From Levilactobacillus acidifarinae DSM 19394 = JCM 15949 (GTDB taxonomy: Bacteria; Bacillota; Bacilli; Lactobacillales; Lactobacillaceae): DNA of 64,000 nucleotides. The notes under the pieces are model-generated. The model made no database searches, was not told where the DNA came from, and worked only from the letters and a program-made list of their open reading frames with translations. A program made the translations under genes and the position numbers. The stretch is taken from contig NZ_AZDV01000026.1 in NCBI RefSeq assembly GCF_001434835.1, positions 1 through 64,000 on the forward strand, written 5' to 3'. Below are positions 1-64,000 of this stretch, piece after piece. Each line of letters opens with the position of its first letter. Within the stretch, counting starts at the first letter, position 1.

Positions 1-55
1 GCACGCCGATAGTAGTTGGGGGATCGCCCCCTGCAAGGATAGGACGTTGCCACGC
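1..55 (+). rRNA. rrf: 5S rRNA, 3' end only
   Basis: The first bases match the 3' half of a Firmicutes 5S rRNA, with the GGGGGATCGCCCCC helix followed by the closing strand ending near GTTGCCACGC. The rest of the rRNA operon lies before the window. The tRNA genes follow with almost no gap, the usual arrangement of an rRNA-linked tRNA cluster in lactobacilli. Confidence 0.85.
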
Positions 56-61
56 GTATAT

Positions 62-134
62 GGAGGATTAGCTCAGTTGGGAGAGCGTCTGCCTTACAAG
101 CAGAGGGTCACAGGTTCGAGCCCTGTATCCTCCA
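62..134 (+). tRNA. tRNA-Val(TAC)
   Basis: Full cloverleaf with acceptor GGAGGAT paired to ATCCTCC, loop CTTACAA and canonical T-loop. It is the first tRNA after the 5S gene. Confidence 0.95.
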
Positions 135-136
135 TT

Positions 137-209
137 GAGCCCTTAGCTCAGTTGGTAGAGCATCTGACTTTTAATCAGAGGGTCGACAGTTCGAGCCTGT
201 CAGGGCTCA
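137..209 (+). tRNA. tRNA-Lys(TTT)
   Basis: Acceptor GAGCCCT pairs with AGGGCTC, and the anticodon loop CTTTTAA gives TTT. It lies 2 nt after the Val gene. Confidence 0.95.
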
Positions 210-256
210 TTCGCCGCGAGGCGATTGAGATTATTATTGAAGATGATACTGACTAT

Positions 257-329
257 GCCGACTTAGCTCAGTTGGTAGAGCACCTGTCTTGTAAACAGGG
301 GGTCGGAAGTTCGAATCTTCTAGTCGGCA
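257..329 (+). tRNA. tRNA-Thr(TGT)
   Basis: Acceptor GCCGACT pairs with AGTCGGC, and the loop CTTGTAA gives TGT. Confidence 0.95.
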
Positions 330-336
330 TTATTAT

Positions 337-408
337 GCGGAAGTAGTTCAGTGGTAGAACATCACCTTGCCATGGTGGGGGTCGCGGGTTCGAATCCCGT
401 CTTCCGCT
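337..408 (+). tRNA. tRNA-Gly(GCC)
   Basis: Acceptor GCGGAAG pairs with CTTCCGC, and the loop TTGCCAT gives GCC. Confidence 0.95.
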
Positions 409-449
409 TAATACCGAAAGGTATTAAGTTAAGTCAATTAAGTTATTTT

Positions 450-523
450 GCACCCATAGCGCAACTGGATAGAGTGTCTGACTACGAATCAGAAGGTTGT
501 AGGTTCGACTCCTACTGGGTGCA
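450..523 (+). tRNA. tRNA-Arg(ACG)
   Basis: Acceptor GCACCCA pairs with TGGGTGC, and the loop CTACGAA gives ACG, read as ICG after A34 deamination. Confidence 0.95.
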
Positions 524-529
524 TAGTAA

Positions 530-603
530 CGGGAAGTAGCTCAGCTTGGTAGAGCACCTGGTTTGGGACCAGGGGGTCGCAGGTTCGAATCCTGTCTTCC
601 CGA
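530..603 (+). tRNA. tRNA-Pro(TGG)
   Basis: Acceptor CGGGAAG pairs with CTTCCCG, and the loop TTTGGGA gives TGG. Confidence 0.95.
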
Positions 604-631
604 TTAAATAAGAATATTTTATTTAACACTT

Positions 632-705
632 CGCGGTGTAGCTCAGCTGGCTAGAGCGTTCGGTTCATACCCGAGAGGTCGAGGGTTCGATCCCCCCCGC
701 CGCGA
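632..705 (+). tRNA. tRNA-Met(CAT), elongator
   Basis: Anticodon CAT. The body resembles the Bacillus elongator tRNA-Met (GTAGCTCAGCTGGCTAGAGCG), with acceptor CGCGGTG paired to CGCCGCG. It lacks the initiator features seen in the copies at 923 and 1544. Confidence 0.85.
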
Positions 706-719
706 TTTGGACTTGAACT

Positions 720-793
720 GGACCTTTAGCTCAGTTGGTTAGAGCAGACGGCTCATAACCGTCCGGTCGTAGGTTCGAGTCCTACAAGGTCCA
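720..793 (+). tRNA. tRNA-Ile2(CAT), probable lysidine type
   Basis: Anticodon CAT in a body that looks like the Bacillus minor isoleucine tRNA, whose C34 is changed to lysidine so that it reads AUA. Acceptor GGACCTT pairs with AAGGTCC. The Ile rather than Met identity is inferred from that resemblance. Confidence 0.75.
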
Positions 794-820
794 TTTTTGG
801 ACATTGATACAATGCGATAT

Positions 821-910
821 GGAGGATTACCCAAGTCTGGCTGAAGGGAACGGTCTTGAAAACCGTCAGGTGGGTAAAACCACGCGAGAGTTCGAATCTC
901 TCATCCTCCT
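821..910 (+). tRNA. tRNA-Ser(TGA)
   Basis: Class II tRNA with a long variable arm. The loop TCTTGAAA gives TGA. Confidence 0.95.
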
Positions 911-922
911 TTTTCTAATTAT

Positions 923-996
<74 letters not shown>

Positions 997-1001
997 TATT
1001 T

Positions 1002-1075
1002 GGTTCGTTGGTCTAGTTGGTTAGGACGCCTCCCTGTCACGGAGGAGATCACGAGTTCGAGTCTCGTACGGACCG
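1002..1075 (+). tRNA. tRNA-Asp(GTC), copy 1
   Basis: Acceptor GGTTCGT pairs with ACGGACC, and the loop CTGTCAC gives GTC. It is identical to the copy at 1623. Confidence 0.95.
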
Positions 1076-1082
1076 TTTAAAT

Positions 1083-1155
1083 GGCTCGGTAGCTCAGTCG
1101 GTAGAGCAATGGATTGAAGCTCCATGTGTCGGCGGTTCGATTCCGTCCCGCGCCA
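1083..1155 (+). tRNA. tRNA-Phe(GAA)
   Basis: Loop TTGAAGC gives GAA. Acceptor GGCTCGG faces CCGCGCC with one T-C mismatch at the fourth pair; the rest of the cloverleaf is regular. Confidence 0.9.
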
Positions 1156-1175
1156 TTGCTTAACCTCATATAAAT

Positions 1176-1246
1176 GCGGGTATAGTTTAGTGGTAAAACC
1201 ACAGCCTTCCAAGCTGTTGTCGCGAGTTCGATTCTCGTTACCCGCT
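1176..1246 (+). tRNA. tRNA-Gly(TCC)
   Basis: Acceptor GCGGGTA pairs with TACCCGC, and the loop CTTCCAA gives TCC. Confidence 0.95.
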
Positions 1247-1252
1247 TTATAT

Positions 1253-1327
<75 letters not shown>

Positions 1328-1332
1328 TTTAT

Positions 1333-1420
1333 GGAGAAGTACTCAAGTGGCTGAAGAGGTGCCCCTGCTAAGGGTATAGGTCGCGCAAGCGGCGCGAGGG
1401 TTCAAATCCCTCCTTCTCCG
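1333..1420 (+). tRNA. tRNA-Ser(GCT)
   Basis: Class II tRNA with a long variable arm (TCGCGCAAGCGGCGCGA). Anticodon GCT. Confidence 0.95.
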
Positions 1421-1428
1421 TTTTATAT

Positions 1429-1501
1429 GACCCGTTGGTCAAGTGGTTTAAGACACCGCCCTTTCACGGCGGTAACATGGGTTCGAATCCCGTACGGGTC
1501 A
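1429..1501 (+). tRNA. tRNA-Glu(TTC)
   Basis: Acceptor GACCCGT pairs with ACGGGTC, and the loop CTTTCAC gives TTC. Confidence 0.95.
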
Positions 1502-1543
1502 TTGCAGAGACTTATCTGCAAACTTAATTTTATATTCTATTAT

Positions 1544-1617
<74 letters not shown>

Positions 1618-1622
1618 TATTT

Positions 1623-1696
1623 GGTTCGTTGGTCTAGTTGGTTAGGACGCCTCCCTGTCACGGAGGAGATCACGAGTTCGAGTCTCGTACGGACCG
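1623..1696 (+). tRNA. tRNA-Asp(GTC), copy 2
   Basis: Base-for-base copy of 1002-1075, and the last tRNA of the cluster, directly before the terminator. Confidence 0.95.
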
Positions 1697-1702
1697 TCCG
1701 GT

Positions 1703-1732
1703 AAAGCCTTCCCGTGAGTGGAAGGCTTTTTT
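1703..1732 (+). terminator. Terminator of the rRNA-tRNA operon
   Basis: Stem AAAGCCTTCC/GGAAGGCTTT with a short loop and a T-run, directly after the last tRNA. Confidence 0.9.
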
Positions 1733-1852
1733 GGTGCCGTTATGTTTATGAAACAGCGAACGCGGGCGGTGTTCACCGGTGTCGTTGACGGGCATGCGGC
1801 TGATTGGCGCCGGTTACACATCATAGCAGAGCAACTTGATTAAGCAGATACG

Positions 1853-1886
1853 AAAGGCCACCCGACGACTGTCAGGTGGCCCTTTT
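1853..1886 (-). terminator. Terminator after the DUF2075 gene
   Basis: Inverted repeat AGGCCACC/GGTGGCCCT, flanked by A-runs and T-runs on both sides. It fits the end of the leftward gene at 1893 and may work in both directions. Confidence 0.7.
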
Positions 1887-1892
1887 GACGTC

Positions 1893-3098
1893 TCAGCGTT
1901 GTTGGAGAAAGTGACGTAACTGCGGATCGTGAGCGTACAGGTATAAGCCGTGCACGCCGCGTTTCATTAAAACGTTGATTGAATTGAGCACTAATTGCTG
2001 TTTGATGGCGGTAACCTGGTGGGGATCTAGGTCATCACGCCGTTTAAAAGTTTCTACATCGGTATATTTTGTCAGATCAACCGTTAAGCCTTGAGCCGTT
2101 AGCCGGATCGGTGGGCCCAGAATTACCCCCACGTAGTTTAAATCAAAGCCCTGACAGGTATAGATGGACCCAACCTCATCGATGGTCTGAGGGAGTTCCG
2201 CCCAGGGCGTGGTCGTGTAATTATATTGGTCCCAGGGCAGGTGAAACCGGCCTTCCGTAACGTAGTGTTTTCCGCCGTCTAAGGTGGACGGATAGCCCGA
2301 TGTCGCCACGATTCGCGATAACCCGACAGTGCGGTTCCGCGCAACAATGGCTTGGCGCATGGCTTCGGCATCATCAAAGACGCGTAGATCATAATGGGGG
2401 CCACCGGTTGCGGGCAACGGCCGTAACTGGTGATGCGTGAAGGCGTTGATCCACCGGACGAGGGCGTCACTTGCTTGCATCCGAAATTGATGGGTCAAGC
2501 GGTAACTTTGGTGCGGGTAAGGGGCTAACAGCGCTTCTAAGCGTTGCGCCGTCCAGAAACTCTTGAAGCGTAAAACCTGAGTTTCGTCGAAAACCAGAAT
2601 AATGACTTTAGCGGTGGCTAACAGCGACGTTAATTGGTTAGTGCCGTAGAAGTTATTGTAATGGTCCGCTTGGGAGAGTAACAGGTGGGCTTCGTCGATC
2701 ACTAAGACGTCAGCCGTGGTCTTACCCAGAGCAATCTGATTGATCAGCGTGGTCGGCCGCTGAAAGTCCTTTTTGAACAGGTGGGCTTGGGATCCCGCAA
2801 TGGCGCGGTAAACCTTTAAGAGTTCTGGATGATTGACCAAAAAGTAGTTGGTGGTCCCCGCTAAAGGCGAATTCGGCGCTGTGCGGGCGCGGACCTGTAG
2901 CTGGTCAAAAAGGTGCGCTAAGACCACGCTTTTGCCGGTTCCCGCGTCCCCGTAAAGCGTAAAAATAGCAGGTTGAGGAGTCGCCAGATGCGTCGTGGTG
3001 AAATCAAGTATCCTTTGTACCAAGCGGGCCTGGGACGCCGTTAAGGGTAAAGCCGGTGAAATTTTAGTTGTTGCTGCGTTGGCGGATGAAAACGACAC
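1893..3098 (-). CDS. DUF2075-type P-loop ATPase
   Basis: About 400 residues with a Walker A motif GDAGTGKS near residue 50 and a Walker B motif VLVIDEAHLLL near 130, then a superfamily 1 helicase-like C-terminal half containing YTCQGFDLNYVGV. This is the layout of the DUF2075 family (Schlafen-like AAA ATPases), whose substrate is unknown. A frame with ATG runs back to 3116, but AAAGGTGG lies inside its first codons, 7 nt before GTG at 3098, so the GTG start is preferred. The gene stands alone between the tRNA cluster and the ABM-domain gene, with terminators on both sides. Confidence 0.8.
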   Translation of the reverse strand: MSFSSANAATTKISPALPLTASQARLVQRILDFTTTHLATPQPAIFTLYGDAGTGKSVVLAHLFDQLQVRARTAPNSPLAGTTNYFLVNHPELLKVYRAIAGSQAHLFKKDFQRPTTLINQIALGKTTADVLVIDEAHLLLSQADHYNNFYGTNQLTSLLATAKVIILVFDETQVLRFKSFWTAQRLEALLAPYPHQSYRLTHQFRMQASDALVRWINAFTHHQLRPLPATGGPHYDLRVFDDAEAMRQAIVARNRTVGLSRIVATSGYPSTLDGGKHYVTEGRFHLPWDQYNYTTTPWAELPQTIDEVGSIYTCQGFDLNYVGVILGPPIRLTAQGLTVDLTKYTDVETFKRRDDLDPHQVTAIKQQLVLNSINVLMKRGVHGLYLYAHDPQLRHFLQQR

Positions 3099-3154
3099 GC
3101 CATCGCCACCTTTCATGAAGTCATAGGATCATTGTAACGCGCGGCAGCTAAAAA

Positions 3155-3182
3155 TAAAAAGGTCCCGGCAATTTCCGGAACC
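3155..3182 (-). terminator. Terminator after the ABM-domain gene
   Basis: On the minus strand GGTTCCGG-AAATTG-CCGGGACC is followed by TTTTTATTTTT, 12 nt after the stop codon of the gene at 3194. Confidence 0.85.
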
Positions 3183-3193
3183 TAGTTGGTTGA

Positions 3194-3697
3194 TTAGTGG
3201 GTGGCTTTTGTGGCTAAACGCTGATATCCCGCCGCGTGATAGTGATTGGCACTGGTGGCGTAAATGTCGAGTGGCGCAAACGCCGGGGAATGCCGCCACA
3301 GAGAGAAGGCTTGACCGTCGTCCCAGAGGGTCAACAGAACGTAACTCCCACTATCGGTGGTCTTGGTCAGCACGTACAGGGCCCGCATACCGGCGGGTAA
3401 CGGATTGGCGGCCAACCGGTTGAGTTTCGCGTCAAACACGTCGGCGGTGTCCGGATCGAATTTGAAATAACTGAAGCTAAAGAAGCCGCGCCAATCGGTG
3501 GCGCCTTGGTGGAGCTTTACGCGATAGTCGAGATGCGTGGTGAAGAAACTGGGTTGACCGGAGACATCTAATAATTGAAGGCCTTCAGCATCACCGGTCG
3601 AGCTACCTAAGAGGATCAGGTGACGGTCGGGATGCGCGGCGATCAGTTTAGTCAGAATTTCCTTACTACCAAACGTTACTGCAAGATTTTGTAACAT
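3194..3697 (-). CDS. Antibiotic-biosynthesis-monooxygenase (ABM) domain protein, HmoB/TRAP-like
   Basis: 167 residues. The C-terminal third (YVLTKTTDSGSYVLLTLWDD followed by FSLWRHSPAF) is a typical ABM fold strand-helix pattern. Length and layout match the lactobacillar and staphylococcal TRAP/HmoB-like proteins, some of which bind or degrade haem. Haem binding here is not shown. ATG at 3697 has a clear AGGAGGGAG site 7 nt upstream. It is a single gene with its own terminator. Confidence 0.75.
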   Translation of the reverse strand: MLQNLAVTFGSKEILTKLIAAHPDRHLILLGSSTGDAEGLQLLDVSGQPSFFTTHLDYRVKLHQGATDWRGFFSFSYFKFDPDTADVFDAKLNRLAANPLPAGMRALYVLTKTTDSGSYVLLTLWDDGQAFSLWRHSPAFAPLDIYATSANHYHAAGYQRLATKATH

Positions 3698-3819
3698 AAC
3701 GACTCCCTCCTCGTTGTCAATTCCATTATACTCCCAGCCACCGGTGGACCTGAAACGTTTACACCTTTAAAATACCGCGCTAAACTAAGGAAGAACCATC
3801 TAACGAAAGGGTGAATGTC

Positions 3820-4560
3820 ATGGATTTAACGGTTTTAGGATGTTACGGGGGGTACCCGTATAATGGCATCGGAACCAGCAGCTACCTGATTACGAGTGGT
3901 CAGTATCATTTGTTACTCGATTGTGGGAGCGGGGCGTTAACGGCCCTCCAGCGCTATCTGGATCCACTACAACTGGACGCCGTGTTGTTAACGCATTACC
4001 ATCACGACCATACGGCGGACGTCGGGGTTTTACAGTACCTGTGGCAACTGGCGCCGGGCGCGAAAAAAGAACCCGTCTTACCCATTTACGGGCACACCGC
4101 TGATGCGGATGCCTTTGCGGGGCTGACCTGGCCAAATGCCACCAAGGGTGTCGCCTACGATCCCCAGCAGCAATTGACCCTGGGTCCCTTGACCGTAACG
4201 TTTGGGGCTACGCATCATCCGGTCCCGGCCTACGCGCCCATCATCACGGAAACGGCCACCGGCAAACGGCTCGCTTTTACGGCCGACACGGCGGCTTTCC
4301 CGGCACTAGCCACCTGGGCGCAAGGCGTTGATCTGCTCCTAGCCGACACGAACTTTTATGCGGATCACCAGGGAACCGCCTGGCATCTGACTTCGACGCA
4401 GGCCGGGCAATTAGCCCACGAGGCGGCGGTTAAACGTTTGTTGTTGACACATCTGCCCCAAACGGGTTCGTTAGCGCAGTTACAGGCCGAAGCCCAGGCC
4501 GCAGCGGGGGCCGCAATTCCAACGGCGGTCGTGCAAGCGGGCACCACGTACCGAATTTAA
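3820..4560 (+). CDS. Metallo-beta-lactamase-fold hydrolase, YhfI-like
   Basis: 246 residues of the MBL fold. Visible metal ligands are HYHHDH near residue 60, a histidine in GATHHPVP, the aspartate in FTADTA and the histidine of LLLTHLP near the C-terminus. The family includes RNase Z-like and phosphodiesterase enzymes, and the substrate cannot be told. GTG at 3811 is possible, but the AAAGGG site sits on top of it and is 8 nt from ATG at 3820, so the latter is chosen. The gene is monocistronic and upstream of spx. Confidence 0.8.
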   Translation: MDLTVLGCYGGYPYNGIGTSSYLITSGQYHLLLDCGSGALTALQRYLDPLQLDAVLLTHYHHDHTADVGVLQYLWQLAPGAKKEPVLPIYGHTADADAFAGLTWPNATKGVAYDPQQQLTLGPLTVTFGATHHPVPAYAPIITETATGKRLAFTADTAAFPALATWAQGVDLLLADTNFYADHQGTAWHLTSTQAGQLAHEAAVKRLLLTHLPQTGSLAQLQAEAQAAAGAAIPTAVVQAGTTYRI

Positions 4561-4591
4561 CCGGCCCTACGATTAAATTTGGCACAATGGG

Positions 4592-4620
4592 TTACTTTCT
4601 GACGTTAATCATGATATAAT
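4592..4620 (+). promoter_or_regulatory. spx promoter with extended -10
   Basis: TATAAT at 4615-4620 is preceded by TG at 4612-4613 (extended -10), with a weak -35 (TTACTT, 4592-4597) 17 bp upstream. It drives the gene starting at 4662. Confidence 0.65.
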
Positions 4621-4661
4621 GGTTCTTATAAAATATTAGTTATATAAGGGAGGCCACCACC

Positions 4662-5063
4662 ATGACTGTGATGCTCTATACGACCCCAAGTTGTTCTTCT
4701 TGCCGCAAGGCGCGCCAATGGCTCGACGCCCACGGTATCGTGTACCGTGAGCAGAATATGTTGACGGCCCCCTTGACGATTGCCGATATTAAGGCCATTT
4801 TACGGTTAACCGAAGAGGGGACCGCGGAAATCATTTCGACGCGTTCAAAGGCCTATCAGGACCTGGCAGGCACGTTGGACGATTTACCGTTACAGGCACT
4901 CTATGACTTGATTCTAAAGCACCCGACGTTGCTGCGGCGCCCAATTATCCGGGACGACCGGCGATTACAGGTGGGGTATAACGACGAAGAAATCCGCCGC
5001 TTCTTACCCCGACAGATTCGGGAGTTGGCGCGGTACCGTGCGCGTCAACGGGCAGAAGGCTAA
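4662..5063 (+). CDS. spx: Spx transcriptional regulator
   Basis: 133 residues of the ArsC/Spx family. The redox switch CSSC is at residues 11-14 ([10 protein letters not shown]), and the [20 protein letters not shown] block is typical of Spx. Spx binds the alpha subunit of RNA polymerase under thiol and oxidative stress and is degraded by ClpXP. GGGAGG lies 8 nt before ATG. It is followed by mecA, which also feeds Clp-dependent proteolysis, but a hairpin between them suggests separate transcription. The exact paralogue (SpxA or SpxB) cannot be told. Confidence 0.9.
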
Positions 5064-5086
5064 AATAAGCTGAATTAGTTGCATCT

Positions 5087-5128
5087 AACTGGATTTGTGA
5101 GAGAATACTACTTGCAGTCCAGTTTTTT
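5087..5128 (+). terminator. Probable terminator after spx
   Basis: AACTGGA (5087-5093) pairs with TCCAGTT (5118-5124), followed by TTTT. The 24-nt loop makes it weaker than the other terminators here. Confidence 0.5.
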
Positions 5129-5213
5129 AGTGAGCATTACTTTACAAGCCATTAAAAACGTTTAGAATGAGTATCAAGGACAATACCCAACCCATGAGAA
5201 AGGGGTGTTATTC

Positions 5214-5942
5214 ATGGAAATGGAACGGATCAACGAAAATACGATTCGCGTGGTTATCGGTAACGATGATTTAAGCGAACGCGGGATTACCGTCCTGGAT
5301 CTCCTGGGTAATCACAAACAAATCGAAAGTTTCTTCTATAGTATTTTGGAAGAAGTCGATGTTGATCATCAATTCCAAGACAACGATGCGGTCACTTTCC
5401 AAGTGTTGCCTAATCGGAACGGTCTGGAATTGTTTATCAGTAAGAACGTCGACCAAGATGCCGAGAACAACGATGAACAAGGGGATGCCAGCGTCGATGC
5501 GGAGCACCCCGATCAAGTCTCGGATCAGTTAAAAGAACATTTACTTGAAAAAGACGGCCAAAAGGATATCTTCTCGAGTATGAAGATGCCAGCGGCTAGT
5601 GAAACCAACGATGTTGCGGATTACCTGAACGACGACGATCAACCAACGGTGTCGCAAGTCGTGAAACTACATTCCTTTGAAGATATGGTCAGTCTCGCGC
5701 GTGTGTTGCATTTAGATAGTGCCGCGTCGAACCTGTACCGGTACAACGGCGACTACTACTTAGAACTAATCTTCTTTACCAACGAAACGTCACGCGAAGC
5801 CATCAAGGATGACCTTGCGGTGGCGTACGAGTATGCCGACCGGTCCCAGATGGCGTCCGACGTGTTAGCAGAACACGGCGAACTCGTCATGGAACACAGT
5901 GCCTTGGAATTAACGCGGTTCTATTTTATTGAGACAAAATAG
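5214..5942 (+). CDS. mecA: MecA adaptor protein
   Basis: 242 residues. The N-terminal substrate-binding domain (MEMERINENTIRVVIGNDDL) and the C-terminal ClpC-binding domain (FEDMVSLARVLHL, then YRYNGDYYLELIF) are joined by an acidic linker near residues 85-145. MecA delivers proteins such as ComK and Spx to ClpCP and helps ClpC oligomerise. AAAGGGG lies 8 nt before ATG at 5214, so an in-frame GTG at 5205 is rejected. The prophage is inserted 17 nt after its stop codon, leaving the coding sequence whole. Confidence 0.95.
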   Translation: MEMERINENTIRVVIGNDDLSERGITVLDLLGNHKQIESFFYSILEEVDVDHQFQDNDAVTFQVLPNRNGLELFISKNVDQDAENNDEQGDASVDAEHPDQVSDQLKEHLLEKDGQKDIFSSMKMPAASETNDVADYLNDDDQPTVSQVVKLHSFEDMVSLARVLHLDSAASNLYRYNGDYYLELIFFTNETSREAIKDDLAVAYEYADRSQMASDVLAEHGELVMEHSALELTRFYFIETK

Positions 5943-5957
5943 GATTCGTTAGGAGTC

Positions 5958-5992
5958 GGAAACGTTGATTTAACGGCGTTTTCGATTTTTTT
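5958..5992 (+). terminator. mecA terminator overlapping the left attachment site
   Basis: GAAACG pairs with CGTTTTC (one bulged T) and is followed by ATTTTTTTATTT. The left arm lies in the attL core and the right arm in prophage DNA, so insertion seems to rebuild the terminator for mecA. This is inferred. Confidence 0.5.
5960..5973 (+). other. attL core
   Basis: AAACGTTGATTTAA, identical to 50559-50572. Flanking bases differ on both sides, so the shared core is exactly 14 bp. Confidence 0.8.
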
Positions 5993-6024
5993 ATTTCCCA
6001 TTAAATCCTATATTTTCCTATAAA

Positions 6025-6141
6025 AGGAACAAAAAAGGAACAAAATTGGAGAATTCGGTCGAATTTTGTTCCTCAGTCGCTGTATCCCTTGTGTAGTAGG
6101 GAATACAGCGATTTTTTTGTTTTAAAGTAACAGGAACAAAA
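6025..6141. repeat. Integrase arm-type sites, left side
   Basis: Copies of AGGAACAAAA lie at 6025-6034 and 6036-6045, an inverted copy at 6064-6073 and another at 6132-6141, the last abutting the integrase stop codon. Two more (50529-50538 and 50540-50549, the latter with one change) lie just inside attR. Their position inside both cores fits integrase arm-binding sites. Confidence 0.65.
6078..6117 (+). terminator. Rightward terminator inside the left prophage end
   Basis: CGCTGTAT-CCC pairs with GGG-A-ATACAGCG and is followed by ATTTTTTTG on the plus strand. The nearest gene, int, runs the other way, so it probably stops read-through from mecA. Confidence 0.75.
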
Positions 6142-7599
6142 TTATTCGGCTAATTTATCCATCATGGAAATAATCTTGGATTGGCCATCCTTAGTTCCGT
6201 TATCGTAAAAGCGGGTCATCCGCATGTCGGTGTGTCCCATAATCTTCATGACGTCGACGGGATCGTCAGCGCCTGGAATTGAAAACGTTGCGAAGGCGTG
6301 GCGCATCATGTGGGGAAAGATGTGCGCATTGTTGGTAATGATAACGCGCTTGTGCTCAGGGATGATACTGTCATCCGTTTGTTTTCCCGCAGCGTTCACG
6401 GATTGGACTCGGGCAACACCGTCGCTGATAGTGCGGTCAACGATAACTTTAGAACCATCACTGTTTGAAACTTCGGCACCGGTGACATCTCCCATGATAT
6501 TCTTAATCACTTTTACTTGATTAGAGTTACCTTGTGTCTTGCCAGCTACCAACTTGTACAGAACATGTCCATCGTGGCGAATAACTACGCGATGGTTATC
6601 TTTATCATCGACGTAAATATCACCTGTGGCATAGACACCAACTCGTTGCCCCATGCCTTCGGAGATCTCATCAAAGATGTGATTGAGACGGGTATAGTTC
6701 CACGGCGTTGCATCTTTATTTACGAATATAAAGCTGTCTGACGTAAATTGTTTATCAGCATCCAGATATACCTGACGAGAGTATTTAACCGCTTCCTGGA
6801 GCAACTGATAGGTCTTAGACGAGATGGGAACGTCACGGACCGCGGCAGGGGTCTTTGTGGGGCCGCCCTCTGGCTTCCAGTGAGTCCGCGCAATTTCTAC
6901 ATGAACGTGATCCGAGAAGATATTTTTAGGTTGCATCCCTAGGATTTCTGCATGACGAAGAGCAACTAAAGACAAGTAGAATGAGGCGAGTGCCATGGGA
7001 GAGAGAACACGTTGCGCCGTTTTGATGGCGTAGATATACTTTTCCTTTGAAATAGCACTGTTGCGAATACCAATGCCTTCTTTTACACGGAGATTGCGTA
7101 ACTTATTGCTGGGGATGACACCGGAGTATACGGCATCATTTAGCATGGTTGACAGATACCCCTTGATTATGCTGATTGTTTTGGAAGAGTACCCGACTCG
7201 GCCAGCAGAGCGCTTAACTGTCTCAAGTTCGAGAATATAGTTCTGAAAGTTTTCACGATTAATATCACGCAGTTTTGCATTGCCGAATTTTGGCAAGATA
7301 TAACTTTCAAATTTCTGAACGTAATTGTGATAAGTGTCAGGGGACCAGTATGATTCGTTGCGTCTTAACCATTGCTTGTAATACTCCAGGACGGTAACGT
7401 TACGTGCTACGCCGTTTCTTAAATGTAATTCACGTTCGGACCGATTGGCCCAGTCGATGGCATCAGCAGAATTGTCAAATCCTTGTTGGTGCAGTCGGGT
7501 TTTAACACCCATGACGGTGCGATAAAAATTCACACCATATTTTCTACCATGAGTATTCTCATAAACAAAAATACGAGTGTCTTTCTTTAACTTTTTCAT
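6142..7599 (-). CDS. int: Prophage integrase, tyrosine recombinase
   Basis: 485 residues. An N-terminal AP2-like arm-binding region (about 1-60) and a SAM-like core-binding domain (about 65-165) precede the catalytic domain. Catalytic residues are R215 (ALRHAEILG), probable K249, H430-x-x-R433 (HMMRH), H456 (MGHTD) and Y465 (RFYDN). Phage integrases of this group are usually near 380 residues. The extra length is a stretch of about 100 residues, rich in predicted beta strand, between roughly 318 and 425. GAGGAG lies 8 nt before ATG. It catalyses integration and excision at the 14-bp core. Confidence 0.93.
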   Translation of the reverse strand: MKKLKKDTRIFVYENTHGRKYGVNFYRTVMGVKTRLHQQGFDNSADAIDWANRSERELHLRNGVARNVTVLEYYKQWLRRNESYWSPDTYHNYVQKFESYILPKFGNAKLRDINRENFQNYILELETVKRSAGRVGYSSKTISIIKGYLSTMLNDAVYSGVIPSNKLRNLRVKEGIGIRNSAISKEKYIYAIKTAQRVLSPMALASFYLSLVALRHAEILGMQPKNIFSDHVHVEIARTHWKPEGGPTKTPAAVRDVPISSKTYQLLQEAVKYSRQVYLDADKQFTSDSFIFVNKDATPWNYTRLNHIFDEISEGMGQRVGVYATGDIYVDDKDNHRVVIRHDGHVLYKLVAGKTQGNSNQVKVIKNIMGDVTGAEVSNSDGSKVIVDRTISDGVARVQSVNAAGKQTDDSIIPEHKRVIITNNAHIFPHMMRHAFATFSIPGADDPVDVMKIMGHTDMRMTRFYDNGTKDGQSKIISMMDKLAE

Positions 7600-7622
7600 T
7601 TTAATTTTCTCCTCTCAAAAGT

Positions 7623-7636
7623 TGCCGGGCTAGGCG
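7623..7636 (+). repeat. 14-bp motif found three times in the prophage
   Basis: TGCCGGGCTAGGCG occurs here upstream of int, again at 12021-12035 (one base longer, ending GA) and inverted at 50515-50529 beside the right arm sites. All three are between genes. No known function is recognised. Confidence 0.6.
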
Positions 7637-7762
7637 TTTTTGAGATAGGTCTTTCGGAACCACCTCCTTTAGGTTAGAATTAGATATGTTAAGGGAACAC
7701 ACTTATATGTGTTGCTTAAAACTAGCCAGTGAACAAATTCGCTGACTGATATGTATTTTGGT

Positions 7763-7804
7763 ATGCGCATCCAACTTCTTGGCGGGAGGGGATGCGCATT
7801 TTTT
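7763..7804 (+). terminator. Rightward terminator between int and the membrane protein gene
   Basis: ATGCGCATCC (7763-7772) pairs perfectly with GGATGCGCAT (7790-7799), followed by TTTTTA on the plus strand only. Genes on both sides are on the minus strand, so it would stop antisense transcription. Confidence 0.75.
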
Positions 7805-7821
7805 ATTGTTGGTTAAGACTG

Positions 7822-8205
7822 CTATGCAGCGTGATGAGTTGCGTCATTTTCTGACTTATGATTGGCACGTAAATGCCAAACGAAGAACCCAACACCGATA
7901 ATCAGTGCCAACCATGCCCAAATTACGAGGTCAGCGTAGATTCCGACATCTACTAAGCCGATAATCCAAGCAAATACCATCATCACTAGTGATGCGATGT
8001 CGCCGCCCATTTTAGTGGACTTTTTGGTAGACAGATATACGATCCCACTAGCCAAATAAAGGATAGCGACAAACATTCCCGATGTACCAGAAGCATGTTG
8101 CCCACCTTCGATGGCATCGCTGACTCCGACAGCAGATGATTGAATAAAAATAAATACCGACAGGATAATCATCAAAATTCCTGTTACTAACTTTGTTGTT
8201 TTCAA
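7822..8205 (-). CDS. Four-helix membrane protein of the lysogeny module
   Basis: 127 residues with four hydrophobic segments (about 7-24, 45-62, 70-90 and 93-112) and a polar C-terminus. The TTG start has AAGGGGG 8 nt upstream. No family is recognised. The place between integrase and the repressor operon, where lysogenic conversion and superinfection-exclusion genes often lie, suggests expression in the lysogen. Its function is unknown. Confidence 0.65.
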   Translation of the reverse strand: MKTTKLVTGILMIILSVFIFIQSSAVGVSDAIEGGQHASGTSGMFVAILYLASGIVYLSTKKSTKMGGDIASLVMMVFAWIIGLVDVGIYADLVIWAWLALIIGVGFFVWHLRANHKSENDATHHAA

Positions 8206-8283
8206 GAAAACAACCCCCTTATGTAATCAGCTTTTAACGTCATCAGTATTTGGACGATTATTACATTAATAGTGCTATCGCTA

Positions 8284-8772
8284 TCATTTAACGCCACAAG
8301 CTCGTTTAACGATTAGTCTTCGTACATAGGACCAATCAACGTAAGGGGCTGCCCACTCGGGAACTTTGGCAATGCGTAGGACGCCTTCTTCGGTGTCTGT
8401 ATCTGCATAATCATCGATATTGTTATCGGCAAACATTAATTCTACCATGAAACAATTTGCTTCATATTCCGTGCCATATAGAGTACGCGAGTATAGGGTA
8501 GATTCCTGCAAGAAATCTGCATTGTCGTCATGACTACATCGATCATGGCCAAGTTCGTGACCACAAGTTATTTTTTGTTCTGTTGAGTTTAATCGAGAAT
8601 TTATAGTAATAGATGAAACGCCATATATTTTTGTACGAAACCCCATAATATTTTCACCAAGGTCACAAAAATTCACAGGGATATCCAGATCCTGACAAAG
8701 CTCTAAGGGATCATTAGTTTGATACTTTTTGACTAAATCTACTACCATTCTTCTAATTTGACTGCGTTGCAT
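8284..8772 (-). CDS. ImmA/IrrE-family metallopeptidase
   Basis: 162 residues with the zinc motif HELGH (residues 68-72) and a downstream acidic ligand region near EYEANCFMVELM. In phages and ICEs, ImmA proteases cleave the repressor encoded beside them to start induction. The repressor gene is 13 nt upstream in the same operon, so CI is the likely substrate. Confidence 0.85.
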   Translation of the reverse strand: MQRSQIRRMVVDLVKKYQTNDPLELCQDLDIPVNFCDLGENIMGFRTKIYGVSSITINSRLNSTEQKITCGHELGHDRCSHDDNADFLQESTLYSRTLYGTEYEANCFMVELMFADNNIDDYADTDTEEGVLRIAKVPEWAAPYVDWSYVRRLIVKRACGVK

Positions 8773-8785
8773 TAATCCACCGGCT

Positions 8786-9199
8786 TTATTTATCGTTATT
8801 TTCGCGATTGCGCTTACGGCTCAATAGTAACGATTGTCGGGCTACGTTTTCAAGTGAAATCTTTAATAACTCAGCATCGTCTTCATCAACGGGAGAGCCG
8901 TTATTTTTTAAAAACGCTAAGGAATTTTTGTTGGAAAGTCCGCTTATCATATCGTCTACGACTTTATGTATATCCATCTCATCCTTAGCAGTAAAACTTG
9001 GTGTATTAGTCCTACCAAGAAGATAATCTGTGGAAACTCCAAAATAATCAGCAACTTTTTGAAGTCTTTCGGCCGAAGGGGACTGCTTACCCCATTTTGA
9101 AATAGAACCATTAGCAAAGTTAAGCGTCCGTTCAAGTTCAGCAACAGTTATATGATGCTTAGCTGAAAGTTCCTTTATTCTGTCTTTTAGCGAGGGCAT
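8786..9199 (-). CDS. CI-like phage repressor
   Basis: 137 residues. An N-terminal XRE helix-turn-helix (about 5-62, with VAELERTLNFANGSISKWG and VADYFGVSTDYLLGR) is followed by a C-terminal region without the LexA-type peptidase motif. That fits inactivation by ImmA rather than by self-cleavage. AAAAGGAG lies 7 nt upstream of ATG. It should bind the repeats at 9219-9268 and 9359-9374. Confidence 0.85.
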   Translation of the reverse strand: MPSLKDRIKELSAKHHITVAELERTLNFANGSISKWGKQSPSAERLQKVADYFGVSTDYLLGRTNTPSFTAKDEMDIHKVVDDMISGLSNKNSLAFLKNNGSPVDEDDAELLKISLENVARQSLLLSRKRNRENNDK

Positions 9200-9218
9200 A
9201 GTAATACTCCTTTTATTA

Positions 9219-9268
9219 GCTGATAAAAATCTAATTTATGCTTGACTCGCTGACAATAATCTAATATA
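9219..9268 (+). promoter_or_regulatory. Operator pair of the lysogeny switch
   Basis: GCTGATAAAAATCTAATTTA at 9219-9238 and GCTGACAATAATCTAATATA at 9249-9268 are direct repeats exactly 30 bp apart, about three helical turns. The second covers the spacer and -10 of the rightward promoter. A further copy on the minus strand, GATAATAATCTATTA, overlaps the leftward promoter at about 9358-9373. Confidence 0.7.
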
Positions 9269-9270
9269 CT
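9242..9270 (+). promoter_or_regulatory. Rightward (lytic) promoter
   Basis: TTGACT (9242-9247), 17-bp spacer, TATACT (9265-9270). It would start near 9277 and reach cro at 9435 after a leader of about 155 nt. Confidence 0.7.
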
Positions 9271-9356
9271 GAATTTGTGCTTGGGAAGGGCACACAGAAT
9301 TATTATCTAGCTCATCATGAAATATACCCTGTTATTGGGCTATTTCGTATGCTCTA

Positions 9357-9385
9357 ATAATAGATTATTATCTATTAATTGTCAA
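9357..9385 (-). promoter_or_regulatory. Leftward (repressor) promoter
   Basis: On the minus strand, TTGACA (9385-9380), a 17-bp spacer and TATTAT (9362-9357). It points toward the CI gene at 9199 with a leader of about 150 nt. It lies downstream of the rightward promoter, so the two face each other. Confidence 0.65.
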
Positions 9386-9434
9386 TGAGGCTTGATGAAA
9401 TCAGTAGAATATTTTCTATTTAGGAGGTGGAAGT

Positions 9435-9635
9435 ATGGCAATTGATATTTACCAACGTATTCAAAAATTAGCAAAGCTTCGAGGCACAAGTATTTATCGA
9501 ATCGAACATGATGCAGGACTTGCCAACGGTATTATTTACAAGTGGAAAAATAGCAATCCTAACTTCGACAGCATTACTAAAGTTGCTAATGCGTTAGGTG
9601 TTTCAATTGAATATTTTACGAAAGGGGATGAGTAA
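9435..9635 (+). CDS. Cro-like XRE regulator
   Basis: 66 residues made almost wholly of an XRE helix-turn-helix (IYRIEHDAGLANGIIYKWK, then VANALGVSIEYFTKG). AGGAGGTGG lies 6 nt before ATG. As first rightward gene opposite CI it should act as Cro at the same operators. Confidence 0.8.
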   Translation: MAIDIYQRIQKLAKLRGTSIYRIEHDAGLANGIIYKWKNSNPNFDSITKVANALGVSIEYFTKGDE

Positions 9636-9637
9636 AA

Positions 9638-10414
9638 ATGAATAAGGTTACACCATTTGATTTTGAAGGGGCTCGTGTAAGAACGATTGTTGCTGATGGC
9701 TTACCACAGTTCGTAGCTCGTGATGTAGCAAATATCTTAGGTTATGCACGAGCTGCTGATGCGGTTAGAAAACACGTTGACGCAGAGGACAAAGGGGTCG
9801 CCGTTTTGGAGACCCCCGGAGGTAGGCAGAATTTGACTACTATCACCGAATCCGGTGTGTACTCGCTAATCATGTCGAGCAAACTACCGGCTGCTAAGCG
9901 GTTTAAGCATTGGGTCACCGGGACGGTTCTTCCATCTATTCGCAGCGACGGTGCGTACGTTGCACCCGACACGGCCGCCGAATGGCTGTCTAATCCAGAT
10001 ATGATGATTGCCGCACTAGAGCGCTACAAAGAGGCGAAAGCCGAGAATCAGCGACTCCACGATGAGAATGCAGTTATGCAGCCTAAGGCGTTGTTTGCCG
10101 ATGCGGTGACTTCCTCTAAAGAATCCATTCTGATTGGCACGTTGGCTAAGGCCATCAAGCAGAACGGCATCGATATTGGTCAGAATCGTTTGTTCCGGTG
10201 GATGCGGGAGAACAATTACCTCAGCAGTCGCAAGGGTGATTCGTACAACACACCAACGCAACGGTCTATGGATATGAAACTGTTTGATGTCAAAGAAACT
10301 GTTGTAACCCATTCAGATGGGCGATCGACGGTCAGCGTGACCACCAAGGTGACTGGGAAAGGGCAGCAGTACTTTATCAATAAATTTCTGGGAATGGAGG
10401 ACGAGGTTGAATGA
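9638..10414 (+). CDS. Phage antirepressor, Bro-N and KilA-C domains
   Basis: 258 residues. A Bro-N domain (about 1-110, with VRTIVADGLPQFVARDVANI and AAKRFKHWVTGTVLPSIR) and a C-terminal KilA-C/ANT domain (about 140-255, with LAKAIKQNGIDIGQNRLFRW) have the standard order. Such proteins counter the repressor or act as DNA-binding regulators on induction. It follows cro by 2 nt and overlaps the next gene by 4 nt. Confidence 0.88.
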   Translation: MNKVTPFDFEGARVRTIVADGLPQFVARDVANILGYARAADAVRKHVDAEDKGVAVLETPGGRQNLTTITESGVYSLIMSSKLPAAKRFKHWVTGTVLPSIRSDGAYVAPDTAAEWLSNPDMMIAALERYKEAKAENQRLHDENAVMQPKALFADAVTSSKESILIGTLAKAIKQNGIDIGQNRLFRWMRENNYLSSRKGDSYNTPTQRSMDMKLFDVKETVVTHSDGRSTVSVTTKVTGKGQQYFINKFLGMEDEVE

Positions 10415-10623
10415 ACGAATTAGAAGCAAACCGTTCAACTTACCTGCAGGATTTTAGAAGAGAGAATCCCGTTAGCGATTTGTTTGGTGAAACAAGTCGA
10501 CATGTTGGTGATGAGATTGTTGAACTCATGAAAAAAGAAGACTTAACGCATGATGTAGCATACGCAAGCCTTCAATACGCCTATAACAGGATCAAGTACG
10601 AATCTAATTTTTTAAAACTTTAG
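10411..10623 (+). CDS. Small phage protein, unknown
   Basis: 70 residues, mostly helical and charged (DEIVELMKKEDLTHDVAYAS). ATGA overlap with the antirepressor shows translational coupling. No family is recognised. Confidence 0.65.
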   Translation: MNELEANRSTYLQDFRRENPVSDLFGETSRHVGDEIVELMKKEDLTHDVAYASLQYAYNRIKYESNFLKL

Positions 10624-10648
10624 ATCATAACAATAGGGGGGACTTATT

Positions 10649-10777
10649 TTGGCAGAACAAAAGAACATTGAACAAGAGCTTGTTGATTACATTCATGAAT
10701 TGATTAATTCGGGTGATAAAACTCCAGAAATGGTAACGGCCATCACAGGACTATATGCGGTAATCATGGGTTTTTAG
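10649..10777 (+). CDS. 42-residue phage protein, unknown
   Basis: TTG start with AGGGGGG 8-9 nt upstream. It encodes an acidic, helical protein (NIEQELVDYIHELINSG). Spacing and ribosome site fit the early operon. No family is recognised. Confidence 0.55.
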   Translation: MAEQKNIEQELVDYIHELINSGDKTPEMVTAITGLYAVIMGF

Positions 10778-10795
10778 GCGAAGGAGAAATGCAAT

Positions 10796-10996
10796 GTGTC
10801 AGATAGCAAAAAGAGTTTCACAGAAGAATGGCCCTCTGAAAACTCCAAAGTACAGCATGTTGAATTAGTGAGCGTGATTCAAGTTGACTCGATCATTGGA
10901 ACTGGAACAGATAAACGTCCGATGCGTACGCTTCGGCAATTCTTTTCAAAGGAGGGAAAGTTGTTAGCGCAACATGATACGAAGGATAGTCTTTAG
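10796..10996 (+). CDS. 66-residue phage protein, unknown
   Basis: GTG start with AAGGAG 9 nt upstream. The central VELVSVIQVDSIIGTGTD is followed by RTLRQFFSKEGKLLAQHD, a strand-rich pattern seen in small early phage proteins. No function is known. It ends tail to tail, with a 4-bp overlap, against the opposite-strand gene at 10993. Confidence 0.6.
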   Translation: MSDSKKSFTEEWPSENSKVQHVELVSVIQVDSIIGTGTDKRPMRTLRQFFSKEGKLLAQHDTKDSL

Positions 10997-11676
10997 TCTT
11001 TATGGCGTTGAGATTGTTTATCGTCATCAATGCCTTGAATATCCTGCATAAGTTGTTCGGCATCATGCCGTTGAATGTACCAACTCTTAACGAGATACTC
11101 GATTAATTTAAGAAGCTTCTCAGATTCGTTATCTGAAATATCTACGATAAGATTAATGTCTTTTTCCATATGCGCACCGATATTACCGATACGTCTAACG
11201 GCATTAATTGTGTTCCAGACTGATGGAGTTACTTGATCCTGAATGTCATTAATTTCGTCATAAAGAGTATTTTCGTTAACACCAAAGTAATCACGAATCA
11301 TTCCTTGTAAAGCGCGACGAGCCAATGTAGCCGAGGCTTTAGGGCTTAGATGAAGAATGGCATATGCTTCAGAATAATCGTTGCGTACGGCCTCAGGAAC
11401 ATATTCAGGTATCTGTTTAGCTTCAGAATTGGGATAGATATTAGTCTTAACATCTCTGTATTGATCACCTAGTCCTAGAGTATAAACCGTAACTTTATGA
11501 CAGTTAGGACATCTATTCATTCTAAGCATAATCCGATCTGATGACGCAGGATCTACTGGAGAAAAGTCGAGTCTAGACATATCTCCACTCCTCCCAAATT
11601 CAAGGTGCAAGGATCTCGAAGTCGTTCCATCCATTAAGAAAGTGTGATTACAGAAAGGACAAACAGTGCTAGCCAT
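10993..11676 (-). CDS. DUF4145-domain protein (cargo gene)
   Basis: 227 residues. Two CxxC pairs (CPFC near residue 6 and CPNC near 56) suggest a zinc ribbon. The DUF4145 helical domain follows (about 100-205, with LARRALQGMIRDYF and GNIGAHMEKDINLIVDI). DUF4145 occurs alone or fused to nucleases and helicases in several defence-type loci, but its activity is unknown. The gene opposes every neighbour in the early operon, as phage cargo genes do. A role in lysogen protection is only inferred. Confidence 0.8.
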   Translation of the reverse strand: MASTVCPFCNHTFLMDGTTSRSLHLEFGRSGDMSRLDFSPVDPASSDRIMLRMNRCPNCHKVTVYTLGLGDQYRDVKTNIYPNSEAKQIPEYVPEAVRNDYSEAYAILHLSPKASATLARRALQGMIRDYFGVNENTLYDEINDIQDQVTPSVWNTINAVRRIGNIGAHMEKDINLIVDISDNESEKLLKLIEYLVKSWYIQRHDAEQLMQDIQGIDDDKQSQRHKD

Positions 11677-11733
11677 ATTTAAAGCCTCCAGATAAATTGA
11701 TTAACTAAATTATATCGCAAAGAAGGTGGCAAC

Positions 11734-12018
11734 ATGCAAGATACCTCAGCAATCGGTGAGGTGGTCATTCAGACACTGCTGCAGGCTCTGATTCCAGAAG
11801 TAACAGCTAAGGTACAGGAACGCTTGCAACCACAAGATGACCTTCTCACTGCTAGTCAGGTCAATCGTGAGTATTACCACGTTGGCAATGATTTAACGCA
11901 AAGTATTGTGAATCAACACGGCTTTCCGCAAACGCCGATTCCGGGAAGCAAGTACCCCAAGTATTCGCGTAAGGCCGTTGAAAAATTTGTTGCTGATCAC
12001 CAGGATTATCACATTTAA
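11734..12018 (+). CDS. DUF771-like phage DNA-binding protein
   Basis: 94 residues. A helical N-terminus is followed by DDLLTASQVNREYYHVG and IPGSKYPKYSRKAVEKFVADH, resembling the DUF771/excisionase-like winged-helix proteins of lactobacillar and staphylococcal phages. AAGAAGGTGG precedes ATG. It might act as excisionase or early regulator. That role is inferred. Confidence 0.65.
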   Translation: MQDTSAIGEVVIQTLLQALIPEVTAKVQERLQPQDDLLTASQVNREYYHVGNDLTQSIVNQHGFPQTPIPGSKYPKYSRKAVEKFVADHQDYHI

Positions 12019-12062
12019 AATGCCGGGCTAGGCGATGGTGATTAGTGAAAGGAGTAATCGAT

Positions 12063-12203
12063 ATGAATATTGGATGGTATGTAACGGAATCCATCTCATT
12101 TGCATTTAAGTTTGGGTTTGTCCTTTTTATTGGTATTGAAGTGGGACGTTACGTTGAAAGACTAGGGAGCTGGAAGGCCGTACGTCACGAACTTTTTGAT
12201 TAA
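12063..12203 (+). CDS. 46-residue single-pass membrane protein
   Basis: One hydrophobic helix (about 10-28, SFAFKFGFVLFIGIEVG) with a basic C-terminus. GAAAGGAG lies 9-10 nt before ATG. A common type of small early phage gene with no known role. Confidence 0.6.
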   Translation: MNIGWYVTESISFAFKFGFVLFIGIEVGRYVERLGSWKAVRHELFD

Positions 12204-12218
12204 TTAGGAGGAAGAACA

Positions 12219-12488
12219 ATGATGATCACAATCACAGACGATTATGCCCGCCAGATGGCATTGGATGCCAAGCGGGAGCAATTGAACCATGAAAGTTACA
12301 TGATTGCATCGGCAATCAAAACGGCTGCCGCTGTAGGCAAGTCAGAAGCTACGGTGCGCGTTCACAATGAAATTTCAGAAGAATCTATCAAGAATCTCAG
12401 CCGCTATGGCATTCTCATCGCTAACACGGTCATGGACGCAAACAGCTTTAAGTACACCTTCACTATTGTGGATGCGAGTGACAAATGA
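12219..12488 (+). CDS. 89-residue phage protein, unknown
   Basis: Helical N-terminal half, then strands (EATVRVHNEISEESIKNLSR, SFKYTFTIVDAS). AGGAGG lies 8 nt upstream of ATG. Its stop overlaps the next start (ATGA). No family is recognised. Confidence 0.6.
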   Translation: MMITITDDYARQMALDAKREQLNHESYMIASAIKTAAAVGKSEATVRVHNEISEESIKNLSRYGILIANTVMDANSFKYTFTIVDASDK

Positions 12489-12592
12489 GCGCGGTACTGA
12501 TTTTTATTGTCGTATTCGGCATCGGTGGTGTCATAAGAGTTGGTTATGAAAGATGGTCAATGAAAAGAGGTGATCATCGATGGAAAAAGTAA
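12485..12592 (+). CDS. 35-residue membrane peptide
   Basis: Starts at an ATGA overlap with the previous gene. Residues 3-20 are hydrophobic (AVLIFIVVFGIGGVI), then a basic tail follows. It overlaps the next gene by 13 nt. Coding is likely from the coupling, but evidence is limited. Confidence 0.5.
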   Translation: MSAVLIFIVVFGIGGVIRVGYERWSMKRGDHRWKK

Positions 12593-12852
12593 TCGTAGGC
12601 GAGAACGTTGCTTTGAATATTCGAGTGTTGATGGACGTTCGAAATGTTAAATATTCGGACATTCTAAGCGATGGTGCCGTATCGAGTACAACATTAAATA
12701 ATCTGCGGCATGGCAATTTAAGTAGCGTTGGCGTGGAGACGCTACAGCGGTTGGCTGATGTGCTGGAAACAGACATTCCGTGGCTAATGACGCGTCATGA
12801 ATTTATTGGAAAGGAGCAATCATCATTAAACCAGAGACGACACGTAATTTAA
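12580..12852 (+). CDS. Small XRE-type DNA-binding protein
   Basis: 90 residues. NIRVLMDVRNVKYSDILSDG is followed by STTLNNLRHGN and VETLQRLADVLETDIPWLM, a degenerate XRE helix-turn-helix. AGAGGTGATC lies 6-7 nt before ATG. Probably an early regulator. Confidence 0.7.
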   Translation: MEKVIVGENVALNIRVLMDVRNVKYSDILSDGAVSSTTLNNLRHGNLSSVGVETLQRLADVLETDIPWLMTRHEFIGKEQSSLNQRRHVI

Positions 12853-12892
12853 GACGGACGTATTTCCGTGAACTTAATTTGCGGACGTCAAA

Positions 12893-12925
12893 AAAGCCCG
12901 CTAGCGTTGCACCGCTAGCGAGCCT
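12893..12925 (-). terminator. Minus-strand terminator inside the rightward early operon
   Basis: GCTCGCTAGCG pairs with CGCTAGCGGGC and is followed on the minus strand by TTTTTTGACG. No minus-strand gene lies upstream of it, so it may end an antisense RNA. Confidence 0.65.
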
Positions 12926-12988
12926 GACGACAATGCTCAAACAAAGACTTGTCTACTCCGATAGTAGACGGAAACGGAGGATTTTTCA

Positions 12989-13186
12989 ATGATAAAACGA
13001 ACTTTTGAAACGCTAATGGGCTGGTGCCTGAAGGGGGAGATTCGTCTCGCAAAGCTCTTTATTAATCACACCACAGTGGACCCGAGTAATCATGAAGGCC
13101 TTGAAGCTTGTTTCCGTGACCTGGATCAGGCGAAACGTCAATTGCTGGAATTGAAAACTAAGGGGGAAATCACATGGATGCACTAG
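12989..13186 (+). CDS. 65-residue phage protein, unknown
   Basis: Mostly helical (GLEACFRDLDQAKRQLLELK). GGAAACGGAGG precedes ATG. It overlaps the Gam gene by 13 nt and belongs to the same operon. No family is recognised. Confidence 0.6.
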   Translation: MIKRTFETLMGWCLKGEIRLAKLFINHTTVDPSNHEGLEACFRDLDQAKRQLLELKTKGEITWMH

Positions 13187-13713
13187 AGCAGCACGATCTA
13201 GATGAAGCACAATCTACTGATACTGGCTTTAAGATTGACAGTCTCAGTTCAGCGACCTGGGCGATGCGCAAGTATCGTGCACTAGATACCAAAGATGCTG
13301 ATGTTAAACAAATTGCTCAGGAGCAAATTAATAGCATTGAGAAGTGGCGCGATAACCAGCTACAGGCCAATAAGGATAGCCGTGGGTTCTTTGAGGGGCT
13401 ACTTGGCGATTACCTGATGGAGCTTCGTCAGTCAGATCCTAAAGCACGGATTGAAACGCCGTATGGCACAGTATCAACCCGAAAAAAAGCGGCTGGTGTG
13501 AACTGGTCCGAAGATGCTCTGGTGAAGAGCATCAAGGAACAAGGGCTGAACGACTTGCTACGAATCAAGGAGGAACCAGATAAGGCGGCCATTAAGAAGC
13601 AGTTCCACTTTGTTGCGGGACGTTACGTCAACGAAGATGGTCAGGTGTTGGCTGGTGCCACAGAGCGGGAAGCGACTATGTCACTAGTTGTTAAGCCAAT
13701 CAAGGGAGATTAA
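13174..13713 (+). CDS. Gam-like host-nuclease inhibitor
   Basis: 179 residues of the Gam-like family. A long N-terminal coiled helix (about 30-85, IAQEQINSIEKWRDNQLQA) is followed by ETPYGTVSTRKKAAGVNWSE and a beta-rich tail. Gam proteins bind DNA ends and block host exonucleases such as AddAB/RecBCD. It stands directly before the ERF recombinase, the usual recombination-module pairing. Confidence 0.85.
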   Translation: MDALEQHDLDEAQSTDTGFKIDSLSSATWAMRKYRALDTKDADVKQIAQEQINSIEKWRDNQLQANKDSRGFFEGLLGDYLMELRQSDPKARIETPYGTVSTRKKAAGVNWSEDALVKSIKEQGLNDLLRIKEEPDKAAIKKQFHFVAGRYVNEDGQVLAGATEREATMSLVVKPIKGD

Positions 13714-13715
13714 AA

Positions 13716-14432
13716 ATGAAGACCAGCGATTCTATTAAAGAAATTGCGAAGTCCCTGCACGAATTCCGTACAAAGGTTAAGCAGCCAAAGAAGACGGCCG
13801 AGAATCCTTTTTTCAAGAAGAACTATGTTGACCTAGAAGGTGTACAGGCGGCCATCGATGAGGCATTGCCTGAAGGACTGAGTTGGGGGCAAGAGGCTAC
13901 CTCTAATGATCACTCGGTAAGTGTATCGACGTTCATTATCCACAGCAGTGGTGAGTACATGGTTTTTGAGCCACTTACAATTCCTGCCGACAAGCGAGAT
14001 GCGCAACGCTTCGGGTCCGCCGAGACTTATGCGCGCCGATACTCATTGTCGGCCGCGTTCGGGATTTCATCAGATGTTGACGACGATGGAGAACAGGCTA
14101 GCAATCATCAGTACCAGCAGAATGGAGTAAAGAGTAACTCGCGAAGCCAGCAAGCACGTCAATCCAATGGACGTAATGGTGGACAGAGTCAACCAAGTGT
14201 ACGACCAATCAGCAACAGCCAAATGACTCAGTTAATGAAGTTATTTAAGTCTATGGCAGAGCTTGGCAAAAAAACTATTGCTGAGATTCAAAAGTTCTAT
14301 CTCAGCAAATCAGGCGTTAGTGGGATTGAAAAACTAAGTTATGACCAAGGTCGCGAACTCATCGATGTGGTGTCCCGTCAGTTAAGCGATAAGGCGGATG
14401 GGAAGCCACAAGAAGGAGATGGTAATAAGTGA
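13716..14432 (+). CDS. ERF-family single-strand annealing protein
   Basis: 238 residues. The ERF core (about 1-125) contains [38 protein letters not shown] and the acidic end [10 protein letters not shown], followed by a Gln/Ser-rich linker and a helical C-terminus. ERF proteins anneal complementary strands during phage recombination. The gene follows Gam by 2 nt and overlaps ssb. Confidence 0.88.
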
Positions 14433-14878
14433 TTAATCAAGTAGCACTAACCGGGCGTCTAACGCGGGACCCTGACTTACGGTACACGCAGTCAGGGCCG
14501 GCGGTAGGAACTTTCACCTTAGCCGTTGATCGGCGATTTAAAAATCAGCAAGGTGAGCGTGAGGCAGATTTCGTGCAGTGCGTTATTTGGCGTAAGGGAG
14601 CGGAAAATTTCGCGAACTTTTTCCACAAGGGGTCACTAGTAGGTATTGAAGGCCGAATTCAGACTCGGAATTACGAAAACCAGCAAGGCAATCGTGTATA
14701 TGTCACTGAGGTGATTGTTGAAAATTTTTCTTTCTTGGAAAGCAGAAATCAGAGCAACTCGAATGGGGTGAGCGGGAACTCGCCGATGCCGCAGCAGACG
14801 CCGCCTTCGACTACTAATGATCCGTTTGCTAACACGGGCGACTCAATCGATGTTAACGATAACGATTTACCCTTCTGA
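14429..14878 (+). CDS. ssb: Phage single-stranded DNA-binding protein
   Basis: 149 residues with an OB fold (about 1-108; [44 protein letters not shown]) and a Ser/Asn-rich tail ending DNDLPF, the acidic tip that binds partner proteins. The GTG start overlaps the ERF stop (GTGA). Confidence 0.93.
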
Positions 14879-14893
14879 AAACGAGGTGATTAA

Positions 14894-15658
14894 ATGGCGC
14901 AACGAAGAATGTTTAGTAATCGTGTAACGGATAGCGCAAAGTTCCTAAAAATGCCGTTGAGTAGTCAAGCACTGTACTTTCATTTGGGATTACATGCCGA
15001 TGATGATGGCGTAGTTGAGGCTTTCTCAGTCATGCGGCAAACGGGTGCCGTTGAGGACGACCTTCGTTTACTGATGGCAAAGGGATTCGTCACAGTGCTG
15101 AATGATGATCTGGTTTCCTACATTACGGATTGGACAGAAAATAATCGTATTCGGGCGGATAGGAAAGTTGATTCAATCTATAAGGATTTACTACTAAAAG
15201 TAATTCCCAATGCTGAGTTGACAGCCCCTAAACCGCGTGCTGACACAGGAAAGCTAACTGGACGTCCAGTGGACAACCAATGGACGGTCAATGGACCGCA
15301 TAGGTTAGGTAAGGTTAGGTTAGGTAAGGTTAGGTTAGGTAAGTATAGGTTAGTTAAGGAGAGTGAAGAGAATAGTCCCTCACCTAGCAAACCCACTCCC
15401 ACGCCCAAGAAGCCTAAGCCGGTAAGACACAAGTACGGAGAATACAAAAATGTCCTGCTGAGCGATAAGGATATGGAGAAGGTCCAAGCGGAATTTCCAG
15501 ATTGGCAAGCACGGATTGAGCGTTTATCTAGTTACATGGCACAATCTGGCAAGTCATATAAAAATCATCTAGCGACCATTCGGAACTGGGCTAGACGTGA
15601 TCAACGGAATAATCAAGCACAAGGAGGTGGTCAATCGTATGGAGGAGTCGACTTCTAA
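14894..15658 (+). CDS. Replisome organiser (DnaD-like initiator)
   Basis: 254 residues. The N-terminal winged-helix region (MAQRRMFSNRVTDSAKFLKM, LYFHLGLHADDDGVVEA) is typical of phage replisome organisers. A middle linker encodes RLGKV repeats, and the C-terminal half (about 175-235) resembles DnaD/replication-protein tails. Such proteins bind iterons inside their own gene and load the helicase loader and helicase. The gene is followed by the DnaC-like loader, overlapping by 20 nt. Confidence 0.8.
   Translation: MAQRRMFSNRVTDSAKFLKMPLSSQALYFHLGLHADDDGVVEAFSVMRQTGAVEDDLRLLMAKGFVTVLNDDLVSYITDWTENNRIRADRKVDSIYKDLLLKVIPNAELTAPKPRADTGKLTGRPVDNQWTVNGPHRLGKVRLGKVRLGKYRLVKESEENSPSPSKPTPTPKKPKPVRHKYGEYKNVLLSDKDMEKVQAEFPDWQARIERLSSYMAQSGKSYKNHLATIRNWARRDQRNNQAQGGGQSYGGVDF
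15301..15360 (+). repeat. Iterons, candidate phage replication origin
   Basis: Fifteen-base units TAGGTTAGGTAAGGT start at 15301, 15316 and 15331 (last two bases differ), with a decayed fourth at 15346. They lie inside the replisome organiser gene and encode RLGKV repeats. The placement matches known lactococcal and SPP1-type origins. Confidence 0.75.
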
Positions 15659-16463
15659 GGGGCCGATGCACTTTGCACTGCTGGACCAAGTTCAAAAGCT
15701 GAACCAAAAGTGCCCCACACACCACATCCCCATGATTCGACTACCAGGCAAGGAACCATTCTGCCCTGAGTGCCAGAAGGAGAAGATTGCACAACGTAAT
15801 CAGAAGGTCACCCAAGATGCTGAGACCTACTGGCATCGGCGGAAGACAACAGACGTCCTGTCTCGAGACAGCATTTTTGATGACCCAGATTTGAAGACGG
15901 CAACCTTTGGAACCTACGATAAGGCCGCGAGTCCCGAAGCCGAGACCAATTGGAACATGGCTCGTAAGATTGCCTACGACTATCTTGCAGGAGCCAAGTA
16001 CAACACGCTATTTACGGGACTACCGGGACGAGGTAAGTCGCACTTAGCTCTGGCCATGCTTAAGGCCATCAATGAGAACGCCAAGACACCAGTTTCGTGT
16101 TTATTTGTCAGCATTAATGAACTAATGCGCCTAATCAAGAGTAGTTTCGACTATCCCGACAGCAAATACACGGAACAAAATATGGTCGACCTTTTGGGGA
16201 CCGTTGATTTTCTGGTGTTGGACGATTTGGGGTCTGAGAGTAGTTTTCAGCGTGCCAGTCGAGAGGCTAGTGAGTTTACCCAGAACGTACTCTTTGGCGT
16301 CCTTAATCGCCGGAATCGAACGATAGTGACTACAAACTTGAATAGTCGTGAGTTATCGGCCATCTATAATCCAAAATTGCTATCACGAATTGAAAAGGGA
16401 ATTAAGGGGCATATCGTGAAGTTTACCGAGGTGACCCCGGACCGAAGGAGTGTGGAATTTTGA
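15639..16463 (+). CDS. DnaC/DnaI-like helicase loader
   Basis: 274 residues. An N-terminal zinc-type region (CPTHHIPMIRLPGKEPFCPEC, about 25-45) is followed by an AAA+ domain with Walker A GLPGRGKSH (about 127), Walker B FLVLDDLG (about 190) and TIVTTNLNSREL as sensor. It loads the replicative helicase at the phage origin. An open frame runs back to GTG 15597, but AAGGAGGTGG is placed 8 nt before ATG 15639, which is chosen. Confidence 0.9.
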   Translation: MEESTSKGPMHFALLDQVQKLNQKCPTHHIPMIRLPGKEPFCPECQKEKIAQRNQKVTQDAETYWHRRKTTDVLSRDSIFDDPDLKTATFGTYDKAASPEAETNWNMARKIAYDYLAGAKYNTLFTGLPGRGKSHLALAMLKAINENAKTPVSCLFVSINELMRLIKSSFDYPDSKYTEQNMVDLLGTVDFLVLDDLGSESSFQRASREASEFTQNVLFGVLNRRNRTIVTTNLNSRELSAIYNPKLLSRIEKGIKGHIVKFTEVTPDRRSVEF

Positions 16464-16633
16464 GTGAGTGCCCTTTATGCCACGGAACAAAGGTGATCCA
16501 CACCATGTCGCCATTTGGCATGCAGGTGGGGCCGTGTCCTAACTGTAACGAGAATTTTAAGCGGCGAATGAAACAAGAATTTGAACACGAAAAGAGAGGT
16601 AATGAGTATGAGCAAGCAGCAAAAGCTAATTAA
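16460..16633 (+). CDS. 57-residue zinc-ribbon protein
   Basis: Starts at TTG overlapping the loader stop codon (TTGA). Two knuckles, CPLC (residues 4-7) and CPNC (26-29), suggest zinc binding, followed by a charged helix. It overlaps the next gene by 26 nt. The start is weakly supported because it relies on coupling. Confidence 0.6.
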   Translation: MSECPLCHGTKVIHTMSPFGMQVGPCPNCNENFKRRMKQEFEHEKRGNEYEQAAKAN

Positions 16634-17060
16634 CGTTGACCTGACTGAATTGGCTAACGGGGCTATTCAAGAGAAGCTGGATCACACCATGAAGGACGTG
16701 ATGACCAATATTTTGAACCCTAACACGGACGCCAAGAAGAAACGGAAGGTCACAATCACCCTGACCATGGCGCCAAGTGAGAACCGGGATACGCTCACGT
16801 TAGATGCCCAAGTGAAGGCAGCGCTAGTACCGGAAAACGCGGCAACTACAACGGTGTTGGTTGGGCGTAATGATTCAGGGTACATCGAGGCCAACGAGTT
16901 GAAGAGTGGGGCCAAGGGCCAGACCTACTTCGATTCAACTGACAGCAAGCTTAAGACTGATACGGGCGAAGATGTTGACCAAGTCGAAAAAGAAGCATCA
17001 TCGGCTAAGCCAGCGCCTAAGGTCATTGACTTTCAACAACAGAAAAAGGAGACGAACTAA
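16608..17060 (+). CDS. Phage replication-terminator-like protein
   Basis: 150 residues. The opening NVDLTELANGAIQEKLDHTM and the KKKRKVTITLTMAP strand are typical of the small proteins named replication terminator protein in Listeria and Lactobacillus phages. The name is historical and the function is unproven. AGAGAGG is 8 nt before ATG 16608, so the nearer ATG at 16602 is less likely. Confidence 0.7.
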   Translation: MSKQQKLINVDLTELANGAIQEKLDHTMKDVMTNILNPNTDAKKKRKVTITLTMAPSENRDTLTLDAQVKAALVPENAATTTVLVGRNDSGYIEANELKSGAKGQTYFDSTDSKLKTDTGEDVDQVEKEASSAKPAPKVIDFQQQKKETN

Positions 17061-17062
17061 TT

Positions 17063-17797
17063 ATGATGGACAAAGAATCTTTAGAGTTTTTACGCGATCA
17101 AGCAGTTAACGGGGCAGAAAAGGCCATTCAAGTGGACGACAAGGGCCGCGAGTTTATCGTTGGCGATAACGTTCATCACTACACGCCCAATGACATGCCT
17201 GAAGCCATCGAAACAAGTACACTGTCCAGCGTTGTGAACTTTGTAAAGCGTGTGAAGGACGCAGGGAGCCGTGGACAACTGCTGGTACAAGTCGTGAGTC
17301 CCAAACAAGTAATTGTTAAGTCGGCATTAGATGAATACGGTCGACGTGCAGAGTTTATGTTGGCCGAACCAACGTTTGAAGGTTTCCGCTTTGATAAGTG
17401 GTACGACCGTGAGTCGTTAAACATTGCTCTGCAGTCACAATTCGTGCCAACAGACGATCGAGCATCCCTGTTGAAGTTTATCGGGAACTACAAGGAGGCA
17501 ACCGAAAACACGGCATCTGACGACGGCGTTATGCAGACCGCTACCGTCCAAACGGGTGCAGCTAACGTAGACACGGTCAAGGTTCCCAATCCGGTGTTGC
17601 TGGCGCCATACCGGACTTTTACCGAGGTAGAACAACCACAAAGCGAGTTTATTTTCAGGATGCAACAGGGGATGCAAGGTGGATTGTTTGAAGCGGACGC
17701 GGGTGCATGGCGCAGTGTTGCGATTGAATCCATTAAGGAATACTTCAACACGGCGTTTGTTGACTTGAAGCCAGAGACTGTAGTGGTACTTGGCTAA
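17063..17797 (+). CDS. Conserved replication-module protein, DUF2303-like
   Basis: 244 residues. Alternating helices and strands, including TSTLSSVVNFVKRVKDAG and a conserved-looking C-terminus. The pattern resembles DUF2303 (YfdQ-like) proteins found beside the preceding gene type, but the match is weak. The function is unknown. It follows by 2 nt and its TAATG overlaps the next gene. Confidence 0.6.
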   Translation: MMDKESLEFLRDQAVNGAEKAIQVDDKGREFIVGDNVHHYTPNDMPEAIETSTLSSVVNFVKRVKDAGSRGQLLVQVVSPKQVIVKSALDEYGRRAEFMLAEPTFEGFRFDKWYDRESLNIALQSQFVPTDDRASLLKFIGNYKEATENTASDDGVMQTATVQTGAANVDTVKVPNPVLLAPYRTFTEVEQPQSEFIFRMQQGMQGGLFEADAGAWRSVAIESIKEYFNTAFVDLKPETVVVLG

Positions 17798-18495
17798 TGC
17801 AACTATTCGGTAAGATTCGGCGTATATTCCATCACTATTTGATTATCGATTTAAATGATGTTGATCCGCCCGACCGGCGGCTCATCGAAAAGAACATCGG
17901 CCAACTGGTAGAAGTCCGATTTGATGACGGCCGTCACATTACTGCTGACCAACGCCGCAAGATTTACGCCATGATTGGTGAAGTTGATCGCTGGTGTGGT
18001 AATTACATCCCCGAATTGACCAAGAGCCAATTGAAACGTATGTACGCATTACGAAAGGGATTGTACGAAGACTTTTCGTTAAGTGATTGCTCAATTGAAA
18101 CGGCTAGTCGGTTCATTGAATTTTTGCTGGCGTTCTGTTTCGAGAATAACGTGCCGTTTGCTAGTCGTACGGTGGACGCCATTCGCGAACAGTACGGCTG
18201 GGACATTCAGTGCTTAAAATTCCATCGGTGCATGATTTGTGGCAAACCGGCAGATATTGCCCATGTCCATGCAGTCGGCATTGGCCGGAATCGGAATCAC
18301 ATTTCTCACGTTGGTAACTCAGTCATGGCACTGTGCCGGGACCATCACCAAGAGCAGCATCGCATTGGAATTACAACCTTCATGCAGAAAAATCAATTAA
18401 AGGGTGTCCGGGTCACACCGGAAATTGCGGAGATGCTGCGACTAGGCAACTGGCGCACGGAGCAGGGTGAGCCGATTATCTCAACGGAGGAATAG
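17797..18495 (+). CDS. Putative HNH nuclease of the replication module
   Basis: 232 residues. The C-terminal domain has CMICGKPADIAHVHAVGIG and MALCRDHHQEQHRIG, giving a CxxC-H-CxxHH set of zinc and catalytic residues of the HNH type. The N-terminal region (KIRRIFHHYLIIDLND, ITADQRRKIYAMIGEVDRWC) is shared by putative HNHc nucleases of Gram-positive phages, thought to act in recombination as RecA- or Rap-like partners. Confidence 0.8.
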   Translation: MQLFGKIRRIFHHYLIIDLNDVDPPDRRLIEKNIGQLVEVRFDDGRHITADQRRKIYAMIGEVDRWCGNYIPELTKSQLKRMYALRKGLYEDFSLSDCSIETASRFIEFLLAFCFENNVPFASRTVDAIREQYGWDIQCLKFHRCMICGKPADIAHVHAVGIGRNRNHISHVGNSVMALCRDHHQEQHRIGITTFMQKNQLKGVRVTPEIAEMLRLGNWRTEQGEPIISTEE

Positions 18496-18550
18496 GTGTT
18501 GGGATTGGCGGTAGCAAAATCATGTATATAACCGCTAAAGGAGTGAAAAT

Positions 18551-18775
18551 ATGAAGAATAAGTTGGCTGGATTTGCAGTCGCCGTTGTAGAGGGCACTCA
18601 CTACGAAAGAACCTCTATTAATGGTTTGCTAGTTTACACCGCCCGGTGGCCACGCTGGGTAACTGGCGTCCATGCTGCACCTGTCTACGGGTCACTAACT
18701 GACGCTCGTGAGCGCTGTATGCGAGTTAATCGAGACGCCGCGCATCGCTACTCGATTATCTGTATTTGGAGGTGA
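18551..18775 (+). CDS. 74-residue phage protein, unknown
   Basis: Basic, aromatic-rich protein (LLVYTARWPRWVTGVHAAP). AAAGGAGTG lies 7 nt before ATG. No family is recognised. Confidence 0.6.
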   Translation: MKNKLAGFAVAVVEGTHYERTSINGLLVYTARWPRWVTGVHAAPVYGSLTDARERCMRVNRDAAHRYSIICIWR

Positions 18776-18779
18776 TCTT

Positions 18780-19130
18780 ATGAGTAACCAAACTATACGG
18801 GAATTAATGCCGGAGCTGCATAAAGTTGAAAATGATTACGGCAGCATTAGCCGGGCACCCCAACAAGTCGTTGCTCGGATTCAAAAAATTGCGGCACCAA
18901 TTAGATATGAAAATGGCTTTAAGGAACCACACCGCAGTAAAAAGATGATTGACGAGGCGCTTAGCAAGCTGGATACAAGCAAGATGACACTTAACGAAAT
19001 TCAACTAGCTCTGAATGCTGATGAAAAGTTCACCTTTGGCGGCCGAGCGTTTGCTACTCGAAGCTCTGTGTATGGGTTCCTGAACAAACGGGGATTAAAG
19101 CGGCGGGAAGGAGTAGTACGCCATGATTGA
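18780..19130 (+). CDS. 116-residue phage protein, unknown
   Basis: Helical, with a C-terminal part (MTLNEIQLALNADEKFTFGG, SSVYGFLNKRGLKRREG) that could form a winged or homeodomain-like DNA-binding unit. TTTGGAGGTGATC lies just before ATG 18780. No named family. Confidence 0.6.
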   Translation: MSNQTIRELMPELHKVENDYGSISRAPQQVVARIQKIAAPIRYENGFKEPHRSKKMIDEALSKLDTSKMTLNEIQLALNADEKFTFGGRAFATRSSVYGFLNKRGLKRREGVVRHD

Positions 19131-19293
19131 ACCACACGATAAGGTGAGTTGGCTAGAAGGTAAACGGCGCTATTACGGATTTGTTCGGTGCTTGGTGAGT
19201 CGTGCGGCCTACCAGACCGCCATGATTGAACATCAGAAAAAGTACATTGAGCTGCCACTAGAGCAACTCAGATTGGAGATTACACATGATTAA
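19123..19293 (+). CDS. 56-residue phage protein, unknown
   Basis: Overlaps both neighbours by 8 nt. Strand-rich (DKVSWLEGKRRYYGFVRCLV) and ending in YIELPLEQLRLEI. The next gene also ends in a PLEQ strand, so the two may share a small barrel fold. Function unknown. Confidence 0.55.
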   Translation: MIEPHDKVSWLEGKRRYYGFVRCLVSRAAYQTAMIEHQKKYIELPLEQLRLEITHD

Positions 19294-19549
19294 ACGTGGG
19301 ACAAAAATCATTTGGCATCGATCATCATTTGACAGTAAGGCGATGCGTCTACATCGAGATGGCCGCCTCATGATGAACGACGGTAATACGAAGGAACATC
19401 AGGTACACCATGGCCGGGAAGACATTAAAGGGACGTGCTTTGGTGTTGTACCGAGACCGGGTGGAAAAACTGTGATGGCTGTCTTCGAAGGAAGTACTGG
19501 AAAGATGTCAGAAGTGCCACTAGAACAGGTTACGGAGGTGGCCGAATGA
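19286..19549 (+). CDS. 87-residue phage protein, unknown
   Basis: Beta-rich (GTKIIWHRSSFDSKAMRLHR, TVMAVFEGSTGKMSEVPLEQ), possibly an SH3/KOW-like barrel. It is coupled by overlap to genes on both sides. Function unknown. Confidence 0.55.
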   Translation: MIKRGTKIIWHRSSFDSKAMRLHRDGRLMMNDGNTKEHQVHHGREDIKGTCFGVVPRPGGKTVMAVFEGSTGKMSEVPLEQVTEVAE

Positions 19550-19812
19550 GAATCGAATTTAAGCGGCTTGATAAATGTCGAGTAAGTAGCAAGCCAACCG
19601 GTCAGAAACGGGTAGATGGTACGCCGGTATTGGCCTCTGTCTTTGGGATGGAAGAGGTGCTGCACGTCTACGATTATGAAGGCGACAAAACGCCAACGAT
19701 TTCAGCATCAGGCGTATGGTTGCACGCTGGCTGCATGTCGTTAAACCTGAACACCATTGTTCCGGGATCATTGAAAATTCGACCAGAAGTTGAGTTGGAG
19801 GTAGAGAAGTGA
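19546..19812 (+). CDS. 88-residue phage protein, unknown
   Basis: ATGA overlap with the previous gene and GGAGGTGG 5-6 nt before ATG. Beta-rich, without known motifs. Overlaps the lipoprotein start by 4 nt. Confidence 0.55.
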   Translation: MRIEFKRLDKCRVSSKPTGQKRVDGTPVLASVFGMEEVLHVYDYEGDKTPTISASGVWLHAGCMSLNLNTIVPGSLKIRPEVELEVEK

Positions 19813-20420
19813 AGCGTAAATTAATTGTGGCCTTGCTTGTTGTTAGTACGGGAATCATGTTAGGCGGCTGTCAGGCTATTAGTAATTTGAAGTCGGACTT
19901 TACGCAGCAGACTATTGGTCTACCAATGACCGTTCAGACGTACGATTACGATGCGCAGAAAATCGATACTGTCCACGGTAAGTCGCTATCAATTAAACGA
20001 GATGCTGAGTTTGATCAGACGGATACGGAAGGTAAGACCATCAAGAAGTCTAGCGTGTTGGACCTGACTCTAGGGGGAAAGCAGATTACCCACGTAGGCA
20101 GCAGCCTTGTAGCCTATCAGGACGGTTTGACTAATGTACTGGACAAATACCCTAAGCGAGAGAACGTTACGAATGGTGACAGTTCAATCCCATTTATGAA
20201 TCGTTTTGTTAATCGGTGTCAGAATGCGTTCACGGGCGCCAGCAAGGTGATTTTAATTCGTACGCAAACTGGGAAACCAATTGCGACCTTTGCGGGTAAG
20301 ACAGTTAGTTATAAGGCGACCAGAGTTCCCAGTAGTACGTCGTTACTGATTAATGGCAAGCGGCTATTTATCTACCGCTGTGACTTCACCATCTACACGA
20401 TGGATTCGTTGGGGGTGTAG
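19809..20420 (+). CDS. Prophage lipoprotein, DUF5052-like
   Basis: 203 residues. The signal peptide has a basic start (MKRKL), a hydrophobic core and the lipobox LGGC at residues 18-21, so cysteine 21 would be lipidated. The mature part has SLSIKRDAEFDQTD, FMNRFVNRCQNAF and LLINGKRLFIYRCDFTIY, resembling DUF5052 proteins of Firmicutes phages. Surface lipoproteins of prophages can block superinfection, but this is inferred. The GTG start overlaps the upstream stop. Confidence 0.7.
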   Translation: MKRKLIVALLVVSTGIMLGGCQAISNLKSDFTQQTIGLPMTVQTYDYDAQKIDTVHGKSLSIKRDAEFDQTDTEGKTIKKSSVLDLTLGGKQITHVGSSLVAYQDGLTNVLDKYPKRENVTNGDSSIPFMNRFVNRCQNAFTGASKVILIRTQTGKPIATFAGKTVSYKATRVPSSTSLLINGKRLFIYRCDFTIYTMDSLGV

Positions 20421-20423
20421 TAA

Positions 20424-20693
20424 ATGGGGAAATTAAGACCAGAAGAAAGTGAATTTAACCGATGGTGGTTATCACACTTTGACAATGAGAACTATAAAAC
20501 TATTTGCTTATTTGAACATGGAAAAAAGGTAAAGGAATATACCACGACCAATAAAGAGTATAGCGATATTGAGGATGCAGCAGATGCGCTTATAGTTGCT
20601 AATCAATTTGGACTGCATGTTACCAGCGTCGGTGTTAATGGCAATCGATTCAAAATGTTAAATGGCCGTGTGAGAAAAATTGCGAGCGTTTAA
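20424..20693 (+). CDS. 89-residue phage protein, unknown
   Basis: Alpha/beta protein (FNRWWLSHFDNENYKTICLF, EDAADALIVANQFGLHV). It starts 3 nt after the lipoprotein stop, with GGGGGTG upstream. No family is recognised. Confidence 0.55.
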   Translation: MGKLRPEESEFNRWWLSHFDNENYKTICLFEHGKKVKEYTTTNKEYSDIEDAADALIVANQFGLHVTSVGVNGNRFKMLNGRVRKIASV

Positions 20694-20718
20694 AACTGAT
20701 TAGAAAGGAATGACAAGT

Positions 20719-21003
20719 GTGATAATCCGTAAGAAGCCAATCACGTTAGATGCTTGGCGTGCAATCGACTTATCCATTGATGATGAAGTCCCGGTTTGGG
20801 TATTCAATGCCATGGCTAATCGCAAAATTAACGAAGTGCCCAATGGTGGGTGGAACATCAACACACTTGAAGGCAAGATGCACGCCAACTTGGGTGATGT
20901 TATTGTGCGTGGCGTCGATGGTGAATTGTATCCGATTCGCGAGGATATTTTTAAGCGAACGTATGACGTAGTTGGCGGTGACGAACATGGCGAGAATTCA
21001 TAA
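20719..21003 (+). CDS. 94-residue phage protein, unknown
   Basis: Pattern IIRKKPITLDAWRAIDLSID, MHANLGDVIVRGVDGELYP and REDIFKRTYDVV, common among small phage proteins of unknown role. ATG at 20710 directly abuts AGAAAGGA. GTG 20719 is 9 nt away from it and is preferred. It overlaps the next gene by 17 nt. Confidence 0.6.
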   Translation: MIIRKKPITLDAWRAIDLSIDDEVPVWVFNAMANRKINEVPNGGWNINTLEGKMHANLGDVIVRGVDGELYPIREDIFKRTYDVVGGDEHGENS

Positions 21004-21262
21004 TTTAAAGGTGCTACCGGAGTATTTCGAAGAACAAATGGCAGGAAGAAAGCGTTTTGAAATTCGCAAGAATGATCGTGATTATCAAGTAGGTGACCAA
21101 CTAAACCTACGCGAATGGGATGGAAAGAAGTATACCGGATTTTGTTGGATTGTCTGGATCACCTATATGACTGACTATCAGCAGAAACCAGGATATGTGG
21201 TTCTTGGAACAACTTCGGAAAACCATGATCTTCTAGGAGATTATGGGCATAATCACGATTGA
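20987..21262 (+). CDS. DUF3850 (ASCH/PUA-like) protein
   Basis: 91 residues. IHNLKVLPEYFEEQMAGRK, FEIRKNDRDYQVGDQLNLRE and GYVVLGTT match the DUF3850 pattern, a small ASCH/PUA-like barrel predicted to bind RNA or nucleotides. Its role in phages is unknown. The ribosome site is weak and translation probably relies on overlap with the upstream gene. Confidence 0.8.
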   Translation: MARIHNLKVLPEYFEEQMAGRKRFEIRKNDRDYQVGDQLNLREWDGKKYTGFCWIVWITYMTDYQQKPGYVVLGTTSENHDLLGDYGHNHD

Positions 21263-21294
21263 TTAGAATTCTTATTTTATGTAGGAGGCAAAAA

Positions 21295-21540
21295 ATGAAA
21301 ATTGTTGATAATCAGGCACATGCGATGGTAAAGAGCTACGGTGTCGGCGACGTGGTTCAAGATGATTCGTCTACTTACATGATTGTTCAGACGGATCAAG
21401 GAGACTATACCGTTGTTGATCTTGCTGATGGCACAGCAACTGGGACATTCAGCGGATTGGATGAACTGTACAGCGAAACGCACCGCGCTGGTGAACGAAA
21501 GGTAATTGCAACCGTAATGATTGAAAGAGACGCGGTTTAA
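21295..21540 (+). CDS. 81-residue phage protein, unknown
   Basis: TAGGAGG lies 7 nt before ATG 21295. Small beta-rich protein (SYGVGDVVQDDSSTYMIVQT) of barrel type. No family is recognised. Confidence 0.6.
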   Translation: MKIVDNQAHAMVKSYGVGDVVQDDSSTYMIVQTDQGDYTVVDLADGTATGTFSGLDELYSETHRAGERKVIATVMIERDAV

Positions 21541-21584
21541 GATAATCTAATTAAAGCTTTTAATTTATGGAAGGGACAAATATT

Positions 21585-21767
21585 TTGAACGAAACTAAGG
21601 AGCAAAAAGAGTGTCCATATTGTCACGGTGATTCACGGACACTTATGGACTCAGAGACTAGCGAAGCGGACGTATGGGTATCAGGCCAATCATTGTACGT
21701 CTGGGTATATGACAAGTGTGGCGTTCGTATTAACTATTGCCCTAAATGTGGGCGAAGACTTGGATAA
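21585..21767 (+). CDS. 60-residue zinc-ribbon phage protein
   Basis: Two knuckles, CPYC near residue 10 and CPKC near 54, form a likely zinc ribbon. GAAGGGA is 8 nt before TTG 21585, so the ATG at 21567, which sits on the ribosome site, is not used. Confidence 0.6.
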   Translation: MNETKEQKECPYCHGDSRTLMDSETSEADVWVSGQSLYVWVYDKCGVRINYCPKCGRRLG

Positions 21768-21784
21768 AATTAGGTGGTGATTCT

Positions 21785-21946
21785 ATGTGGGTAGTTCTCT
21801 ATGAGGATGAAGACGGTGCTGTTGTAGTTGGCGTGTTTGAGAGTCAAACCGAAGCAGCTTTGTACTGTGTAAAGAAAAATGAAGGTAGTGCTGACAATAA
21901 TTTTGGCTATGAGTATGGTGAAATCGGTGGAGACGAAAATTATTAG
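21785..21946 (+). CDS. 53-residue phage protein, unknown
   Basis: TAGGTGGTG lies before ATG. Sequence WVVLYEDEDGAVVVGVFESQ suggests a small ferredoxin-like or SPOR-like fold. Acidic. Function unknown. Confidence 0.55.
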   Translation: MWVVLYEDEDGAVVVGVFESQTEAALYCVKKNEGSADNNFGYEYGEIGGDENY

Positions 21947-21957
21947 GGGGATGCGAC

Positions 21958-22383
21958 TTGAAGAGATCAACCGTTAGAAAGGTGGAGGACATCCTTCGGG
22001 ACTATCCCAAGATTGACAAGTACATTGAGCGGCGGGAGGAAGAACTACGCTACCCGATGACGCCGGACGACGAAAATATTGGCGGTGGTCGGGCATCATT
22101 TAGCCGTAACGAAGCCCCATTGCGGACCATTATCACGATTGATGATGATCGCCGCATTAATGCACTTAAACGTCAGCGAACCATCGTGGATAATTGCTTA
22201 GACGGTGTGGGACACGATACTGAGACGATTATTGCCGAGTTGTATTTTCGCCGACATCCACGGTACACGTTAACTGGCCTAGTTGACAATGATCTAGTAA
22301 GCGTTGGAAAGGCGAAGGCCTACGAGTTGCGAAATGGGTTCATTGAGGAGTGCGCGGCGGGGTTAGGATTGTACGATGTTTAG
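21958..22383 (+). CDS. Late transcriptional regulator, RinA/ArpU-like
   Basis: 141 residues. KVEDILRDYPKIDKYIERRE opens the protein and a sigma-like helix-turn-helix closes it (DTETIIAELYFRRHPRYT, VSVGKAKAYELRNGFIEE). This is the layout of RinA, ArpU and DUF722 activators, which switch on packaging and virion genes. The TTG start has AGGGGGATG upstream. It is the last gene before the tRNA-like tract and terminase, the standard position. Confidence 0.75.
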   Translation: MKRSTVRKVEDILRDYPKIDKYIERREEELRYPMTPDDENIGGGRASFSRNEAPLRTIITIDDDRRINALKRQRTIVDNCLDGVGHDTETIIAELYFRRHPRYTLTGLVDNDLVSVGKAKAYELRNGFIEECAAGLGLYDV

Positions 22384-22473
22384 TCGTGGAAAAATTCGAG
22401 AAAACTGAACCCCGTTTTGATGGTAAATTTGTAGCATGAGATGATTGGTAATCGGAGACGATAAGCTGACTTG

Positions 22474-22582
22474 GTTCTGGTGGCGGAATAGGTAGACGCT
22501 ATGAGAAGTAGATGATTGGATGCAGCCTTCTTAGAAAGTCCAGAGTGCACATCCTGTAGGGTGCAAATCCCTACCCAGAACA
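22474..22582 (+). ncRNA. tRNA-like element A, Leu-like body with enlarged anticodon loop
   Basis: Acceptor GTTCTGG (22474-22480) pairs with CCAGAAC (22575-22581). D-arm GCG-GAATAGGTAGA-CGC is that of class II leucine tRNAs. The T-stem is 6 bp (GTAGGG/CCCTAC), loop TGCAAAT. The anticodon-position stem TGAGAAG/CTTCTTA closes an 18-nt loop instead of 7. A readable anticodon cannot be assigned. Confidence 0.55.
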
Positions 22583-22592
22583 TAGAAACGAT

Positions 22593-22665
22593 TAACCGTA
22601 ATTGTAGACGAACTACGCCCGTAACATAAAAGGGCGCCAGGGTTTGAATCCCTGGATTACCGTTA
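22593..22665 (+). ncRNA. tRNA-like element B, compact cloverleaf
   Basis: TAACCGTAAT pairs with ATTACCGTTA with one C-C mismatch. GTAG-ACGAA-CTAC is a reduced D-arm. GCCC/GGGC closes an 11-nt loop centred on CAT. The T-arm is CCAGGG-TTTGAAT-CCCTGG, again 6 bp. Total 73 nt, but U33 and the D-loop GG are missing. Confidence 0.5.
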
Positions 22666-22670
22666 TGTGG

Positions 22671-22709
22671 TGACAACCACGCAGTAAGCAACTGCGGTGC
22701 TAGTTGTCA
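22671..22709 (+). ncRNA. Long hairpin between tRNA-like elements
   Basis: TGACAAC (22671-22677) pairs with GTTGTCA (22703-22709), and inside it CGCAGT pairs with ACTGCG around AAGCA. A competing pairing, GTAAGCA (22684-22690) with TGCTTAC (22769-22775), would make a further tRNA-like acceptor. Which forms is unknown. Confidence 0.4.
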
Positions 22710-22773
22710 AAAGCGAGTCTGCTGTATACGGCGGCTTGGGATAGTGGAGCGGGTAACCTCACCCACATTGCTT

Positions 22774-22984
22774 ACTCTAGTGGCGGAAAAGGTAGACGCA
22801 GTGGGAGAGTGACATAGGTTTGGAATAAGGCAATGGTAAATGGCGGCGCATAAATGGTCCGAGTAGTTGCCAACCTACAAAAGTAAACGGATAGTAATTC
22901 TCCCGTGGAGTAGTCAATGACGACCATATCCGCGCCTAAGCCGTTTACAACATGTCATGCGAGGTGCAAATCCTCGCCTAGAGG
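22774..22984 (+). ncRNA. tRNA-like element D, Leu-like body with about 160-nt insertion
   Basis: CTCTAG (22775-22780) pairs with CTAGAG (22978-22983). D-arm GCG-GAAAAGGTAGA-CGC is one base from that of element A. The T-arm GCGAGG-TGCAAAT-CCTCGC has the same 6-bp stem and loop as A. Between D- and T-arms lie 159 nt holding GGGAGA/TCTCCC (22803-22808, 22899-22904) and GTAAACGG/CCGTTTAC (22883-22890, 22941-22948), which cross as a pseudoknot. Confidence 0.5.
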
Positions 22985-23044
22985 TTTGCCCGGCGTGGCA
23001 AGAGACTTTGTGATTTGGTTCATAGTTGTTTTCCCCTTATGTGT

Positions 23045-23089
23045 CCGTCACCTGGTGGTTGATAGCGGGTCCAATTCCCGTTGACGGTA
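23045..23089 (+). ncRNA. tRNA-like element E, acceptor plus T-arm only
   Basis: CCGTCA (23045-23050) pairs with TGACGG (23082-23087), stacked on GCGGG-TCCAATT-CCCGT. A 14-nt linker stands where D- and anticodon arms should be. It resembles a tRNA minihelix of 45 nt. Confidence 0.35.
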
Positions 23090-23146
23090 TAGCAGTCAGG
23101 TCTAACAGAGCCTGATTGTGACTGTAGGTGTGTGGTCATCTAGTTG

Positions 23147-23162
23147 CCAGTCGAAAGACTGG
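23147..23162 (+). ncRNA. GNRA-capped hairpin
   Basis: CCAGTC-GAAA-GACTGG is a perfect 6-bp stem with a GAAA tetraloop, 4 nt before element F. GNRA loops often dock into RNA receptors, so it points to a folded RNA. Confidence 0.5.
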
Positions 23163-23166
23163 TTTT

Positions 23167-23239
23167 GGATTGGTAGCTCAATGTAGAGCGTTCATCTCCA
23201 GGAGGATGAAAGATAGTGGTCCGAACCCACGTCAATCCA
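23167..23239 (+). ncRNA. tRNA-like element F, Trp-like
   Basis: Acceptor GGATTGG pairs with TCAATCC (one G-U). D-arm GCTC-AATGTA-GAGC has a short loop. TTCATC/GATGAA closes an 8-nt loop TCCAGGAG, which would offer CCA. The T-arm has four pairs, GTGG-TCCGAAC-CCAC. At 73 nt it is the closest to a normal tRNA, but the anticodon loop is not standard. Confidence 0.5.
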
Positions 23240-23291
23240 TAGCGACTGCTTTTAGAAATTTTCTCAGTCGTGATCCTTTCGTTGAGTTGGC

Positions 23292-23351
23292 AAGGCCGTG
23301 GTCTAATTGGTGGGCAATTTTATTATGCGGGTTCGAGTCCCGTCGGTCTTA
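23292..23351 (+). ncRNA. tRNA-like element G without anticodon arm
   Basis: AAGGCCG pairs with CGGTCTT (one G-U). A D-arm like that of tRNA-Asp (GTC-TAATTGGTG-GGC) is followed after 11 A/T-rich bases by a canonical T-arm, GCGGG-TTCGAGT-CCCGT. The anticodon arm is absent. Total 60 nt. Confidence 0.5.
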
Positions 23352-23461
23352 TAGAACCAGAACAAACAATACAAAAATGAAACTACGCTGGTTCGACCCG
23401 GACAATGTTCCGGGCTATTTGTTTGCTGTCAATGTATAATTAGGTGCAGGAGGTGTCATTT

Positions 23462-23701
23462 ATGAAATTCATTATTGACGGCAAAGAGTTTGAAGATGGT
23501 GGCGTTTCGCTTGGACATGTTGCGCCTAATCTCGGGAATCCCGGAGCAATTATGGTTGGAATGGGTGACCGATTACTCACTGCTATGCGTGACAATAAAA
23601 AAATTGAAGTGAAGAATCTTAAAGGCGAAGTTCATGAATTACAATATGACCTTGGGGATGATTCGGCCACCATTAGCAATTCATCGGAAGATTATTATTA
23701 G
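23462..23701 (+). CDS. 79-residue phage protein, unknown
   Basis: GCAGGAGG lies 8 nt before ATG 23462. KFIIDGKEFEDGGVSLGHVA suggests a small beta fold, with an acidic tail. A terminator follows, so it is separated from the late genes. Confidence 0.6.
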   Translation: MKFIIDGKEFEDGGVSLGHVAPNLGNPGAIMVGMGDRLLTAMRDNKKIEVKNLKGEVHELQYDLGDDSATISNSSEDYY

Positions 23702-23710
23702 AATTGGAGT

Positions 23711-23740
23711 AGGCATAGCCAAAGCTGGCGATGCCTTTTT
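23711..23740 (+). terminator. Terminator after the 79-residue gene
   Basis: AGGCAT-A-GCC pairs with GGC-G-ATGCCT, followed by TTTTTC. Confidence 0.8.
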
Positions 23741-23824
23741 CTTTGCGCATAGTGACTGGATGGAACTTGTAGTACTTTGTGATGAATACGTATTTTTGAT
23801 AGTATTTATCATGAGGTGAGGATA

Positions 23825-24293
23825 ATGACCACAATTCGCATTATCGTATCAGGATTGATTGGATTGCTGGTAGGACTATCAGCAGCGTATGGATTTAAAA
23901 ATGTGTTAAAGAAGCGAAAACTGATTCTACGGACAACGATGGCAATAATAGTTCTGTTTGCAGTTGCGTTATTAGCTGCGAAGCTCGTGGAGGTTATTCC
24001 TGACCCTCATGGCAGTTTTGGTGATTGGTTAGGATATTGGGGAAATATTATCGGTGGCATCATTGGTGCGATTGTCGCGGCTGCGGTTTCATATTTTGTA
24101 ACGACCGTAACGTTCTCCAAGTTGAATCATCAACGGGCGATTGATGAAAATAAATTTCAAGTACAAGTCAATTTACGCACCGAGCTCCTTAAATGAAGAA
24201 GTTTTATACTACATAGATAAACTCCCTGTAAAAAGCGAACTTATAAAAAACTACGCAGAGATTATTGAGGTACTACAGAAGTTTTCGCAATAA
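23825..24293 (+). pseudogene. Membrane protein gene with apparent frameshift
   Basis: The main frame from ATG 23825 (GAGGTGAGG upstream) gives 123 residues with three hydrophobic segments (IIVSGLIGLLVGLSAAYG, MAIIVLFAVALLAAKLV, IIGGIIGAIVAAAVSYFV) and stops at 24196. In the +1 frame, sense continues at once as NEEVLYYIDKLPVKSELIKN and on to TAA at 24293, giving the helical tail expected for this kind of protein. One extra A in CTTAAATGAA explains it. It may be a broken gene, a sequencing error or recoding at CTT-AAA-TGA. Confidence 0.6.
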
Positions 24294-24323
24294 TGTTGAT
24301 TAATGGAGGTATGGTGATATGTC

Positions 24324-25118
24324 ATGACAGATAAGCAGAAACAAGTTTACGAAGATTATATGCTGGGGATGTCGTACGCAGATATCGCGGATAAACATGA
24401 CATATCCGTAAACACCTTCAAATCGTGGAAGCGACGTAATGGGTGGCAGCGGGGTGCACCCCAAAAGAAAAAGGTGCATCCAAAATCAAAAGGTGCACCC
24501 AAGCAGATACCAGAAGCGGTAAAAGAACTAGAGGCAAACAGTGAGCTGACTGAGAAGCAGAAACTGTTCTGCCTTTTTTATTTGCAGGATTTTAATGCCA
24601 CTCAGGCCTACATGAGGGCGTATAAGTCTGGTTGGAAGACGGCCAATGTTAATGGTAGTGGCCTACTGGCGAAAACTAGTGTAAAGAAGCAATTGGCCGA
24701 GCTTAAGGAACAACAGAAGGCTGACCTATACGTGACTGCTGAAGATATTGCCCAAGGCTATGCAAAACAGGCGTTTGCCAGCTTGGGTGATGTGATTGAT
24801 TATAAGGTGCACACGGAACTGGTTACGGATAGTGACGGCAACGTCTTACTTGATACGAACGACAAACCGATTAAAAAGCATGTATCCGATATTTATTTGA
24901 AACCAAGCGACCAAATTGATTGGTCTCTGGTGCAAGAGGTGCATCGTGGTAAAGATGGCCTGGTGGTTAAACTATTTGATAACCAGAGGGCTAAGGCTGA
25001 ACTCATGAAGTATTTGAAGGATAACAAGGCTGACGGTGATGACGTCACCATTAACTTGATTCGGAGCGATCGGAGGAATAAGGATGGAAATCAACGTGAA
25101 TCTGGACAATCTGATTAA
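24324..25118 (+). CDS. terS: Terminase small subunit
   Basis: 264 residues. An N-terminal helix-turn-helix (YADIADKHDISVNTFKSWKR) is followed by the Terminase_2 core (LTEKQKLFCLFYLQDFNATQ, GSGLLAKTSVKKQLAEL). It recognises the packaging site and regulates the large subunit. Its own gene holds three GGTGCAYCC repeats, a candidate pac site. It overlaps terL by 35 nt. Confidence 0.9.
   Translation: MTDKQKQVYEDYMLGMSYADIADKHDISVNTFKSWKRRNGWQRGAPQKKKVHPKSKGAPKQIPEAVKELEANSELTEKQKLFCLFYLQDFNATQAYMRAYKSGWKTANVNGSGLLAKTSVKKQLAELKEQQKADLYVTAEDIAQGYAKQAFASLGDVIDYKVHTELVTDSDGNVLLDTNDKPIKKHVSDIYLKPSDQIDWSLVQEVHRGKDGLVVKLFDNQRAKAELMKYLKDNKADGDDVTINLIRSDRRNKDGNQRESGQSD
24451..24500 (+). repeat. Candidate pac repeats inside terS
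   Basis: GGGGTGCACCCC (24451-24462), AAGGTGCATCC (24471-24481) and AAGGTGCACCC (24490-24500) recur at about 19-20 bp, close to two helical turns. SPP1-like phages carry pac within terS, so this is a reasonable TerS target. Confidence 0.4.
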
Positions 25119-26424
25119 TCCTCATTTCGATGATGTTCTGTTCTCCGGTGCACTCAATAAGGTGTTAGAGGGCGGCCGGGGGTCAACTAAATCATCCGTG
25201 ATTAGCATTCAGCTAGTTACGGATTTTTTAATGGATTCACACGGCAATGCCTTGGTTATGCGTAAGGTTGGCAAGAACATCGGGCTGTCTGTCTACGAGC
25301 AAATCAAGTGGGCCATTTACGAACTGCACGTTGAAAGCCAATTTAGGTTCACGACGTCCCCATACCGTATCATGCACAAGAAAACGGGGACCGCATTTTA
25401 CTTTAGCGGTGTCGATGATCCACAGAAATTGAAGTCAATCATCATTGCCAACGGCTATGTTCGGTGGCTCTGGTTTGAAGAACTAGCGGAGTTCGGCAGT
25501 TGGGAAGAAATCGATACAGTTCGGCTCTCTTTTACCCGTAAGAAGCTGCCACCGGGGATGCACGTTATTACCTATTGCAGTTATAACCCGCCACGTAACC
25601 CATACGAGTGGATTAACCAATGGGCGGATTCACGGCGAGGGATGACTAATTGGTATGTGGATCACTCGACTTATAAGGACGACGTGCTGGGGTTTCTGTC
25701 GCAAGACTACTTAGATGAAATCCAAGTGGTTAAGAAGAATGACCCCGATTATTACCGATGGATGTACTTAGGCGAAGAGGTTGGATTAGGTACTAACGTA
25801 TACAATGCTGACTTATTTCATCCAATTAAGGAATTGCCTGATGATGATCCGTTGGCTTGGAAAAGTTATTCAATTGACGCTGGGCATATTAATTCAGCGA
25901 CGACGTGTCTTGCCGTAGGTGTAACTGCTAAGGGCAAGGTAATTGTGTTGGACACCTATTATTACTCACCAGCTAAGAAGGTTGTTAAAAAGGCGCCAAG
26001 CGACCTGGTACCGGAAATTTATGATTATGAGCAGGCCAATGATGAGAGGTTTCCTGTTCGTATCCGCCGCCGGACGATTGATTCTGCTGAAGGTGCATTG
26101 CGAAACGAATTTGTTAAGGAAAAGAGTGAGCGTTGGCACGGCGTTAAGAAGACTGACGAAGCTGACATGATTGATTATGTTTCGTCACTGCTGGCACAAG
26201 GTCGCGTGTATTACTTGGACACCGAGAACAATAAGGTCTTTATCGAACAGCACCGACAGTACCAGTGGGATGAGAAGACTGTTCACAGCGACAATCCTAA
26301 GGTGGTCAAGGAAAATGACCATACGCCTGATGCGTTTAAGTATTTTGCAATTGATAACGCTAAAGAGTTGGGATTGAAGCAAGGTAAGGCCGTTGCCAAG
26401 GCCAAGCCGAAGGTGTTCAGATAG
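25084..26424 (+). CDS. terL: Terminase large subunit
   Basis: 446 residues of the Terminase_3/PBSX type. ATPase: Walker A EGGRGSTKSS (residues 28-37) and Walker B WLWFEELAEF (about 130). Nuclease: acidic residues in YSIDAGH (about 260), TIDSAEGA (about 335) and near DHTPDAFKYF (about 420). It pumps DNA into the prohead and cuts it. GGAGG lies 6 nt before ATG. The headful mode is inferred from the family. Confidence 0.95.
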   Translation: MEINVNLDNLINPHFDDVLFSGALNKVLEGGRGSTKSSVISIQLVTDFLMDSHGNALVMRKVGKNIGLSVYEQIKWAIYELHVESQFRFTTSPYRIMHKKTGTAFYFSGVDDPQKLKSIIIANGYVRWLWFEELAEFGSWEEIDTVRLSFTRKKLPPGMHVITYCSYNPPRNPYEWINQWADSRRGMTNWYVDHSTYKDDVLGFLSQDYLDEIQVVKKNDPDYYRWMYLGEEVGLGTNVYNADLFHPIKELPDDDPLAWKSYSIDAGHINSATTCLAVGVTAKGKVIVLDTYYYSPAKKVVKKAPSDLVPEIYDYEQANDERFPVRIRRRTIDSAEGALRNEFVKEKSERWHGVKKTDEADMIDYVSSLLAQGRVYYLDTENNKVFIEQHRQYQWDEKTVHSDNPKVVKENDHTPDAFKYFAIDNAKELGLKQGKAVAKAKPKVFR

Positions 26425-26438
26425 AAAGGGGGATGACA

Positions 26439-27899
26439 ATGGCATTTAAAATTGATGCGGCTTTGCTAAAGGATTTAGATAATCCACCAGTTGAGCTGCT
26501 TAAAGACTTGATGAATAAGCAGGATAGCCGTGTTGCACGTTTTGATAAGCTTGATAACTACTATCTTGGTAAGCACGCCATCATGGATCGAACGCTTAGT
26601 AGTAACCAGGCGCATGACAATCGTGTGATGGTCAACTACGCCAAGTATGTGACGGATATGGTCGTGGGGATGATGACCGGTCGCCCAATTACCTATGTTG
26701 CGCAAGATGGTGGGCCAGTTGATCCAATTACTCGGGCGTTCACTCGCATGGATATTGCGGCGCACGACACAGATTTAGAACATGACCTATCTTGCTACGG
26801 AGTGGCGTACGAAATGCTATACCTACACGTTGTGGATGCCACGACTACGGAGGAACGCATCGCAACGCTAGACCCACGGCGGACGTTTGTGGTGACCGAT
26901 GACTCCGAGGACGAAAATTATTTATTCGGCGTTTATTGGGTACCTAAGTTCAAACTCAATGGTACGGAGGATGGTGCCTTGGTGAGTGTCTATACACCAC
27001 ACAGTCTGATTCAATATCGGACCGTGTCAGGCCATATTGTAGATGGTTCAAATAACGCTGAAGGGTATCCGCGATACTCTAGCCATTACTGGGGATCAGA
27101 GCCCATTACCGAAGTCTTAAATAATCGGCAACAGCAAGGTGACTACGAGCAACTAATTTCACAGATTGATGCGTACAACTCGCTACAGTCTGATCGTATT
27201 ACCGATAAGGATAATTTCGTTGATGCCATCCTGCTGGCATATGGGACTGCAATCGAAGGCAATTTAGCTAAGCGTAAGATGCTCGACGACCTCCCAGCAA
27301 AGGACGAGGGAACATCAATTGAGTGGCTAACTAAGACGCTCGATGAGTCTCAACAGCAAGTACTGGCCGATTCCATTACGGCTGACATTCATGAGATGTC
27401 CAATGTCCCTAACATGAACGATGAGAACTTCGCTGGTAATGTAAGCGGCGAGGCTATGAAGTACAAGCTTTTTGCGCTACTCAATCTGATCTCATCTAAG
27501 GAACCATTGCTAAAGAAAGCCATTCGTCGGCGCTTAGAGTTGATGCAAAATATGCTGAACTTGAAGGAACAGAATGTTGATGTGACGGATATTAAGATTC
27601 AATTCACGTTGAACATTCCGATCAATATGAGTGATGTTATTACCAACATCAAGAACGCTGATGGGATCATTCCACGGCTCATCAGTTACGGCTGGTTGCC
27701 TGATGATTACGACCCGAAGAAATTGGTCGAACTCATGAAGGAACAAACGGCCGACCAGATTAAGACGCAAAAGGAAGCCATGGGCGGCGAACCACAAGCA
27801 CCAGACACCGATAATGACGAACAGGAGGGATTCCGCGATGATCAAGGTAAAGGTGACAGAGACCAAGACGTTCGCAAGTCAGCGAATGGGGATGATTGA
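26439..27899 (+). CDS. Portal protein, SPP1 gp6-like
   Basis: 486 residues of the Phage_prot_Gp6 family (YLGKHAIMDRTLSSNQAHDN, VMVNYAKYVTDMVVGMMTG, MSGEAMKYKLFAL-type motif near 330). The dodecameric portal is the DNA channel. AAAGGGGG is 6 nt before ATG 26439, while the upstream ATG at 26433 abuts it, so 26439 is chosen. Its end overlaps the Prp gene by 62 nt. Confidence 0.92.
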   Translation: MAFKIDAALLKDLDNPPVELLKDLMNKQDSRVARFDKLDNYYLGKHAIMDRTLSSNQAHDNRVMVNYAKYVTDMVVGMMTGRPITYVAQDGGPVDPITRAFTRMDIAAHDTDLEHDLSCYGVAYEMLYLHVVDATTTEERIATLDPRRTFVVTDDSEDENYLFGVYWVPKFKLNGTEDGALVSVYTPHSLIQYRTVSGHIVDGSNNAEGYPRYSSHYWGSEPITEVLNNRQQQGDYEQLISQIDAYNSLQSDRITDKDNFVDAILLAYGTAIEGNLAKRKMLDDLPAKDEGTSIEWLTKTLDESQQQVLADSITADIHEMSNVPNMNDENFAGNVSGEAMKYKLFALLNLISSKEPLLKKAIRRRLELMQNMLNLKEQNVDVTDIKIQFTLNIPINMSDVITNIKNADGIIPRLISYGWLPDDYDPKKLVELMKEQTADQIKTQKEAMGGEPQAPDTDNDEQEGFRDDQGKGDRDQDVRKSANGDD

Positions 27900-28164
27900 A
27901 ATTACCGGACATGCTTTAGAGGCTCCCTACGGCCATGATATTGTTTGCGCGTCGGTCTCAACGTTGTGCTCATTATTAGCTAACAATTTGGTTAGTTCAA
28001 TCGTGGCTGATGACGGAAACGTTTTTCGAGTAGTGGCTGGATTAAAAGACCATGGTAACCAACGAATCTATTTTGCCGTTAAGGGCACATTACAGCAGCT
28101 ATCCGAGCAGTATCCTAAGAATGTTAGCTTTGAAGCGGTGGACGCCCATGGCAGACAAGGATAA
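27838..28164 (+). CDS. prp: Phage Prp-like cysteine protease
   Basis: 108 residues. ITGHALEAPYGHDIVCASVS holds the conserved His and Cys of Prp, the protease that trims the N-terminal extension of ribosomal protein L27 in Firmicutes. In staphylococcal phage 80alpha, scaffold and capsid carry L27-like sites cut by Prp. Three virion proteins here start with such a site (LNLQRFA-like), so this copy is probably a virion maturation protease. ACAGGAGGG lies 8 nt before ATG 27838. It overlaps both portal and MuF genes. Confidence 0.85.
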   Translation: MIKVKVTETKTFASQRMGMIEITGHALEAPYGHDIVCASVSTLCSLLANNLVSSIVADDGNVFRVVAGLKDHGNQRIYFAVKGTLQQLSEQYPKNVSFEAVDAHGRQG

Positions 28165-29848
28165 GCTGACCTACTGGGAACGCCGGGCGCTGTGGCTAGA
28201 ACAACAGACGTACGATAAAGGCTCCGACCACATTGATGTACTGATACGTGCTTACATGCAAGCTCAACAGTATTTAGTTGGTGAGGTCGATAAAGTGTAT
28301 AAGCGATATCTCGACAAGTCTGAGCTAACACCAGATGAGGTCGCGAAGATTCTAAATACCCAGGCAACTCCCGCGCAGTTGGCTCAGTTGCACGCTTTGA
28401 TTAAGTCAACTCAGGATAAACAAGTTAAGAAGCAATTGCAGACGTATCTTGATGGACTGGCGGTAAAGCACCGTATCACTCAGTTGGAACTGCTCCGAGC
28501 AAAGTCTTATGTGGTCGCTAAGCGATTGGCCGACGTTGAATTAACGGAGTCTAAACCGTATTATATCGATGCTATGCAAGACGCTTACGACCGTGCGGCG
28601 GCCGAGTCAATTATTGGCCGAACTCAACGAGATTTCGGCGTGTATCAAGGTGACACGGTCCCGACAATCGATATTGATAAACACGAGGTCATTAACTTTG
28701 TTGAGCCTAAGACGGGGGATGTTGTACAGCGTCTTGACGTGGCCCACGATAAGCCGGTCACACACTTTAAAGAATTGAGTACCGATTATGTGGATCAGAT
28801 GCTTAAGACGCCTTGGTATGGCAAAAACTACTCACAGAGTATCTGGCATGATACCGACAAGCTGGCCGATTCGTTGCAACAACTCTTTGCCGCCAAGCAA
28901 ATGAGTGGCATGAGCGAGCGTGACATGCGGCAAGCCATTATGAAACAGTTTGGCAGCAGTGCCAGCGATGCCCGGCGCCTCATCCGTACGGAGTCAGCCT
29001 ACTTTGCTGGGCAAGCCAAGCTACGCGGTTGGCAGGAGCACGGCACCGAGAAGTATTCGCTACTCGCGGTGTTGGACTTTCGTACGTCCGAGTTTTGCCG
29101 GGAGCATGACGGCCGGGTCTACGATGTGAAGGACGCCAAGTGTGCAGGCTTCGCCGGTACCTATCCGCCATTTCATCCGTATTGCCGGACAATTGCGGTG
29201 GCCCACTTTACCAGGACTAAGCGCGGTGGTTATCGGACAGCGCGGGACCCAATCGCTAACAAGGCTATTAAGATACCGGTCGATGCCACTTATCGAGATT
29301 GGGAACAGCTGCTGATTAAGAAACATGGCCAAGATGAAATAACGGCGACGCGTGCCAAGTCCCAGAATGCTTCTCAAGACCTAAAGCAGTATCGGCGTTA
29401 CCAGGATGTTTTAGGTGTGGATAACGGGCCCGAATCTTTCGATAAGTTTCAGGCGATGAAGTATAATGATGTTGAAGGGTACCACGAGTTAGTCGGAACC
29501 GTTCGAGAGGTTAGTACGGAGCGTGCGGCCTTGAATAACTTGCGGGTTTCTGGTGAGGTGCATAGTGTCCCTTATCAACAGGAAGCTAACTCGGTGTTTG
29601 ACCGATACGTTGATGACCAGCTGACATCTCGTCGTTATTACGGTAAAACTGGTAAGGCACGTTTAGATATTGATTTTACGGACCATGGTAATCCAAAGGT
29701 GCACCAGGTAGTGCCCCATGCGCATTCGTGGTTACAAGTTACCAAGAAGAATGGCAAGAGTGTGCCACATCGTGAAGCACCAGGGCGGCCCTTAACACTA
29801 GCGGAAAGGATTGTGAACAAAGATGACGGAAAGACGAGTAAAGACTGA
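28148..29848 (+). CDS. MuF-type minor head protein with C-terminal toxin-like extension
   Basis: 566 residues. The N-terminal two thirds follow the SPP1 gp7/Mu F layout, with the MuF core at about 280-355 (RLIRTESAYFAGQAKLRGWQ, CxxHDGRVY and PPFHPYCR). A separate C-terminal region (about 450-566) contains ARLDIDFTDHGNPKVHQVVP and PHREAPGRPLTLAERI. Its histidine-rich pattern resembles the BECR-type RNase toxins found at the end of MuF proteins of temperate phages. The toxin assignment is inferred. The next gene overlaps its end and is a possible immunity gene. Confidence 0.82.
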   Translation: MADKDKLTYWERRALWLEQQTYDKGSDHIDVLIRAYMQAQQYLVGEVDKVYKRYLDKSELTPDEVAKILNTQATPAQLAQLHALIKSTQDKQVKKQLQTYLDGLAVKHRITQLELLRAKSYVVAKRLADVELTESKPYYIDAMQDAYDRAAAESIIGRTQRDFGVYQGDTVPTIDIDKHEVINFVEPKTGDVVQRLDVAHDKPVTHFKELSTDYVDQMLKTPWYGKNYSQSIWHDTDKLADSLQQLFAAKQMSGMSERDMRQAIMKQFGSSASDARRLIRTESAYFAGQAKLRGWQEHGTEKYSLLAVLDFRTSEFCREHDGRVYDVKDAKCAGFAGTYPPFHPYCRTIAVAHFTRTKRGGYRTARDPIANKAIKIPVDATYRDWEQLLIKKHGQDEITATRAKSQNASQDLKQYRRYQDVLGVDNGPESFDKFQAMKYNDVEGYHELVGTVREVSTERAALNNLRVSGEVHSVPYQQEANSVFDRYVDDQLTSRRYYGKTGKARLDIDFTDHGNPKVHQVVPHAHSWLQVTKKNGKSVPHREAPGRPLTLAERIVNKDDGKTSKD

Positions 29849-30101
29849 TTCAGACCGATTGACTTCACTTGAGGAGTTGCGTTTCGCATTGGATGTTCAC
29901 ATGGAAGTCCAGATTAAAATCAATGGTGTTGAGTGGTATATCGGTTCTGACGACAAAGGTAACAGCATTATTTCAAAAGATAATGGTGACTTCGAGCACC
30001 AGTTTAAATCAAACGATGATCCAGACGAGATTCTCGACTATGTAATTGATGGCAAGAAGATTCGCGACCAATGGCGAGAGATTAAAATCGTTGCGATGTG
30101 A
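29823..30101 (+). CDS. Small acidic protein, candidate immunity partner of the MuF toxin
   Basis: 92 residues, acidic, with VQIKINGVEWYIGSDDKGNS and DDPDEILDYVIDGKKIRDQW. Small strand-helix proteins ending in a DEILDYxxxGKKIRD-type helix are familiar beside MuF genes. It overlaps the toxin-bearing gene by 26 nt, the tight coupling expected of toxin and immunity pairs. Binding is not shown. Confidence 0.6.
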   Translation: MTERRVKTDSDRLTSLEELRFALDVHMEVQIKINGVEWYIGSDDKGNSIISKDNGDFEHQFKSNDDPDEILDYVIDGKKIRDQWREIKIVAM

Positions 30102-30112
30102 GGACTGATAAT

Positions 30113-30289
30113 GTGATAGGATTTCAAATCGTTATGGGGCTGGTAGTGATTATTTCACTGCTGGCTCTTTTTGATAGAGACTTATTGGGCGACCGTCAGC
30201 GTTACCAACAATTCGCGGCAATCTGTATCGCTGGGATTGTTTCGTGGGCAGCCGTCATTCTGCTGGGGATGTACCTGGCAATTGTTTAA
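30113..30289 (+). CDS. 58-residue two-helix membrane protein
   Basis: Two hydrophobic helices (QIVMGLVVIISLLALF and AICIAGIVSWAAVILLGMYL) separated by a short charged loop. GAGG lies 9 nt before GTG 30113. It sits between the candidate immunity gene and a terminator. Function unknown. Confidence 0.6.
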   Translation: MIGFQIVMGLVVIISLLALFDRDLLGDRQRYQQFAAICIAGIVSWAAVILLGMYLAIV

Positions 30290-30366
30290 TACTTGACCCA
30301 GGCAGGTCATAAAACTACCCAATTAAATAGGCGTGCGTGAGCTGCTACTACTGCAATCACGAACTG

Positions 30367-30410
30367 AGCATCGTACATGAGCCATTCGGCGTGTGTGGGG
30401 TGCTTTTTTC
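30367..30410 (+). terminator. Strong terminator inside the head operon
   Basis: AGCATCGTACATGAGCC pairs at 15 of 17 positions with GGCGTGTGTGGGGTGCT around ATTC, followed by TTTTTTC. GCGTGCGTG occurs just before and after it (about 30331 and 30424). The 160-nt gap between 30289 and 30451 holds nothing else. Confidence 0.75.
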
Positions 30411-30450
30411 ATGCAGTGAATCAGCGTGCGTGGGCCGAGGAGGATACACA

Positions 30451-31122
30451 ATGCTTAATTATAGCGAGGAGTTAGACCTGCAACGTTTTGCCGAGGGCGA
30501 TGGAGACGGTGAAGACGGCCAGGGGACTGGTGCGGAAAACACAAACACCAATACCCAGGGCGATGGCCAAGGTACCGACAATCCGAATAGTCAGCAAACG
30601 GATCCTAACGCGATTGTCTTTAAGAGTCAGTCCGATTTAGATAGCTGGTACGACAAGAAGACCGCGGGAACATTGGAGAAAGCCAAGGCTAAATGGGAGA
30701 AAGAAGCCCACGAGCAAAAGGACTATGACAAGATGACCCCAGCCGAGCAACAGGCATTCGACAATGACAAGCGGGCCAAGGAGCTTGACCAAAAGGAACA
30801 GGACATGAACATCAAGCTCAATCGGGCTGGGATTGTCTCGCGCCTGAGTGCCGATGGTCTTCCGACGTCCCTTGCTGATGTCTTTGCTGATGCGTCATTG
30901 AACGTCAAGAAGGTAGAAGACCTGGACCCGTTGTACCAGACGTTAAAGACCGCCTATCAAGGTGCCGTTAGAGAAGGTGTCGATAAGAAGCTGGTTGAGT
31001 CCGCTAATACGCCGGGCGCCGCGGGTGCCGCCGCAGGCAAGAAGTCAGCAGGCGAAACAATCGCTGATAAGCGCAACGATGCTCAGAAGCCCGCGGGTAG
31101 TAACCCCTGGGCAATCAATTAG
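30451..31122 (+). CDS. Scaffold protein with N-terminal Prp site
   Basis: 223 residues of the Phage_GP20-like scaffold type. An acidic Gly/Asn-rich N-terminus (about 16-60) precedes a long charged coiled coil (about 85-150, KAKAKWEKEAHEQKDYDKM), then an Ala-rich C-terminus. Residues 8-14 read LDLQRFA, which matches the Prp cleavage motif. GAGGAGG lies before ATG 30451. Confidence 0.85.
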   Translation: MLNYSEELDLQRFAEGDGDGEDGQGTGAENTNTNTQGDGQGTDNPNSQQTDPNAIVFKSQSDLDSWYDKKTAGTLEKAKAKWEKEAHEQKDYDKMTPAEQQAFDNDKRAKELDQKEQDMNIKLNRAGIVSRLSADGLPTSLADVFADASLNVKKVEDLDPLYQTLKTAYQGAVREGVDKKLVESANTPGAAGAAAGKKSAGETIADKRNDAQKPAGSNPWAIN

Positions 31123-31134
31123 GAGGTTTGCAAT

Positions 31135-31524
31135 ATGTACGTTGGTAAGAAGGTTACGTGGAATGAAACGAATTTCCTGGCCTCGGAGAAGTTTACGAGT
31201 TTCCCAACGATGGTTGACGACACCAATGCCGCTGTCATCACCGATGAACTGGGTCACAAGGTAATCCCGGCCGGGACTGTTTGGCCAAGCAATGACGCTA
31301 AGGCCAAGGGAATTCTGCTGAATGGGGCCGACGTTAACGAAGGCCCACAAATGACGTCACTGTTAGTGGGAGGCTGGTTACTGGGCCAGAACTTGCCAGT
31401 GGCACCGTCTGCTGATGCCATGAAGGCAATGACGGCTATTCACTTCAAGGACGCTGACGCGTTGGCTACTACGACCAGTACCACACAAAGTGGCACGGAC
31501 GCAGGCAGCAGCGCAACTAAGTAA
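31135..31524 (+). CDS. Head accessory/decoration protein
   Basis: 129 residues, beta-rich, between scaffold and capsid. VITDELGHKVIPAGTVWPSN followed by GADVNEGPQMTSLLVGGWLL is the pattern of small head proteins at this place in lactic-phage genomes. A decoration role is inferred from position. Confidence 0.65.
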   Translation: MYVGKKVTWNETNFLASEKFTSFPTMVDDTNAAVITDELGHKVIPAGTVWPSNDAKAKGILLNGADVNEGPQMTSLLVGGWLLGQNLPVAPSADAMKAMTAIHFKDADALATTTSTTQSGTDAGSSATK

Positions 31525-31542
31525 GGGAGGCATTATTAGATA

Positions 31543-32607
31543 ATGCGAGGACAATTTATTAATTTACAACGTTTCGCCTCGATTGCGGAATTGTTTAGTC
31601 AACCAGATGTATTGGACTACGTGCGAAACCGGCAATACAAGCCATTTATGGGGGATGCACTTTTCCCGGCACGACGAACCCAGTCATTAAAGCTGGACCA
31701 AATCTATGCTGGTAATCGGATTCCAGTTATTGCGCACGTTTCCGCGTTTGATACGGAAGCCGAGATTGGTAGTCGGCAAGCCGATAAGCTTTCCCTCGAG
31801 CTGGCTTTGATCAAGCGGAAGATGCAATTGAAGGAAGAAGACCTGATTGCACTGCAAAGTCCCCGGAATGCGGCCGAAGCAAATTACATGCAAAGCCGGG
31901 TATTCGACGATATCGATTCACTAGTACAAGGCGTGTTGGCCCAAGTTGAAAAGATGTCAATGGACGCCCTGGCAACTGGGATTGTTGAAGTTATTGACCC
32001 TGACACCAAGCAAAAGGCGACCTTCGATTACCAGGTGCCGGCCGCACATAAGGCTGATTTAACGGGCAAGAGTGGCACGACCTGGGATAACGACAGCGCG
32101 GACCCAATCAAGGATATCACCGACTGGGCCGATGCCATGGACGTTACCGGAACGCGTGTTCTGACGTCTAAGAAGATTTACCGGCTGTTGACGCGGAATG
32201 CCAATGTTTTAAAGGCGGTCTATGGGACTTCAACGCGGGCACTGGGTCAAAGCGACTTCGATGCCTTCATGCAGGCACAAGGCTTGCCAATCATTCGGAC
32301 GTACGACGATAAGTACAACGAACAGGTTGGTAACACGCTGGTTTCCCACCGTTACTTCCCAGAAGATGCCTTTGTCATCATGTCGGACGACACGCCGGGT
32401 GAAAAGGTTTTTGGCCCAACACCTGACGAAGTTACTGGTCTCAATGATCCGGCCGTTCAAAAGCAATCCATCGGTAACGTTTTTGCCAAGGTCTACAGTG
32501 CGGGCGAAGACCCAGTGGGCGTTTGGGAAAAGGCCTCTGCCGTGGCTCTGCCATCGTTCCCTGGTGCCAATGAAGTATTCCAAGCAAAGCCAATCAAGTT
32601 AGCTTAG
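31543..32607 (+). CDS. Major capsid protein with N-terminal Prp site
   Basis: 354 residues of the Phage_cap_E/HK97-fold type (DALFPARRTQSLKLDQIYAG, LTSKKIYRLLTRNANVLKAV, VFGPTPDEVTGL). Residues 6-12 read INLQRFA, the same motif as in scaffold and tail tube, so the first 10 or so residues are probably removed by Prp. It lies directly after the decoration gene. Confidence 0.92.
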   Translation: MRGQFINLQRFASIAELFSQPDVLDYVRNRQYKPFMGDALFPARRTQSLKLDQIYAGNRIPVIAHVSAFDTEAEIGSRQADKLSLELALIKRKMQLKEEDLIALQSPRNAAEANYMQSRVFDDIDSLVQGVLAQVEKMSMDALATGIVEVIDPDTKQKATFDYQVPAAHKADLTGKSGTTWDNDSADPIKDITDWADAMDVTGTRVLTSKKIYRLLTRNANVLKAVYGTSTRALGQSDFDAFMQAQGLPIIRTYDDKYNEQVGNTLVSHRYFPEDAFVIMSDDTPGEKVFGPTPDEVTGLNDPAVQKQSIGNVFAKVYSAGEDPVGVWEKASAVALPSFPGANEVFQAKPIKLA

Positions 32608-32618
32608 AGGTGAGCTGA

Positions 32619-32930
32619 ATGGTTGATGATGAAGCAATCAAGCACTTGATGGTCCGGCTGGGTGCAGATGATTCTGACAAGGAATTAATCACTACCCTGT
32701 ATGAGGATGCGACGGCCGTTGTGCTGGACTTTACCCATCGTGACGTACTGACCGGCGGGATGCCGACTTACGCCAAACAGTTAGCCGTTGTGTACTTTAA
32801 TCGACTGGATACCGAGGGTGAGTCAGCCCGAACGGAGGGGAACGTTGTCCGGTCGTTCGTGACCGATATTCCTGAGAGTATTCAGCGGCCGCTTCGGCGG
32901 TACCGGGTCGCGAAATGGAGTGATCTGTGA
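32619..32930 (+). CDS. Head-tail connector, gp6-like
   Basis: 103 residues, helical (MVRLGADDSDKELITTLYED, YAKQLAVVYFNRLDTEGESA, PESIQRPLRRYRVAKW), typical of the adaptor ring under the portal (SPP1 gp15 type). GAGGTGAG lies before ATG. The stop overlaps the next start. Confidence 0.85.
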   Translation: MVDDEAIKHLMVRLGADDSDKELITTLYEDATAVVLDFTHRDVLTGGMPTYAKQLAVVYFNRLDTEGESARTEGNVVRSFVTDIPESIQRPLRRYRVAKWSDL

Positions 32931-33280
32931 TGCGATTAACGCGTAAGAGCCTGCGAACGGTTTATTTGCGCCGCAAAGTGGACGGTAAGGACGATGAAGG
33001 CAACGTTATTACTAACTGGGCCGATGCGGTGCCAGTCAAGGTGAATGCACAGCCAGCGGGGGGCCAGGTCAATGCCGCCATTTATGGCGAAGAGTTGGCT
33101 TACATGAAGCGCCTGCTGTATCAGGGCGATACGATTGTAGAAGGCCAGAACGAGAATGATGGTATTTGCCTGAACGTTCCGGCCGTGGCCAACCCTGATT
33201 ACACCATTACAGCCATTCTGACATACTCGGACCATGTAAACGTGATGATTAAACGGGTGGTGAGTGACGATGGAGATTAA
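32930..33280 (+). CDS. Head closure protein
   Basis: 116 residues, beta-barrel type (VYLRRKVDGKDDEGNVITNW, DGICLNVPAVANPDYTITAI), matching the SPP1 gp16-like closure ring by order. GGAGTG is 7 nt from ATG 32930 and only 4 from GTG 32927, so the ATG is chosen. It overlaps the next gene by 11 nt. Confidence 0.7.
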   Translation: MRLTRKSLRTVYLRRKVDGKDDEGNVITNWADAVPVKVNAQPAGGQVNAAIYGEELAYMKRLLYQGDTIVEGQNENDGICLNVPAVANPDYTITAILTYSDHVNVMIKRVVSDDGD

Positions 33281-33815
33281 GGTACTTGGCACTGACAAGC
33301 TACTTCATAAGCTGGAACAGATGCCGGAGAAGCTCCACAACGCCTTGTGGGATTCGGCGTTCGATATTGTGCAAGAGGCCGATGAACTAGCAGTCAGAGA
33401 GCTGCAATCGAGCATGCAACACAGTACTGGTGAACTGAGTAGTTCCCTTAAGTACGAAGTCATGGAAGATACCGATGGCAAGGTAGTCGGCCGTCTATGG
33501 TCCGACAATCCCGTCGCTACTTATCGTGAACTTGGTACCGGGCTAGTTGGTGAGGCGTCGCCCAAGAACTTACCTGATGGGATTAATCCGGTGTACACGC
33601 AACACCCGTGGTTCATTCCAGCCGACCTGGTCGACACGGACTTGAATGCGGTGTACGGCCTGCCGGAAATTACCATCAATCACCGTAAGTTCTACCGGAC
33701 GAACGGGCAACCGGCCCGGCAATTCATGGCACCAGCAATCAAGACCGCGGGTGAAGATGGACCAGATGTTATCAAGGAACACGTACAGAAGGAGTTGGGC
33801 GAACTTGGCAAGTAA
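33270..33815 (+). CDS. HK97 gp10-like tail completion protein
   Basis: 181 residues. HKLEQMPEKLHNALWDSAFD, STGELSSSLKYEVMED and YRELGTGLVGEASP are the usual gp10 features. Such proteins join the tail to the head. GGTGGTGAG lies before ATG 33270. Confidence 0.82.
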   Translation: MEIKVLGTDKLLHKLEQMPEKLHNALWDSAFDIVQEADELAVRELQSSMQHSTGELSSSLKYEVMEDTDGKVVGRLWSDNPVATYRELGTGLVGEASPKNLPDGINPVYTQHPWFIPADLVDTDLNAVYGLPEITINHRKFYRTNGQPARQFMAPAIKTAGEDGPDVIKEHVQKELGELGK

Positions 33816-34182
33816 CATCTACAACATGAACAAGCAGACTGCGGAGATTTTGCAATCGGTGAGCGCGTTGAAGGAGGTCCACCCCGAGTACCCCGACAAA
33901 ATCACCGTGTTTCCGATGGCTATCTACAGCACCCAGCGGGAACCCTACGTTCGGGATGCCAACATGACCGAGACGGATACCAAGTGGAAAATCGCAATCG
34001 ATGTGTTTAAGAAGCAAGGCAGCATTACCGCCATTGCTGATGAGATTACCGACAAGTTCGGAGCAATTGGCTTTGCTACCAGCGTGCAGCAGGCTAATCA
34101 AGCCGGATTTTCGCGGTCAATCATCACGGCGAGTGGTGTTGTTGATAATGAATTAAGACGCGTCTATCAAGCGACGCGATAG
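33805..34182 (+). CDS. Tail terminator-like protein
   Basis: 125 residues (YPDKITVFPMAIYSTQREPY, KWKIAIDVFKKQGSITAIAD, AGFSRSIITASGVVDNELRR). Place between gp10-like protein and tail tube fits the tail terminator. The chosen start is TTG 33805, with AAGGAG about 11 nt upstream. The first ATG, at 33826, has no ribosome site. Confidence 0.65.
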   Translation: MASNIYNMNKQTAEILQSVSALKEVHPEYPDKITVFPMAIYSTQREPYVRDANMTETDTKWKIAIDVFKKQGSITAIADEITDKFGAIGFATSVQQANQAGFSRSIITASGVVDNELRRVYQATR

Positions 34183-34192
34183 GAGGAAAAAT

Positions 34193-34705
34193 ATGCGTTT
34201 AGAATTAGATTCTGACCGGTTGAACCTGCAACGGTTCGCCGACACACCAACGGCTACTGTTGACTCTGCTAAAGGACTGGCCGCTACCGGGACTAAGCTG
34301 GAATACGCTGAACCAGGCACGACGGACTACAAGGAAGTTGCCGACATCAAGACGGTACCTGCTTTAGGTGGGGCGCCACAAGATATCGACGTGACCACGT
34401 TATCAGATACCCGGGTCAAGCAAATTGCCGGGATTGATGCCGCAAGTTCCCTGGCATTCTCCGTGCAATACAAGGGGCCATCCTGGAACGTTATTCATGG
34501 CAAGTCTGGGGACCGGAAGCAATACAATTGGCGGGTCACCTACGCTGATGGCATGCAAGTAACCTTTACCGGGTCCTTCTCCATTCAAATGGGTGAAGCG
34601 GCTGTCAACGGTGGGATTACCTACACCATTACCGTGGTTGTTTCCGACGGGCCCGACTTCGGGGATTCACCCGCGGCTGGTGCGGCGAGTAGTGGCACCA
34701 ACTAA
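34193..34705 (+). CDS. Major tail (tube) protein with N-terminal Prp site
   Basis: 170 residues. The tube domain contains AFSVQYKGPSWNVIHGKSGD and RVTYADGMQVTFTGSFSIQM. Residues 10-16 read LNLQRFA, the Prp motif. TAGGAGG precedes ATG. An Ig-like domain continues in the +1 frame past its stop codon, so a longer form is expected from ribosomal frameshifting. Confidence 0.92.
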   Translation: MRLELDSDRLNLQRFADTPTATVDSAKGLAATGTKLEYAEPGTTDYKEVADIKTVPALGGAPQDIDVTTLSDTRVKQIAGIDAASSLAFSVQYKGPSWNVIHGKSGDRKQYNWRVTYADGMQVTFTGSFSIQMGEAAVNGGITYTITVVVSDGPDFGDSPAAGAASSGTN

Positions 34706-34961
34706 GGTTGAGGTTACCGGCGTAACGCTGGACCCAACAACGGTATCCGTTGAAGCTGGCAAGACCGTTAAGGTGACCGCCACGGTGACACCCGCTGATG
34801 CGACCGACAAGACGGTGACGTACAGCGTCGATGATGACACGATTGCCACAGTCACGGCTGACGGGACTATTACTGGTGTGAAGGATGGTATTGCCACGGT
34901 CACCGCTACGGCGGGTGGTAAGACAGCAACAACTGCGGTAACCGTAACGGCCGCCGCTTAG
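34689..34961 (+). CDS. Ig-like (BIG2) extension of the tail tube, +1 frame
   Basis: The frame reads VAPTKVEVTGVTLDPTTVSV, then VKVTATVTPADATDKTVTYS and TVTATAGGKTATTAVTVTAA, a typical bacterial Ig-like group 2 domain of about 85 residues. It lacks its own ribosome site and overlaps the end of the tube gene. A +1 shift near ACC-A-ACT-AAG, or upstream at CCC-G, would join it to the tube protein. Such optional Ig domains decorate tails of other siphoviruses. Confidence 0.8.
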   Translation, partial: VVAPTKVEVTGVTLDPTTVSVEAGKTVKVTATVTPADATDKTVTYSVDDDTIATVTADGTITGVKDGIATVTATAGGKTATTAVTVTAAA

Positions 34962-35042
34962 CAGAATAGAACTTTAGTCGCCTATGAAATGCACAGTTCT
35001 GGCATTGGCTGGGGCGGCTTTTTAATTTGGAGGAAAATATTT

Positions 35043-35453
35043 ATGGCAAAAGTAGCAAGCATGGGAACCCCGTTTCAATTTGGTAGCTTAAACCTGAGTT
35101 TGAAGCTGGATGGCAAGGCATTGGTGAATATTGAAAAGCGGTTAGGGAAGTCTGCGATGTCTCTATTCATGAATGCGGACGGTGGAATGAAACTCCCCCC
35201 AGTTAACGAAATCATGATCGTCCTTAAGGGGGCCAATCAAAAGCATGGCGTCAAGGATAGTGAAATGGTCAAGGCTTTCCAAGAATACTTGGATGACGGC
35301 AACTCACCAATGGATCTGTTCCTGGCATTAAGCGACCTCTTCAATGATGCAGGTTTTTTCAACAGCAAGGGTACTTCCAAGGCCAAGAAGGTGGAAGCGG
35401 AAGAGATTACCCTGGACGCGGAACCGATGGACCAGGACGAGAACAGCCTGTAG
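35043..35453 (+). CDS. Tail assembly chaperone, gpG-like
   Basis: 136 residues (GSLNLSLKLDGKALVNIEKR, EMVKAFQEYLDDGNSPMDLF). GGAGG lies 10 nt before ATG 35043. A slippery heptamer T-TTT-TTC sits at 35354-35360 in the correct frame. Gene position before the tape measure is that of lambda gpG. The tail chaperones coat the tape measure during assembly. Confidence 0.85.
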   Translation: MAKVASMGTPFQFGSLNLSLKLDGKALVNIEKRLGKSAMSLFMNADGGMKLPPVNEIMIVLKGANQKHGVKDSEMVKAFQEYLDDGNSPMDLFLALSDLFNDAGFFNSKGTSKAKKVEAEEITLDAEPMDQDENSL

Positions 35454-35836
35454 AGACCTACAATACCGTCACAGAGATGTTGACGGCCATGTATCCGCTA
35501 GCGGTCCGGGCCGGAGTGGGCGCCGATGATTACTGGGACATGACGCTCAAAGAAGTTGTGATTCAAGTTGAGGCCAATCGTCTACGGCATATGGACGCTC
35601 TGCGAGAACGCGGCATCATGGACCACAAACTATCTGAGTTGATTGCCTTTGCGATGAATGAACCTAACAAGATGCCGAGCATCCAGAAGATGTATGGTTT
35701 CCTGAACTACGATGACCCAACTGAGGCCCAGCCGAAGGAAGCAGTTCCTGAGTGGCAGCAGGACCGTCTCGAATTTATGAAGCAGGCCGAAGCGATTCGC
35801 GCGGCCCGCAATGCTAAACAAGGAGGTGAGAGCTAA
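35355..35836 (+). CDS. Tail chaperone gpT part, reached by -1 frameshift
   Basis: The -1 frame is open from the slippery TTTTTTC through VETYNTVTEMLTAMYPLAV and WDMTLKEVVIQVEANRLRHM to the stop at 35836. No ribosome site precedes its first ATG (35477), so the gpGT fusion is the likely product. The end overlaps the tape-measure start (TAATG). Confidence 0.82.
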
Positions 35837-38800
35837 TGGATTTGGAAACACTGCAAGTGTTATTCGATATCAACACCGCGAACATTCAACCAAAATTGGA
35901 CGAGCTACAGGAGAAGTTTTCTGGGATTGTCGGCAAGCTAAAGGGCGAGTCTGACAAGGCCAGCGATTCAATGAGCGTAGATAAAGGTATCGATAAAATT
36001 GCCGAGCAGGTTAAGGGACTCAACGAGAAGATGTCCAGTGCCATGAACCAGTTCAAGGAAATTATCGATAGTGGGTCCGGTACGGCCGCCAAGACTATGG
36101 CGGGGAACGTTGGCCGAATGAAAACGACCACTGTAAAATCGGTCGACGCGATGATGTCTGAGATCGATTCCAAGATGGAACAGGCCCGGGCCGCGCAAGA
36201 GCGCATGATGAATCTTAAGAGCCTGGGCAGTTCCGCGCTGTCCGCTGGGGACCCGAAGCAGGCGTCCCGGATTAACGAACAGGCGGCCAGTGCCGAAGCC
36301 CGGATGCACCGCTTCCAGACGCAAGCTCGACAATTAGCCGGTCAACTTAAGTCAGAGATGGCCGCGATTCCAGGCGCGATGGACCGTATCGCTCACAAGA
36401 TGGACGAGAACGAAGGTAACATCGAGAGCATGCGCCGGAAGATTAAAGGCCTAGAGGTAGCCGAGAAGGACGCCATGAAGTACGACATGTCCAAGGGGTT
36501 CAACTCCGAGGCCACGATTGCGACCGACGCGTCTCGTCGTATTGGGGATGAAATCTCTAAGCTTAAGGCCAAGATGCAAAGGGCCATTGATACCAGTGAT
36601 GCACTGGGAGATCAATACGGCCGTTTGGCTGACCGCGAGAAGGCGTTAAAGTCGTCCACCGCCCACGTTGACACTGAACTGGGCGAGCAGTCCGCTAAGA
36701 CGCGCACACTGCGTCAGTCATTCTCGGAGTTATCCAGTCGGATTAGCTCAGTAACGGGCCGGATGCGAACCTTAATGACGACACTCGGCAGGGTTACAGG
36801 TATCTCACGGGTCACGGCTGGTCTCCGCTCTATGGGCAGCCAGGCTCGTAAGTTGCTCGGGCCCATCGGCCAGATTGGCACCCGCGGCGCTAGTTCTATG
36901 AACAAGTTTAGCCGGGGAACCAAGAAGGCTCGGTCGTCACTTTCCGAACTTAAGGAAGGCATGCGGTCACTGCCCGCACAGTTTCTGGTATGGGGCGTTG
37001 GCTTTGAAGCTATCACGAAGTTCAGTCAGGGGTTACTTAACGCCGCCAAGACGAACCGCCAGTTTGCGGCCAGCCTGGCACAGATTAAGGCTAACCTGAT
37101 GACCGCTTTCTATCCGCTGTACTCGACCATCATGCCATGGCTCAATGAGTTCATGCAGATGCTGGCTAAGGCCACGGGCTGGCTAGCTAATTTCAGTGCT
37201 GCTCTGTTTGGGATGAGCAACGCAACGGCCCGCGCTGGTGCGGCCGGTCTGCACAAACAGACAAAGGCAATGGGGGCGTCCTCCACCGCCACCAGTCAGG
37301 CCACCAAGGCGATTCAACAACACAACGCCGCTATCCAGGCCCACAACAAGGCCATGCAGGCGGCAGTGCAGAAAGAGAACGCCGCAATTCAGGCCCGAAA
37401 CGCTGCTGGTCGTAAGGCCGTCCAGGCAGAGAACGCGCAGATAAAGGCCCGTAACGATGCCAAGCGAAAGGCGTTGCAACAAGAAAATGCGCAGATTCGT
37501 GAGGCTAACGCTAAGCGTCGGGCCGCCGTCCAGGCGGAGAACGAGAAGATTAAACAATCGAATGCCGCTGCTGCGGCCGCGGTCAAGAAACAGAACGACG
37601 CGCAGAAGAAGCAGATTGCAGACCTGAAGAAGAAGTATCAGGAATACAAGAACTCCTTAATGGGATTCGATGAGATCAATACGTTGGACGTCAGCAAGGA
37701 TATTCCCGACTACACGCCGAAGACCGCTAAAAAGGAAGCTCTCAAGACCTTTAAGGCGACCCCGACGAAATCGACGTCTGATTTGGATTTAGAAAAGACG
37801 AAGACGTTCACGCCAGAGCAGACCAAGGCGGCGCCGACTGCGGAGGCCACAGAGCCAACGAGTGACGCGGCCAACATGCCGGACGACGTGGACAACGCCT
37901 TTGGGCAACCCATGGCGGCCTATGGTGGTGCTATTGCAGCCGCTAAGGAGTTCAAGAAGATTCTGGGTGAGCTGTTCAAGCCGATGAAGGAGGCCTGGGC
38001 CAAGGAAGGCAAGGGCGTCATTGATGCGTTCAAGTACGCACTCAAAGAGATCGAACGCTTGCTTGGTGATATTGGCCGTTCCTTCATCAAGGTCTGGGAT
38101 AGCAAGACGGGGGTTCGCCTAATCACGGATATCTTGCGTCTGCTGAAACAAGTCCTCCTGATCATCGGTGATATCGCGAAGGCGTTTGCTGAGGCTTGGG
38201 AGGACCACGGCGCGGGTACTAAGATGATTCGGGCCATTCTGAATGCGCTGGATTCCGTGCTTAAGGTACTGATTGAAATTGGTAAATCATTCCGTGAAGC
38301 CTGGAACGATGGGACCGGGGAACGTATCGCGGCCCATCTGCTCAAACTCTTCACGGATATTGCCAAGCTGGTCAGTGGCCTAGCCAACTCGTTCCGTAAA
38401 GCGTGGACCGAGGGCGACACCGGGACCAAGCTATTTAGTGCTTGGCTGAAGGCCTTTGACAAAATCGTTAAGTTTGCTGATACGCTTGTGGTTTCATTTA
38501 AGCGAGCGTGGGAACAGGCCGATTACGGCACGAAGATTTTCAATAACATTCTGAAAGTCATCACCGATATTGGTAAGACGATTGGCAACTTGGCCGGTCA
38601 GCTGGATAAGGCCTGGAAGTCCGGTAAGACTGGGCAAGGCATTTTCCACACCATTCTGGGTATCGTTAAGGACGTTACTGGCGATATTAAGGACATGGCG
38701 GGGGCGACTGCTGAATGGGCTAAGAAGCTCGATTTTCGGCCACTGTTGCAGTCGATTCAGACGCTGTTTAAGTCTATTCGTGGATTGAACAAGACAGTGT

Positions 38801-41601
38801 GGGATGCGCTGGATTGGGGCTACAAGAATGTACTGTTACCACTAGCCAAGTTTACGATTACTAATGCACTACCCGCATTCTTTAAGCTGTTAGCCGCGGT
38901 AATCAAGGTCGTTAACTCAGTTTTAAAGGCATTAGCGCCACTAGCAAAGTCGTTATTTAATGCGTTTCTTAAGCCATTTGCTGGGTACACCGGCGGTAAG
39001 GGTATAGGAACGCTACAACTTATTACCAAGGCACTTGACGGGCTCTCAAACTGGATTGATAAGCACCAACACGCAGTTCGAGTATTCGCTGGGATCCTGG
39101 CTAGCCTTTTTGCCTTCAAGATTGGTACCAAGAAGATTTCAGAAGGTGTTACTTGGTTAGCCAAGGTTAACGAGAAGTTAGACTTCATGAAAATGAAGGG
39201 TCCGATACTTCAGCAATTGTTTAATAAAATTACTGGATTAGGCAAGCTGAAAGAAGCTTGGAGCACCCTAAAGGATATGACCTCAGGACTTAGTTGGGGT
39301 AAGTTCAAGGAAGGGGCAGCCAGCGCGAAAAGTTTGGCTGCAACACCATGGACGAAACTAAAAGATGGTACTAAAGCAGCTGGCGGTTTGATCAGTGTGG
39401 GCTGGGGAAAACTCAAAACGGGTGCCACTAATGTTCTGAATTTGGTTAAAGGATTTAAGTCCTGGTCAATTTGGAGTAAGGCCGCAGCTGTGGCACAAGG
39501 TGCTTTAAATGCTGTCATGGCTATCAATCCGTATGTATTGTTGGCCGCTGCTATTGCCGCGTTAGTTGCGGGCTTCGTGCTGCTGTACAAACACAACAAG
39601 AAATTCCGTACCTTCGTGAACAACATCTACAAGGCGGTGACCAAGTGGCTGGGCAGTGCCATTAACTGGATCAAGAAGAACTGGGGTAAGATTGCCGAGT
39701 TCATTATTAATCCGGTTGGCACCATTGCCACGTGGTTCCTAAAAGACACTAAGACCGGTAAGGCCATCACTAAATGGGGCAAGAAGCGCCTTAAGGATGC
39801 CGTTAACTGGGCCAAAGGTATCGGCAAAGGAATTAACGAGAAGGTCGAGGCCGGGAAGAAGTGGGCCAAGCAAGCCGGTGAAAAGGTCGGCAAGTGGGTC
39901 AACGGCTTCCGTACTAAGGCCTCGAAGACGATTAAGACCTGGGCCGGTAAGCTTGGCAGCAAGGTTCACGATGGCGTTTCCGGTGCCAAGAAGTTAGCAA
40001 CGGCCGCAGGTACTAAGATTGGTGGCTGGGTGAACGGATTCCGCAAAAAAGCTTCTTCAACCATTAAGAAATGGGCGAAGGGTCTAGGCTCGGTCATCCA
40101 CACTGGAATCGCTGGTGCTAAGTCGTTGGCAACTAGGGCCGGGACCAAACTGGGCGGCTGGGTGAATGGTTTTCGTAAGAAGGCATCATCAACGCTCAAA
40201 AAGTGGTCCAAGGGACTCGGCAGTACGATTCACAAAGGCGTCGACGGCGCCAAGTCACTAGTCAAGAAAGCTGGTACGAAGTTGGGGACCTGGATTCAAG
40301 CCTTCAAGTCGCCGACAGCCAAGAAGATTGCCTCTTGGGCTGGTTCGCTTGGTGGCAAGATTGCCGGCGGTCTTAAGAAGGGTGTCGGCGCCATTAAGAG
40401 CGCCGCGGCCTCCATTGCTAACGCGATTGTCGGCACCATCGGTAAGGCGGTTAACGGTGTTATCACTGGTTTGAAATGGATTCTAAATCACGTCGGCGCG
40501 GGCGGCATGGCCGGTGGCTTAAGCTACTGGAGCGTGCCACACTTCGCCCAGGGTGGTCGTCACCGTGGGGGTCCCGCGATGGTCAACGACAGTTTGGGCG
40601 GCGCTTACCAGGAAAGTTACCAATTGCCTAACGGGCAACAGGGGATTTTCCCGGCCGTCCGAAACTTGATGGTCAACCTTCCGGCGGGTACCAAGATTAA
40701 GAGTGCCTCCGATACGTTACGCTCGATTCCCCATTACAAAGGCGGTATTGGAAGCTTTAACTTTAAGATGCCCAAGATTGATATTCCAAGCTTCAAGATG
40801 CCGAAGATGGATTTCGACCTCGGCGGGATTGGTAAATCAATCAGTTCGGGTGTTTCAAGTGCCATCAGTTACGTGGCCGGCATCATCGGGTCCGTTTGGG
40901 ATGACGTTAAGAACCCGCTTCAAGTTATCAAGTCGGTAGCCGAGCGCTACGTTGGTTTCGGTAATTTGAGTGGGGCCGGTCTTTCCATTGCCAAAGGTGG
41001 CGTTGACATGACGGAACGCGGGGCCGTTGACACGATTGAGAAGGCGTTGAAGGCATTCGCCGATAAGGTCACCAAGAAACAGAAGAAGAGCAACTCATCG
41101 GGCAGCTCTTCCATGGGTGATCTGTTTGGCGGCTTCGATTTCTCAAGCCTGTACCATTTATTCGATGGTTTCCGTGATGGTGGCTTTACGTCTAAGGAAG
41201 GCCTGTACAACCTCGCGGAGGGCAACACCCCCGAAGTTGTGCTACCGCTCAGTCAGCCGCAACGGGCTATGAAACTGATGGGGCAGGCCTACCAGTACAT
41301 GCACGCTAACTTTGCGGGCGGCATCACCATGCCGAAAGCCATGGCGGTGCCCGACACTCAGTTGCCCGAAACCAATGGGACGGGGGACATGCGCGGCGAC
41401 GGTATGTCTGGGATGCAACAGGCCATCGTTAATGCCGTGATGATGGGGATGAGTAACCCGAGTGCAACGGCAACAACGTCGAATGACCAACAGCCGGTCG
41501 AAGTGATCGTTAAGTTGGGGGATGAGACGCTGGCGACGCACGTCATCAAGGGTATTAGCGCGGTCAATCGCAAGAATGGTAAGAATATGCTGAACCTCTA
41601 A
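35836..41601 (+). CDS. Tail tape measure protein
   Basis: 1921 residues, the longest gene here. The N-terminal half is coiled coil, including repeats of QAENAQIKARND type (about 500-590). Hydrophobic segments near 1170-1260 (MAINPYVLLAAAIAALVAGF) follow. Four tandem repeats of 44 residues (132 nt) lie at 39850-40377, each with a GWVNGFRxKAS core. The length sets the tail length. The glycine-rich C-terminal part may act at DNA ejection. Confidence 0.95.
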   Translation: MDLETLQVLFDINTANIQPKLDELQEKFSGIVGKLKGESDKASDSMSVDKGIDKIAEQVKGLNEKMSSAMNQFKEIIDSGSGTAAKTMAGNVGRMKTTTVKSVDAMMSEIDSKMEQARAAQERMMNLKSLGSSALSAGDPKQASRINEQAASAEARMHRFQTQARQLAGQLKSEMAAIPGAMDRIAHKMDENEGNIESMRRKIKGLEVAEKDAMKYDMSKGFNSEATIATDASRRIGDEISKLKAKMQRAIDTSDALGDQYGRLADREKALKSSTAHVDTELGEQSAKTRTLRQSFSELSSRISSVTGRMRTLMTTLGRVTGISRVTAGLRSMGSQARKLLGPIGQIGTRGASSMNKFSRGTKKARSSLSELKEGMRSLPAQFLVWGVGFEAITKFSQGLLNAAKTNRQFAASLAQIKANLMTAFYPLYSTIMPWLNEFMQMLAKATGWLANFSAALFGMSNATARAGAAGLHKQTKAMGASSTATSQATKAIQQHNAAIQAHNKAMQAAVQKENAAIQARNAAGRKAVQAENAQIKARNDAKRKALQQENAQIREANAKRRAAVQAENEKIKQSNAAAAAAVKKQNDAQKKQIADLKKKYQEYKNSLMGFDEINTLDVSKDIPDYTPKTAKKEALKTFKATPTKSTSDLDLEKTKTFTPEQTKAAPTAEATEPTSDAANMPDDVDNAFGQPMAAYGGAIAAAKEFKKILGELFKPMKEAWAKEGKGVIDAFKYALKEIERLLGDIGRSFIKVWDSKTGVRLITDILRLLKQVLLIIGDIAKAFAEAWEDHGAGTKMIRAILNALDSVLKVLIEIGKSFREAWNDGTGERIAAHLLKLFTDIAKLVSGLANSFRKAWTEGDTGTKLFSAWLKAFDKIVKFADTLVVSFKRAWEQADYGTKIFNNILKVITDIGKTIGNLAGQLDKAWKSGKTGQGIFHTILGIVKDVTGDIKDMAGATAEWAKKLDFRPLLQSIQTLFKSIRGLNKTVWDALDWGYKNVLLPLAKFTITNALPAFFKLLAAVIKVVNSVLKALAPLAKSLFNAFLKPFAGYTGGKGIGTLQLITKALDGLSNWIDKHQHAVRVFAGILASLFAFKIGTKKISEGVTWLAKVNEKLDFMKMKGPILQQLFNKITGLGKLKEAWSTLKDMTSGLSWGKFKEGAASAKSLAATPWTKLKDGTKAAGGLISVGWGKLKTGATNVLNLVKGFKSWSIWSKAAAVAQGALNAVMAINPYVLLAAAIAALVAGFVLLYKHNKKFRTFVNNIYKAVTKWLGSAINWIKKNWGKIAEFIINPVGTIATWFLKDTKTGKAITKWGKKRLKDAVNWAKGIGKGINEKVEAGKKWAKQAGEKVGKWVNGFRTKASKTIKTWAGKLGSKVHDGVSGAKKLATAAGTKIGGWVNGFRKKASSTIKKWAKGLGSVIHTGIAGAKSLATRAGTKLGGWVNGFRKKASSTLKKWSKGLGSTIHKGVDGAKSLVKKAGTKLGTWIQAFKSPTAKKIASWAGSLGGKIAGGLKKGVGAIKSAAASIANAIVGTIGKAVNGVITGLKWILNHVGAGGMAGGLSYWSVPHFAQGGRHRGGPAMVNDSLGGAYQESYQLPNGQQGIFPAVRNLMVNLPAGTKIKSASDTLRSIPHYKGGIGSFNFKMPKIDIPSFKMPKMDFDLGGIGKSISSGVSSAISYVAGIIGSVWDDVKNPLQVIKSVAERYVGFGNLSGAGLSIAKGGVDMTERGAVDTIEKALKAFADKVTKKQKKSNSSGSSSMGDLFGGFDFSSLYHLFDGFRDGGFTSKEGLYNLAEGNTPEVVLPLSQPQRAMKLMGQAYQYMHANFAGGITMPKAMAVPDTQLPETNGTGDMRGDGMSGMQQAIVNAVMMGMSNPSATATTSNDQQPVEVIVKLGDETLATHVIKGISAVNRKNGKNMLNL
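39850..40377 (+). repeat. Four 132-bp tandem repeats in the tape measure gene
   Basis: Units start at 39850, 39982, 40114 and 40246 and encode a 44-residue unit (GAKxLAxxAGTKxGGWVNGF and on). Forty-four is four times eleven, the helical periodicity of tape measure repeats. Units two and three are the most alike. Confidence 0.75.
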
Positions 41602-41614
41602 AGGAGTGAAAGTG

Positions 41615-41977
41615 GTGAGTTATTATTTGGCAATCAACGGGGCCACCATGCCCAATCCCAAGGATTTTACTTGGGGCAACCAAGATATTGACGGTAAAAC
41701 GACGCGGAATGCGAACGGCACCATGACGCGGGACCGCATCACGTCGAAGGTCAAGCTCACGCTGAGCTGGCCGCCACTCTCCGTGGCAGAGTGTAAGACA
41801 ATTTTACAGGCCATCACGGGGGAGTTCTTTCAGTGCACCTACCTGGACGCGCAAGAAGGCGGCATGGTCACCAAGACATTTTATGTGGGCGACCGAACCA
41901 CTCCGGCGTATAGCTGGAACGATAATCTAAACAAGTATACATGGTCGGGCCTGAGTTGTGATTTCGTTGAACAGTAA
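41615..41977 (+). CDS. Small tail protein, DUF6711-like
   Basis: 120 residues (YYLAINGATMPNPKDFTWGN, KVKLTLSWPPLSVAECKTIL, DRTTPAYSWNDN). It takes the place of a distal-tail protein between tape measure and tail tip. AAGGAG is 8 nt before GTG 41615, which is chosen over GTG 41612 and 41606. Confidence 0.7.
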   Translation: MSYYLAINGATMPNPKDFTWGNQDIDGKTTRNANGTMTRDRITSKVKLTLSWPPLSVAECKTILQAITGEFFQCTYLDAQEGGMVTKTFYVGDRTTPAYSWNDNLNKYTWSGLSCDFVEQ

Positions 41978-41989
41978 AGAGGTGATTCT

Positions 41990-44686
41990 TTGATAAAACA
42001 ATCGGATGCGTTTAATGCCGCGTTTGCTAGTACCCAGCGAACACTGGCAATCAAGCTAACCGTGGGCGACCGCGAGTTTACCGCCAATGATCTAATTTCC
42101 GTGACCTATGACTCCGCGGCCATGACCGGGGAACAAATGGGCCTGGGAACGACTTACGAGGATTCGCTTAAAATTGCGTTCTCGGACTTGGTCGAGGGTA
42201 TTCAGGCCAAGGATAAGGTAACGGCCGCCATTGGTATTCAACTGCCGGATAAGTCGTACGAGTACGCGCCGCTGGGGGTATTTTACGTCGACGGTGATAT
42301 TTCGATGGACCGAAACAATAAGCTGACGACCATTAGTGCGGTGGACACGATGTGTTGGCTGGAAGGTGTCTACGTGCCGAAGGTAACCGTACCGACGACG
42401 TTAGCCGATATGGCACTGGATATTGCAAACCAGGCCGGGGTGCCCATTAATCAGGACAACTTTGACCGCTTGCCGAATATCCCGATTACGACGCTCCCGA
42501 GTGGGCAGACCTATCGGGTGGTGCTTGGGTTATTGGCGATGCTGGTGCCGGGCTATGTAGTGTTTGATCGAAGCGGCCAATTGTGCTTGCGTGGTCTTAC
42601 CCAGAGCCAGTATGCCATTGGCCCGGACAATTACGAGATGAATGGACTGACCAAAAACGAAAATCCCTACGCGATTGCGGGGATAACAGTAACGCCATTG
42701 ACCGAGACCAATAACTACTCGGCAACGGATACGACCACCGAGGATGAAACAACTGGGGAGGCTACTGCCAACGATACGACCAGTAAGTCGCTACACGTCG
42801 GGGCGACCACCGGGACACAATTGACGTTGCAGAACGATTTTGTTACTGAGAGTATCTTGAAGAATATATGGTCAGTCTTAGCTGAGATGCAGTATTACCC
42901 GTACACGCTTAATTGGGCTGGTAACCCGGCCGTGGAAGCTGGGGACTGGTTGACGGTGGCCGACACGGCGGGTCACAAGTTTATTGTGCCGAATAACAGT
43001 TATTCACTGACGTTTGAAGGTGGTCTCAGTGCGGTGTCTAGTACTGGGGAGACCGTGACCTCACCGACTAATTGGGACTATCACGGCCAGTTGATGCAGA
43101 CCATCAAGGGCATTGTTCGGCAACTTAACGCGACGGGGACGTTCACATACAATACGCCAACGCAACCAGCAACGCCGCACGAGGGCGACTTGTGGTACAA
43201 GCCAGACGGGACGGCAACCGAGCTGTACATGTACAGTAAGGGGCAATGGATTCCGCTGGCGTCTGACATTACCGGGGATGAAATTAGTAAGAAGGTCGAT
43301 GCCGCGCAAAAAGATATTGCGGCGGCCCGGGACGTTGCGGACGCGGCCAATGCTCTAGCGGGGACCAAGGTCGGCGAAGATGAGTACAACTCGAAGATTA
43401 CGCAGCTGTCCAACGATATTAATTTGCGGGTGACGTCGGGTGATGTGATCAATCAGATTAATATGGAAGCTGGGCGTACCTTAATTCAATCGGGAGAAAT
43501 TCTACTTGATGCTCCTAATGTGACTTTTACTGGGAATGCATTCATTCCCGGAGCCGCTATTAAAGAGTTATCAGCAAGCAAGCTGACAGCTGGGACATTG
43601 GACGCGGATGTAATTAACTTGATTAATATGAATGCTAGTAACATTACGGCAGGCACTTTGTCTGGAAAAAATTTGAGCCTGAATCTCGATACGGGACAGG
43701 TTAAATTTCAGAGTGGGAGCATTCAGAACAGTACGGGTTTATTTGAAATCAATGTAGATTCTGGTGATATTCAGTCTTTTAGTAATTCAGGTAGCGTAAT
43801 GAAAATTGACAATGGTGGTATTTATTACAAGAATAGCTCGTCAGATGCAGAGTATGCCGGTATGCTAGGAATCAACTGGAAAACGGTTGTGGGTGGAGCC
43901 CCAGCAATTACATTGAGTTCGGGATGGAATTTAAATCTTGTATCAGATAGTGATATTGGTGAGCAAACTCTCGACCCTACTGAGAAAAATGCTATTACAA
44001 TTACTCCAAACGGAGTTACGATTTACAATGATACACCTCATGAAGTTACTGATGGTTTTGGAGGAACTTATACAGCACACCCAAACATGGATTTTAGTCC
44101 ATCTGGGTTAAATGTTTCAACGTACAATCGTGATGATAATGACGTATTAGAGTTAGGTAGTATTTTGCTTAGATCGTATTCAGCAGATGGTTCAAATTAC
44201 TCAGGCTTAGACATTGGATTTAGCACGAGTGGCGGTCCGGTAGCTCACATAAATGGTGAACTGCTCACTAGTGGCGATCTTCGTGTTGTTGGTAATTTCA
44301 GTGTAACCGGCTCAAAAAATGCCATTCATGTTACGCGAGATGGCGTTCGCGCGACCCCAGCTTACGAAATGGCTGAGAGCTATTTAGGCGATATGGGTGA
44401 GGCGACAACAGATGATAGTAGCCAGGTAATGATTCCTATCGAATCCTTATTTGGTGACACTGTGAACACTACTATTCCGTACCAGGTTTTCCTACAGTCT
44501 TATAGTTCAAGCCACGTATGGGTCGCGCAACGGTGCGAGGCCTATTTTGTCGTACAGTCTGATCAGCCGAACGCCTCATTTGTTTGGCAGGTAATGGCTA
44601 AACGGCGGGGATATGAGAATGACCGATTAGTTAAGCAAGATATCGATGTAAAGGAAATCGCAAAAATGGAGGGTTATCAAAAATGA
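41990..44686 (+). CDS. Tail tip/baseplate protein, gp58-like, mosaic
   Basis: 898 residues. The N-terminal 330 residues resemble tail-tip hub proteins (YEYAPLGVFYVDGDISMDRN, MCWLEGVYVP). A linker with WYKPDGTATELYMYSKGQW is followed by a coiled stretch and a beta-rich gp58/BppU-like region (AGTLDADVINLINMNASNIT). Past about residue 495 (near 43480) codon use turns clearly more A/T-rich, a sign of a swapped receptor module. The TTG start has GAGGTGA upstream. Confidence 0.8.
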   Translation: MIKQSDAFNAAFASTQRTLAIKLTVGDREFTANDLISVTYDSAAMTGEQMGLGTTYEDSLKIAFSDLVEGIQAKDKVTAAIGIQLPDKSYEYAPLGVFYVDGDISMDRNNKLTTISAVDTMCWLEGVYVPKVTVPTTLADMALDIANQAGVPINQDNFDRLPNIPITTLPSGQTYRVVLGLLAMLVPGYVVFDRSGQLCLRGLTQSQYAIGPDNYEMNGLTKNENPYAIAGITVTPLTETNNYSATDTTTEDETTGEATANDTTSKSLHVGATTGTQLTLQNDFVTESILKNIWSVLAEMQYYPYTLNWAGNPAVEAGDWLTVADTAGHKFIVPNNSYSLTFEGGLSAVSSTGETVTSPTNWDYHGQLMQTIKGIVRQLNATGTFTYNTPTQPATPHEGDLWYKPDGTATELYMYSKGQWIPLASDITGDEISKKVDAAQKDIAAARDVADAANALAGTKVGEDEYNSKITQLSNDINLRVTSGDVINQINMEAGRTLIQSGEILLDAPNVTFTGNAFIPGAAIKELSASKLTAGTLDADVINLINMNASNITAGTLSGKNLSLNLDTGQVKFQSGSIQNSTGLFEINVDSGDIQSFSNSGSVMKIDNGGIYYKNSSSDAEYAGMLGINWKTVVGGAPAITLSSGWNLNLVSDSDIGEQTLDPTEKNAITITPNGVTIYNDTPHEVTDGFGGTYTAHPNMDFSPSGLNVSTYNRDDNDVLELGSILLRSYSADGSNYSGLDIGFSTSGGPVAHINGELLTSGDLRVVGNFSVTGSKNAIHVTRDGVRATPAYEMAESYLGDMGEATTDDSSQVMIPIESLFGDTVNTTIPYQVFLQSYSSSHVWVAQRCEAYFVVQSDQPNASFVWQVMAKRRGYENDRLVKQDIDVKEIAKMEGYQK

Positions 44687-44913
44687 ACAATGAACAAAAG
44701 CAATCAGCACCAGACCAAAAGGACATCATCATTAGCCAGGTAAGCAGTGCGGCCGGTGGAGAAATTGCCGAACTGTTACAGCGGAATGCACGACTGACTG
44801 TGTTGGCCGCTCAGCTACAGACGGAGAACAAGAAGCTCAAGGAAGAGAACGATGCGTTAAAGGCCAAGCCTAAGTCGAACGATACCGTTGTTCCCACTGT
44901 AAAGGAGGACTAG
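44683..44913 (+). CDS. 76-residue coiled-coil tail protein
   Basis: ATGA overlap with the tail-tip gene. The second half is a leucine-zipper-like helix (LTVLAAQLQTENKKLKEEND). Probably a baseplate linker, by position. Confidence 0.6.
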   Translation: MNNEQKQSAPDQKDIIISQVSSAAGGEIAELLQRNARLTVLAAQLQTENKKLKEENDALKAKPKSNDTVVPTVKED

Positions 44914-44916
44914 CCC

Positions 44917-45150
44917 ATGGCTTTAGCAATTAACACATCACTCACGCTGAACGCCACGTCGAAGGACGCCAACGATAAGGTCGTTGCCAACTTTTACGCC
45001 AGCGTGGGACCGACCAACGCCAACAACAGTTTGCAGATGACCATCGTCGACCGTGACCTGTTTGCCGCCAACAAGGATGCTGTTAAGGCGGACTTGCAGA
45101 CGTTTATCGATAATTTTTGGAGTAAGTACACGACGGATTCAACAGATTAG
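44917..45150 (+). CDS. 77-residue tail protein, unknown
   Basis: Beta-rich start (INTSLTLNATSKDANDKVVA) with a helical end. AAGGAGG lies before ATG. It occurs among baseplate genes but belongs to no named family I recognise. Confidence 0.6.
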   Translation: MALAINTSLTLNATSKDANDKVVANFYASVGPTNANNSLQMTIVDRDLFAANKDAVKADLQTFIDNFWSKYTTDSTD

Positions 45151-45161
45151 GGGGATGCCGC

Positions 45162-47297
45162 ATGACGGTAAATTCGACGGCGGGGCTGTCTTCAAGTGGG
45201 ACCCGCCTGTATTACGCCAATCATGGTGATATCGGTTTTATCGAGGTCGCCAACGTTAAGAGCACCCCGGAAATGGGGATACAACCGCAGCAGTTGGAGA
45301 CCACCAATCTTGGTGATGAGACGCAACACTATGATCTCGGGATGAACAACACGGCCTTGCTCGCGTTTAGCGTTATTTACAAGGGGCCAGAGTGGAATAC
45401 TATCTACACCAAGAGTGGCAATCGGCAAGTGTACGACTGGAAAATTGTATACCCCGACGGTATGTATATCACGTTCAGTGGACCTTTTGTGATCACGCTC
45501 GCTGGATTGGATATCAATACAGCCGCGGCTTACACACTAAGTATTTCGCCCGCCGATGTGCCGCTATTTCATAAATCAGATGGGACGACAATTGAAACGG
45601 GAGGTGGTGACGATACGATGAGTTATCGGCCAATGTTTACCAAGACGTTTGCCTCGATTGATGAGATGAATGCGTACGACGATGTTCAAGGGAGTATTGT
45701 TCAAGGTGACTTTGTTTTGATTGGCGGTACCAGTGCTGACCGTGGCAAGGTCTTCTTTTATAACGGCAAAGGGTTCACGTACTTTGCTAGCATTATCGGA
45801 CCACAAGGCGATAAGGGTGACCGAGGGGAACCCGGGGCCAACACCCGCATGATGGGTAAAGTGGATAAGTTACCGGCACTGGCGCAAGAGGGTCAGTGCT
45901 TTTTTGTTGGCACTGAGCTGTATTCCTGGACCAATGGTGTCTGGGTCGACCTAGGGAACTTCGTAGGCGGCAAAGGTGATACCGGCGCTAAGGGAGCCAC
46001 AGGTGACTCGGCCTACCAGGTAGCTGTGGCCGGTGGTTACACGGGTACCGTAGAAGAGTGGCTGGCAAGCTTAAAGGGTGACACCGGGGATAAAGGTGCC
46101 ACGGGTGATTCAGCATACCAAGTGGCGGTATCTGGTGGTTATACGGGTACCGAGGTTGATTGGTTGGCAAGCCTCAAGGGTGAAAAAGGTGATACCGGGC
46201 CGACCGGGGCTGGACTAAACTTGGTCGGCACAGTTGCGGCCGTTGCGGATCTTCCGGTTGACCAGCCAGACGGCACGGGATACCTGGTGGCCGGTGAACT
46301 GTACACGTCGACGGACGGTAAGTGGACGGACGTCGGCCGGTTACAAGGGGCCGATGGTAAGTCGGCTTATCAAGTTGCCACGGGCGCTGGCTATGTGGGT
46401 ACCGAAGCTCAGTGGTTGAGGACTTTAGTCGGGCCCAAAGGACCAGCACAAGATTTGAGCGGGTATGCTACAAATGATGATGTGATTAAAGCCAGTAATG
46501 CAGCCAATATGTATACAGATAACAAAATAGAAGATGCTAATCGCACCACTCATCTGGCCGATAAAACAAATTTAAACGATGTTGTGGAAAATGGTTTGTA
46601 TAGCGCAGGCGCTTCTACCAACGGAATCACAAATACCCCTGATGGATATTATGGATGGTTTGAATTAGAAGTTGAAAATTTGGATAATTCAAAGTCTAAT
46701 GGCGTCCAAAAATATTACGATACTAATAGCGGCATGGGATTCATTAGAGCATGGAATTACTCTAATGGAACAAAAAATTTTACTAAGTGGTCTCCTATGG
46801 TAAACATGGGAATTGTTCATGATGGCGCGAATCTAAATGATGAACTAATTCCGGGGAACTATTTTTCTATGAAGAGTGTTACTAATGGTCCAAGTTTTCC
46901 AAATGGAAGAAGCTATATTAGTTGGATTGTCTATTCCACATTAGATTTGCCTCAAGCGGCTTCTTATACACAAATCGCCATTAATCAACCTGGTGACACC
47001 GCAGTACGAAACTTTGTTTCCGGTGCAGGATGGGGTCCGTGGCAATTGATTGCAGGGGGAAGAGGGCTAACAGATAATGACGATCTTTACACCTTACCTG
47101 CTGGTGAATACATTATTGGTGGCTCTCACCCTAAAAATGCTCCGTCGCCGTCAGAGCCGTGGGCAATTGTTAAAGTTCGCTCATGGGGACAATTAGGTGC
47201 AAAAGATATCGATTTTTTGGATACTTCATATAATCACTATATCAATGTTTACTCTGGTGCGAACCCAGCCTGGGCCGGTTGGCGGGTCGCAAAATAG
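45162..47297 (+). CDS. Tail fibre with N-terminal tail-tube-like domain and collagen-like repeats
   Basis: 711 residues. Residues 1-135 closely resemble the major tail protein (AFSVIYKGPEWNTIYTKSGN, DGMYITFSGPF). Then come Gly-X-Y stretches (GPQGDKGDRGEPGANTR; GDTGAKGATGD) alternating with three SAYQVAV-GGYTGT-WLASLKG modules. The C-terminal 280 residues (from near 46480) are A/T-rich and resemble a pyocin-knob/receptor-binding region. Probably the receptor-binding fibre, using a tube-like collar to dock on the tail. Confidence 0.85.
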   Translation: MTVNSTAGLSSSGTRLYYANHGDIGFIEVANVKSTPEMGIQPQQLETTNLGDETQHYDLGMNNTALLAFSVIYKGPEWNTIYTKSGNRQVYDWKIVYPDGMYITFSGPFVITLAGLDINTAAAYTLSISPADVPLFHKSDGTTIETGGGDDTMSYRPMFTKTFASIDEMNAYDDVQGSIVQGDFVLIGGTSADRGKVFFYNGKGFTYFASIIGPQGDKGDRGEPGANTRMMGKVDKLPALAQEGQCFFVGTELYSWTNGVWVDLGNFVGGKGDTGAKGATGDSAYQVAVAGGYTGTVEEWLASLKGDTGDKGATGDSAYQVAVSGGYTGTEVDWLASLKGEKGDTGPTGAGLNLVGTVAAVADLPVDQPDGTGYLVAGELYTSTDGKWTDVGRLQGADGKSAYQVATGAGYVGTEAQWLRTLVGPKGPAQDLSGYATNDDVIKASNAANMYTDNKIEDANRTTHLADKTNLNDVVENGLYSAGASTNGITNTPDGYYGWFELEVENLDNSKSNGVQKYYDTNSGMGFIRAWNYSNGTKNFTKWSPMVNMGIVHDGANLNDELIPGNYFSMKSVTNGPSFPNGRSYISWIVYSTLDLPQAASYTQIAINQPGDTAVRNFVSGAGWGPWQLIAGGRGLTDNDDLYTLPAGEYIIGGSHPKNAPSPSEPWAIVKVRSWGQLGAKDIDFLDTSYNHYINVYSGANPAWAGWRVAK

Positions 47298-47313
47298 GAA
47301 GGGAAATGGTTTA

Positions 47314-47676
47314 ATGTTCATTTATATTCTGTATGGAGAAGATGGATTTATTACCGATTTTAAAACGGAAAACACTGAAGGATATACAAAGGTGTTTCTA
47401 ATTAATCGGTGGCTATCAAATTTTATGAAATACTCTAAGAAATTTCGGTATGACGGAGAGCAGTTGCTTAATCCGGGAAACCTACCAGCTGCCACTGTGA
47501 CTAGCCTAGAATCAACCATGAGAGGTTTGCAGGACAAAACTGTACAAGCTACTACGGCTACGACAAAGTTGGCGGAAAATCAAACTAACTTATCAACTGG
47601 GTTAAGTCAGGTACAGCAAGCGATCACCACACTGGCGTTGAAGCAAACGGCTTCAAGTACAGAAGGAGATGATTAG
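47314..47676 (+). CDS. 120-residue fibre accessory protein
   Basis: IYILYGEDGFITDFKTENTE, then a helical coiled tail with TTATTKLAENQTNLSTGLSQ. GGAAGGG is 9-10 nt before ATG 47314. It lies directly after the fibre gene. The role is inferred from order. Confidence 0.6.
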   Translation: MFIYILYGEDGFITDFKTENTEGYTKVFLINRWLSNFMKYSKKFRYDGEQLLNPGNLPAATVTSLESTMRGLQDKTVQATTATTKLAENQTNLSTGLSQVQQAITTLALKQTASSTEGDD

Positions 47677-47678
47677 AA

Positions 47679-47873
47679 ATGGTACAAATTTATACGTGGG
47701 CTTATCAAGTTTGGAAAACCATTACGCTTGAAAAATTACGAGGGCAGGTAGGCAAAATCGATGGCATTACTGAGGCCGACTTTAAATCAATTACTGGGGA
47801 AGATTACGAGTCGGCCACAACTGATGTTAATGAGGCTAAAATCTCCTCTGCTAATACTGAATCTATGGCGTAA
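47679..47873 (+). CDS. XkdX-like protein
   Basis: 64 residues. YTWAYQVWKTITLEKLRGQV, then ITEADFKSITGEDY, is the XkdX pattern found after tail-fibre genes in PBSX-like and lactic phages. Function unknown. Confidence 0.75.
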   Translation: MVQIYTWAYQVWKTITLEKLRGQVGKIDGITEADFKSITGEDYESATTDVNEAKISSANTESMA

Positions 47874-47903
47874 TGTACTAGATTATGGAAAGAGGTGTGT
47901 TAT

Positions 47904-48311
47904 ATGAAATCTAAGCTGACCAAATACTATGATTATTTCTGTTTTGGTACCATCAGCGTAATTGCTGGTATTTACATTTTTCGAAATGATAATTACCTTG
48001 CTGACCCCCGGGTTACCCCACCGCCCCCACCGACGGGTATCGAGAATACTGGGTCAGTCTTTATTACCAGTAGCTGGTTCGCTGTAGCATTGGTAATCGG
48101 TGGTGCCATCTTACTTTATGGTGTCTTAAGGGACCAACGTCTGATCCGAAATATTGGACTTGCCTGGATTGCCCCACTTTATGGTGCCTTAGCCTGCGTA
48201 TTCACTTTACGTGGGCTTTTTGATTACCATTTTAATTTGACCTGGATTTTCTCTATCCTGGCACTCGCTTGGATTTTTAAGGTGGCGAGTCAAGGGGGTA
48301 GACATGATTGA
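47904..48311 (+). CDS. 135-residue membrane protein, possible holin-associated
   Basis: Four hydrophobic segments (about 12-28, 50-70, 78-100 and 108-125) and a proline run PPPPP in an outside loop. GAGGTG lies 8-9 nt before ATG. It overlaps the next gene by 4 nt. It stands in the lysis region, but membership of a holin family is not evident. Confidence 0.6.
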   Translation: MKSKLTKYYDYFCFGTISVIAGIYIFRNDNYLADPRVTPPPPPTGIENTGSVFITSSWFAVALVIGGAILLYGVLRDQRLIRNIGLAWIAPLYGALACVFTLRGLFDYHFNLTWIFSILALAWIFKVASQGGRHD

Positions 48312-48700
48312 ATGATTGGTTGAAAGCAAATCTGTCGGCGATTTTTGCGGGATTTGTAACACTAGTGACCGTTATTCTCGAAACGCGACGGTCGACTAGA
48401 CATGAGAATAACGAGGCGAAGACAGAGCAGGACAAAATGCAGCAGTACATTCTTAAGACGGTGCGTGATGAGAATGCTAACTGGCAGTCCCGATACTCTG
48501 ACCTGGAGGACAAGTACACCGCGATGGGAAACGAGTACGATGATTTCCAGGATAAGCATCACCAGATTGTCGGACGTCTGCAGGAGCAAGTGGCATTACT
48601 GACAAAAGAAAATGCCGGCCTTCGGAAGAAGAACGCGGCATTGAAGCAGGAGAACGCAGCCTATCGAAATCGATATGGCACAATTAAAGGAGATAACTAA
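48308..48700 (+). CDS. Membrane-anchored coiled-coil protein of the lysis module
   Basis: 130 residues. One helix (ANLSAIFAGFVTLVTVIL), then a long coiled coil (LLTKENAGLRKKNAALKQEN). TTG start with AGGGGGT upstream. XhlA-like in layout. It may assist the holin. Confidence 0.6.
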   Translation: MNDWLKANLSAIFAGFVTLVTVILETRRSTRHENNEAKTEQDKMQQYILKTVRDENANWQSRYSDLEDKYTAMGNEYDDFQDKHHQIVGRLQEQVALLTKENAGLRKKNAALKQENAAYRNRYGTIKGDN

Positions 48701-48702
48701 TA

Positions 48703-49230
48703 ATGGATAAGAAATTTAAGCTGAGTTTTAACAAACGGTCGACGGTCGATATTTTATCGGTCGTCTTTTTCTTTGCGGCAATTGTGGTCGCAGTTTTCAA
48801 CGGATTAGGATTTTCCATTTCATCCGACCAGATAGATTCAATTGCCCAAATTATTTTGCTGATTTTATCTGGACTAGGCTTCACGAGAAACACTTCTGCG
48901 GGTAGTTCTGAATCCCAGAAGGTGAATGCGTCGTCTGTGGACACCTCAAAAGGTCTTGAATTGGGCCATGAACTCGCTGATATCGCGGTTCCCACGATGG
49001 CAGTTTTATCGGCTTTATCTAAGACTGACCGGGGAAAAGAGGCTGAACGGTACGTAAACATTGAACTTAAGAAGCGCGGCTTCGATTTCGATGCCCAAAC
49101 AATCACTGGCCTGGTAGAAAAGGCCTATCAAGCCTACAAGGTTTCTGGTGGGGATAATCACGCGCCACTCGTGACCCCAGCACCTACAGAAGAAGTTGTG
49201 TCCGATGAAGGGAATGATCAGGATGACTAG
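48703..49230 (+). CDS. Holin, LL-H type
   Basis: 175 residues. Two membrane helices (about 17-35 and 43-58, VDILSVVFFFAAIVVAVF and IAQIILLILSGLGF) and a soluble C-terminal half ending with TITGLVEKAYQAYK, as in LL-H family holins. It should form the lesion that releases or activates the endolysin. It overlaps the endolysin gene by 8 nt. Confidence 0.82.
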   Translation: MDKKFKLSFNKRSTVDILSVVFFFAAIVVAVFNGLGFSISSDQIDSIAQIILLILSGLGFTRNTSAGSSESQKVNASSVDTSKGLELGHELADIAVPTMAVLSALSKTDRGKEAERYVNIELKKRGFDFDAQTITGLVEKAYQAYKVSGGDNHAPLVTPAPTEEVVSDEGNDQDD

Positions 49231-50026
49231 GAACGTCGTTGATATTGCCGTTTACCAAAATGATTCGTTGGCCTATTTGAAAAGTCTCCGAGCCCACGGT
49301 GCTAAGTCGTTGATGGTTAAGTTGACCGAGGGAACAACGTACTTGAACGCTAAGGCAGGCAATCAGATTGCCCGAGGCCTAAAAGTTTTTGAGACGGTGG
49401 GCGTGTACCACTACTTCCAGGGACGAGGAAGCGCGGAGGCTGCTTATTTCCTAGCATGGGTGAAGAGGTTTGGTCTGGATAAATCAACGGTACTTGCTAT
49501 CGATGTGGAAGATCCCAGCTTAGCCTACAATCCGACGGGCCAGGTTAACGCCTTCCTAAAGTATCTGATTAAGCATGGCTACACACACGTTATTGTGTAT
49601 GGGCCCGGTTCTTGGTTCGGTAGTCGTATCCATCGCGGTATGTTGGTTGACAAGCACATTTGGCCAGCTGCTTATGGCGTTAGTCAGCCGGGAGTTAATG
49701 GTGCCAATGCATGGCAGTACACGGACAACTGGAAAGGACTGCATGTTGATGGGAGCTTGGACTTTGACGGCTCGCTCAGTGGGATTGTTACTCAAAAGGC
49801 CAAGTCAAAGAAAGCGACGTACCTGAAAGCTGCCAAGCAAGTTAAGGCACGTACGTCAATTACTCGCTATCGGGACAAAGCCTTTCATAAGTCGGTGGAT
49901 AAATTTCCAAAAGGACAAATTTTTGATGTTAAGCGTGTCGTTAAATACAGGAAGATTACGAGACTGAAATTAGCGAATGGTTTGTATATTACGAGTAACA
50001 ACAAATTTGTTCGAAAATTGAAGTAG
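49223..50026 (+). CDS. Endolysin, GH25 muramidase
   Basis: 267 residues. GH25 domain (about 1-190) with VDIAVYQND at the start, catalytic acids in VLAIDVEDPS and an end motif DGSLDFDGS. The C-terminal 70 residues form an SH3-like wall-binding part. It cuts the glycan of peptidoglycan. AAGGGA is 9 nt before ATG 49223. There is no signal peptide, so it depends on the holin. Confidence 0.92.
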   Translation: MTRNVVDIAVYQNDSLAYLKSLRAHGAKSLMVKLTEGTTYLNAKAGNQIARGLKVFETVGVYHYFQGRGSAEAAYFLAWVKRFGLDKSTVLAIDVEDPSLAYNPTGQVNAFLKYLIKHGYTHVIVYGPGSWFGSRIHRGMLVDKHIWPAAYGVSQPGVNGANAWQYTDNWKGLHVDGSLDFDGSLSGIVTQKAKSKKATYLKAAKQVKARTSITRYRDKAFHKSVDKFPKGQIFDVKRVVKYRKITRLKLANGLYITSNNKFVRKLK

Positions 50027-50108
50027 GATAATATCACCGGGATTAGGGTTGCTATTCAAAATAAATATTTACTACCATAGTGTCAATTAATAGAAAGAAG
50101 GAAATATT

Positions 50109-50453
50109 ATGGTAGAAAGAATTTCGAATGTGCTATTGGCATCAGTTTGGTTAGCAATGGTATTAATCCTGCTGGTATATTCTGGTGAGTATAACAACGG
50201 AGCACCCATTGAGACTGCATTGGTGATTTACGTTTTAATGATTCACTATTCCCTGCGCGGCGTTGAATTATCGTTTAAGTGGGTACCGGTTGCTCTTATA
50301 CTTTATATTATGGGGGGAATCTTGGGAGGCATTACGAGTCAAGGATTCCAAAATGCGTTGGTTCTTGGCATCATGGTGACGATGACGATATTAGTGGAAG
50401 CAATTAGTTACGATGTGCTTTGGGCCGTTATTGCCAAGGTACGTAACGCATAA
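50109..50453 (+). CDS. Four-helix membrane protein at the right prophage end
   Basis: 114 residues with four hydrophobic segments (ISNVLLASVWLAMVLILLVY, TALVIYVLMIHYSL, WVPVALILYIMGGILG, ALVLGIMVTMTILVEA). GAAAGAAGG precedes ATG. After the lysin and before attR it occupies the lysogenic-conversion position. No family is recognised. Confidence 0.65.
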   Translation: MVERISNVLLASVWLAMVLILLVYSGEYNNGAPIETALVIYVLMIHYSLRGVELSFKWVPVALILYIMGGILGGITSQGFQNALVLGIMVTMTILVEAISYDVLWAVIAKVRNA

Positions 50454-50456
50454 CTG

Positions 50457-50502
50457 AAAAGCCCGTTCATTCTCTAATGTGGGGTATGAATGGGCTTTTT
50501 TC
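50457..50502 (+). terminator. Terminator at the end of the prophage late operon
   Basis: AAAAGCCC-G-TTCAT pairs with ATGAA-T-GGGCTTTT, followed by TTC. Confidence 0.85.
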
Positions 50503-50528
50503 TGTATCTATGTATCGCCTAGCCCGGC

Positions 50529-50549
50529 AGGAACAAAATAGGAACAATA
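50529..50549 (+). repeat. Integrase arm-type sites, right side
   Basis: AGGAACAAAA (50529-50538) and AGGAACAATA (50540-50549) match the four sites at the left end and lie 10 nt inside the attR core. Confidence 0.6.
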
Positions 50550-50558
50550 TTTTGAAAC

Positions 50559-50572
50559 AAACGTTGATTTAA
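50559..50572 (+). other. attR core
   Basis: AAACGTTGATTTAA, identical to the attL core at 5960-5973. Confidence 0.8.
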
Positions 50573-50640
50573 AGCCATTTGAAAGTAGCGCGGTTTTACT
50601 TTTTAGGAGACAGCGCGAAGGCTTAGAATACGATAACTAT

Positions 50641-50676
50641 AAAAACCGTTAGACTATTATAGCCTAACGGTTTTTT
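50641..50676 (+). terminator. Host terminator between attR and the CRISPR array
   Basis: AACCGTTAG pairs with CTAACGGTT, followed by TTTT, with A-runs on the other side. Probably bidirectional. It may have ended mecA transcripts, or the CRISPR RNA on the other strand, before the prophage came. Confidence 0.8.
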
Positions 50677-50697
50677 GTAGTTGATGGTAATGGTAGA

Positions 50698-51518
50698 AGC
50701 TTACCCTCACAGGTGTGAGGAATACGTCGTCCCTGCAGGGAACTTAGGCCCGTCAGGAGAATCACCCCCACACGTGTGGGGAATACTTGTACAGAATGGC
50801 CAGCCGTTTGCCCTTGTGAGAATCACCCCCACACGTGTGGGGAATACTTTCTCCATCTCAGCATTTGCAGTACGTTGGCGGAATCACCCCCACACGTGTG
50901 GGGAATACATGTTGCAATTCCTGATTCCCATGAATTAGGTAGAATCACCCCCACACGTGTGGGGAATACCGTTTAGAAATCGACGTGTCAAACGCGTAGA
51001 TAGAATCACCCCCACACGTGTGGGGAATACAAGGAAAGGAAATGAAATGATGCAAGTAGCATAGAATCACCCCCACACGTGTGGGGAATACCCCCGACAA
51101 GGGCGGCACGGTTATTCTAGGTCAGAATCACCCCCACACGTGTGGGGAATACGCGACCGTTCAATCCCGTTTATTAACCGGTTCGGAATCACCCCCACAC
51201 GTGTGGGGAATACTTTTTTACTTGCGTTTAAGCAAATATTAAATTGGAATCACCCCCACACATGTGGGGAATACTCCAGGAAAGGGCATGTAAAAATGGC
51301 AAAAGTAGAATCACCCCCACACATGTGGGGAATACTCTCAGAAGACTGTTTGACAATTTGCTTAATCAGAATCACCCCCACACATGTGGGGAATACGGTT
51401 TTGTGCTATACTTAAATTGATCGTCGTTAGAATCACCCCCACACATGTGGGGAATACGAAACTACCAGTACGTTGATTTGTCGGGCCTGAGAATCACCCC
51501 CACACATGTGGGGAATAC
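50698..51518 (-). CRISPR. Type I-E-style CRISPR array, 14 repeats and 13 spacers
   Basis: Thirteen 28-bp repeats start at 50759 and recur every 61 bp to 51491, with 33-bp spacers. A degenerate repeat stands at 50698-50725. Repeats begin GAATCACCCCCACAC and end TGTGGGGAATAC on the plus strand. Read on the minus strand they begin GTATTCCCC, as I-E repeats of lactobacilli do. The eight left repeats have CACGTG and the five right ones CACATG. The decayed repeat marks the left as the old end. No cas gene is in the window, so activity depends on genes elsewhere. Confidence 0.95.
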
Positions 51519-51840
51519 ACTAAACAAATTCCGTTACGTCGGCATTCAAAAAATCCGCAATTACCATTTTTTATTAACTTACCTGCTTTAAATCATAGCA
51601 CAATCCAGATGAACGGCGGCCAATCACGAATTAACGATTGCAATAGTAAATCAGGCCAAGACAAATAGTGACTAATCGAAGGGCCGAGTCACCATCAACT
51701 CATAAATTCCTTCCCAAACGAATCGTTAATCACTATAATTGTTAATGCTTAATAAATTATCCAATAAGTCTAATACAGAGTAAATTCATTGAATAACGGC
51801 TAAACTGGTTCCGCAGTAGGGATGAGAAGGGGGTGTGCTG
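51519..51840 (-). promoter_or_regulatory. Probable CRISPR leader and EAL-gene upstream region
   Basis: A/T-rich gene-free stretch next to the younger end of the array. It would hold the leftward CRISPR leader promoter and the rightward promoter of the EAL gene. No operator stands out clearly. Confidence 0.45.
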
Positions 51841-52704
51841 ATGAGCTTAGATCAATTGATTCACGTTTTATTTTGGGTATCTATCGTTGCGGCACTCCTT
51901 TTTACCGGATTAGTCACCTTTTATTTCTGGTATTCTCGGCGGCAATCGAACAATTATCTGGAAAATCAGGATTTTGATTTGCGCTACTTTATCCAAAAAC
52001 AGGTCGACTATCGCGGGCGCGTCACCGGGTACGAATGCCTCTTACGGCAACGTCAGGCCGATGGCAGTTGGCGGCTCCCCCAAGAGTTAGGCTCGCTTCC
52101 CTTACAACGGGTGATCTTTCTGCTGGAAGACACGTTTAAATCCTTACCCAGTGAGCCGATTACGTTATCCATTAACCTCGAATATGAGCAAATCGTGAGT
52201 CCCGAGTTTCGCTACTTCGTCCGCTGGGCGTTGTCGAAAATCGAACCCATGAAGCTAGCGGTGGAGTACACCGCCCGTAAGCCCACCCAGGGGTACCAGA
52301 AGCCACTGTTCTTACGGCGCATTCATGAAGCCCGCCAATACGGAATGCATTTTGACATTGACAACGTAGGGGCCGATTTAGACAACCTGCGTAACATTGA
52401 GTGGTTACTAGATGAAGTGGATACGTTAAAGTGCTCCATGCGGGTCTTTCGTAAGACTGATCCCAACGTCTGGCTGGATTTAAACCTTCAATTTTGGCAC
52501 CAGCTTTCCCAGCGCCGCCACATCAATCTGGTCTTGATGGGCATCGAAGACCAGGCCGACGAACAGCTGGCCGAACAACTAAACATTCGCTTACGGCAGG
52601 GGTACCGCTTTGGCCGCCCCGTTGACCCGCAAGCGACGGCCGAACATGAAAAGGAAGTGATCCCCCGTGCCGCAACAAACCCAACCGACGCGTCCCACCA
52701 CTGA
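51841..52704 (+). CDS. Membrane-anchored degenerate EAL-domain protein
   Basis: 287 residues. One N-terminal helix (about 8-30) is followed by an EAL fold (about 47-270). The signature EALLR is changed to ECLLR (GYECLLR), and SINLEYEQ and FDIDNVG replace the metal-binding motifs of active enzymes. Phosphodiesterase activity is therefore unlikely and c-di-GMP sensing more likely. AAGGGGG is 6 nt before ATG 51841. It overlaps the next gene, part of a polysaccharide synthase set. Confidence 0.78.
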   Translation: MSLDQLIHVLFWVSIVAALLFTGLVTFYFWYSRRQSNNYLENQDFDLRYFIQKQVDYRGRVTGYECLLRQRQADGSWRLPQELGSLPLQRVIFLLEDTFKSLPSEPITLSINLEYEQIVSPEFRYFVRWALSKIEPMKLAVEYTARKPTQGYQKPLFLRRIHEARQYGMHFDIDNVGADLDNLRNIEWLLDEVDTLKCSMRVFRKTDPNVWLDLNLQFWHQLSQRRHINLVLMGIEDQADEQLAEQLNIRLRQGYRFGRPVDPQATAEHEKEVIPRAATNPTDASHH

Positions 52705-53218
52705 TACCGAGCAAACGGACCGCCAACGTCAACAACTGTATACCGACGATTACTTTGCCAAGGGCCACTGGGGCCGCAAAATCTGGCAAACGATTGTGGC
52801 GCTCTTGGGGTGGTTAGCCGTCATTATTCCCTGTGGCGTGACCATTACCGCCTTTTGGGGCGCCTACGACCCGCGCATCTGGCACATCTGGTCGTACCGT
52901 GAAGGGATCTTTGAAATTAAATTTATTGGGGTCTTACTCCTGTTTTCCTTCGTGATGGCCAGTATCTTCGCCGTCAGCATGACCATCATCCAGAATCGCA
53001 AGCGCGATCGCTTGGTTGAACAGTGGCCCACCTTTAACCCCATCAATCAGCGCAAACGGAAGAACGTTTTAGACGAGTTTATGGATGAGCGGTTTGGCCC
53101 AGCCGAGTTCCGGGAAAACGTGCGGACCTACCACGTCCAACCCGAACAAAACCTAGATACCGACCAGATTCACGACCTGTATGCCAAGCAAGACTTGAAC
53201 GACCTAGACAAGGAGTAA
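52667..53218 (+). CDS. PgaD-like synthase subunit
   Basis: 183 residues with two membrane helices (about 43-62 TIVALLGWLAVIIPCGVTIT and 87-107 FIGVLLLFSFVMASIFAVSM) and a long polar tail. Size, topology and place before the glycosyltransferase resemble PgaD-type accessory subunits. GTG start with AAAAGGAAG upstream, overlapping the EAL gene by 38 nt. Confidence 0.65.
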   Translation: MPQQTQPTRPTTDTEQTDRQRQQLYTDDYFAKGHWGRKIWQTIVALLGWLAVIIPCGVTITAFWGAYDPRIWHIWSYREGIFEIKFIGVLLLFSFVMASIFAVSMTIIQNRKRDRLVEQWPTFNPINQRKRKNVLDEFMDERFGPAEFRENVRTYHVQPEQNLDTDQIHDLYAKQDLNDLDKE

Positions 53219-53222
53219 CCCC

Positions 53223-54560
53223 ATGGGTAATTTATTTATTGATAGTCTCTTAAAAGCGACCTGGGTGGAAACGCTCATCAATGTGTGTCTGTTGGTCCTG
53301 TGCCTGTACCCCGTCGTCGGGTCGTTCTTCTGGTTCGCGGGTTCCCTGTCGTACCGGTTCTTAAAGACCAACAAGCGCGATACCGATTGGCACAACCTTC
53401 CGGTCAAGCGCCAACCGATGATCACCATCATGATCCCGGCGCATAACGAAGAGGTCATGATTGAAGAGACCATCACCTACCTGTTTGAAAAATTAAACTA
53501 TCAAAACTTCGAGGTCCTGGTGATGAACGACGGATCGACCGACCACACCGCCGCCATCATCGCCCGCCTGCAAGGACGCTACCCACGGTTACGGACCGTG
53601 GAGATCGTTAAAAATAAGGGCAAGGCCCACGCCTTTAACATCGGCATGTACTTCGCGAAGGGGGAGTACATCCTGAGTAACGACGCCGACACGATCCCGG
53701 AACCCGACGCATTGATGAAGTACATGAACTTCTTCACCCACGCGCGGGACATGAACACCTCGGCGGTCACGGCCAACATGGACGTCCAGAACCGCACGAC
53801 GTTACTGGGAAAATCCCAGACCGTGGAATTTTCCAGCATCGTGGGGGTCATCAAGCGGAGCCAGACCTCGGTCAACGACTCGATGTACGCCTATAGTGGG
53901 GCCAACACGCTGTACCGCAAGCAATTTCTGATCGACGTGGGGGGCTTCCGGCAAAACCGGGCCACCGAAGACATCAGTATCGCCTGGGACCACCAGATGA
54001 TTGGGGCGGTGCCACGGTTTGCGCCCAACGTGGTCTTTCACATGAACGTCCCCGAGACGCTGCGGGACCTGTACCATCAGCGCAAGCGCTGGGCGCAGGG
54101 GGGCACGGAGGTCTGGCTGACTAACATCAAAAAATTTCTCCGTCACCCGGTTGAACACCGCTACCAACTATCAATGTTCGTGGATTCGACGTTGTCGATT
54201 GTCTGGTCATTTTTCTTCGTGATCACCGGCGTGGCGTTTTTGTTGTTGATGGCTTATTTTGCGGTGACCGGGAACGACGAGCGGCTGTTTCACGGGTTCG
54301 TGATGTCGTTTATCTTCGTGACCTTTGAACTCTTTGCCGGGTTCATGCAGCTGCTAGCGGCCTTAATTCTGGACCACCACGGCGCCAAGCTGAAGTACCT
54401 GATTTTTGCGCCGTTGTACATGTTGTTTTACTGGATGGTCAACCCGATTACCGTGGTGATGACCTTTATTCCGGCTCTAAAAACGATCCTGGGCTTTGGC
54501 TCGGGAACCTGGGTCAGTCCTAAACGGCGGTCGTTACAGGGTCAAGAGAAGCCAAAATAG
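53223..54560 (+). CDS. Processive family 2 glycosyltransferase, PgaC/BcsA-like
   Basis: 445 residues. A membrane helix (about 15-40) precedes the GT-A domain with PAHNEEVMIEETI, VLVMNDGSTDHT, SNDADT (DxD), ATEDISIAWDH and QRKRW (QxxRW). Two to three C-terminal helices form the polymer channel. All five motifs of processive beta-glycan synthases are present. The product may be a PNAG-like or cellulose-like exopolysaccharide. With the EAL protein it suggests c-di-GMP control. Confidence 0.85.
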   Translation: MGNLFIDSLLKATWVETLINVCLLVLCLYPVVGSFFWFAGSLSYRFLKTNKRDTDWHNLPVKRQPMITIMIPAHNEEVMIEETITYLFEKLNYQNFEVLVMNDGSTDHTAAIIARLQGRYPRLRTVEIVKNKGKAHAFNIGMYFAKGEYILSNDADTIPEPDALMKYMNFFTHARDMNTSAVTANMDVQNRTTLLGKSQTVEFSSIVGVIKRSQTSVNDSMYAYSGANTLYRKQFLIDVGGFRQNRATEDISIAWDHQMIGAVPRFAPNVVFHMNVPETLRDLYHQRKRWAQGGTEVWLTNIKKFLRHPVEHRYQLSMFVDSTLSIVWSFFFVITGVAFLLLMAYFAVTGNDERLFHGFVMSFIFVTFELFAGFMQLLAALILDHHGAKLKYLIFAPLYMLFYWMVNPITVVMTFIPALKTILGFGSGTWVSPKRRSLQGQEKPK

Positions 54561-54592
54561 CCGATTGCTCGGGTGAGCAGTCGGCTATTTTT
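54557..54592 (+). terminator. Terminator after the glycosyltransferase operon
   Basis: TAGCCGATTGCTC pairs with GAGCAGTCGGCTA around GGGT, followed by TTTTTA. It covers the stop codon and may also serve the opposite-strand padR operon. Confidence 0.85.
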
Positions 54593-54617
54593 AGTCGGGC
54601 AGTTTGTTTTCACTAAA

Positions 54618-55127
54618 CTAATGATAGGTTTGCTGCAACTGTCGGAACCACTGCAGGTTGACCCGGTGGTGTTCGACCGTGTTGGCCAGAATCCGAGAAT
54701 AGTTGTTGGGCAGGTTGGGCGTGGTGCGCAGGGACTGCTCCGTGAGGCGAATCTTTTCCCGTGCCGCGGTAATCTGAAAGTTAAGCAGGTCGGGCATCAA
54801 GTCGGGTGCTTGATCGGCAAAGAGGAGAACCGCGTAGAACGCCATGGCGGTGGTGTCGTTGATTCGGCCATACTTTTGAAAGAGGCGGCGAAATTCCGTC
54901 TCTCCGGTGGCGGTCAGCTGATAGCGCGTCTCCTTGGTTCCCGACGTGGTGGGGGGCAGTTGTTCCAAGAGGGCCTTGGCCGCTAACTGCTGCAGATTGT
55001 AGTAAAACGACCCTTTCGTGTAGTGGATGACGTAGTCGAAGTGGCGCTCACGCATGTAGGTCAGCAGTTCGTAGCCGTAGGAACCGGCTTCTTCCTTGAG
55101 GAGACCGAGAATCAAGAAGGGAATCAT
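54618..55127 (-). CDS. PadR-family transcriptional regulator
   Basis: 169 residues. The N-terminal winged helix (FLILGLLKEEAGSYGYELLT, YTKGSFYYNLQQLAAKALLE) and C-terminal helical dimerisation part are typical of PadR (Vir group). Its gene overlaps the esterase gene by 4 nt (ATGA), and two TAGTCTAATT palindromes lie at the operon start, so it probably represses its own operon. Confidence 0.85.
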   Translation of the reverse strand: MIPFLILGLLKEEAGSYGYELLTYMRERHFDYVIHYTKGSFYYNLQQLAAKALLEQLPPTTSGTKETRYQLTATGETEFRRLFQKYGRINDTTAMAFYAVLLFADQAPDLMPDLLNFQITAAREKIRLTEQSLRTTPNLPNNYSRILANTVEHHRVNLQWFRQLQQTYH

Positions 55128-55981
55128 GCGTCGGCCCCCTGCGTCTGGCTGGCCCGAACGGCGGCCATGAATTCGGTAAAGGTGGTCTGACCTAGGGCGA
55201 ACCGCTTACTCTGTAGGTAAAGGGTCTCGGCGGGCGTTAGCGGGTGAGCGGTCAATTGGGCCACGCGTTGCGGTTCATCCGGCAGGGGAGCTAAGACGTC
55301 GGCCCGTTGCCGAAACGCTTGGTAATAGCGCACCCCAAACCGGCGTTGTGACGGCGCGTCTAAGTGAATTCCGTCCGGATTGGCGGTTAGGTCGGCCGCC
55401 GTGACGAAGTAGGTGTGAGGGAGATCACTGGCGGTTTGATGAATCAACGCGTCGATTTGTGGGGCCTCCGTCGCACTTAGACCGAACCCGTGTTGGCCCA
55501 GAAAAGCGGGAAGTCCGCCTAATATCAGGGGCACGGTGGGGAGGTTGAGGGCCGTTCGCAGGTGAGTCAACGTTTGACGCAGCTGGTCGCGGTACGTTCG
55601 GTAGTGCAGATTGAGGCTGTCACTTTCACCCTGGTGCCAGAGAATGGCGACGATCTCGCTGGTTTCTTGGGCGAACCGGGCTTCACTGATGGCGTGACGC
55701 ATCAACGGCGCGTCGGGCGCCCAGTCGGCCAGCGCACTGCCGCCCTCGGCACAGGGGATGAGCCCTAACGTGTCGGCCGGATGGTCGGCGGACCAGGCTT
55801 GCGCAAAGGCGGGGGCGGGACCCACGCCGGCCACTTCGCGATCGACGTTGACCGGTTCAGCGAGCTGTTGCCACCGCCCGTTACGCAACATGCGTAGGTG
55901 GTCGTTTAAAATGGGGGGAACGGCGGTTAAAAAACCGCGGCCGGCCATGTTCGATTGGCCGACCATTAAGATGGATTGCAT
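55124..55981 (-). CDS. SGNH/SASA-type carbohydrate esterase
   Basis: 285 residues. GQSNMAGRG (Ser nucleophile, residue 10), CAEGGSALADW, WHQGESD and DGIHLD (catalytic Asp-His) are the signature blocks of family CE6 sialate O-acetylesterase-like enzymes. There is no signal peptide, so it acts in the cytoplasm. It should remove acetyl groups from sugars. The last 70 residues are helical and add length. Its promoter holds the PadR-type palindromes. Confidence 0.85.
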   Translation of the reverse strand: MQSILMVGQSNMAGRGFLTAVPPILNDHLRMLRNGRWQQLAEPVNVDREVAGVGPAPAFAQAWSADHPADTLGLIPCAEGGSALADWAPDAPLMRHAISEARFAQETSEIVAILWHQGESDSLNLHYRTYRDQLRQTLTHLRTALNLPTVPLILGGLPAFLGQHGFGLSATEAPQIDALIHQTASDLPHTYFVTAADLTANPDGIHLDAPSQRRFGVRYYQAFRQRADVLAPLPDEPQRVAQLTAHPLTPAETLYLQSKRFALGQTTFTEFMAAVRASQTQGADA

Positions 55982-55994
55982 GGCTAAAAACTCC

Positions 55995-56036
55995 TTTAGT
56001 CTAATTGGACTAAATTATCATAGTCTAATTAGACTA
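55995..56036 (-). promoter_or_regulatory. Paired palindromes, probable PadR operator
   Basis: TTTAGTCTAATTGGACTAAA at 55995-56014 and the perfect palindrome TAGTCTAATTAGACTA at 56021-56036 lie directly upstream of the esterase start, centres about 24 bp apart. Both halves share TAGTC. Confidence 0.75.
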
Positions 56037-56045
56037 AAAAGGCAA

Positions 56046-56082
56046 GAAAAAATCAGTGCCCCGTTATTGGGACACTGATTTT
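56046..56082 (-). terminator. Terminator after aldB
   Basis: AAAATCAGTG-T-CCC pairs with GGGGCACTGATTTT on the minus strand, followed by TTCTT. Confidence 0.85.
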
Positions 56083-56088
56083 AATGAG

Positions 56089-56802
56089 CTACCCTTCGGC
56101 CTGGTGAATATCGCCTAAGATGTCGTCATGGGCGAAATCGTGGGTCATGTAGGCCGAACTTTGAGTTGGTAGGTGTTGTTCGAGACTGTCGAATTGTTGC
56201 CAGGTCACGTTACCGTCGACCGTTGCGAAGTCTAAGATGTGGCCACCAAAGTCGTGATCCTGCGACAGGAAGTGACTGTGGAAGCCTCCGACCGCGGCGC
56301 CGTCGAAAAGTTGTGGCGAGTAGTAACTTAACAGAGTCCCGGTGACCGTGTCACGAGAAAAGATACTCTGCTTTTCGGCCGTCTTCGCCAGGGAATGGTA
56401 CGGCTGGCTGGATTTTTGAACGGCCCGCGTGCGCATCTGCGTGAAGGTCCCCGTGATCTTAACGGAGAAAAAGGTATTAGCGCTGTGCGTTTCGGCCATG
56501 ATTTGTTGTTGCAGGTCGGCCCGGGTGGCGTTTTCGACCGCCATCAAGTCCCCGTAGTCCGCGAAATGACTGTTGGCGAAGGGCAGGGTAAAGTCGGCCG
56601 AGACCAAGTTGACGTTCCCGTGACTGTCGATCTGGTACGGTGTCCCGTCTAAGATAATGAGTTCCCCGTCGAGGCCTTCGCCGGTCCCAATCCCGGTATC
56701 GCCGTGAGCCAGGAGTTCCCGCATGGTCAGGGTTCCGTCAAGTAGCCCGGGGACCAGAAGCGCGAGGGTCCCGTGTTGATAAAGTGTAGTTGTGTTGGAC
56801 AT
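56089..56802 (-). CDS. aldB: Alpha-acetolactate decarboxylase
   Basis: 237 residues. It converts 2-acetolactate to acetoin. The zinc site is visible in GFHSHFLSQDHDFGGHILDF (three histidines), with conserved glutamate and arginine residues in QMRTRAVQKSSQPY. It follows alsS by about 20 bp in one operon, giving the route pyruvate to acetolactate to acetoin, which consumes acid and balances redox. Confidence 0.93.
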   Translation of the reverse strand: MSNTTTLYQHGTLALLVPGLLDGTLTMRELLAHGDTGIGTGEGLDGELIILDGTPYQIDSHGNVNLVSADFTLPFANSHFADYGDLMAVENATRADLQQQIMAETHSANTFFSVKITGTFTQMRTRAVQKSSQPYHSLAKTAEKQSIFSRDTVTGTLLSYYSPQLFDGAAVGGFHSHFLSQDHDFGGHILDFATVDGNVTWQQFDSLEQHLPTQSSAYMTHDFAHDDILGDIHQAEG

Positions 56803-56821
56803 CTGATTAGCCTTCTTCCAG

Positions 56822-58489
56822 TTAGTTCAAAACATCTTTAAGCAAAGTGGATGCAAACTTAATGTTATCACGGTAGTCTACGGGGATGTCAATGACGGTC
56901 GGACCGTCCGTGGCAAACGCCTGCTTGAGGGCCGCCGTGACTTGTTCCGGCGTTTCGGCGTGTAAGCCGGTGGCGCCGAAGCTTTCGGCGTACTTGGCAA
57001 AGTCGACGTTGCCGATGTTCACGCCGGAGTCGCGCCCGTACTTGGCCTGTTCTTGAAATTGGACCATGTTGTAATGACCGTCGTTCCAGATTAATTGCAC
57101 GATGTTTAAGTGTAACCGCACGGCCGTTTCCAATTCTTGACTGGAGAAGAGAAAGCCCCCGTCCCCGGCTACGGAAACCACGTGTTGTTTGGGGCGTTCC
57201 AAAGCGGCCGCGATGGCCCACGGTAGGGCGACCCCGAGCGTCTGCATCCCGTTACTGAATAGGAGGTGCCGTGGCTTATAGCTCCGGAAGTGCCGGGCCA
57301 TCCAGATGTAATGGCTCCCGACGTCGACCGTGACCGTGGTGTCGTCGTCGACCTGGTCTTGTAAGGCCCGCACAATGGCTAGGGGATGGACCCCGTGACC
57401 GTCCGTGGTAGCTGGGACGGCATCCTTGGAGACGAAATGCGCCCGCAGCTGGTTCAAATGAGCAACCATGGCGTCACTTAACGCGATTTCTGGTAAACTT
57501 TGACTGAGCGCCGTCAGGGTTTTGGCGATGTCGGCTTGAATTACTAAGTCTGGTTGGTAGTCGTTCGAAATTTCGGGGGCGATGCTGTCCAAGTTGATGA
57601 TTTCGCCGGTCCGATCAACGTTCCATAACCGGCCCTCGTATTCCACGGGATCGTAACCCACGGCAATCACCAGGTCGCTTTCCTTTAAGATGGCGTCGCC
57701 AATTTGATTACGGAATAACCCGACCCGACCAAAGTAGTCCTTTTCGAGGTCGCGGGAGATGACCCCGGCGCCCTGGAAGGTTTCTACGACGGGAATCGAG
57801 AATTGTTTAAGCAGCGCGTGAATGGCGTTAGTGACCGCCGTACTGGAGGACCGCATCCCGGCTAAGATGACCGGTAACTTCGCGGCCTTGATCTTCGTGA
57901 CCATCTCATCAATGACGGCGGCATCGGCACTTCCCTGTTGGATCGGGGTTAAGGCCTTGATGTCGGGCGTGTCGACCGCGTCGTCTAAGACGTCTTTAGG
58001 TAATGAAATAAACGTTGCCCCGGCCTTAGGCGCAATCGCCGTTTGGTAAGCGTTCGCGAAGGTTTCGGAGAGGTTATTGGCGTCTTGGACCTCGACGCTG
58101 TCCTTGGTGGCCGCGGCCATCAGTTCTTTACTGGGGATACTCTGGTGAGTTAAGCGCGCCACGTCGTTACGAGGCACTTGGCCCCCTAAGGCAATCACGG
58201 GATCGCCTTCGGACGTGGCCGTGATCAGGCCCGTGGCTAAGTTTGAGACGCCGGGACCCGAGGTGGTGGCGACCACGCCGGGTTTGCCGGTCAATCGACC
58301 GATGCCGGAAGCAATAAAGGCGGCGTTTTGTTCGTGATGGGTGATAATCAGTTTAGGCGTTCGGGGATCCTGGCTGTATTCAAGCAGGTCGAAGAGTTGA
58401 TCGACCTTGGCCCCCGGAAGACCAAAGACGTACTTGATTCCCTGGTTGATCATAGACTGCATTAAAGCTTCGGCACCGTTCTTTTTCAT
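56822..58489 (-). CDS. alsS: Catabolic acetolactate synthase
   Basis: 555 residues of the thiamine-diphosphate enzyme family. N-terminal Pyr domain (GLPGAKVDQLFDLLE, HHEQNAAFIASGIGRLTGKP with catalytic glutamate) and C-terminal PP domain with the TPP motif VAGDGGFLFSSQELETAV and NDGHYNMV. The separate regulatory subunit is absent, as for AlsS. AAGGAGACG lies before ATG. A MarR-type operator stands in the divergent promoter. Confidence 0.94.
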   Translation of the reverse strand: MKKNGAEALMQSMINQGIKYVFGLPGAKVDQLFDLLEYSQDPRTPKLIITHHEQNAAFIASGIGRLTGKPGVVATTSGPGVSNLATGLITATSEGDPVIALGGQVPRNDVARLTHQSIPSKELMAAATKDSVEVQDANNLSETFANAYQTAIAPKAGATFISLPKDVLDDAVDTPDIKALTPIQQGSADAAVIDEMVTKIKAAKLPVILAGMRSSSTAVTNAIHALLKQFSIPVVETFQGAGVISRDLEKDYFGRVGLFRNQIGDAILKESDLVIAVGYDPVEYEGRLWNVDRTGEIINLDSIAPEISNDYQPDLVIQADIAKTLTALSQSLPEIALSDAMVAHLNQLRAHFVSKDAVPATTDGHGVHPLAIVRALQDQVDDDTTVTVDVGSHYIWMARHFRSYKPRHLLFSNGMQTLGVALPWAIAAALERPKQHVVSVAGDGGFLFSSQELETAVRLHLNIVQLIWNDGHYNMVQFQEQAKYGRDSGVNIGNVDFAKYAESFGATGLHAETPEQVTAALKQAFATDGPTVIDIPVDYRDNIKFASTLLKDVLN

Positions 58490-58551
58490 GGTTAGACTCG
58501 TCTCCTTGTGTAAGTAGTAATGTCATGTTATGGTTTAAAGATAAAACGTTT

Positions 58552-58569
58552 GTGTTGATTTGTCAACAC
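58552..58569. promoter_or_regulatory. Palindrome in the alsS/marR intergenic region
   Basis: GTGTTGA-TTTG-TCAACAC is a perfect 7-bp inverted repeat with a 4-bp centre, as MarR dimers prefer. It lies about 60 bp from alsS and 22 bp from the regulator start, so it could control both. Confidence 0.7.
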
Positions 58570-58591
58570 GTAAGCCTCGAAAGGGGGAATT

Positions 58592-59035
58592 TTGATGAAG
58601 AACATTGGGTATTTGGCGCAGGACATTTCGATTCTGCACCGGCAGTACTATAAGGATACCAAGCGTCAATTCGATGAATTAGGGCTCAACCCGACGGCAG
58701 CCTGTATTTTATTATCGGTGGGGGATTACCCGGCCATCACGCAAAATCACGTAGCTCGCTTGCTCGTGATCGATAAGGCGTTAGCCACGCGGGAAATCAA
58801 TAAGATGGAAAAGCTCGATTACCTGAGTAAGGAAAACGGCACGGGAAAGACCAAGTTATTGAACTTGACCGCCAAGGGTCACACGGTCGTCCACACCATC
58901 CAACAGATTCGCGTGGGGTGGTGGGAAGACAAGTTTGCGGATACCGGCATTAACCCGGATAGCCCGCTGGTAGCGTCGATTGAAACGGTCGTTGGGACCA
59001 TCGTGGCCCCGGATACGGAAGCCCCGCATAAATAA
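58592..59035 (+). CDS. MarR-family regulator, divergent from alsS
   Basis: 147 residues with the MarR winged helix (AITQNHVARLLVIDKALATR, INKMEKLDYLSKENGTGK). GAAAGGGGG is 7 nt before ATG. Divergence from alsS-aldB over a 102-bp region with a palindrome suggests that it regulates the acetoin operon. The ligand is unknown. Confidence 0.85.
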   Translation: MMKNIGYLAQDISILHRQYYKDTKRQFDELGLNPTAACILLSVGDYPAITQNHVARLLVIDKALATREINKMEKLDYLSKENGTGKTKLLNLTAKGHTVVHTIQQIRVGWWEDKFADTGINPDSPLVASIETVVGTIVAPDTEAPHK

Positions 59036-59075
59036 AATCGCCAGTTCCCCCTCGGTTGGGAACTGACGATTTTTG
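59034..59075 (+). terminator. Terminator after the MarR gene
   Basis: AAATCG-C-CAGTTCCC pairs with GGGAACTG-A-CGATTT, followed by TTG. A-runs on the left make it useful for the opposite-strand operon too. Confidence 0.85.
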
Positions 59076-59077
59076 AG

Positions 59078-59644
59078 TTACCGGCGTTCGATGGCCAGTA
59101 AGTATGGTGGGCGGTGAATCTGGTTGATGAACCCGTACTGAAGAACCTGGTAGGTCTGCTGCGGTAATGCCGTACAAAATTGGTGCACGGCGGTGGCTTC
59201 CGCTAAGCCCCCGGGATGGCCCGAATACACCATTAAGAGTAACCGACCACCCCGAGTGAGGTGCGGGAGGATGGCTCGCACGGCCGTCAAAGTCGTGGTC
59301 GCCTGCGTGATCCGGGTTTTATCGCCACCGGGGAGGTACCCCAGGTTGAAGATGGCCCCCGCAATCTGAGTCGTGGAGGTCAGGTAGTCGGCCACGTGTT
59401 CGTGACCCGTCAAGTGCAGGTCGACCTGCTTTTCGGTGCCCGTTAAGACTAGTTGCGTGTGGGTCCGTTGCAGGGCGGCGGCTTGGACGTCAAACCCGAT
59501 GACGTGACCGGTGGGCCCGACGAGTTGGGCCAAAAAGACCGTATCGTGGCCGTTGCCCACCGTGGCATCCACCACGGTGGCGCCCGCATAGACGCAATCG
59601 GTAAGCAGGGTGTGGCTATAAGTTAAGGCGTTGGGTAAATTCAT
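59078..59644 (-). CDS. YtqB/MnmM-like SAM-dependent methyltransferase
   Basis: 188 residues. SAM-binding motif VVDATVGNGHDTVFLA, then IGFDVQAAALQRT, and GAIFNLGYLPGGDK as catalytic-site loop, typical of the YtqB family. YtqB (MnmM) methylates nm5s2U34 in tRNA in Bacillus subtilis. The same role here is inferred. It follows the PAP2 gene by 2 nt in an operon. Confidence 0.83.
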   Translation of the reverse strand: MNLPNALTYSHTLLTDCVYAGATVVDATVGNGHDTVFLAQLVGPTGHVIGFDVQAAALQRTHTQLVLTGTEKQVDLHLTGHEHVADYLTSTTQIAGAIFNLGYLPGGDKTRITQATTTLTAVRAILPHLTRGGRLLLMVYSGHPGGLAEATAVHQFCTALPQQTYQVLQYGFINQIHRPPYLLAIERR

Positions 59645-59646
59645 GG

Positions 59647-60285
59647 TTACAAGTCGCTTCCTTTACGGGTGAGCGCCCACTGGGTCAACGTTAAGCAGAA
59701 GAAACCCAGCAGCCAGCCGCCCAAGACGTCGGTGGGATAATGAACTCCCACGAAGACCCGCGAAACGCCAATGGCGAAAATCCAGAAACTAGCCAGGCCA
59801 ATGATCAGCGTTTTCCAGACGGGGTGATTAGCCAGGTAGTAGGCGGTCAACACAATCACGGCCCCCCACAGGAGCATGGCGGTAATCGAATGCCCGCTGG
59901 GAAAACTATAGGAACTGGCGGCAACCAGTCGGTGGACGGTCGGACGGGGGCGTTGAACGAGGTTCTTGATCACGGTGTTGCCCAGCCCGGCCCAACCGGC
60001 GACGTTAATGAGAATCATCAACGCGGCGCGGAACCGGCGAGCAATCACTAAAACGGCTAATAGCAGGAGGGTGATCCAGACCACGCAACGGGGATTACCC
60101 GCCGAGGTGATGGCGATCATCCCCTGCGTGACCCCCGTTGAAACGGGGCGACGAATCAGGTGGATCAGGGACGTATCAAGGGTCGTTATCCAGGCCTGAT
60201 GGGTCACGATGCCTCCTAAATCAAGAAGAAAAAGTAAGCCGGCACCCCAGGTAAGGGCCCAGCGCCAGCGGGAAATTTTGGGCAC
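59647..60285 (-). CDS. PAP2-family membrane phosphatase
   Basis: 212 residues with five to six membrane helices. The three PAP2 motifs are KNLVQRPRP, SYSFPSGHS and SRVFVGVHYPTD. Likely substrates are lipid pyrophosphates such as undecaprenyl pyrophosphate or phosphatidate, acting on the outer face of the membrane. GTG start with AAAGGA about 10 nt upstream. Confidence 0.87.
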   Translation of the reverse strand: MPKISRWRWALTWGAGLLFLLDLGGIVTHQAWITTLDTSLIHLIRRPVSTGVTQGMIAITSAGNPRCVVWITLLLLAVLVIARRFRAALMILINVAGWAGLGNTVIKNLVQRPRPTVHRLVAASSYSFPSGHSITAMLLWGAVIVLTAYYLANHPVWKTLIIGLASFWIFAIGVSRVFVGVHYPTDVLGGWLLGFFCLTLTQWALTRKGSDL

Positions 60286-60373
60286 AAGTCATCGTTCCTT
60301 TGGATTAAATTTGATGAGTCAAGTATAGCATAATCGATTCGGGGAATTTGGCGGGAAAACTCCCGGGGCTGCC

Positions 60374-60402
60374 TTGCTTTTCGCTAGGGGGTTTGCTAAG
60401 AT
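60374..60402 (+). promoter_or_regulatory. leuS promoter
   Basis: TTGCTT (60374-60379), 17-bp spacer, TAAGAT (60397-60402), about 20 bp before the T-box leader. Confidence 0.65.
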
Positions 60403-60414
60403 TAGGACAATTAC

Positions 60415-60652
60415 CACGTAACACGAAACGTTGACGAGAAGTAGTAGTTAACCCGAGGTATCTAGAGAGCGGATGGCGCTGAAAATCCGTTACCCGGGTG
60501 GGCGAACTTATCTCCGAGTGATTCTGCCGCAAGGTGGGCGTCTGGCGCCGTTATCCGCCACTGAGTCCCAGACATTGGGAAAACGTAGGTGGTACCGCGC
60601 TCAAACGCCCTACAGAAATTGGCCAATTGGCGATTTCTGGGGGCTTTTTTTG
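60415..60652 (+). promoter_or_regulatory. T-box riboswitch ahead of leuS
   Basis: The leader has the stem I region (GACGAGAAGTAGTAGTTAAC), an AGAGAGCGGATGGC block and the invariant T-box sequence AGGTGGTACCGCG at 60587-60599. A terminator follows (ACAGAAAT pairing with ATTTCTG, then a T-run ending at 60652). Uncharged leucine tRNA should bind it and allow read-through into leuS. The specifier codon is not assigned. Confidence 0.92.
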
Positions 60653-60687
60653 ACACAACGTGGACTTAGAGGAAAGGAAGATTCATT

Positions 60688-63123
60688 TTGGCATACAAAC
60701 ACCAAATTATTGAACGCAAGTGGCAACACTACTGGCGCGTCAACGAAACCTTTAAGGCTTCGGATAACACGACCAAGCCTAAGTATTACGTCCTAGACAT
60801 GTTCCCTTACCCATCCGGGCAGGGACTGCACGTGGGGCATCCCGAAGGGTACACCGCAACCGACATCATGGCCCGTTACAAGCGGATGCAAGGTTTTAAC
60901 GTCTTGCACCCCATGGGGTGGGATGCGTTCGGGTTACCGGCCGAACAATACGCGTTAAAGACGGGGCACAACCCTAAGGACTTTACCGCCCACAACATCA
61001 AGAACTTCAAACGACAGATTCGTTCGTTAGGGTTCTCCTACGACTGGAGTCGCGAAGTGAACACCACCGACGAATCCTACTACAAATGGACGCAATGGAT
61101 CTTCGAACAACTCTACAAGAAGGGTCTCGCCTACGAAGACAAGATCATGGTCAACTGGGCTCCCGACTTCATGGGTGGGACCGTCGTGGCCAACGAAGAA
61201 GTGGTCGATGGTAAGACCGAACGGGGCGGTTATCCCGTTTACCGCGTCCCAATGCGTCAATGGGTCTTGCGGATCACGGCTTACGCCGACCGGTTGTTGA
61301 CCGACCTGGACGATCTGGACTGGCCAGAAAGCATCAAGGAACAACAACGCCATTGGATCGGCCGTTCCGAAGGGGCCAGCATCTTCTTTAACGTGGATGG
61401 TCACGCCGACGCGAAGGTCGAAGTTTACTCAACGCGGCCGGATACGTTGTTCGGGGCGACCTACATGGTCTTAGCACCGGAACACAAGCTGGTCGATGAG
61501 ATTACGACACCGGCACAACACGACGCCGTACAAGCCTACAAGGAAGCCATCGAAAGCAAGTCCGATCTGGAACGGACCGACCTGAACAAGGACAAGTCTG
61601 GCGTCTTCACCGGGGCTTACGGGATCAACCCGATCAACGGTAAGAAGTTACCCATCTGGATTGGGGATTACGTCTTAGCGTCTTACGGGACCGGGGCCAT
61701 CATGGCCGTGCCCGCCCACGACGAACGGGACAACGACTTCGCCAAGAAGTTTAAGTTACCGATCGTCCAAGTCATCGCGCCCGAAGATGGCAGCGATGTG
61801 GACGTGCAAACGGCCGCCTACACGGGCGACGGCAAACACGTCAACTCCGACTTCTTAAACGGCATGGATAAGGCCGACGCGATGACCGCGGCCACCGACT
61901 GGTTGGAAGCCCACGACGCGGGTCACAAGCAGGTCAACTTCCGGTTACGGGATTGGATCTTCTCACGGCAACGTTACTGGGGTGAACCGATTCCTGTCAT
62001 TCATTGGGAAGACGGCGAAACCACGTTGGTTCCGGAAGACGAATTACCGTTACGCCTGCCGGCCGCTAAGCAACTCGAACCTTCGGGAACGGGTGAAAGC
62101 CCACTGGCAAACCTGGATGACTGGGTTAACGTCGTGGATCAGAACGGTCGTAAGGGGAAACGCGAAACTAACACCATGCCACAATGGGCTGGGAGTTCGT
62201 GGTACTTCTTACGGTACGTTGATCCGCACAACGACAAGATGATTGCCGATCCGGCTAAGCTGAAGTACTGGATGCCCGTCGACCTCTATATCGGGGGTGC
62301 CGAACACGCCGTGCTGCATCTATTGTACGCGCGGTTCTGGCACAAGTTCCTGTATGACCTCGGCGTAGTGCCGACCAAGGAACCGTTCCAGAAGTTGGTT
62401 AACCAGGGGATGATCTTGGGGACCAACCACGAAAAGATGTCCAAGTCGAAGGGCAACGTGATCAACCCCGACGAAATCGTCGAACAACACGGGGCCGATA
62501 CCTTGCGGCTGTACGAAATGTTCATGGGGCCGTTAGAGGCTTCCAAACCATGGAGTACGGAAGGTATCAACGGCTCACGGCGTTGGTTGGATCGCGTTTG
62601 GCGCTTATTGATCGATGACAACAACCACTTACGTGATCGCGTCACCATGATCAACGACAATCAACTGGACAAGATCTACAACCAGACCGTTAAGACCGTG
62701 ACGGAAGACATCGAAGCGATGCGCTTCAACGTGGCGATTTCTCAATTGATGGTCTTCGTCAATGAAGCTTACAAGATGGACAGCCTACCGTTAATTTACA
62801 TGGAAGGCTTCGTCAAGTTGATTTCGCCAATCGTGCCGCATATCGCCGAAGAGTTGTGGTCCTTGATGGGTCACGACGACACGATTGCCTACGCGAAGTG
62901 GCCGACTTACGACCCGAAACAATTGGTCGAAGACGTTGTTGAGCTGGTGGTTCAGGTCAACGGTAAGGTCAGAGCGCACCTGAAGGTCGCAAAGGACGCC
63001 GACAAGGACAGCATCGAACAGGCTGCTTTAGCGGACGACACGGTCAAGACCCACGTGGCTGGCAAGACCATCAGCAAGGTCATCGTGGTGCCGGGTAAGT
63101 TGGTCAACATCGTGGCAAACTAA
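60688..63123 (+). CDS. leuS: Leucyl-tRNA synthetase
   Basis: 811 residues, class I. HIGH-type motif HVGH in [19 protein letters not shown], an editing domain with a [11 protein letters not shown] motif (about 245-400), KMSKS at about 585 ([11 protein letters not shown]), and the C-terminal anticodon and tRNA-binding parts. It charges tRNA-Leu and edits mischarged products. The TTG start has AGGAAAGGAAG upstream and lies just after the T-box terminator. Confidence 0.97.
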
Positions 63124-63139
63124 AAACTAAGCTAAAATA

Positions 63140-63185
63140 AAATCCCACGGTTACCGAAGGACGCTCCGGTAACCGTGGGATTTTT
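63140..63185 (+). terminator. Terminator after leuS
   Basis: AAATCCCACGGTTACCG pairs with CGGTAACCGTGGGATTT and is followed by TT. The stem is long and perfect, flanked by A and T runs, so it may serve both strands. Confidence 0.92.
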
Positions 63186-63189
63186 GACG

Positions 63190-63315
63190 TTATTTTGTCG
63201 CTGGCTTGGGCGTTGGTCGGTTGGGACCAAAGAAGCTCGTCAGTTGCTTGGCCTGGGATCGGCGGGTTGAATTGAACGGTAACTCGCGGGTCGGAATCGT
63301 GGTCGTTTGGCTCAT
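63190..63315 (-). CDS. 41-residue basic ORF
   Basis: On the minus strand, ATG at 63315 has GAGGAGG 8 nt upstream, an excellent ribosome site. The product is basic, with SQTTTIPTRELPFNSTRRSQ and FFGPNRPTPKPATK, and has no membrane segment. No family is recognised. It ends beside the shared terminator. Confidence 0.6.
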   Translation of the reverse strand: MSQTTTIPTRELPFNSTRRSQAKQLTSFFGPNRPTPKPATK

Positions 63316-63436
63316 CGTTAAGACCTCCTCAGCAAAAGTAGTCATGATTGCTGATTAGTATAGCCGATGAGTCGCGCAACGGCTAGCAATTTGCTTTTGG
63401 CACTGACCGCCCAACGAAACAGTACCCGTGAGGTGA

Positions 63437-64000
63437 CTAGCGGCGCCGGTGCCGTACAAAGGTAAAGAAGTGTAACAAACCCGCCAGTAACACGTAGAAG
63501 ATCACCACGAAACTGACGTAGGTCAACCAGAACTTGCCCGGCGTAAAGACCCCGAACCACCAGGCCTGCAAGCCCATGGTGACTAGCGCCATGGCGGCAA
63601 TCATGACGAAGAGCAATATGTAACGTTTCAAGGTATTATCATCCTTTCGCGGTCGGTGAGCGATTTTGTGCCCCCAGCGGGTACATTCGGCCAGTTTTTC
63701 CGGTCGAGGGGTTTCCGTGCCCCAGGTGCCGGTCCCGACGAATTCGCCCACCTTGATCAGGCCGGCGCCGGTTAAGACTCGGTCGATGGTGACGAAGGTC
63801 TGGTCGGTGATGCCGGTAAAGAAATTGTCCCAAGAACTGATAAAGCAGGTGGTCATACTCAGGTAATGCTTGTTCTGGTACTTGCCCGGTAGGGTGTCAC
63901 CCACCGAGTTCATCCGGACTAGGCGAAACCGCATACAATCGAAAAATTGTTTCATCACGCCCGGCAGGCCGCCCCAGTATGTGGGCGCGCAAATAATCCA
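63437..64000 (-). CDS. Flavodoxin-fold NAD(P)H oxidoreductase with C-terminal membrane helices, 5' end outside the window
   Basis: The visible part begins WIICAPTYWGGLPGVMKQF, the substrate-loop region of NADPH-dependent FMN reductases, and ends the flavodoxin fold with AGLIKVGEFVGTGTWG. Two membrane helices follow (RYILLFVMIAAMALVTMGLQ and WLTYVSFVVIFYVLLAGLLH), then a basic tail. The frame is open to the window edge, so the N-terminal flavin-binding part is cut off. The membrane tail is unusual for this family and suggests a membrane-bound reductase. Confidence 0.75.
   Translation of the reverse strand, partial: WIICAPTYWGGLPGVMKQFFDCMRFRLVRMNSVGDTLPGKYQNKHYLSMTTCFISSWDNFFTGITDQTFVTIDRVLTGAGLIKVGEFVGTGTWGTETPRPEKLAECTRWGHKIAHRPRKDDNTLKRYILLFVMIAAMALVTMGLQAWWFGVFTPGKFWLTYVSFVVIFYVLLAGLLHFFTFVRHRRR

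Follow-up and report, generated by a model that had tools for sequence, protein, structure and literature searches.

The interval between the late activator gene and the terminase genes of a lactobacillus prophage raises a simple question: what are the tRNA-like elements that lie in it, and are they failing tRNA genes or RNAs of another kind? The window, by which we mean the whole stretch of 64,000 nucleotides of Levilactobacillus acidifarinae DNA that was analyzed, bears this prophage, and the tract in question occupies positions 22384..23461 (Table 1). The original prediction had placed six units here, each with an aberrant anticodon arm. All six exist, and their anomalies were confirmed as an 18-nt loop, an 11-nt loop, a 159-nt insertion, an absent arm, an 8-nt loop, and an absent arm for units 1 to 6, respectively. 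The 6-bp T-stem, predicted for three units, is in fact shared by units 1 to 4, with G–U pairs in unit 4.

Table 1. Positions of the tRNA-like units, their parts, and the neighboring genes in the window
Feature	Position	Strand	Description
ArpU/RinA-like late transcription activator gene	21958..22383	+	PHROG 36 and 2198; directly upstream of the unit array
Unit 1, frame element	22474..22582	+	109 nt; 87.9 bits with model R1
Unit 1, acceptor	22474-22480 with 22575-22581	+	
Unit 1, D-arm	22481-22499	+	
Unit 1, cargo	22500-22555	+	
Unit 1, T-arm	22556-22574	+	6-bp stem, loop TGCAAAT
Unit 1, discriminator	22582	+	A
Unit 2, tRNA-like	22596..22663	+	6-bp T-stem; 4-bp stem and 11-nt loop replace the anticodon arm
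Conserved stretch between units 2 and 3	22681..22784	+	79% identity to G007 over 102-105 nt
Unit 3, frame element	22774..22985	+	212 nt
Unit 3, cargo	22800-22958	+	159 nt
Unit 3, T-arm	22959-22977	+	
Unit 4, mini-tRNA without anticodon arm	23044..23089	+	46 nt
Unit 5, near-normal tRNA	23167..23239	+	8-nt anticodon loop on a 6-bp stem; Rfam tRNA, 41.2 bits
Unit 6, mini-tRNA without anticodon arm	23292..23351	+	60 nt, class M-60; Rfam tRNA, 32.4 bits, anticodon arm skipped
Terminase small subunit gene	24324..25118	+	PHROG 2606 and 51; downstream of the unit array
Second terminase gene	25084		

Counting T-arms with a full stem and a conserved loop, we found five on the plus strand of the window beyond the host tRNA array, all of them in this interval, and one on the minus strand; 2000 Markov shuffles of the interval averaged 0.013 such arms and never had more than 1. 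ARAGORN called none of the six units, and the Rfam tRNA model matched only units 5 and 6, with no Rfam match for units 1 to 4. Direct reading of the sequence shows one mismatch in the acceptor of unit 2, an A–G first acceptor pair in unit 3, six acceptor pairs plus a T–T in unit 4, and only four good T-stem pairs in unit 5. Units 1, 3, 4, and 6 read as lacking an anticodon stem of about 5 bp with a 7-nt loop. Units 1 and 3 combine a 6-bp T-stem with G55, unlike decoding tRNA, and unit 6 has a 5-bp T-stem and U55. An 8-nt anticodon loop like that of unit 5 is a feature of frameshift suppressor tRNAs. The conserved stretch between units 2 and 3, whose ends read as pairing GTAAGCAA with TTGCTTAC and which overlaps the start of unit 3, could possibly be another structured RNA or a switch.

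A constant tRNA frame with exchangeable cargo

Units 1 and 3 fall into a large family of RNAs that Bacillota phages carry, and the main point beyond the original prediction is that its members consist of a constant frame with exchangeable, separately conserved cargo. The frame combines an acceptor of 7 bp with a D-arm like that of tRNA-Leu and a T-arm that has a 6-bp stem and a GUGCAAAUC loop; where a tRNA would have its anticodon and variable arms, there are 28-196 nt of cargo. Unit 1 has every one of the defining features (7-bp acceptor, tRNA-Leu-like D-arm, 6-bp T-stem, GTGCAAATC loop), and unit 3 has all except acceptor pair 1. The ends that these two units share with many phages are the acceptor, TGGCGGAATAGGTAGACGC, and the 6-bp T-stem with loop TGCAAAT. 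Counting sequences with the D-arm motif and at least six of seven acceptor pairs, we collected 237 distinct sequences (one of which spans two elements) from 233 loci, with lengths of 81-249 nt, 114 acceptors, and 153 cargo groups.

The pairing of the frame is supported by covariation. Sixty elements, one per cargo group and preselected for at least six of seven acceptor pairs, had 99.0% of cells paired and a score of 0.701 versus 0.178 in shuffles, with two-sided changes at 13 of the 16 frame pairs. Loci picked by the T-arm alone gave a D-arm motif upstream in 195 of the 249 T-arms with 300 nt of upstream DNA (absent, by the rule used, in 54), and in 182 of these 195 cases at least 6 of the 7 acceptor positions pair. 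Permuting the acceptor partners (106 combinations, 1000 tries) yielded a mean of 3.49 and at most 3.91 pairs, compared with 6.35 observed. The 7-bp acceptor and the D/T elbow partners of decoding tRNAs are thus retained by covariation.

The T-loop departs from that of decoding tRNAs. Among 82 elements found with a pattern that leaves positions 54-55 open (loci L301-L384 only), these positions read TG in 72, TT in 9, and TA in 1; a parallel count of 152 of 164 includes loci chosen for TG. T55 is found in a few family members; among 500 distinct tRNAs that ARAGORN called at these loci, 6 have TGC. An encoded CCA after the discriminator is present in 1 of the 237 sequences, and its absence from the others would imply 3′ ends of the RNase Z type. 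One reading is that the RNAs are aminoacyl donors that evade EF-Tu and serve a nonribosomal reaction, which would accord with the tRNA-Leu-like D-arm and the divergent T-arm. We consider it very unlikely, as 80 of the 237 discriminators are not A (54 are T, 16 C, and 10 G; 157 are A), the cargo is left unexplained, and no partner enzyme was seen.

The family is widely spread. A T-arm with at most two mismatches is found in 30 of 397 Lactobacillaceae genomes, many of which show compensated stem changes, and a reversed-pattern control gave one hit among the matches listed. T-arm scans of IMG/VR returned at least 120 loci each. A scan of named genomes, confined to short cargo, gave 14 matches, all in Bacillota except one Acidobacteria MAG that is perhaps contamination. 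Model R1 reached at least 60 bits in 5 of 200 genomes of the class; as R1 splits unit 3 into two partial 29-bit matches and does not recognize long-cargo members whole, its counts are lower bounds, and most of its matches below 45 bits in these genomes measure 80-87 nt, the length expected of host tRNA-Leu. Full members occur in named phages of Enterococcus, Leuconostoc, Weissella, Latilactobacillus, Lacticaseibacillus, and lactobacilli, and the infected hosts overall include lactobacilli, Listeria, Enterococcus, Leuconostoc, Weissella, and Bacillus. A cyanophage match from the same search proved to be an ordinary tRNA-Leu outside the family. Standard tRNA finders and Rfam miss this family.

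The cargo behaves as a separate block. By local alignment the 237 cargoes form 153 groups; 123 groups have a single member, so that the case for constraint rests on the multimember groups. Twelve groups occur on acceptors that differ at three or more of seven positions, and the single acceptor GTGCTTG carries 18 cargo groups in 55 elements. When both 100-nt flanks were compared among 227 elements, the 39 flank-matched pairs, which are not independent, divided into 20 with the same cargo and 19 with different cargo. For example, L243 and L179 have a flank score of 194 of 200 and unrelated cargo, and flanks match while cargo differs even between LP65 and Lenus, phages of different families. Unit 1 and its syntenic counterpart in genome G007 share acceptor, frame, and flanks and differ in cargo; the unit 1 cargo recurs on another acceptor in L217 and in Lacticaseibacillus saniviri (L288), where its stem AGAAG/CTTCT is replaced by ACACG/CGTGT.

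Listeria phages LP-LmcIH1-8, B025, PSA, LP-101, and FHC193-PLM9 have one acceptor (ATACTCG), related leaders, and at least four cargo types. In phage A118 the leader, a match to the Listeria RNA rliG, is present without a frame element. We also observed that rliG, reported as a detected RNA (PMC6786865), overlaps the leader after the late activator (L391:1341-1503, L402), and that frame elements with differing cargo follow it in several Listeria phages.

Unit 3 provides the most detailed view of a single cargo. Searched against 50,697 phage records, the unit 3 region, insertion included, matched LP65, Lpa804, Bacchae, and ATCC 8014-B2, virulent phages of other groups (Herelleviridae, Tybeckvirinae), at 78-81% identity across some 200 nt. 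One 52-pair structure fits nine sequences (the window, genome G006, these four phages, and three IMG/VR contigs, several of them closely alike). The structure was drawn from these same nine sequences, which biases the share of paired cells (97.2%) in its favor, and the stronger evidence is the two-sided changes, found at 25 of the 52 pairs. The covariation score of 0.389 compares with 0.192 in shuffles (0 of 500 as high) and with at most 0.107 in a slid control. The cargo contains two crossing helices, GGCGC with GCGCC and GTAAACGG with CCGTTTAC, and both change in step among the relatives. In the LP65 record, the annotated protein orf80 overlaps the unit 3 relative at 53842-53982 and may be no protein.

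Constraint is not confined to this cargo, as compensatory pairs are also seen in cargo groups other than that of unit 3. The folding energy of the cargoes is only slightly below that of shuffles (mean z of -0.60, n = 95). A search for a general sequence motif found 5- to 7-mers mildly enriched and nothing general; TAAG lies near the start of 25 of 97 cargoes. When antisense matches were sought between cargoes and the DNA of the collected phage loci, only further family members were apparent among the 25 best matches.

These results bear directly on whether the units are decayed tRNA genes. The original prediction of tRNA-derived, nondecoding RNAs held in that acceptor, D-arm, and T-arm are kept with no decoding anticodon arm, a state that is conserved for units 1, 3, 4, and 6. 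Conservation in related phages, set beforehand as a test that could refute the prediction, was found for units 1, 3, and 6, and for unit 4 on few relatives: its G007 counterpart, in which acceptor pairs are changed, L157, and an element beside the SPP1 member described below make up the handful. Because this nondecoding state persists in other phages, simple decay does not account for the four units. The compensatory stem changes, which the covariation check detected both in the unit 3 relatives and in the frame family, the fixed unusual T-arm, and the presence in many phages rule out decay for units 1, 3, and 6, taken as a class. Decay does occur, given that the unit 3 slot of G007 is reduced, with D-arm and cargo lost. 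Relatives of units 2 and 5 were looked for and none were found; this fits decay, and those two units may be decaying at present.

Genome positions and companion mini-tRNAs

Members of the family occupy varied positions. In many phages they directly follow the late activator gene, as in the window, and in others they lie between the terminase genes, inside tRNA arrays, or in other regions. Of 60 sampled upstream ORFs (from 129), up to 20 match one late-activator family, and two related families account for 14 and 13 with overlapping counts. The downstream ORFs are mixed, with HNH endonucleases at most 5 of 60 and the small terminase at most 4 of 60 per family. An ARAGORN tRNA lies within 3 kb of only 75 of 225 elements. 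In Bacillus phage SPP1, a full member at 3423-3532 of X89721 lies in the gap between head genes 9 and 11, and a short tRNA-like element without an anticodon comes next. In phi3T, the copy in the yonN region has every part and one additional base; in strict register, 3 of its 7 acceptor pairs form.

This diversity of positions is the reason that two of the earlier proposals, a leader that controls the late operon and a structure at the DNA packaging site, are unsupported, the former at least as a general rule. The packaging reading draws on the array preceding the terminase genes in the window, and, with members far from those genes in LP65, Bacchae, SPP1, and phi3T, it has hardly any chance of being right. 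A further possibility is that the elements punctuate the late transcript, with RNase P and RNase Z cuts trimming it and the released RNAs being by-products. Such a role would explain the frequent position after the late activator and the strand, which is shared with the nearest downstream ORF in 120 of 139 cases and with the upstream ORF in 114 of 139. We nevertheless regard punctuation as rather improbable because the cargo is conserved and exchanged and because members also lie away from the head of the late operon.

Units 4 and 6 belong to a companion class of anticodon-less tRNA-like RNAs in the islands that hold frame elements. A scan for an acceptor and T-arm joined by a link of 13-32 nt gave 41 matches (33 distinct) within 1.5 kb of frame elements, all 41 on the strand of the element, versus one match in about twice as much DNA farther away and none in a Markov control. 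The class of unit 6, M-60, appears with matching length in many lactobacillus phages; the length, partly imposed by the search pattern, is 60 nt in 40 of 41 cases at loci up to L406, where it was left open at 6-40 nt. At loci that were mostly collected for the frame, 60 of 75 M-60 copies precede a frame element, with a median gap of 46 nt. In the M-60 scan, 49 of the 80 listed loci were already in the collection, and at newly collected loci a frame element lies within 1.5 kb downstream in only 7 of 36. We therefore rejected M-60 as an obligate partner of the frame element: the two share islands without forming an obligate pair.

Another possibility is that these RNAs are decoys, whose tRNA frame alone titrates host tRNA-binding or tRNA-cutting defense factors and whose cargo serves only to block decoding. 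Cargo-free mini-tRNAs nearby would suit such a role, as would the far greater conservation of the frame than of the cargo, which is partly due to selection for the D-arm motif. A decoy for anticodon nucleases, however, would be expected to keep the anticodon arm, the very part that is missing, and individual cargoes are conserved with compensatory pairs; decoys are accordingly an unlikely explanation in our judgment.

A proposed function and relation to known RNAs

The reading that we favor, with modest confidence, is that a tRNA frame serves to mature these phage RNAs, which stay outside translation and carry effectors that can be swapped. The acceptor, D-arm, and T-arm, with G19–C56 and T54–A58 as partners, would fold into a tRNA elbow. 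RNase P, RNase Z, and the CCA-adding enzyme recognize the tRNA elbow (PMC4810234). With the elbow partners preserved in the family, the frame most likely serves for end processing of the kind that tRNAs undergo. Cleavage by RNase P and RNase Z would then release the element from longer phage transcripts as a stable RNA with defined ends; transcription, such processing, and exclusion from translation are what the sequences lead us to expect. Decoding is impossible for the element: it has no anticodon arm, its acceptor and T-stem add up to a helix of 13 bp rather than 12, and G replaces U at position 55. The long helix together with G55 could plausibly keep it out of translation.

In this proposal, a folded cargo RNA takes the place of the anticodon and variable arms, and recombination within the near-identical frame ends would swap cargo between phages. 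In all likelihood the cargo is the working part, because the frame is fixed while the cargo is replaced as a block and individual cargoes retain their folds; such turnover suggests that the target itself changes. Distinct cargoes would most probably have distinct targets, in the host or in rival phages, and reach them in trans, although an effector role for the cargo is a guess. More tentatively, we suggest an RNA-cassette system in phages of Bacillota, in which a tRNA frame matured by host enzymes and locked out of translation displays one of very many exchangeable effectors, probably in an arms race against hosts or competing phages.

No account of such RNAs was found in the openly licensed full-text library that was searched; most subscription papers and preprints lie outside it, so an earlier description is possible. 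If the cargo acts on defenses or rivals, the more than 150 cargo groups would amount to a ready library of phage RNA effectors. The membership of SPP1 makes expression, processing, and function testable in Bacillus subtilis 168.

In the engineered tRNA scaffold, a chosen RNA is set in a tRNA frame to gain stability. That scaffold is man-made, and the phage family, if our reading is true, would be its natural counterpart, one stable self-processing frame with interchangeable RNA payloads. Bacterial tRNA-Sec has a 13-bp acceptor/T helix, which the frame family shares as 7 + 6 bp, but the family lacks the UCA anticodon, the long variable arm, and any anticodon arm. The EF-Tu-rejecting pairs of tRNA-Sec (PMC9976931) are not those seen in the family. 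Like tmRNA, the elements have a tRNA-like end domain and a large insert, pseudoknotted in tmRNA as in unit 3, in place of the anticodon arm; unlike tmRNA, they keep a D-arm with a stem, and their insert is not conserved family-wide. No RF00023 match was found in 20000-26000, and ARAGORN recognized no tag reading frame. In Enterococcus phage 21C1, a tmRNA (L393:1146-1493) directly adjoins a frame element.

The nonproteinogenic tRNA-Gly of Staphylococcus, in which a GUGC T-loop occurs, has an altered T-arm, as the frame family does. It retains an anticodon and has an altered G18–G19 (PMC4052509), whereas the family has G18–G19 and no anticodon. Canonical tRNA-Leu of phage or host resembles the frame in its 7-bp acceptor, very similar D-arm, T-arm, and elbow partners; the family differs in lacking an anticodon arm and an encoded CCA and in having a 6-bp T-stem and G55. 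A further reading is that the cargoes are intron-like inserts in tRNA-Leu genes, whose removal would yield a tRNA, and the inserts do lie at the usual place of tRNA introns. One locus, L244:4289-4420 (+), is a tRNA-Leu with an ordinary T-arm and an insert of about 49 nt in the anticodon loop, beside the anticodon, closed by AGCAGGT/ACCTGCT. In the family, however, no anticodon arm is left once the cargo is removed, no group I intron Rfam match appears in 20000-26000 at E up to 10, and the frame, with its 6-bp T-stem and G55, is unlike decoding tRNAs, which makes introns highly improbable.

ROOL and GOLLD are structured RNAs without a known function that phages often carry close to tRNA islands (PMC12286853). 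They are much larger than the frame elements, differ in sequence and fold, and have no tRNA frame, and neither has an Rfam match in 20000-26000 at E up to 10. ROOL co-occurs with frame elements in the arrays of LP65, 8014-B2, and Iacchus, and ROOL RNAs lie at L011:3865-4439, L014:1443-2015, and L017:1388-1943 in tRNA arrays that also hold frame elements. Finally, loci L318, L319, L336, L347, and L384 may represent a second frame type, tRNA-Leu-like with a 5-bp T-stem and T55; six or all seven of their acceptor pairs form, and the middle is long, in some cases with no obvious anticodon arm.
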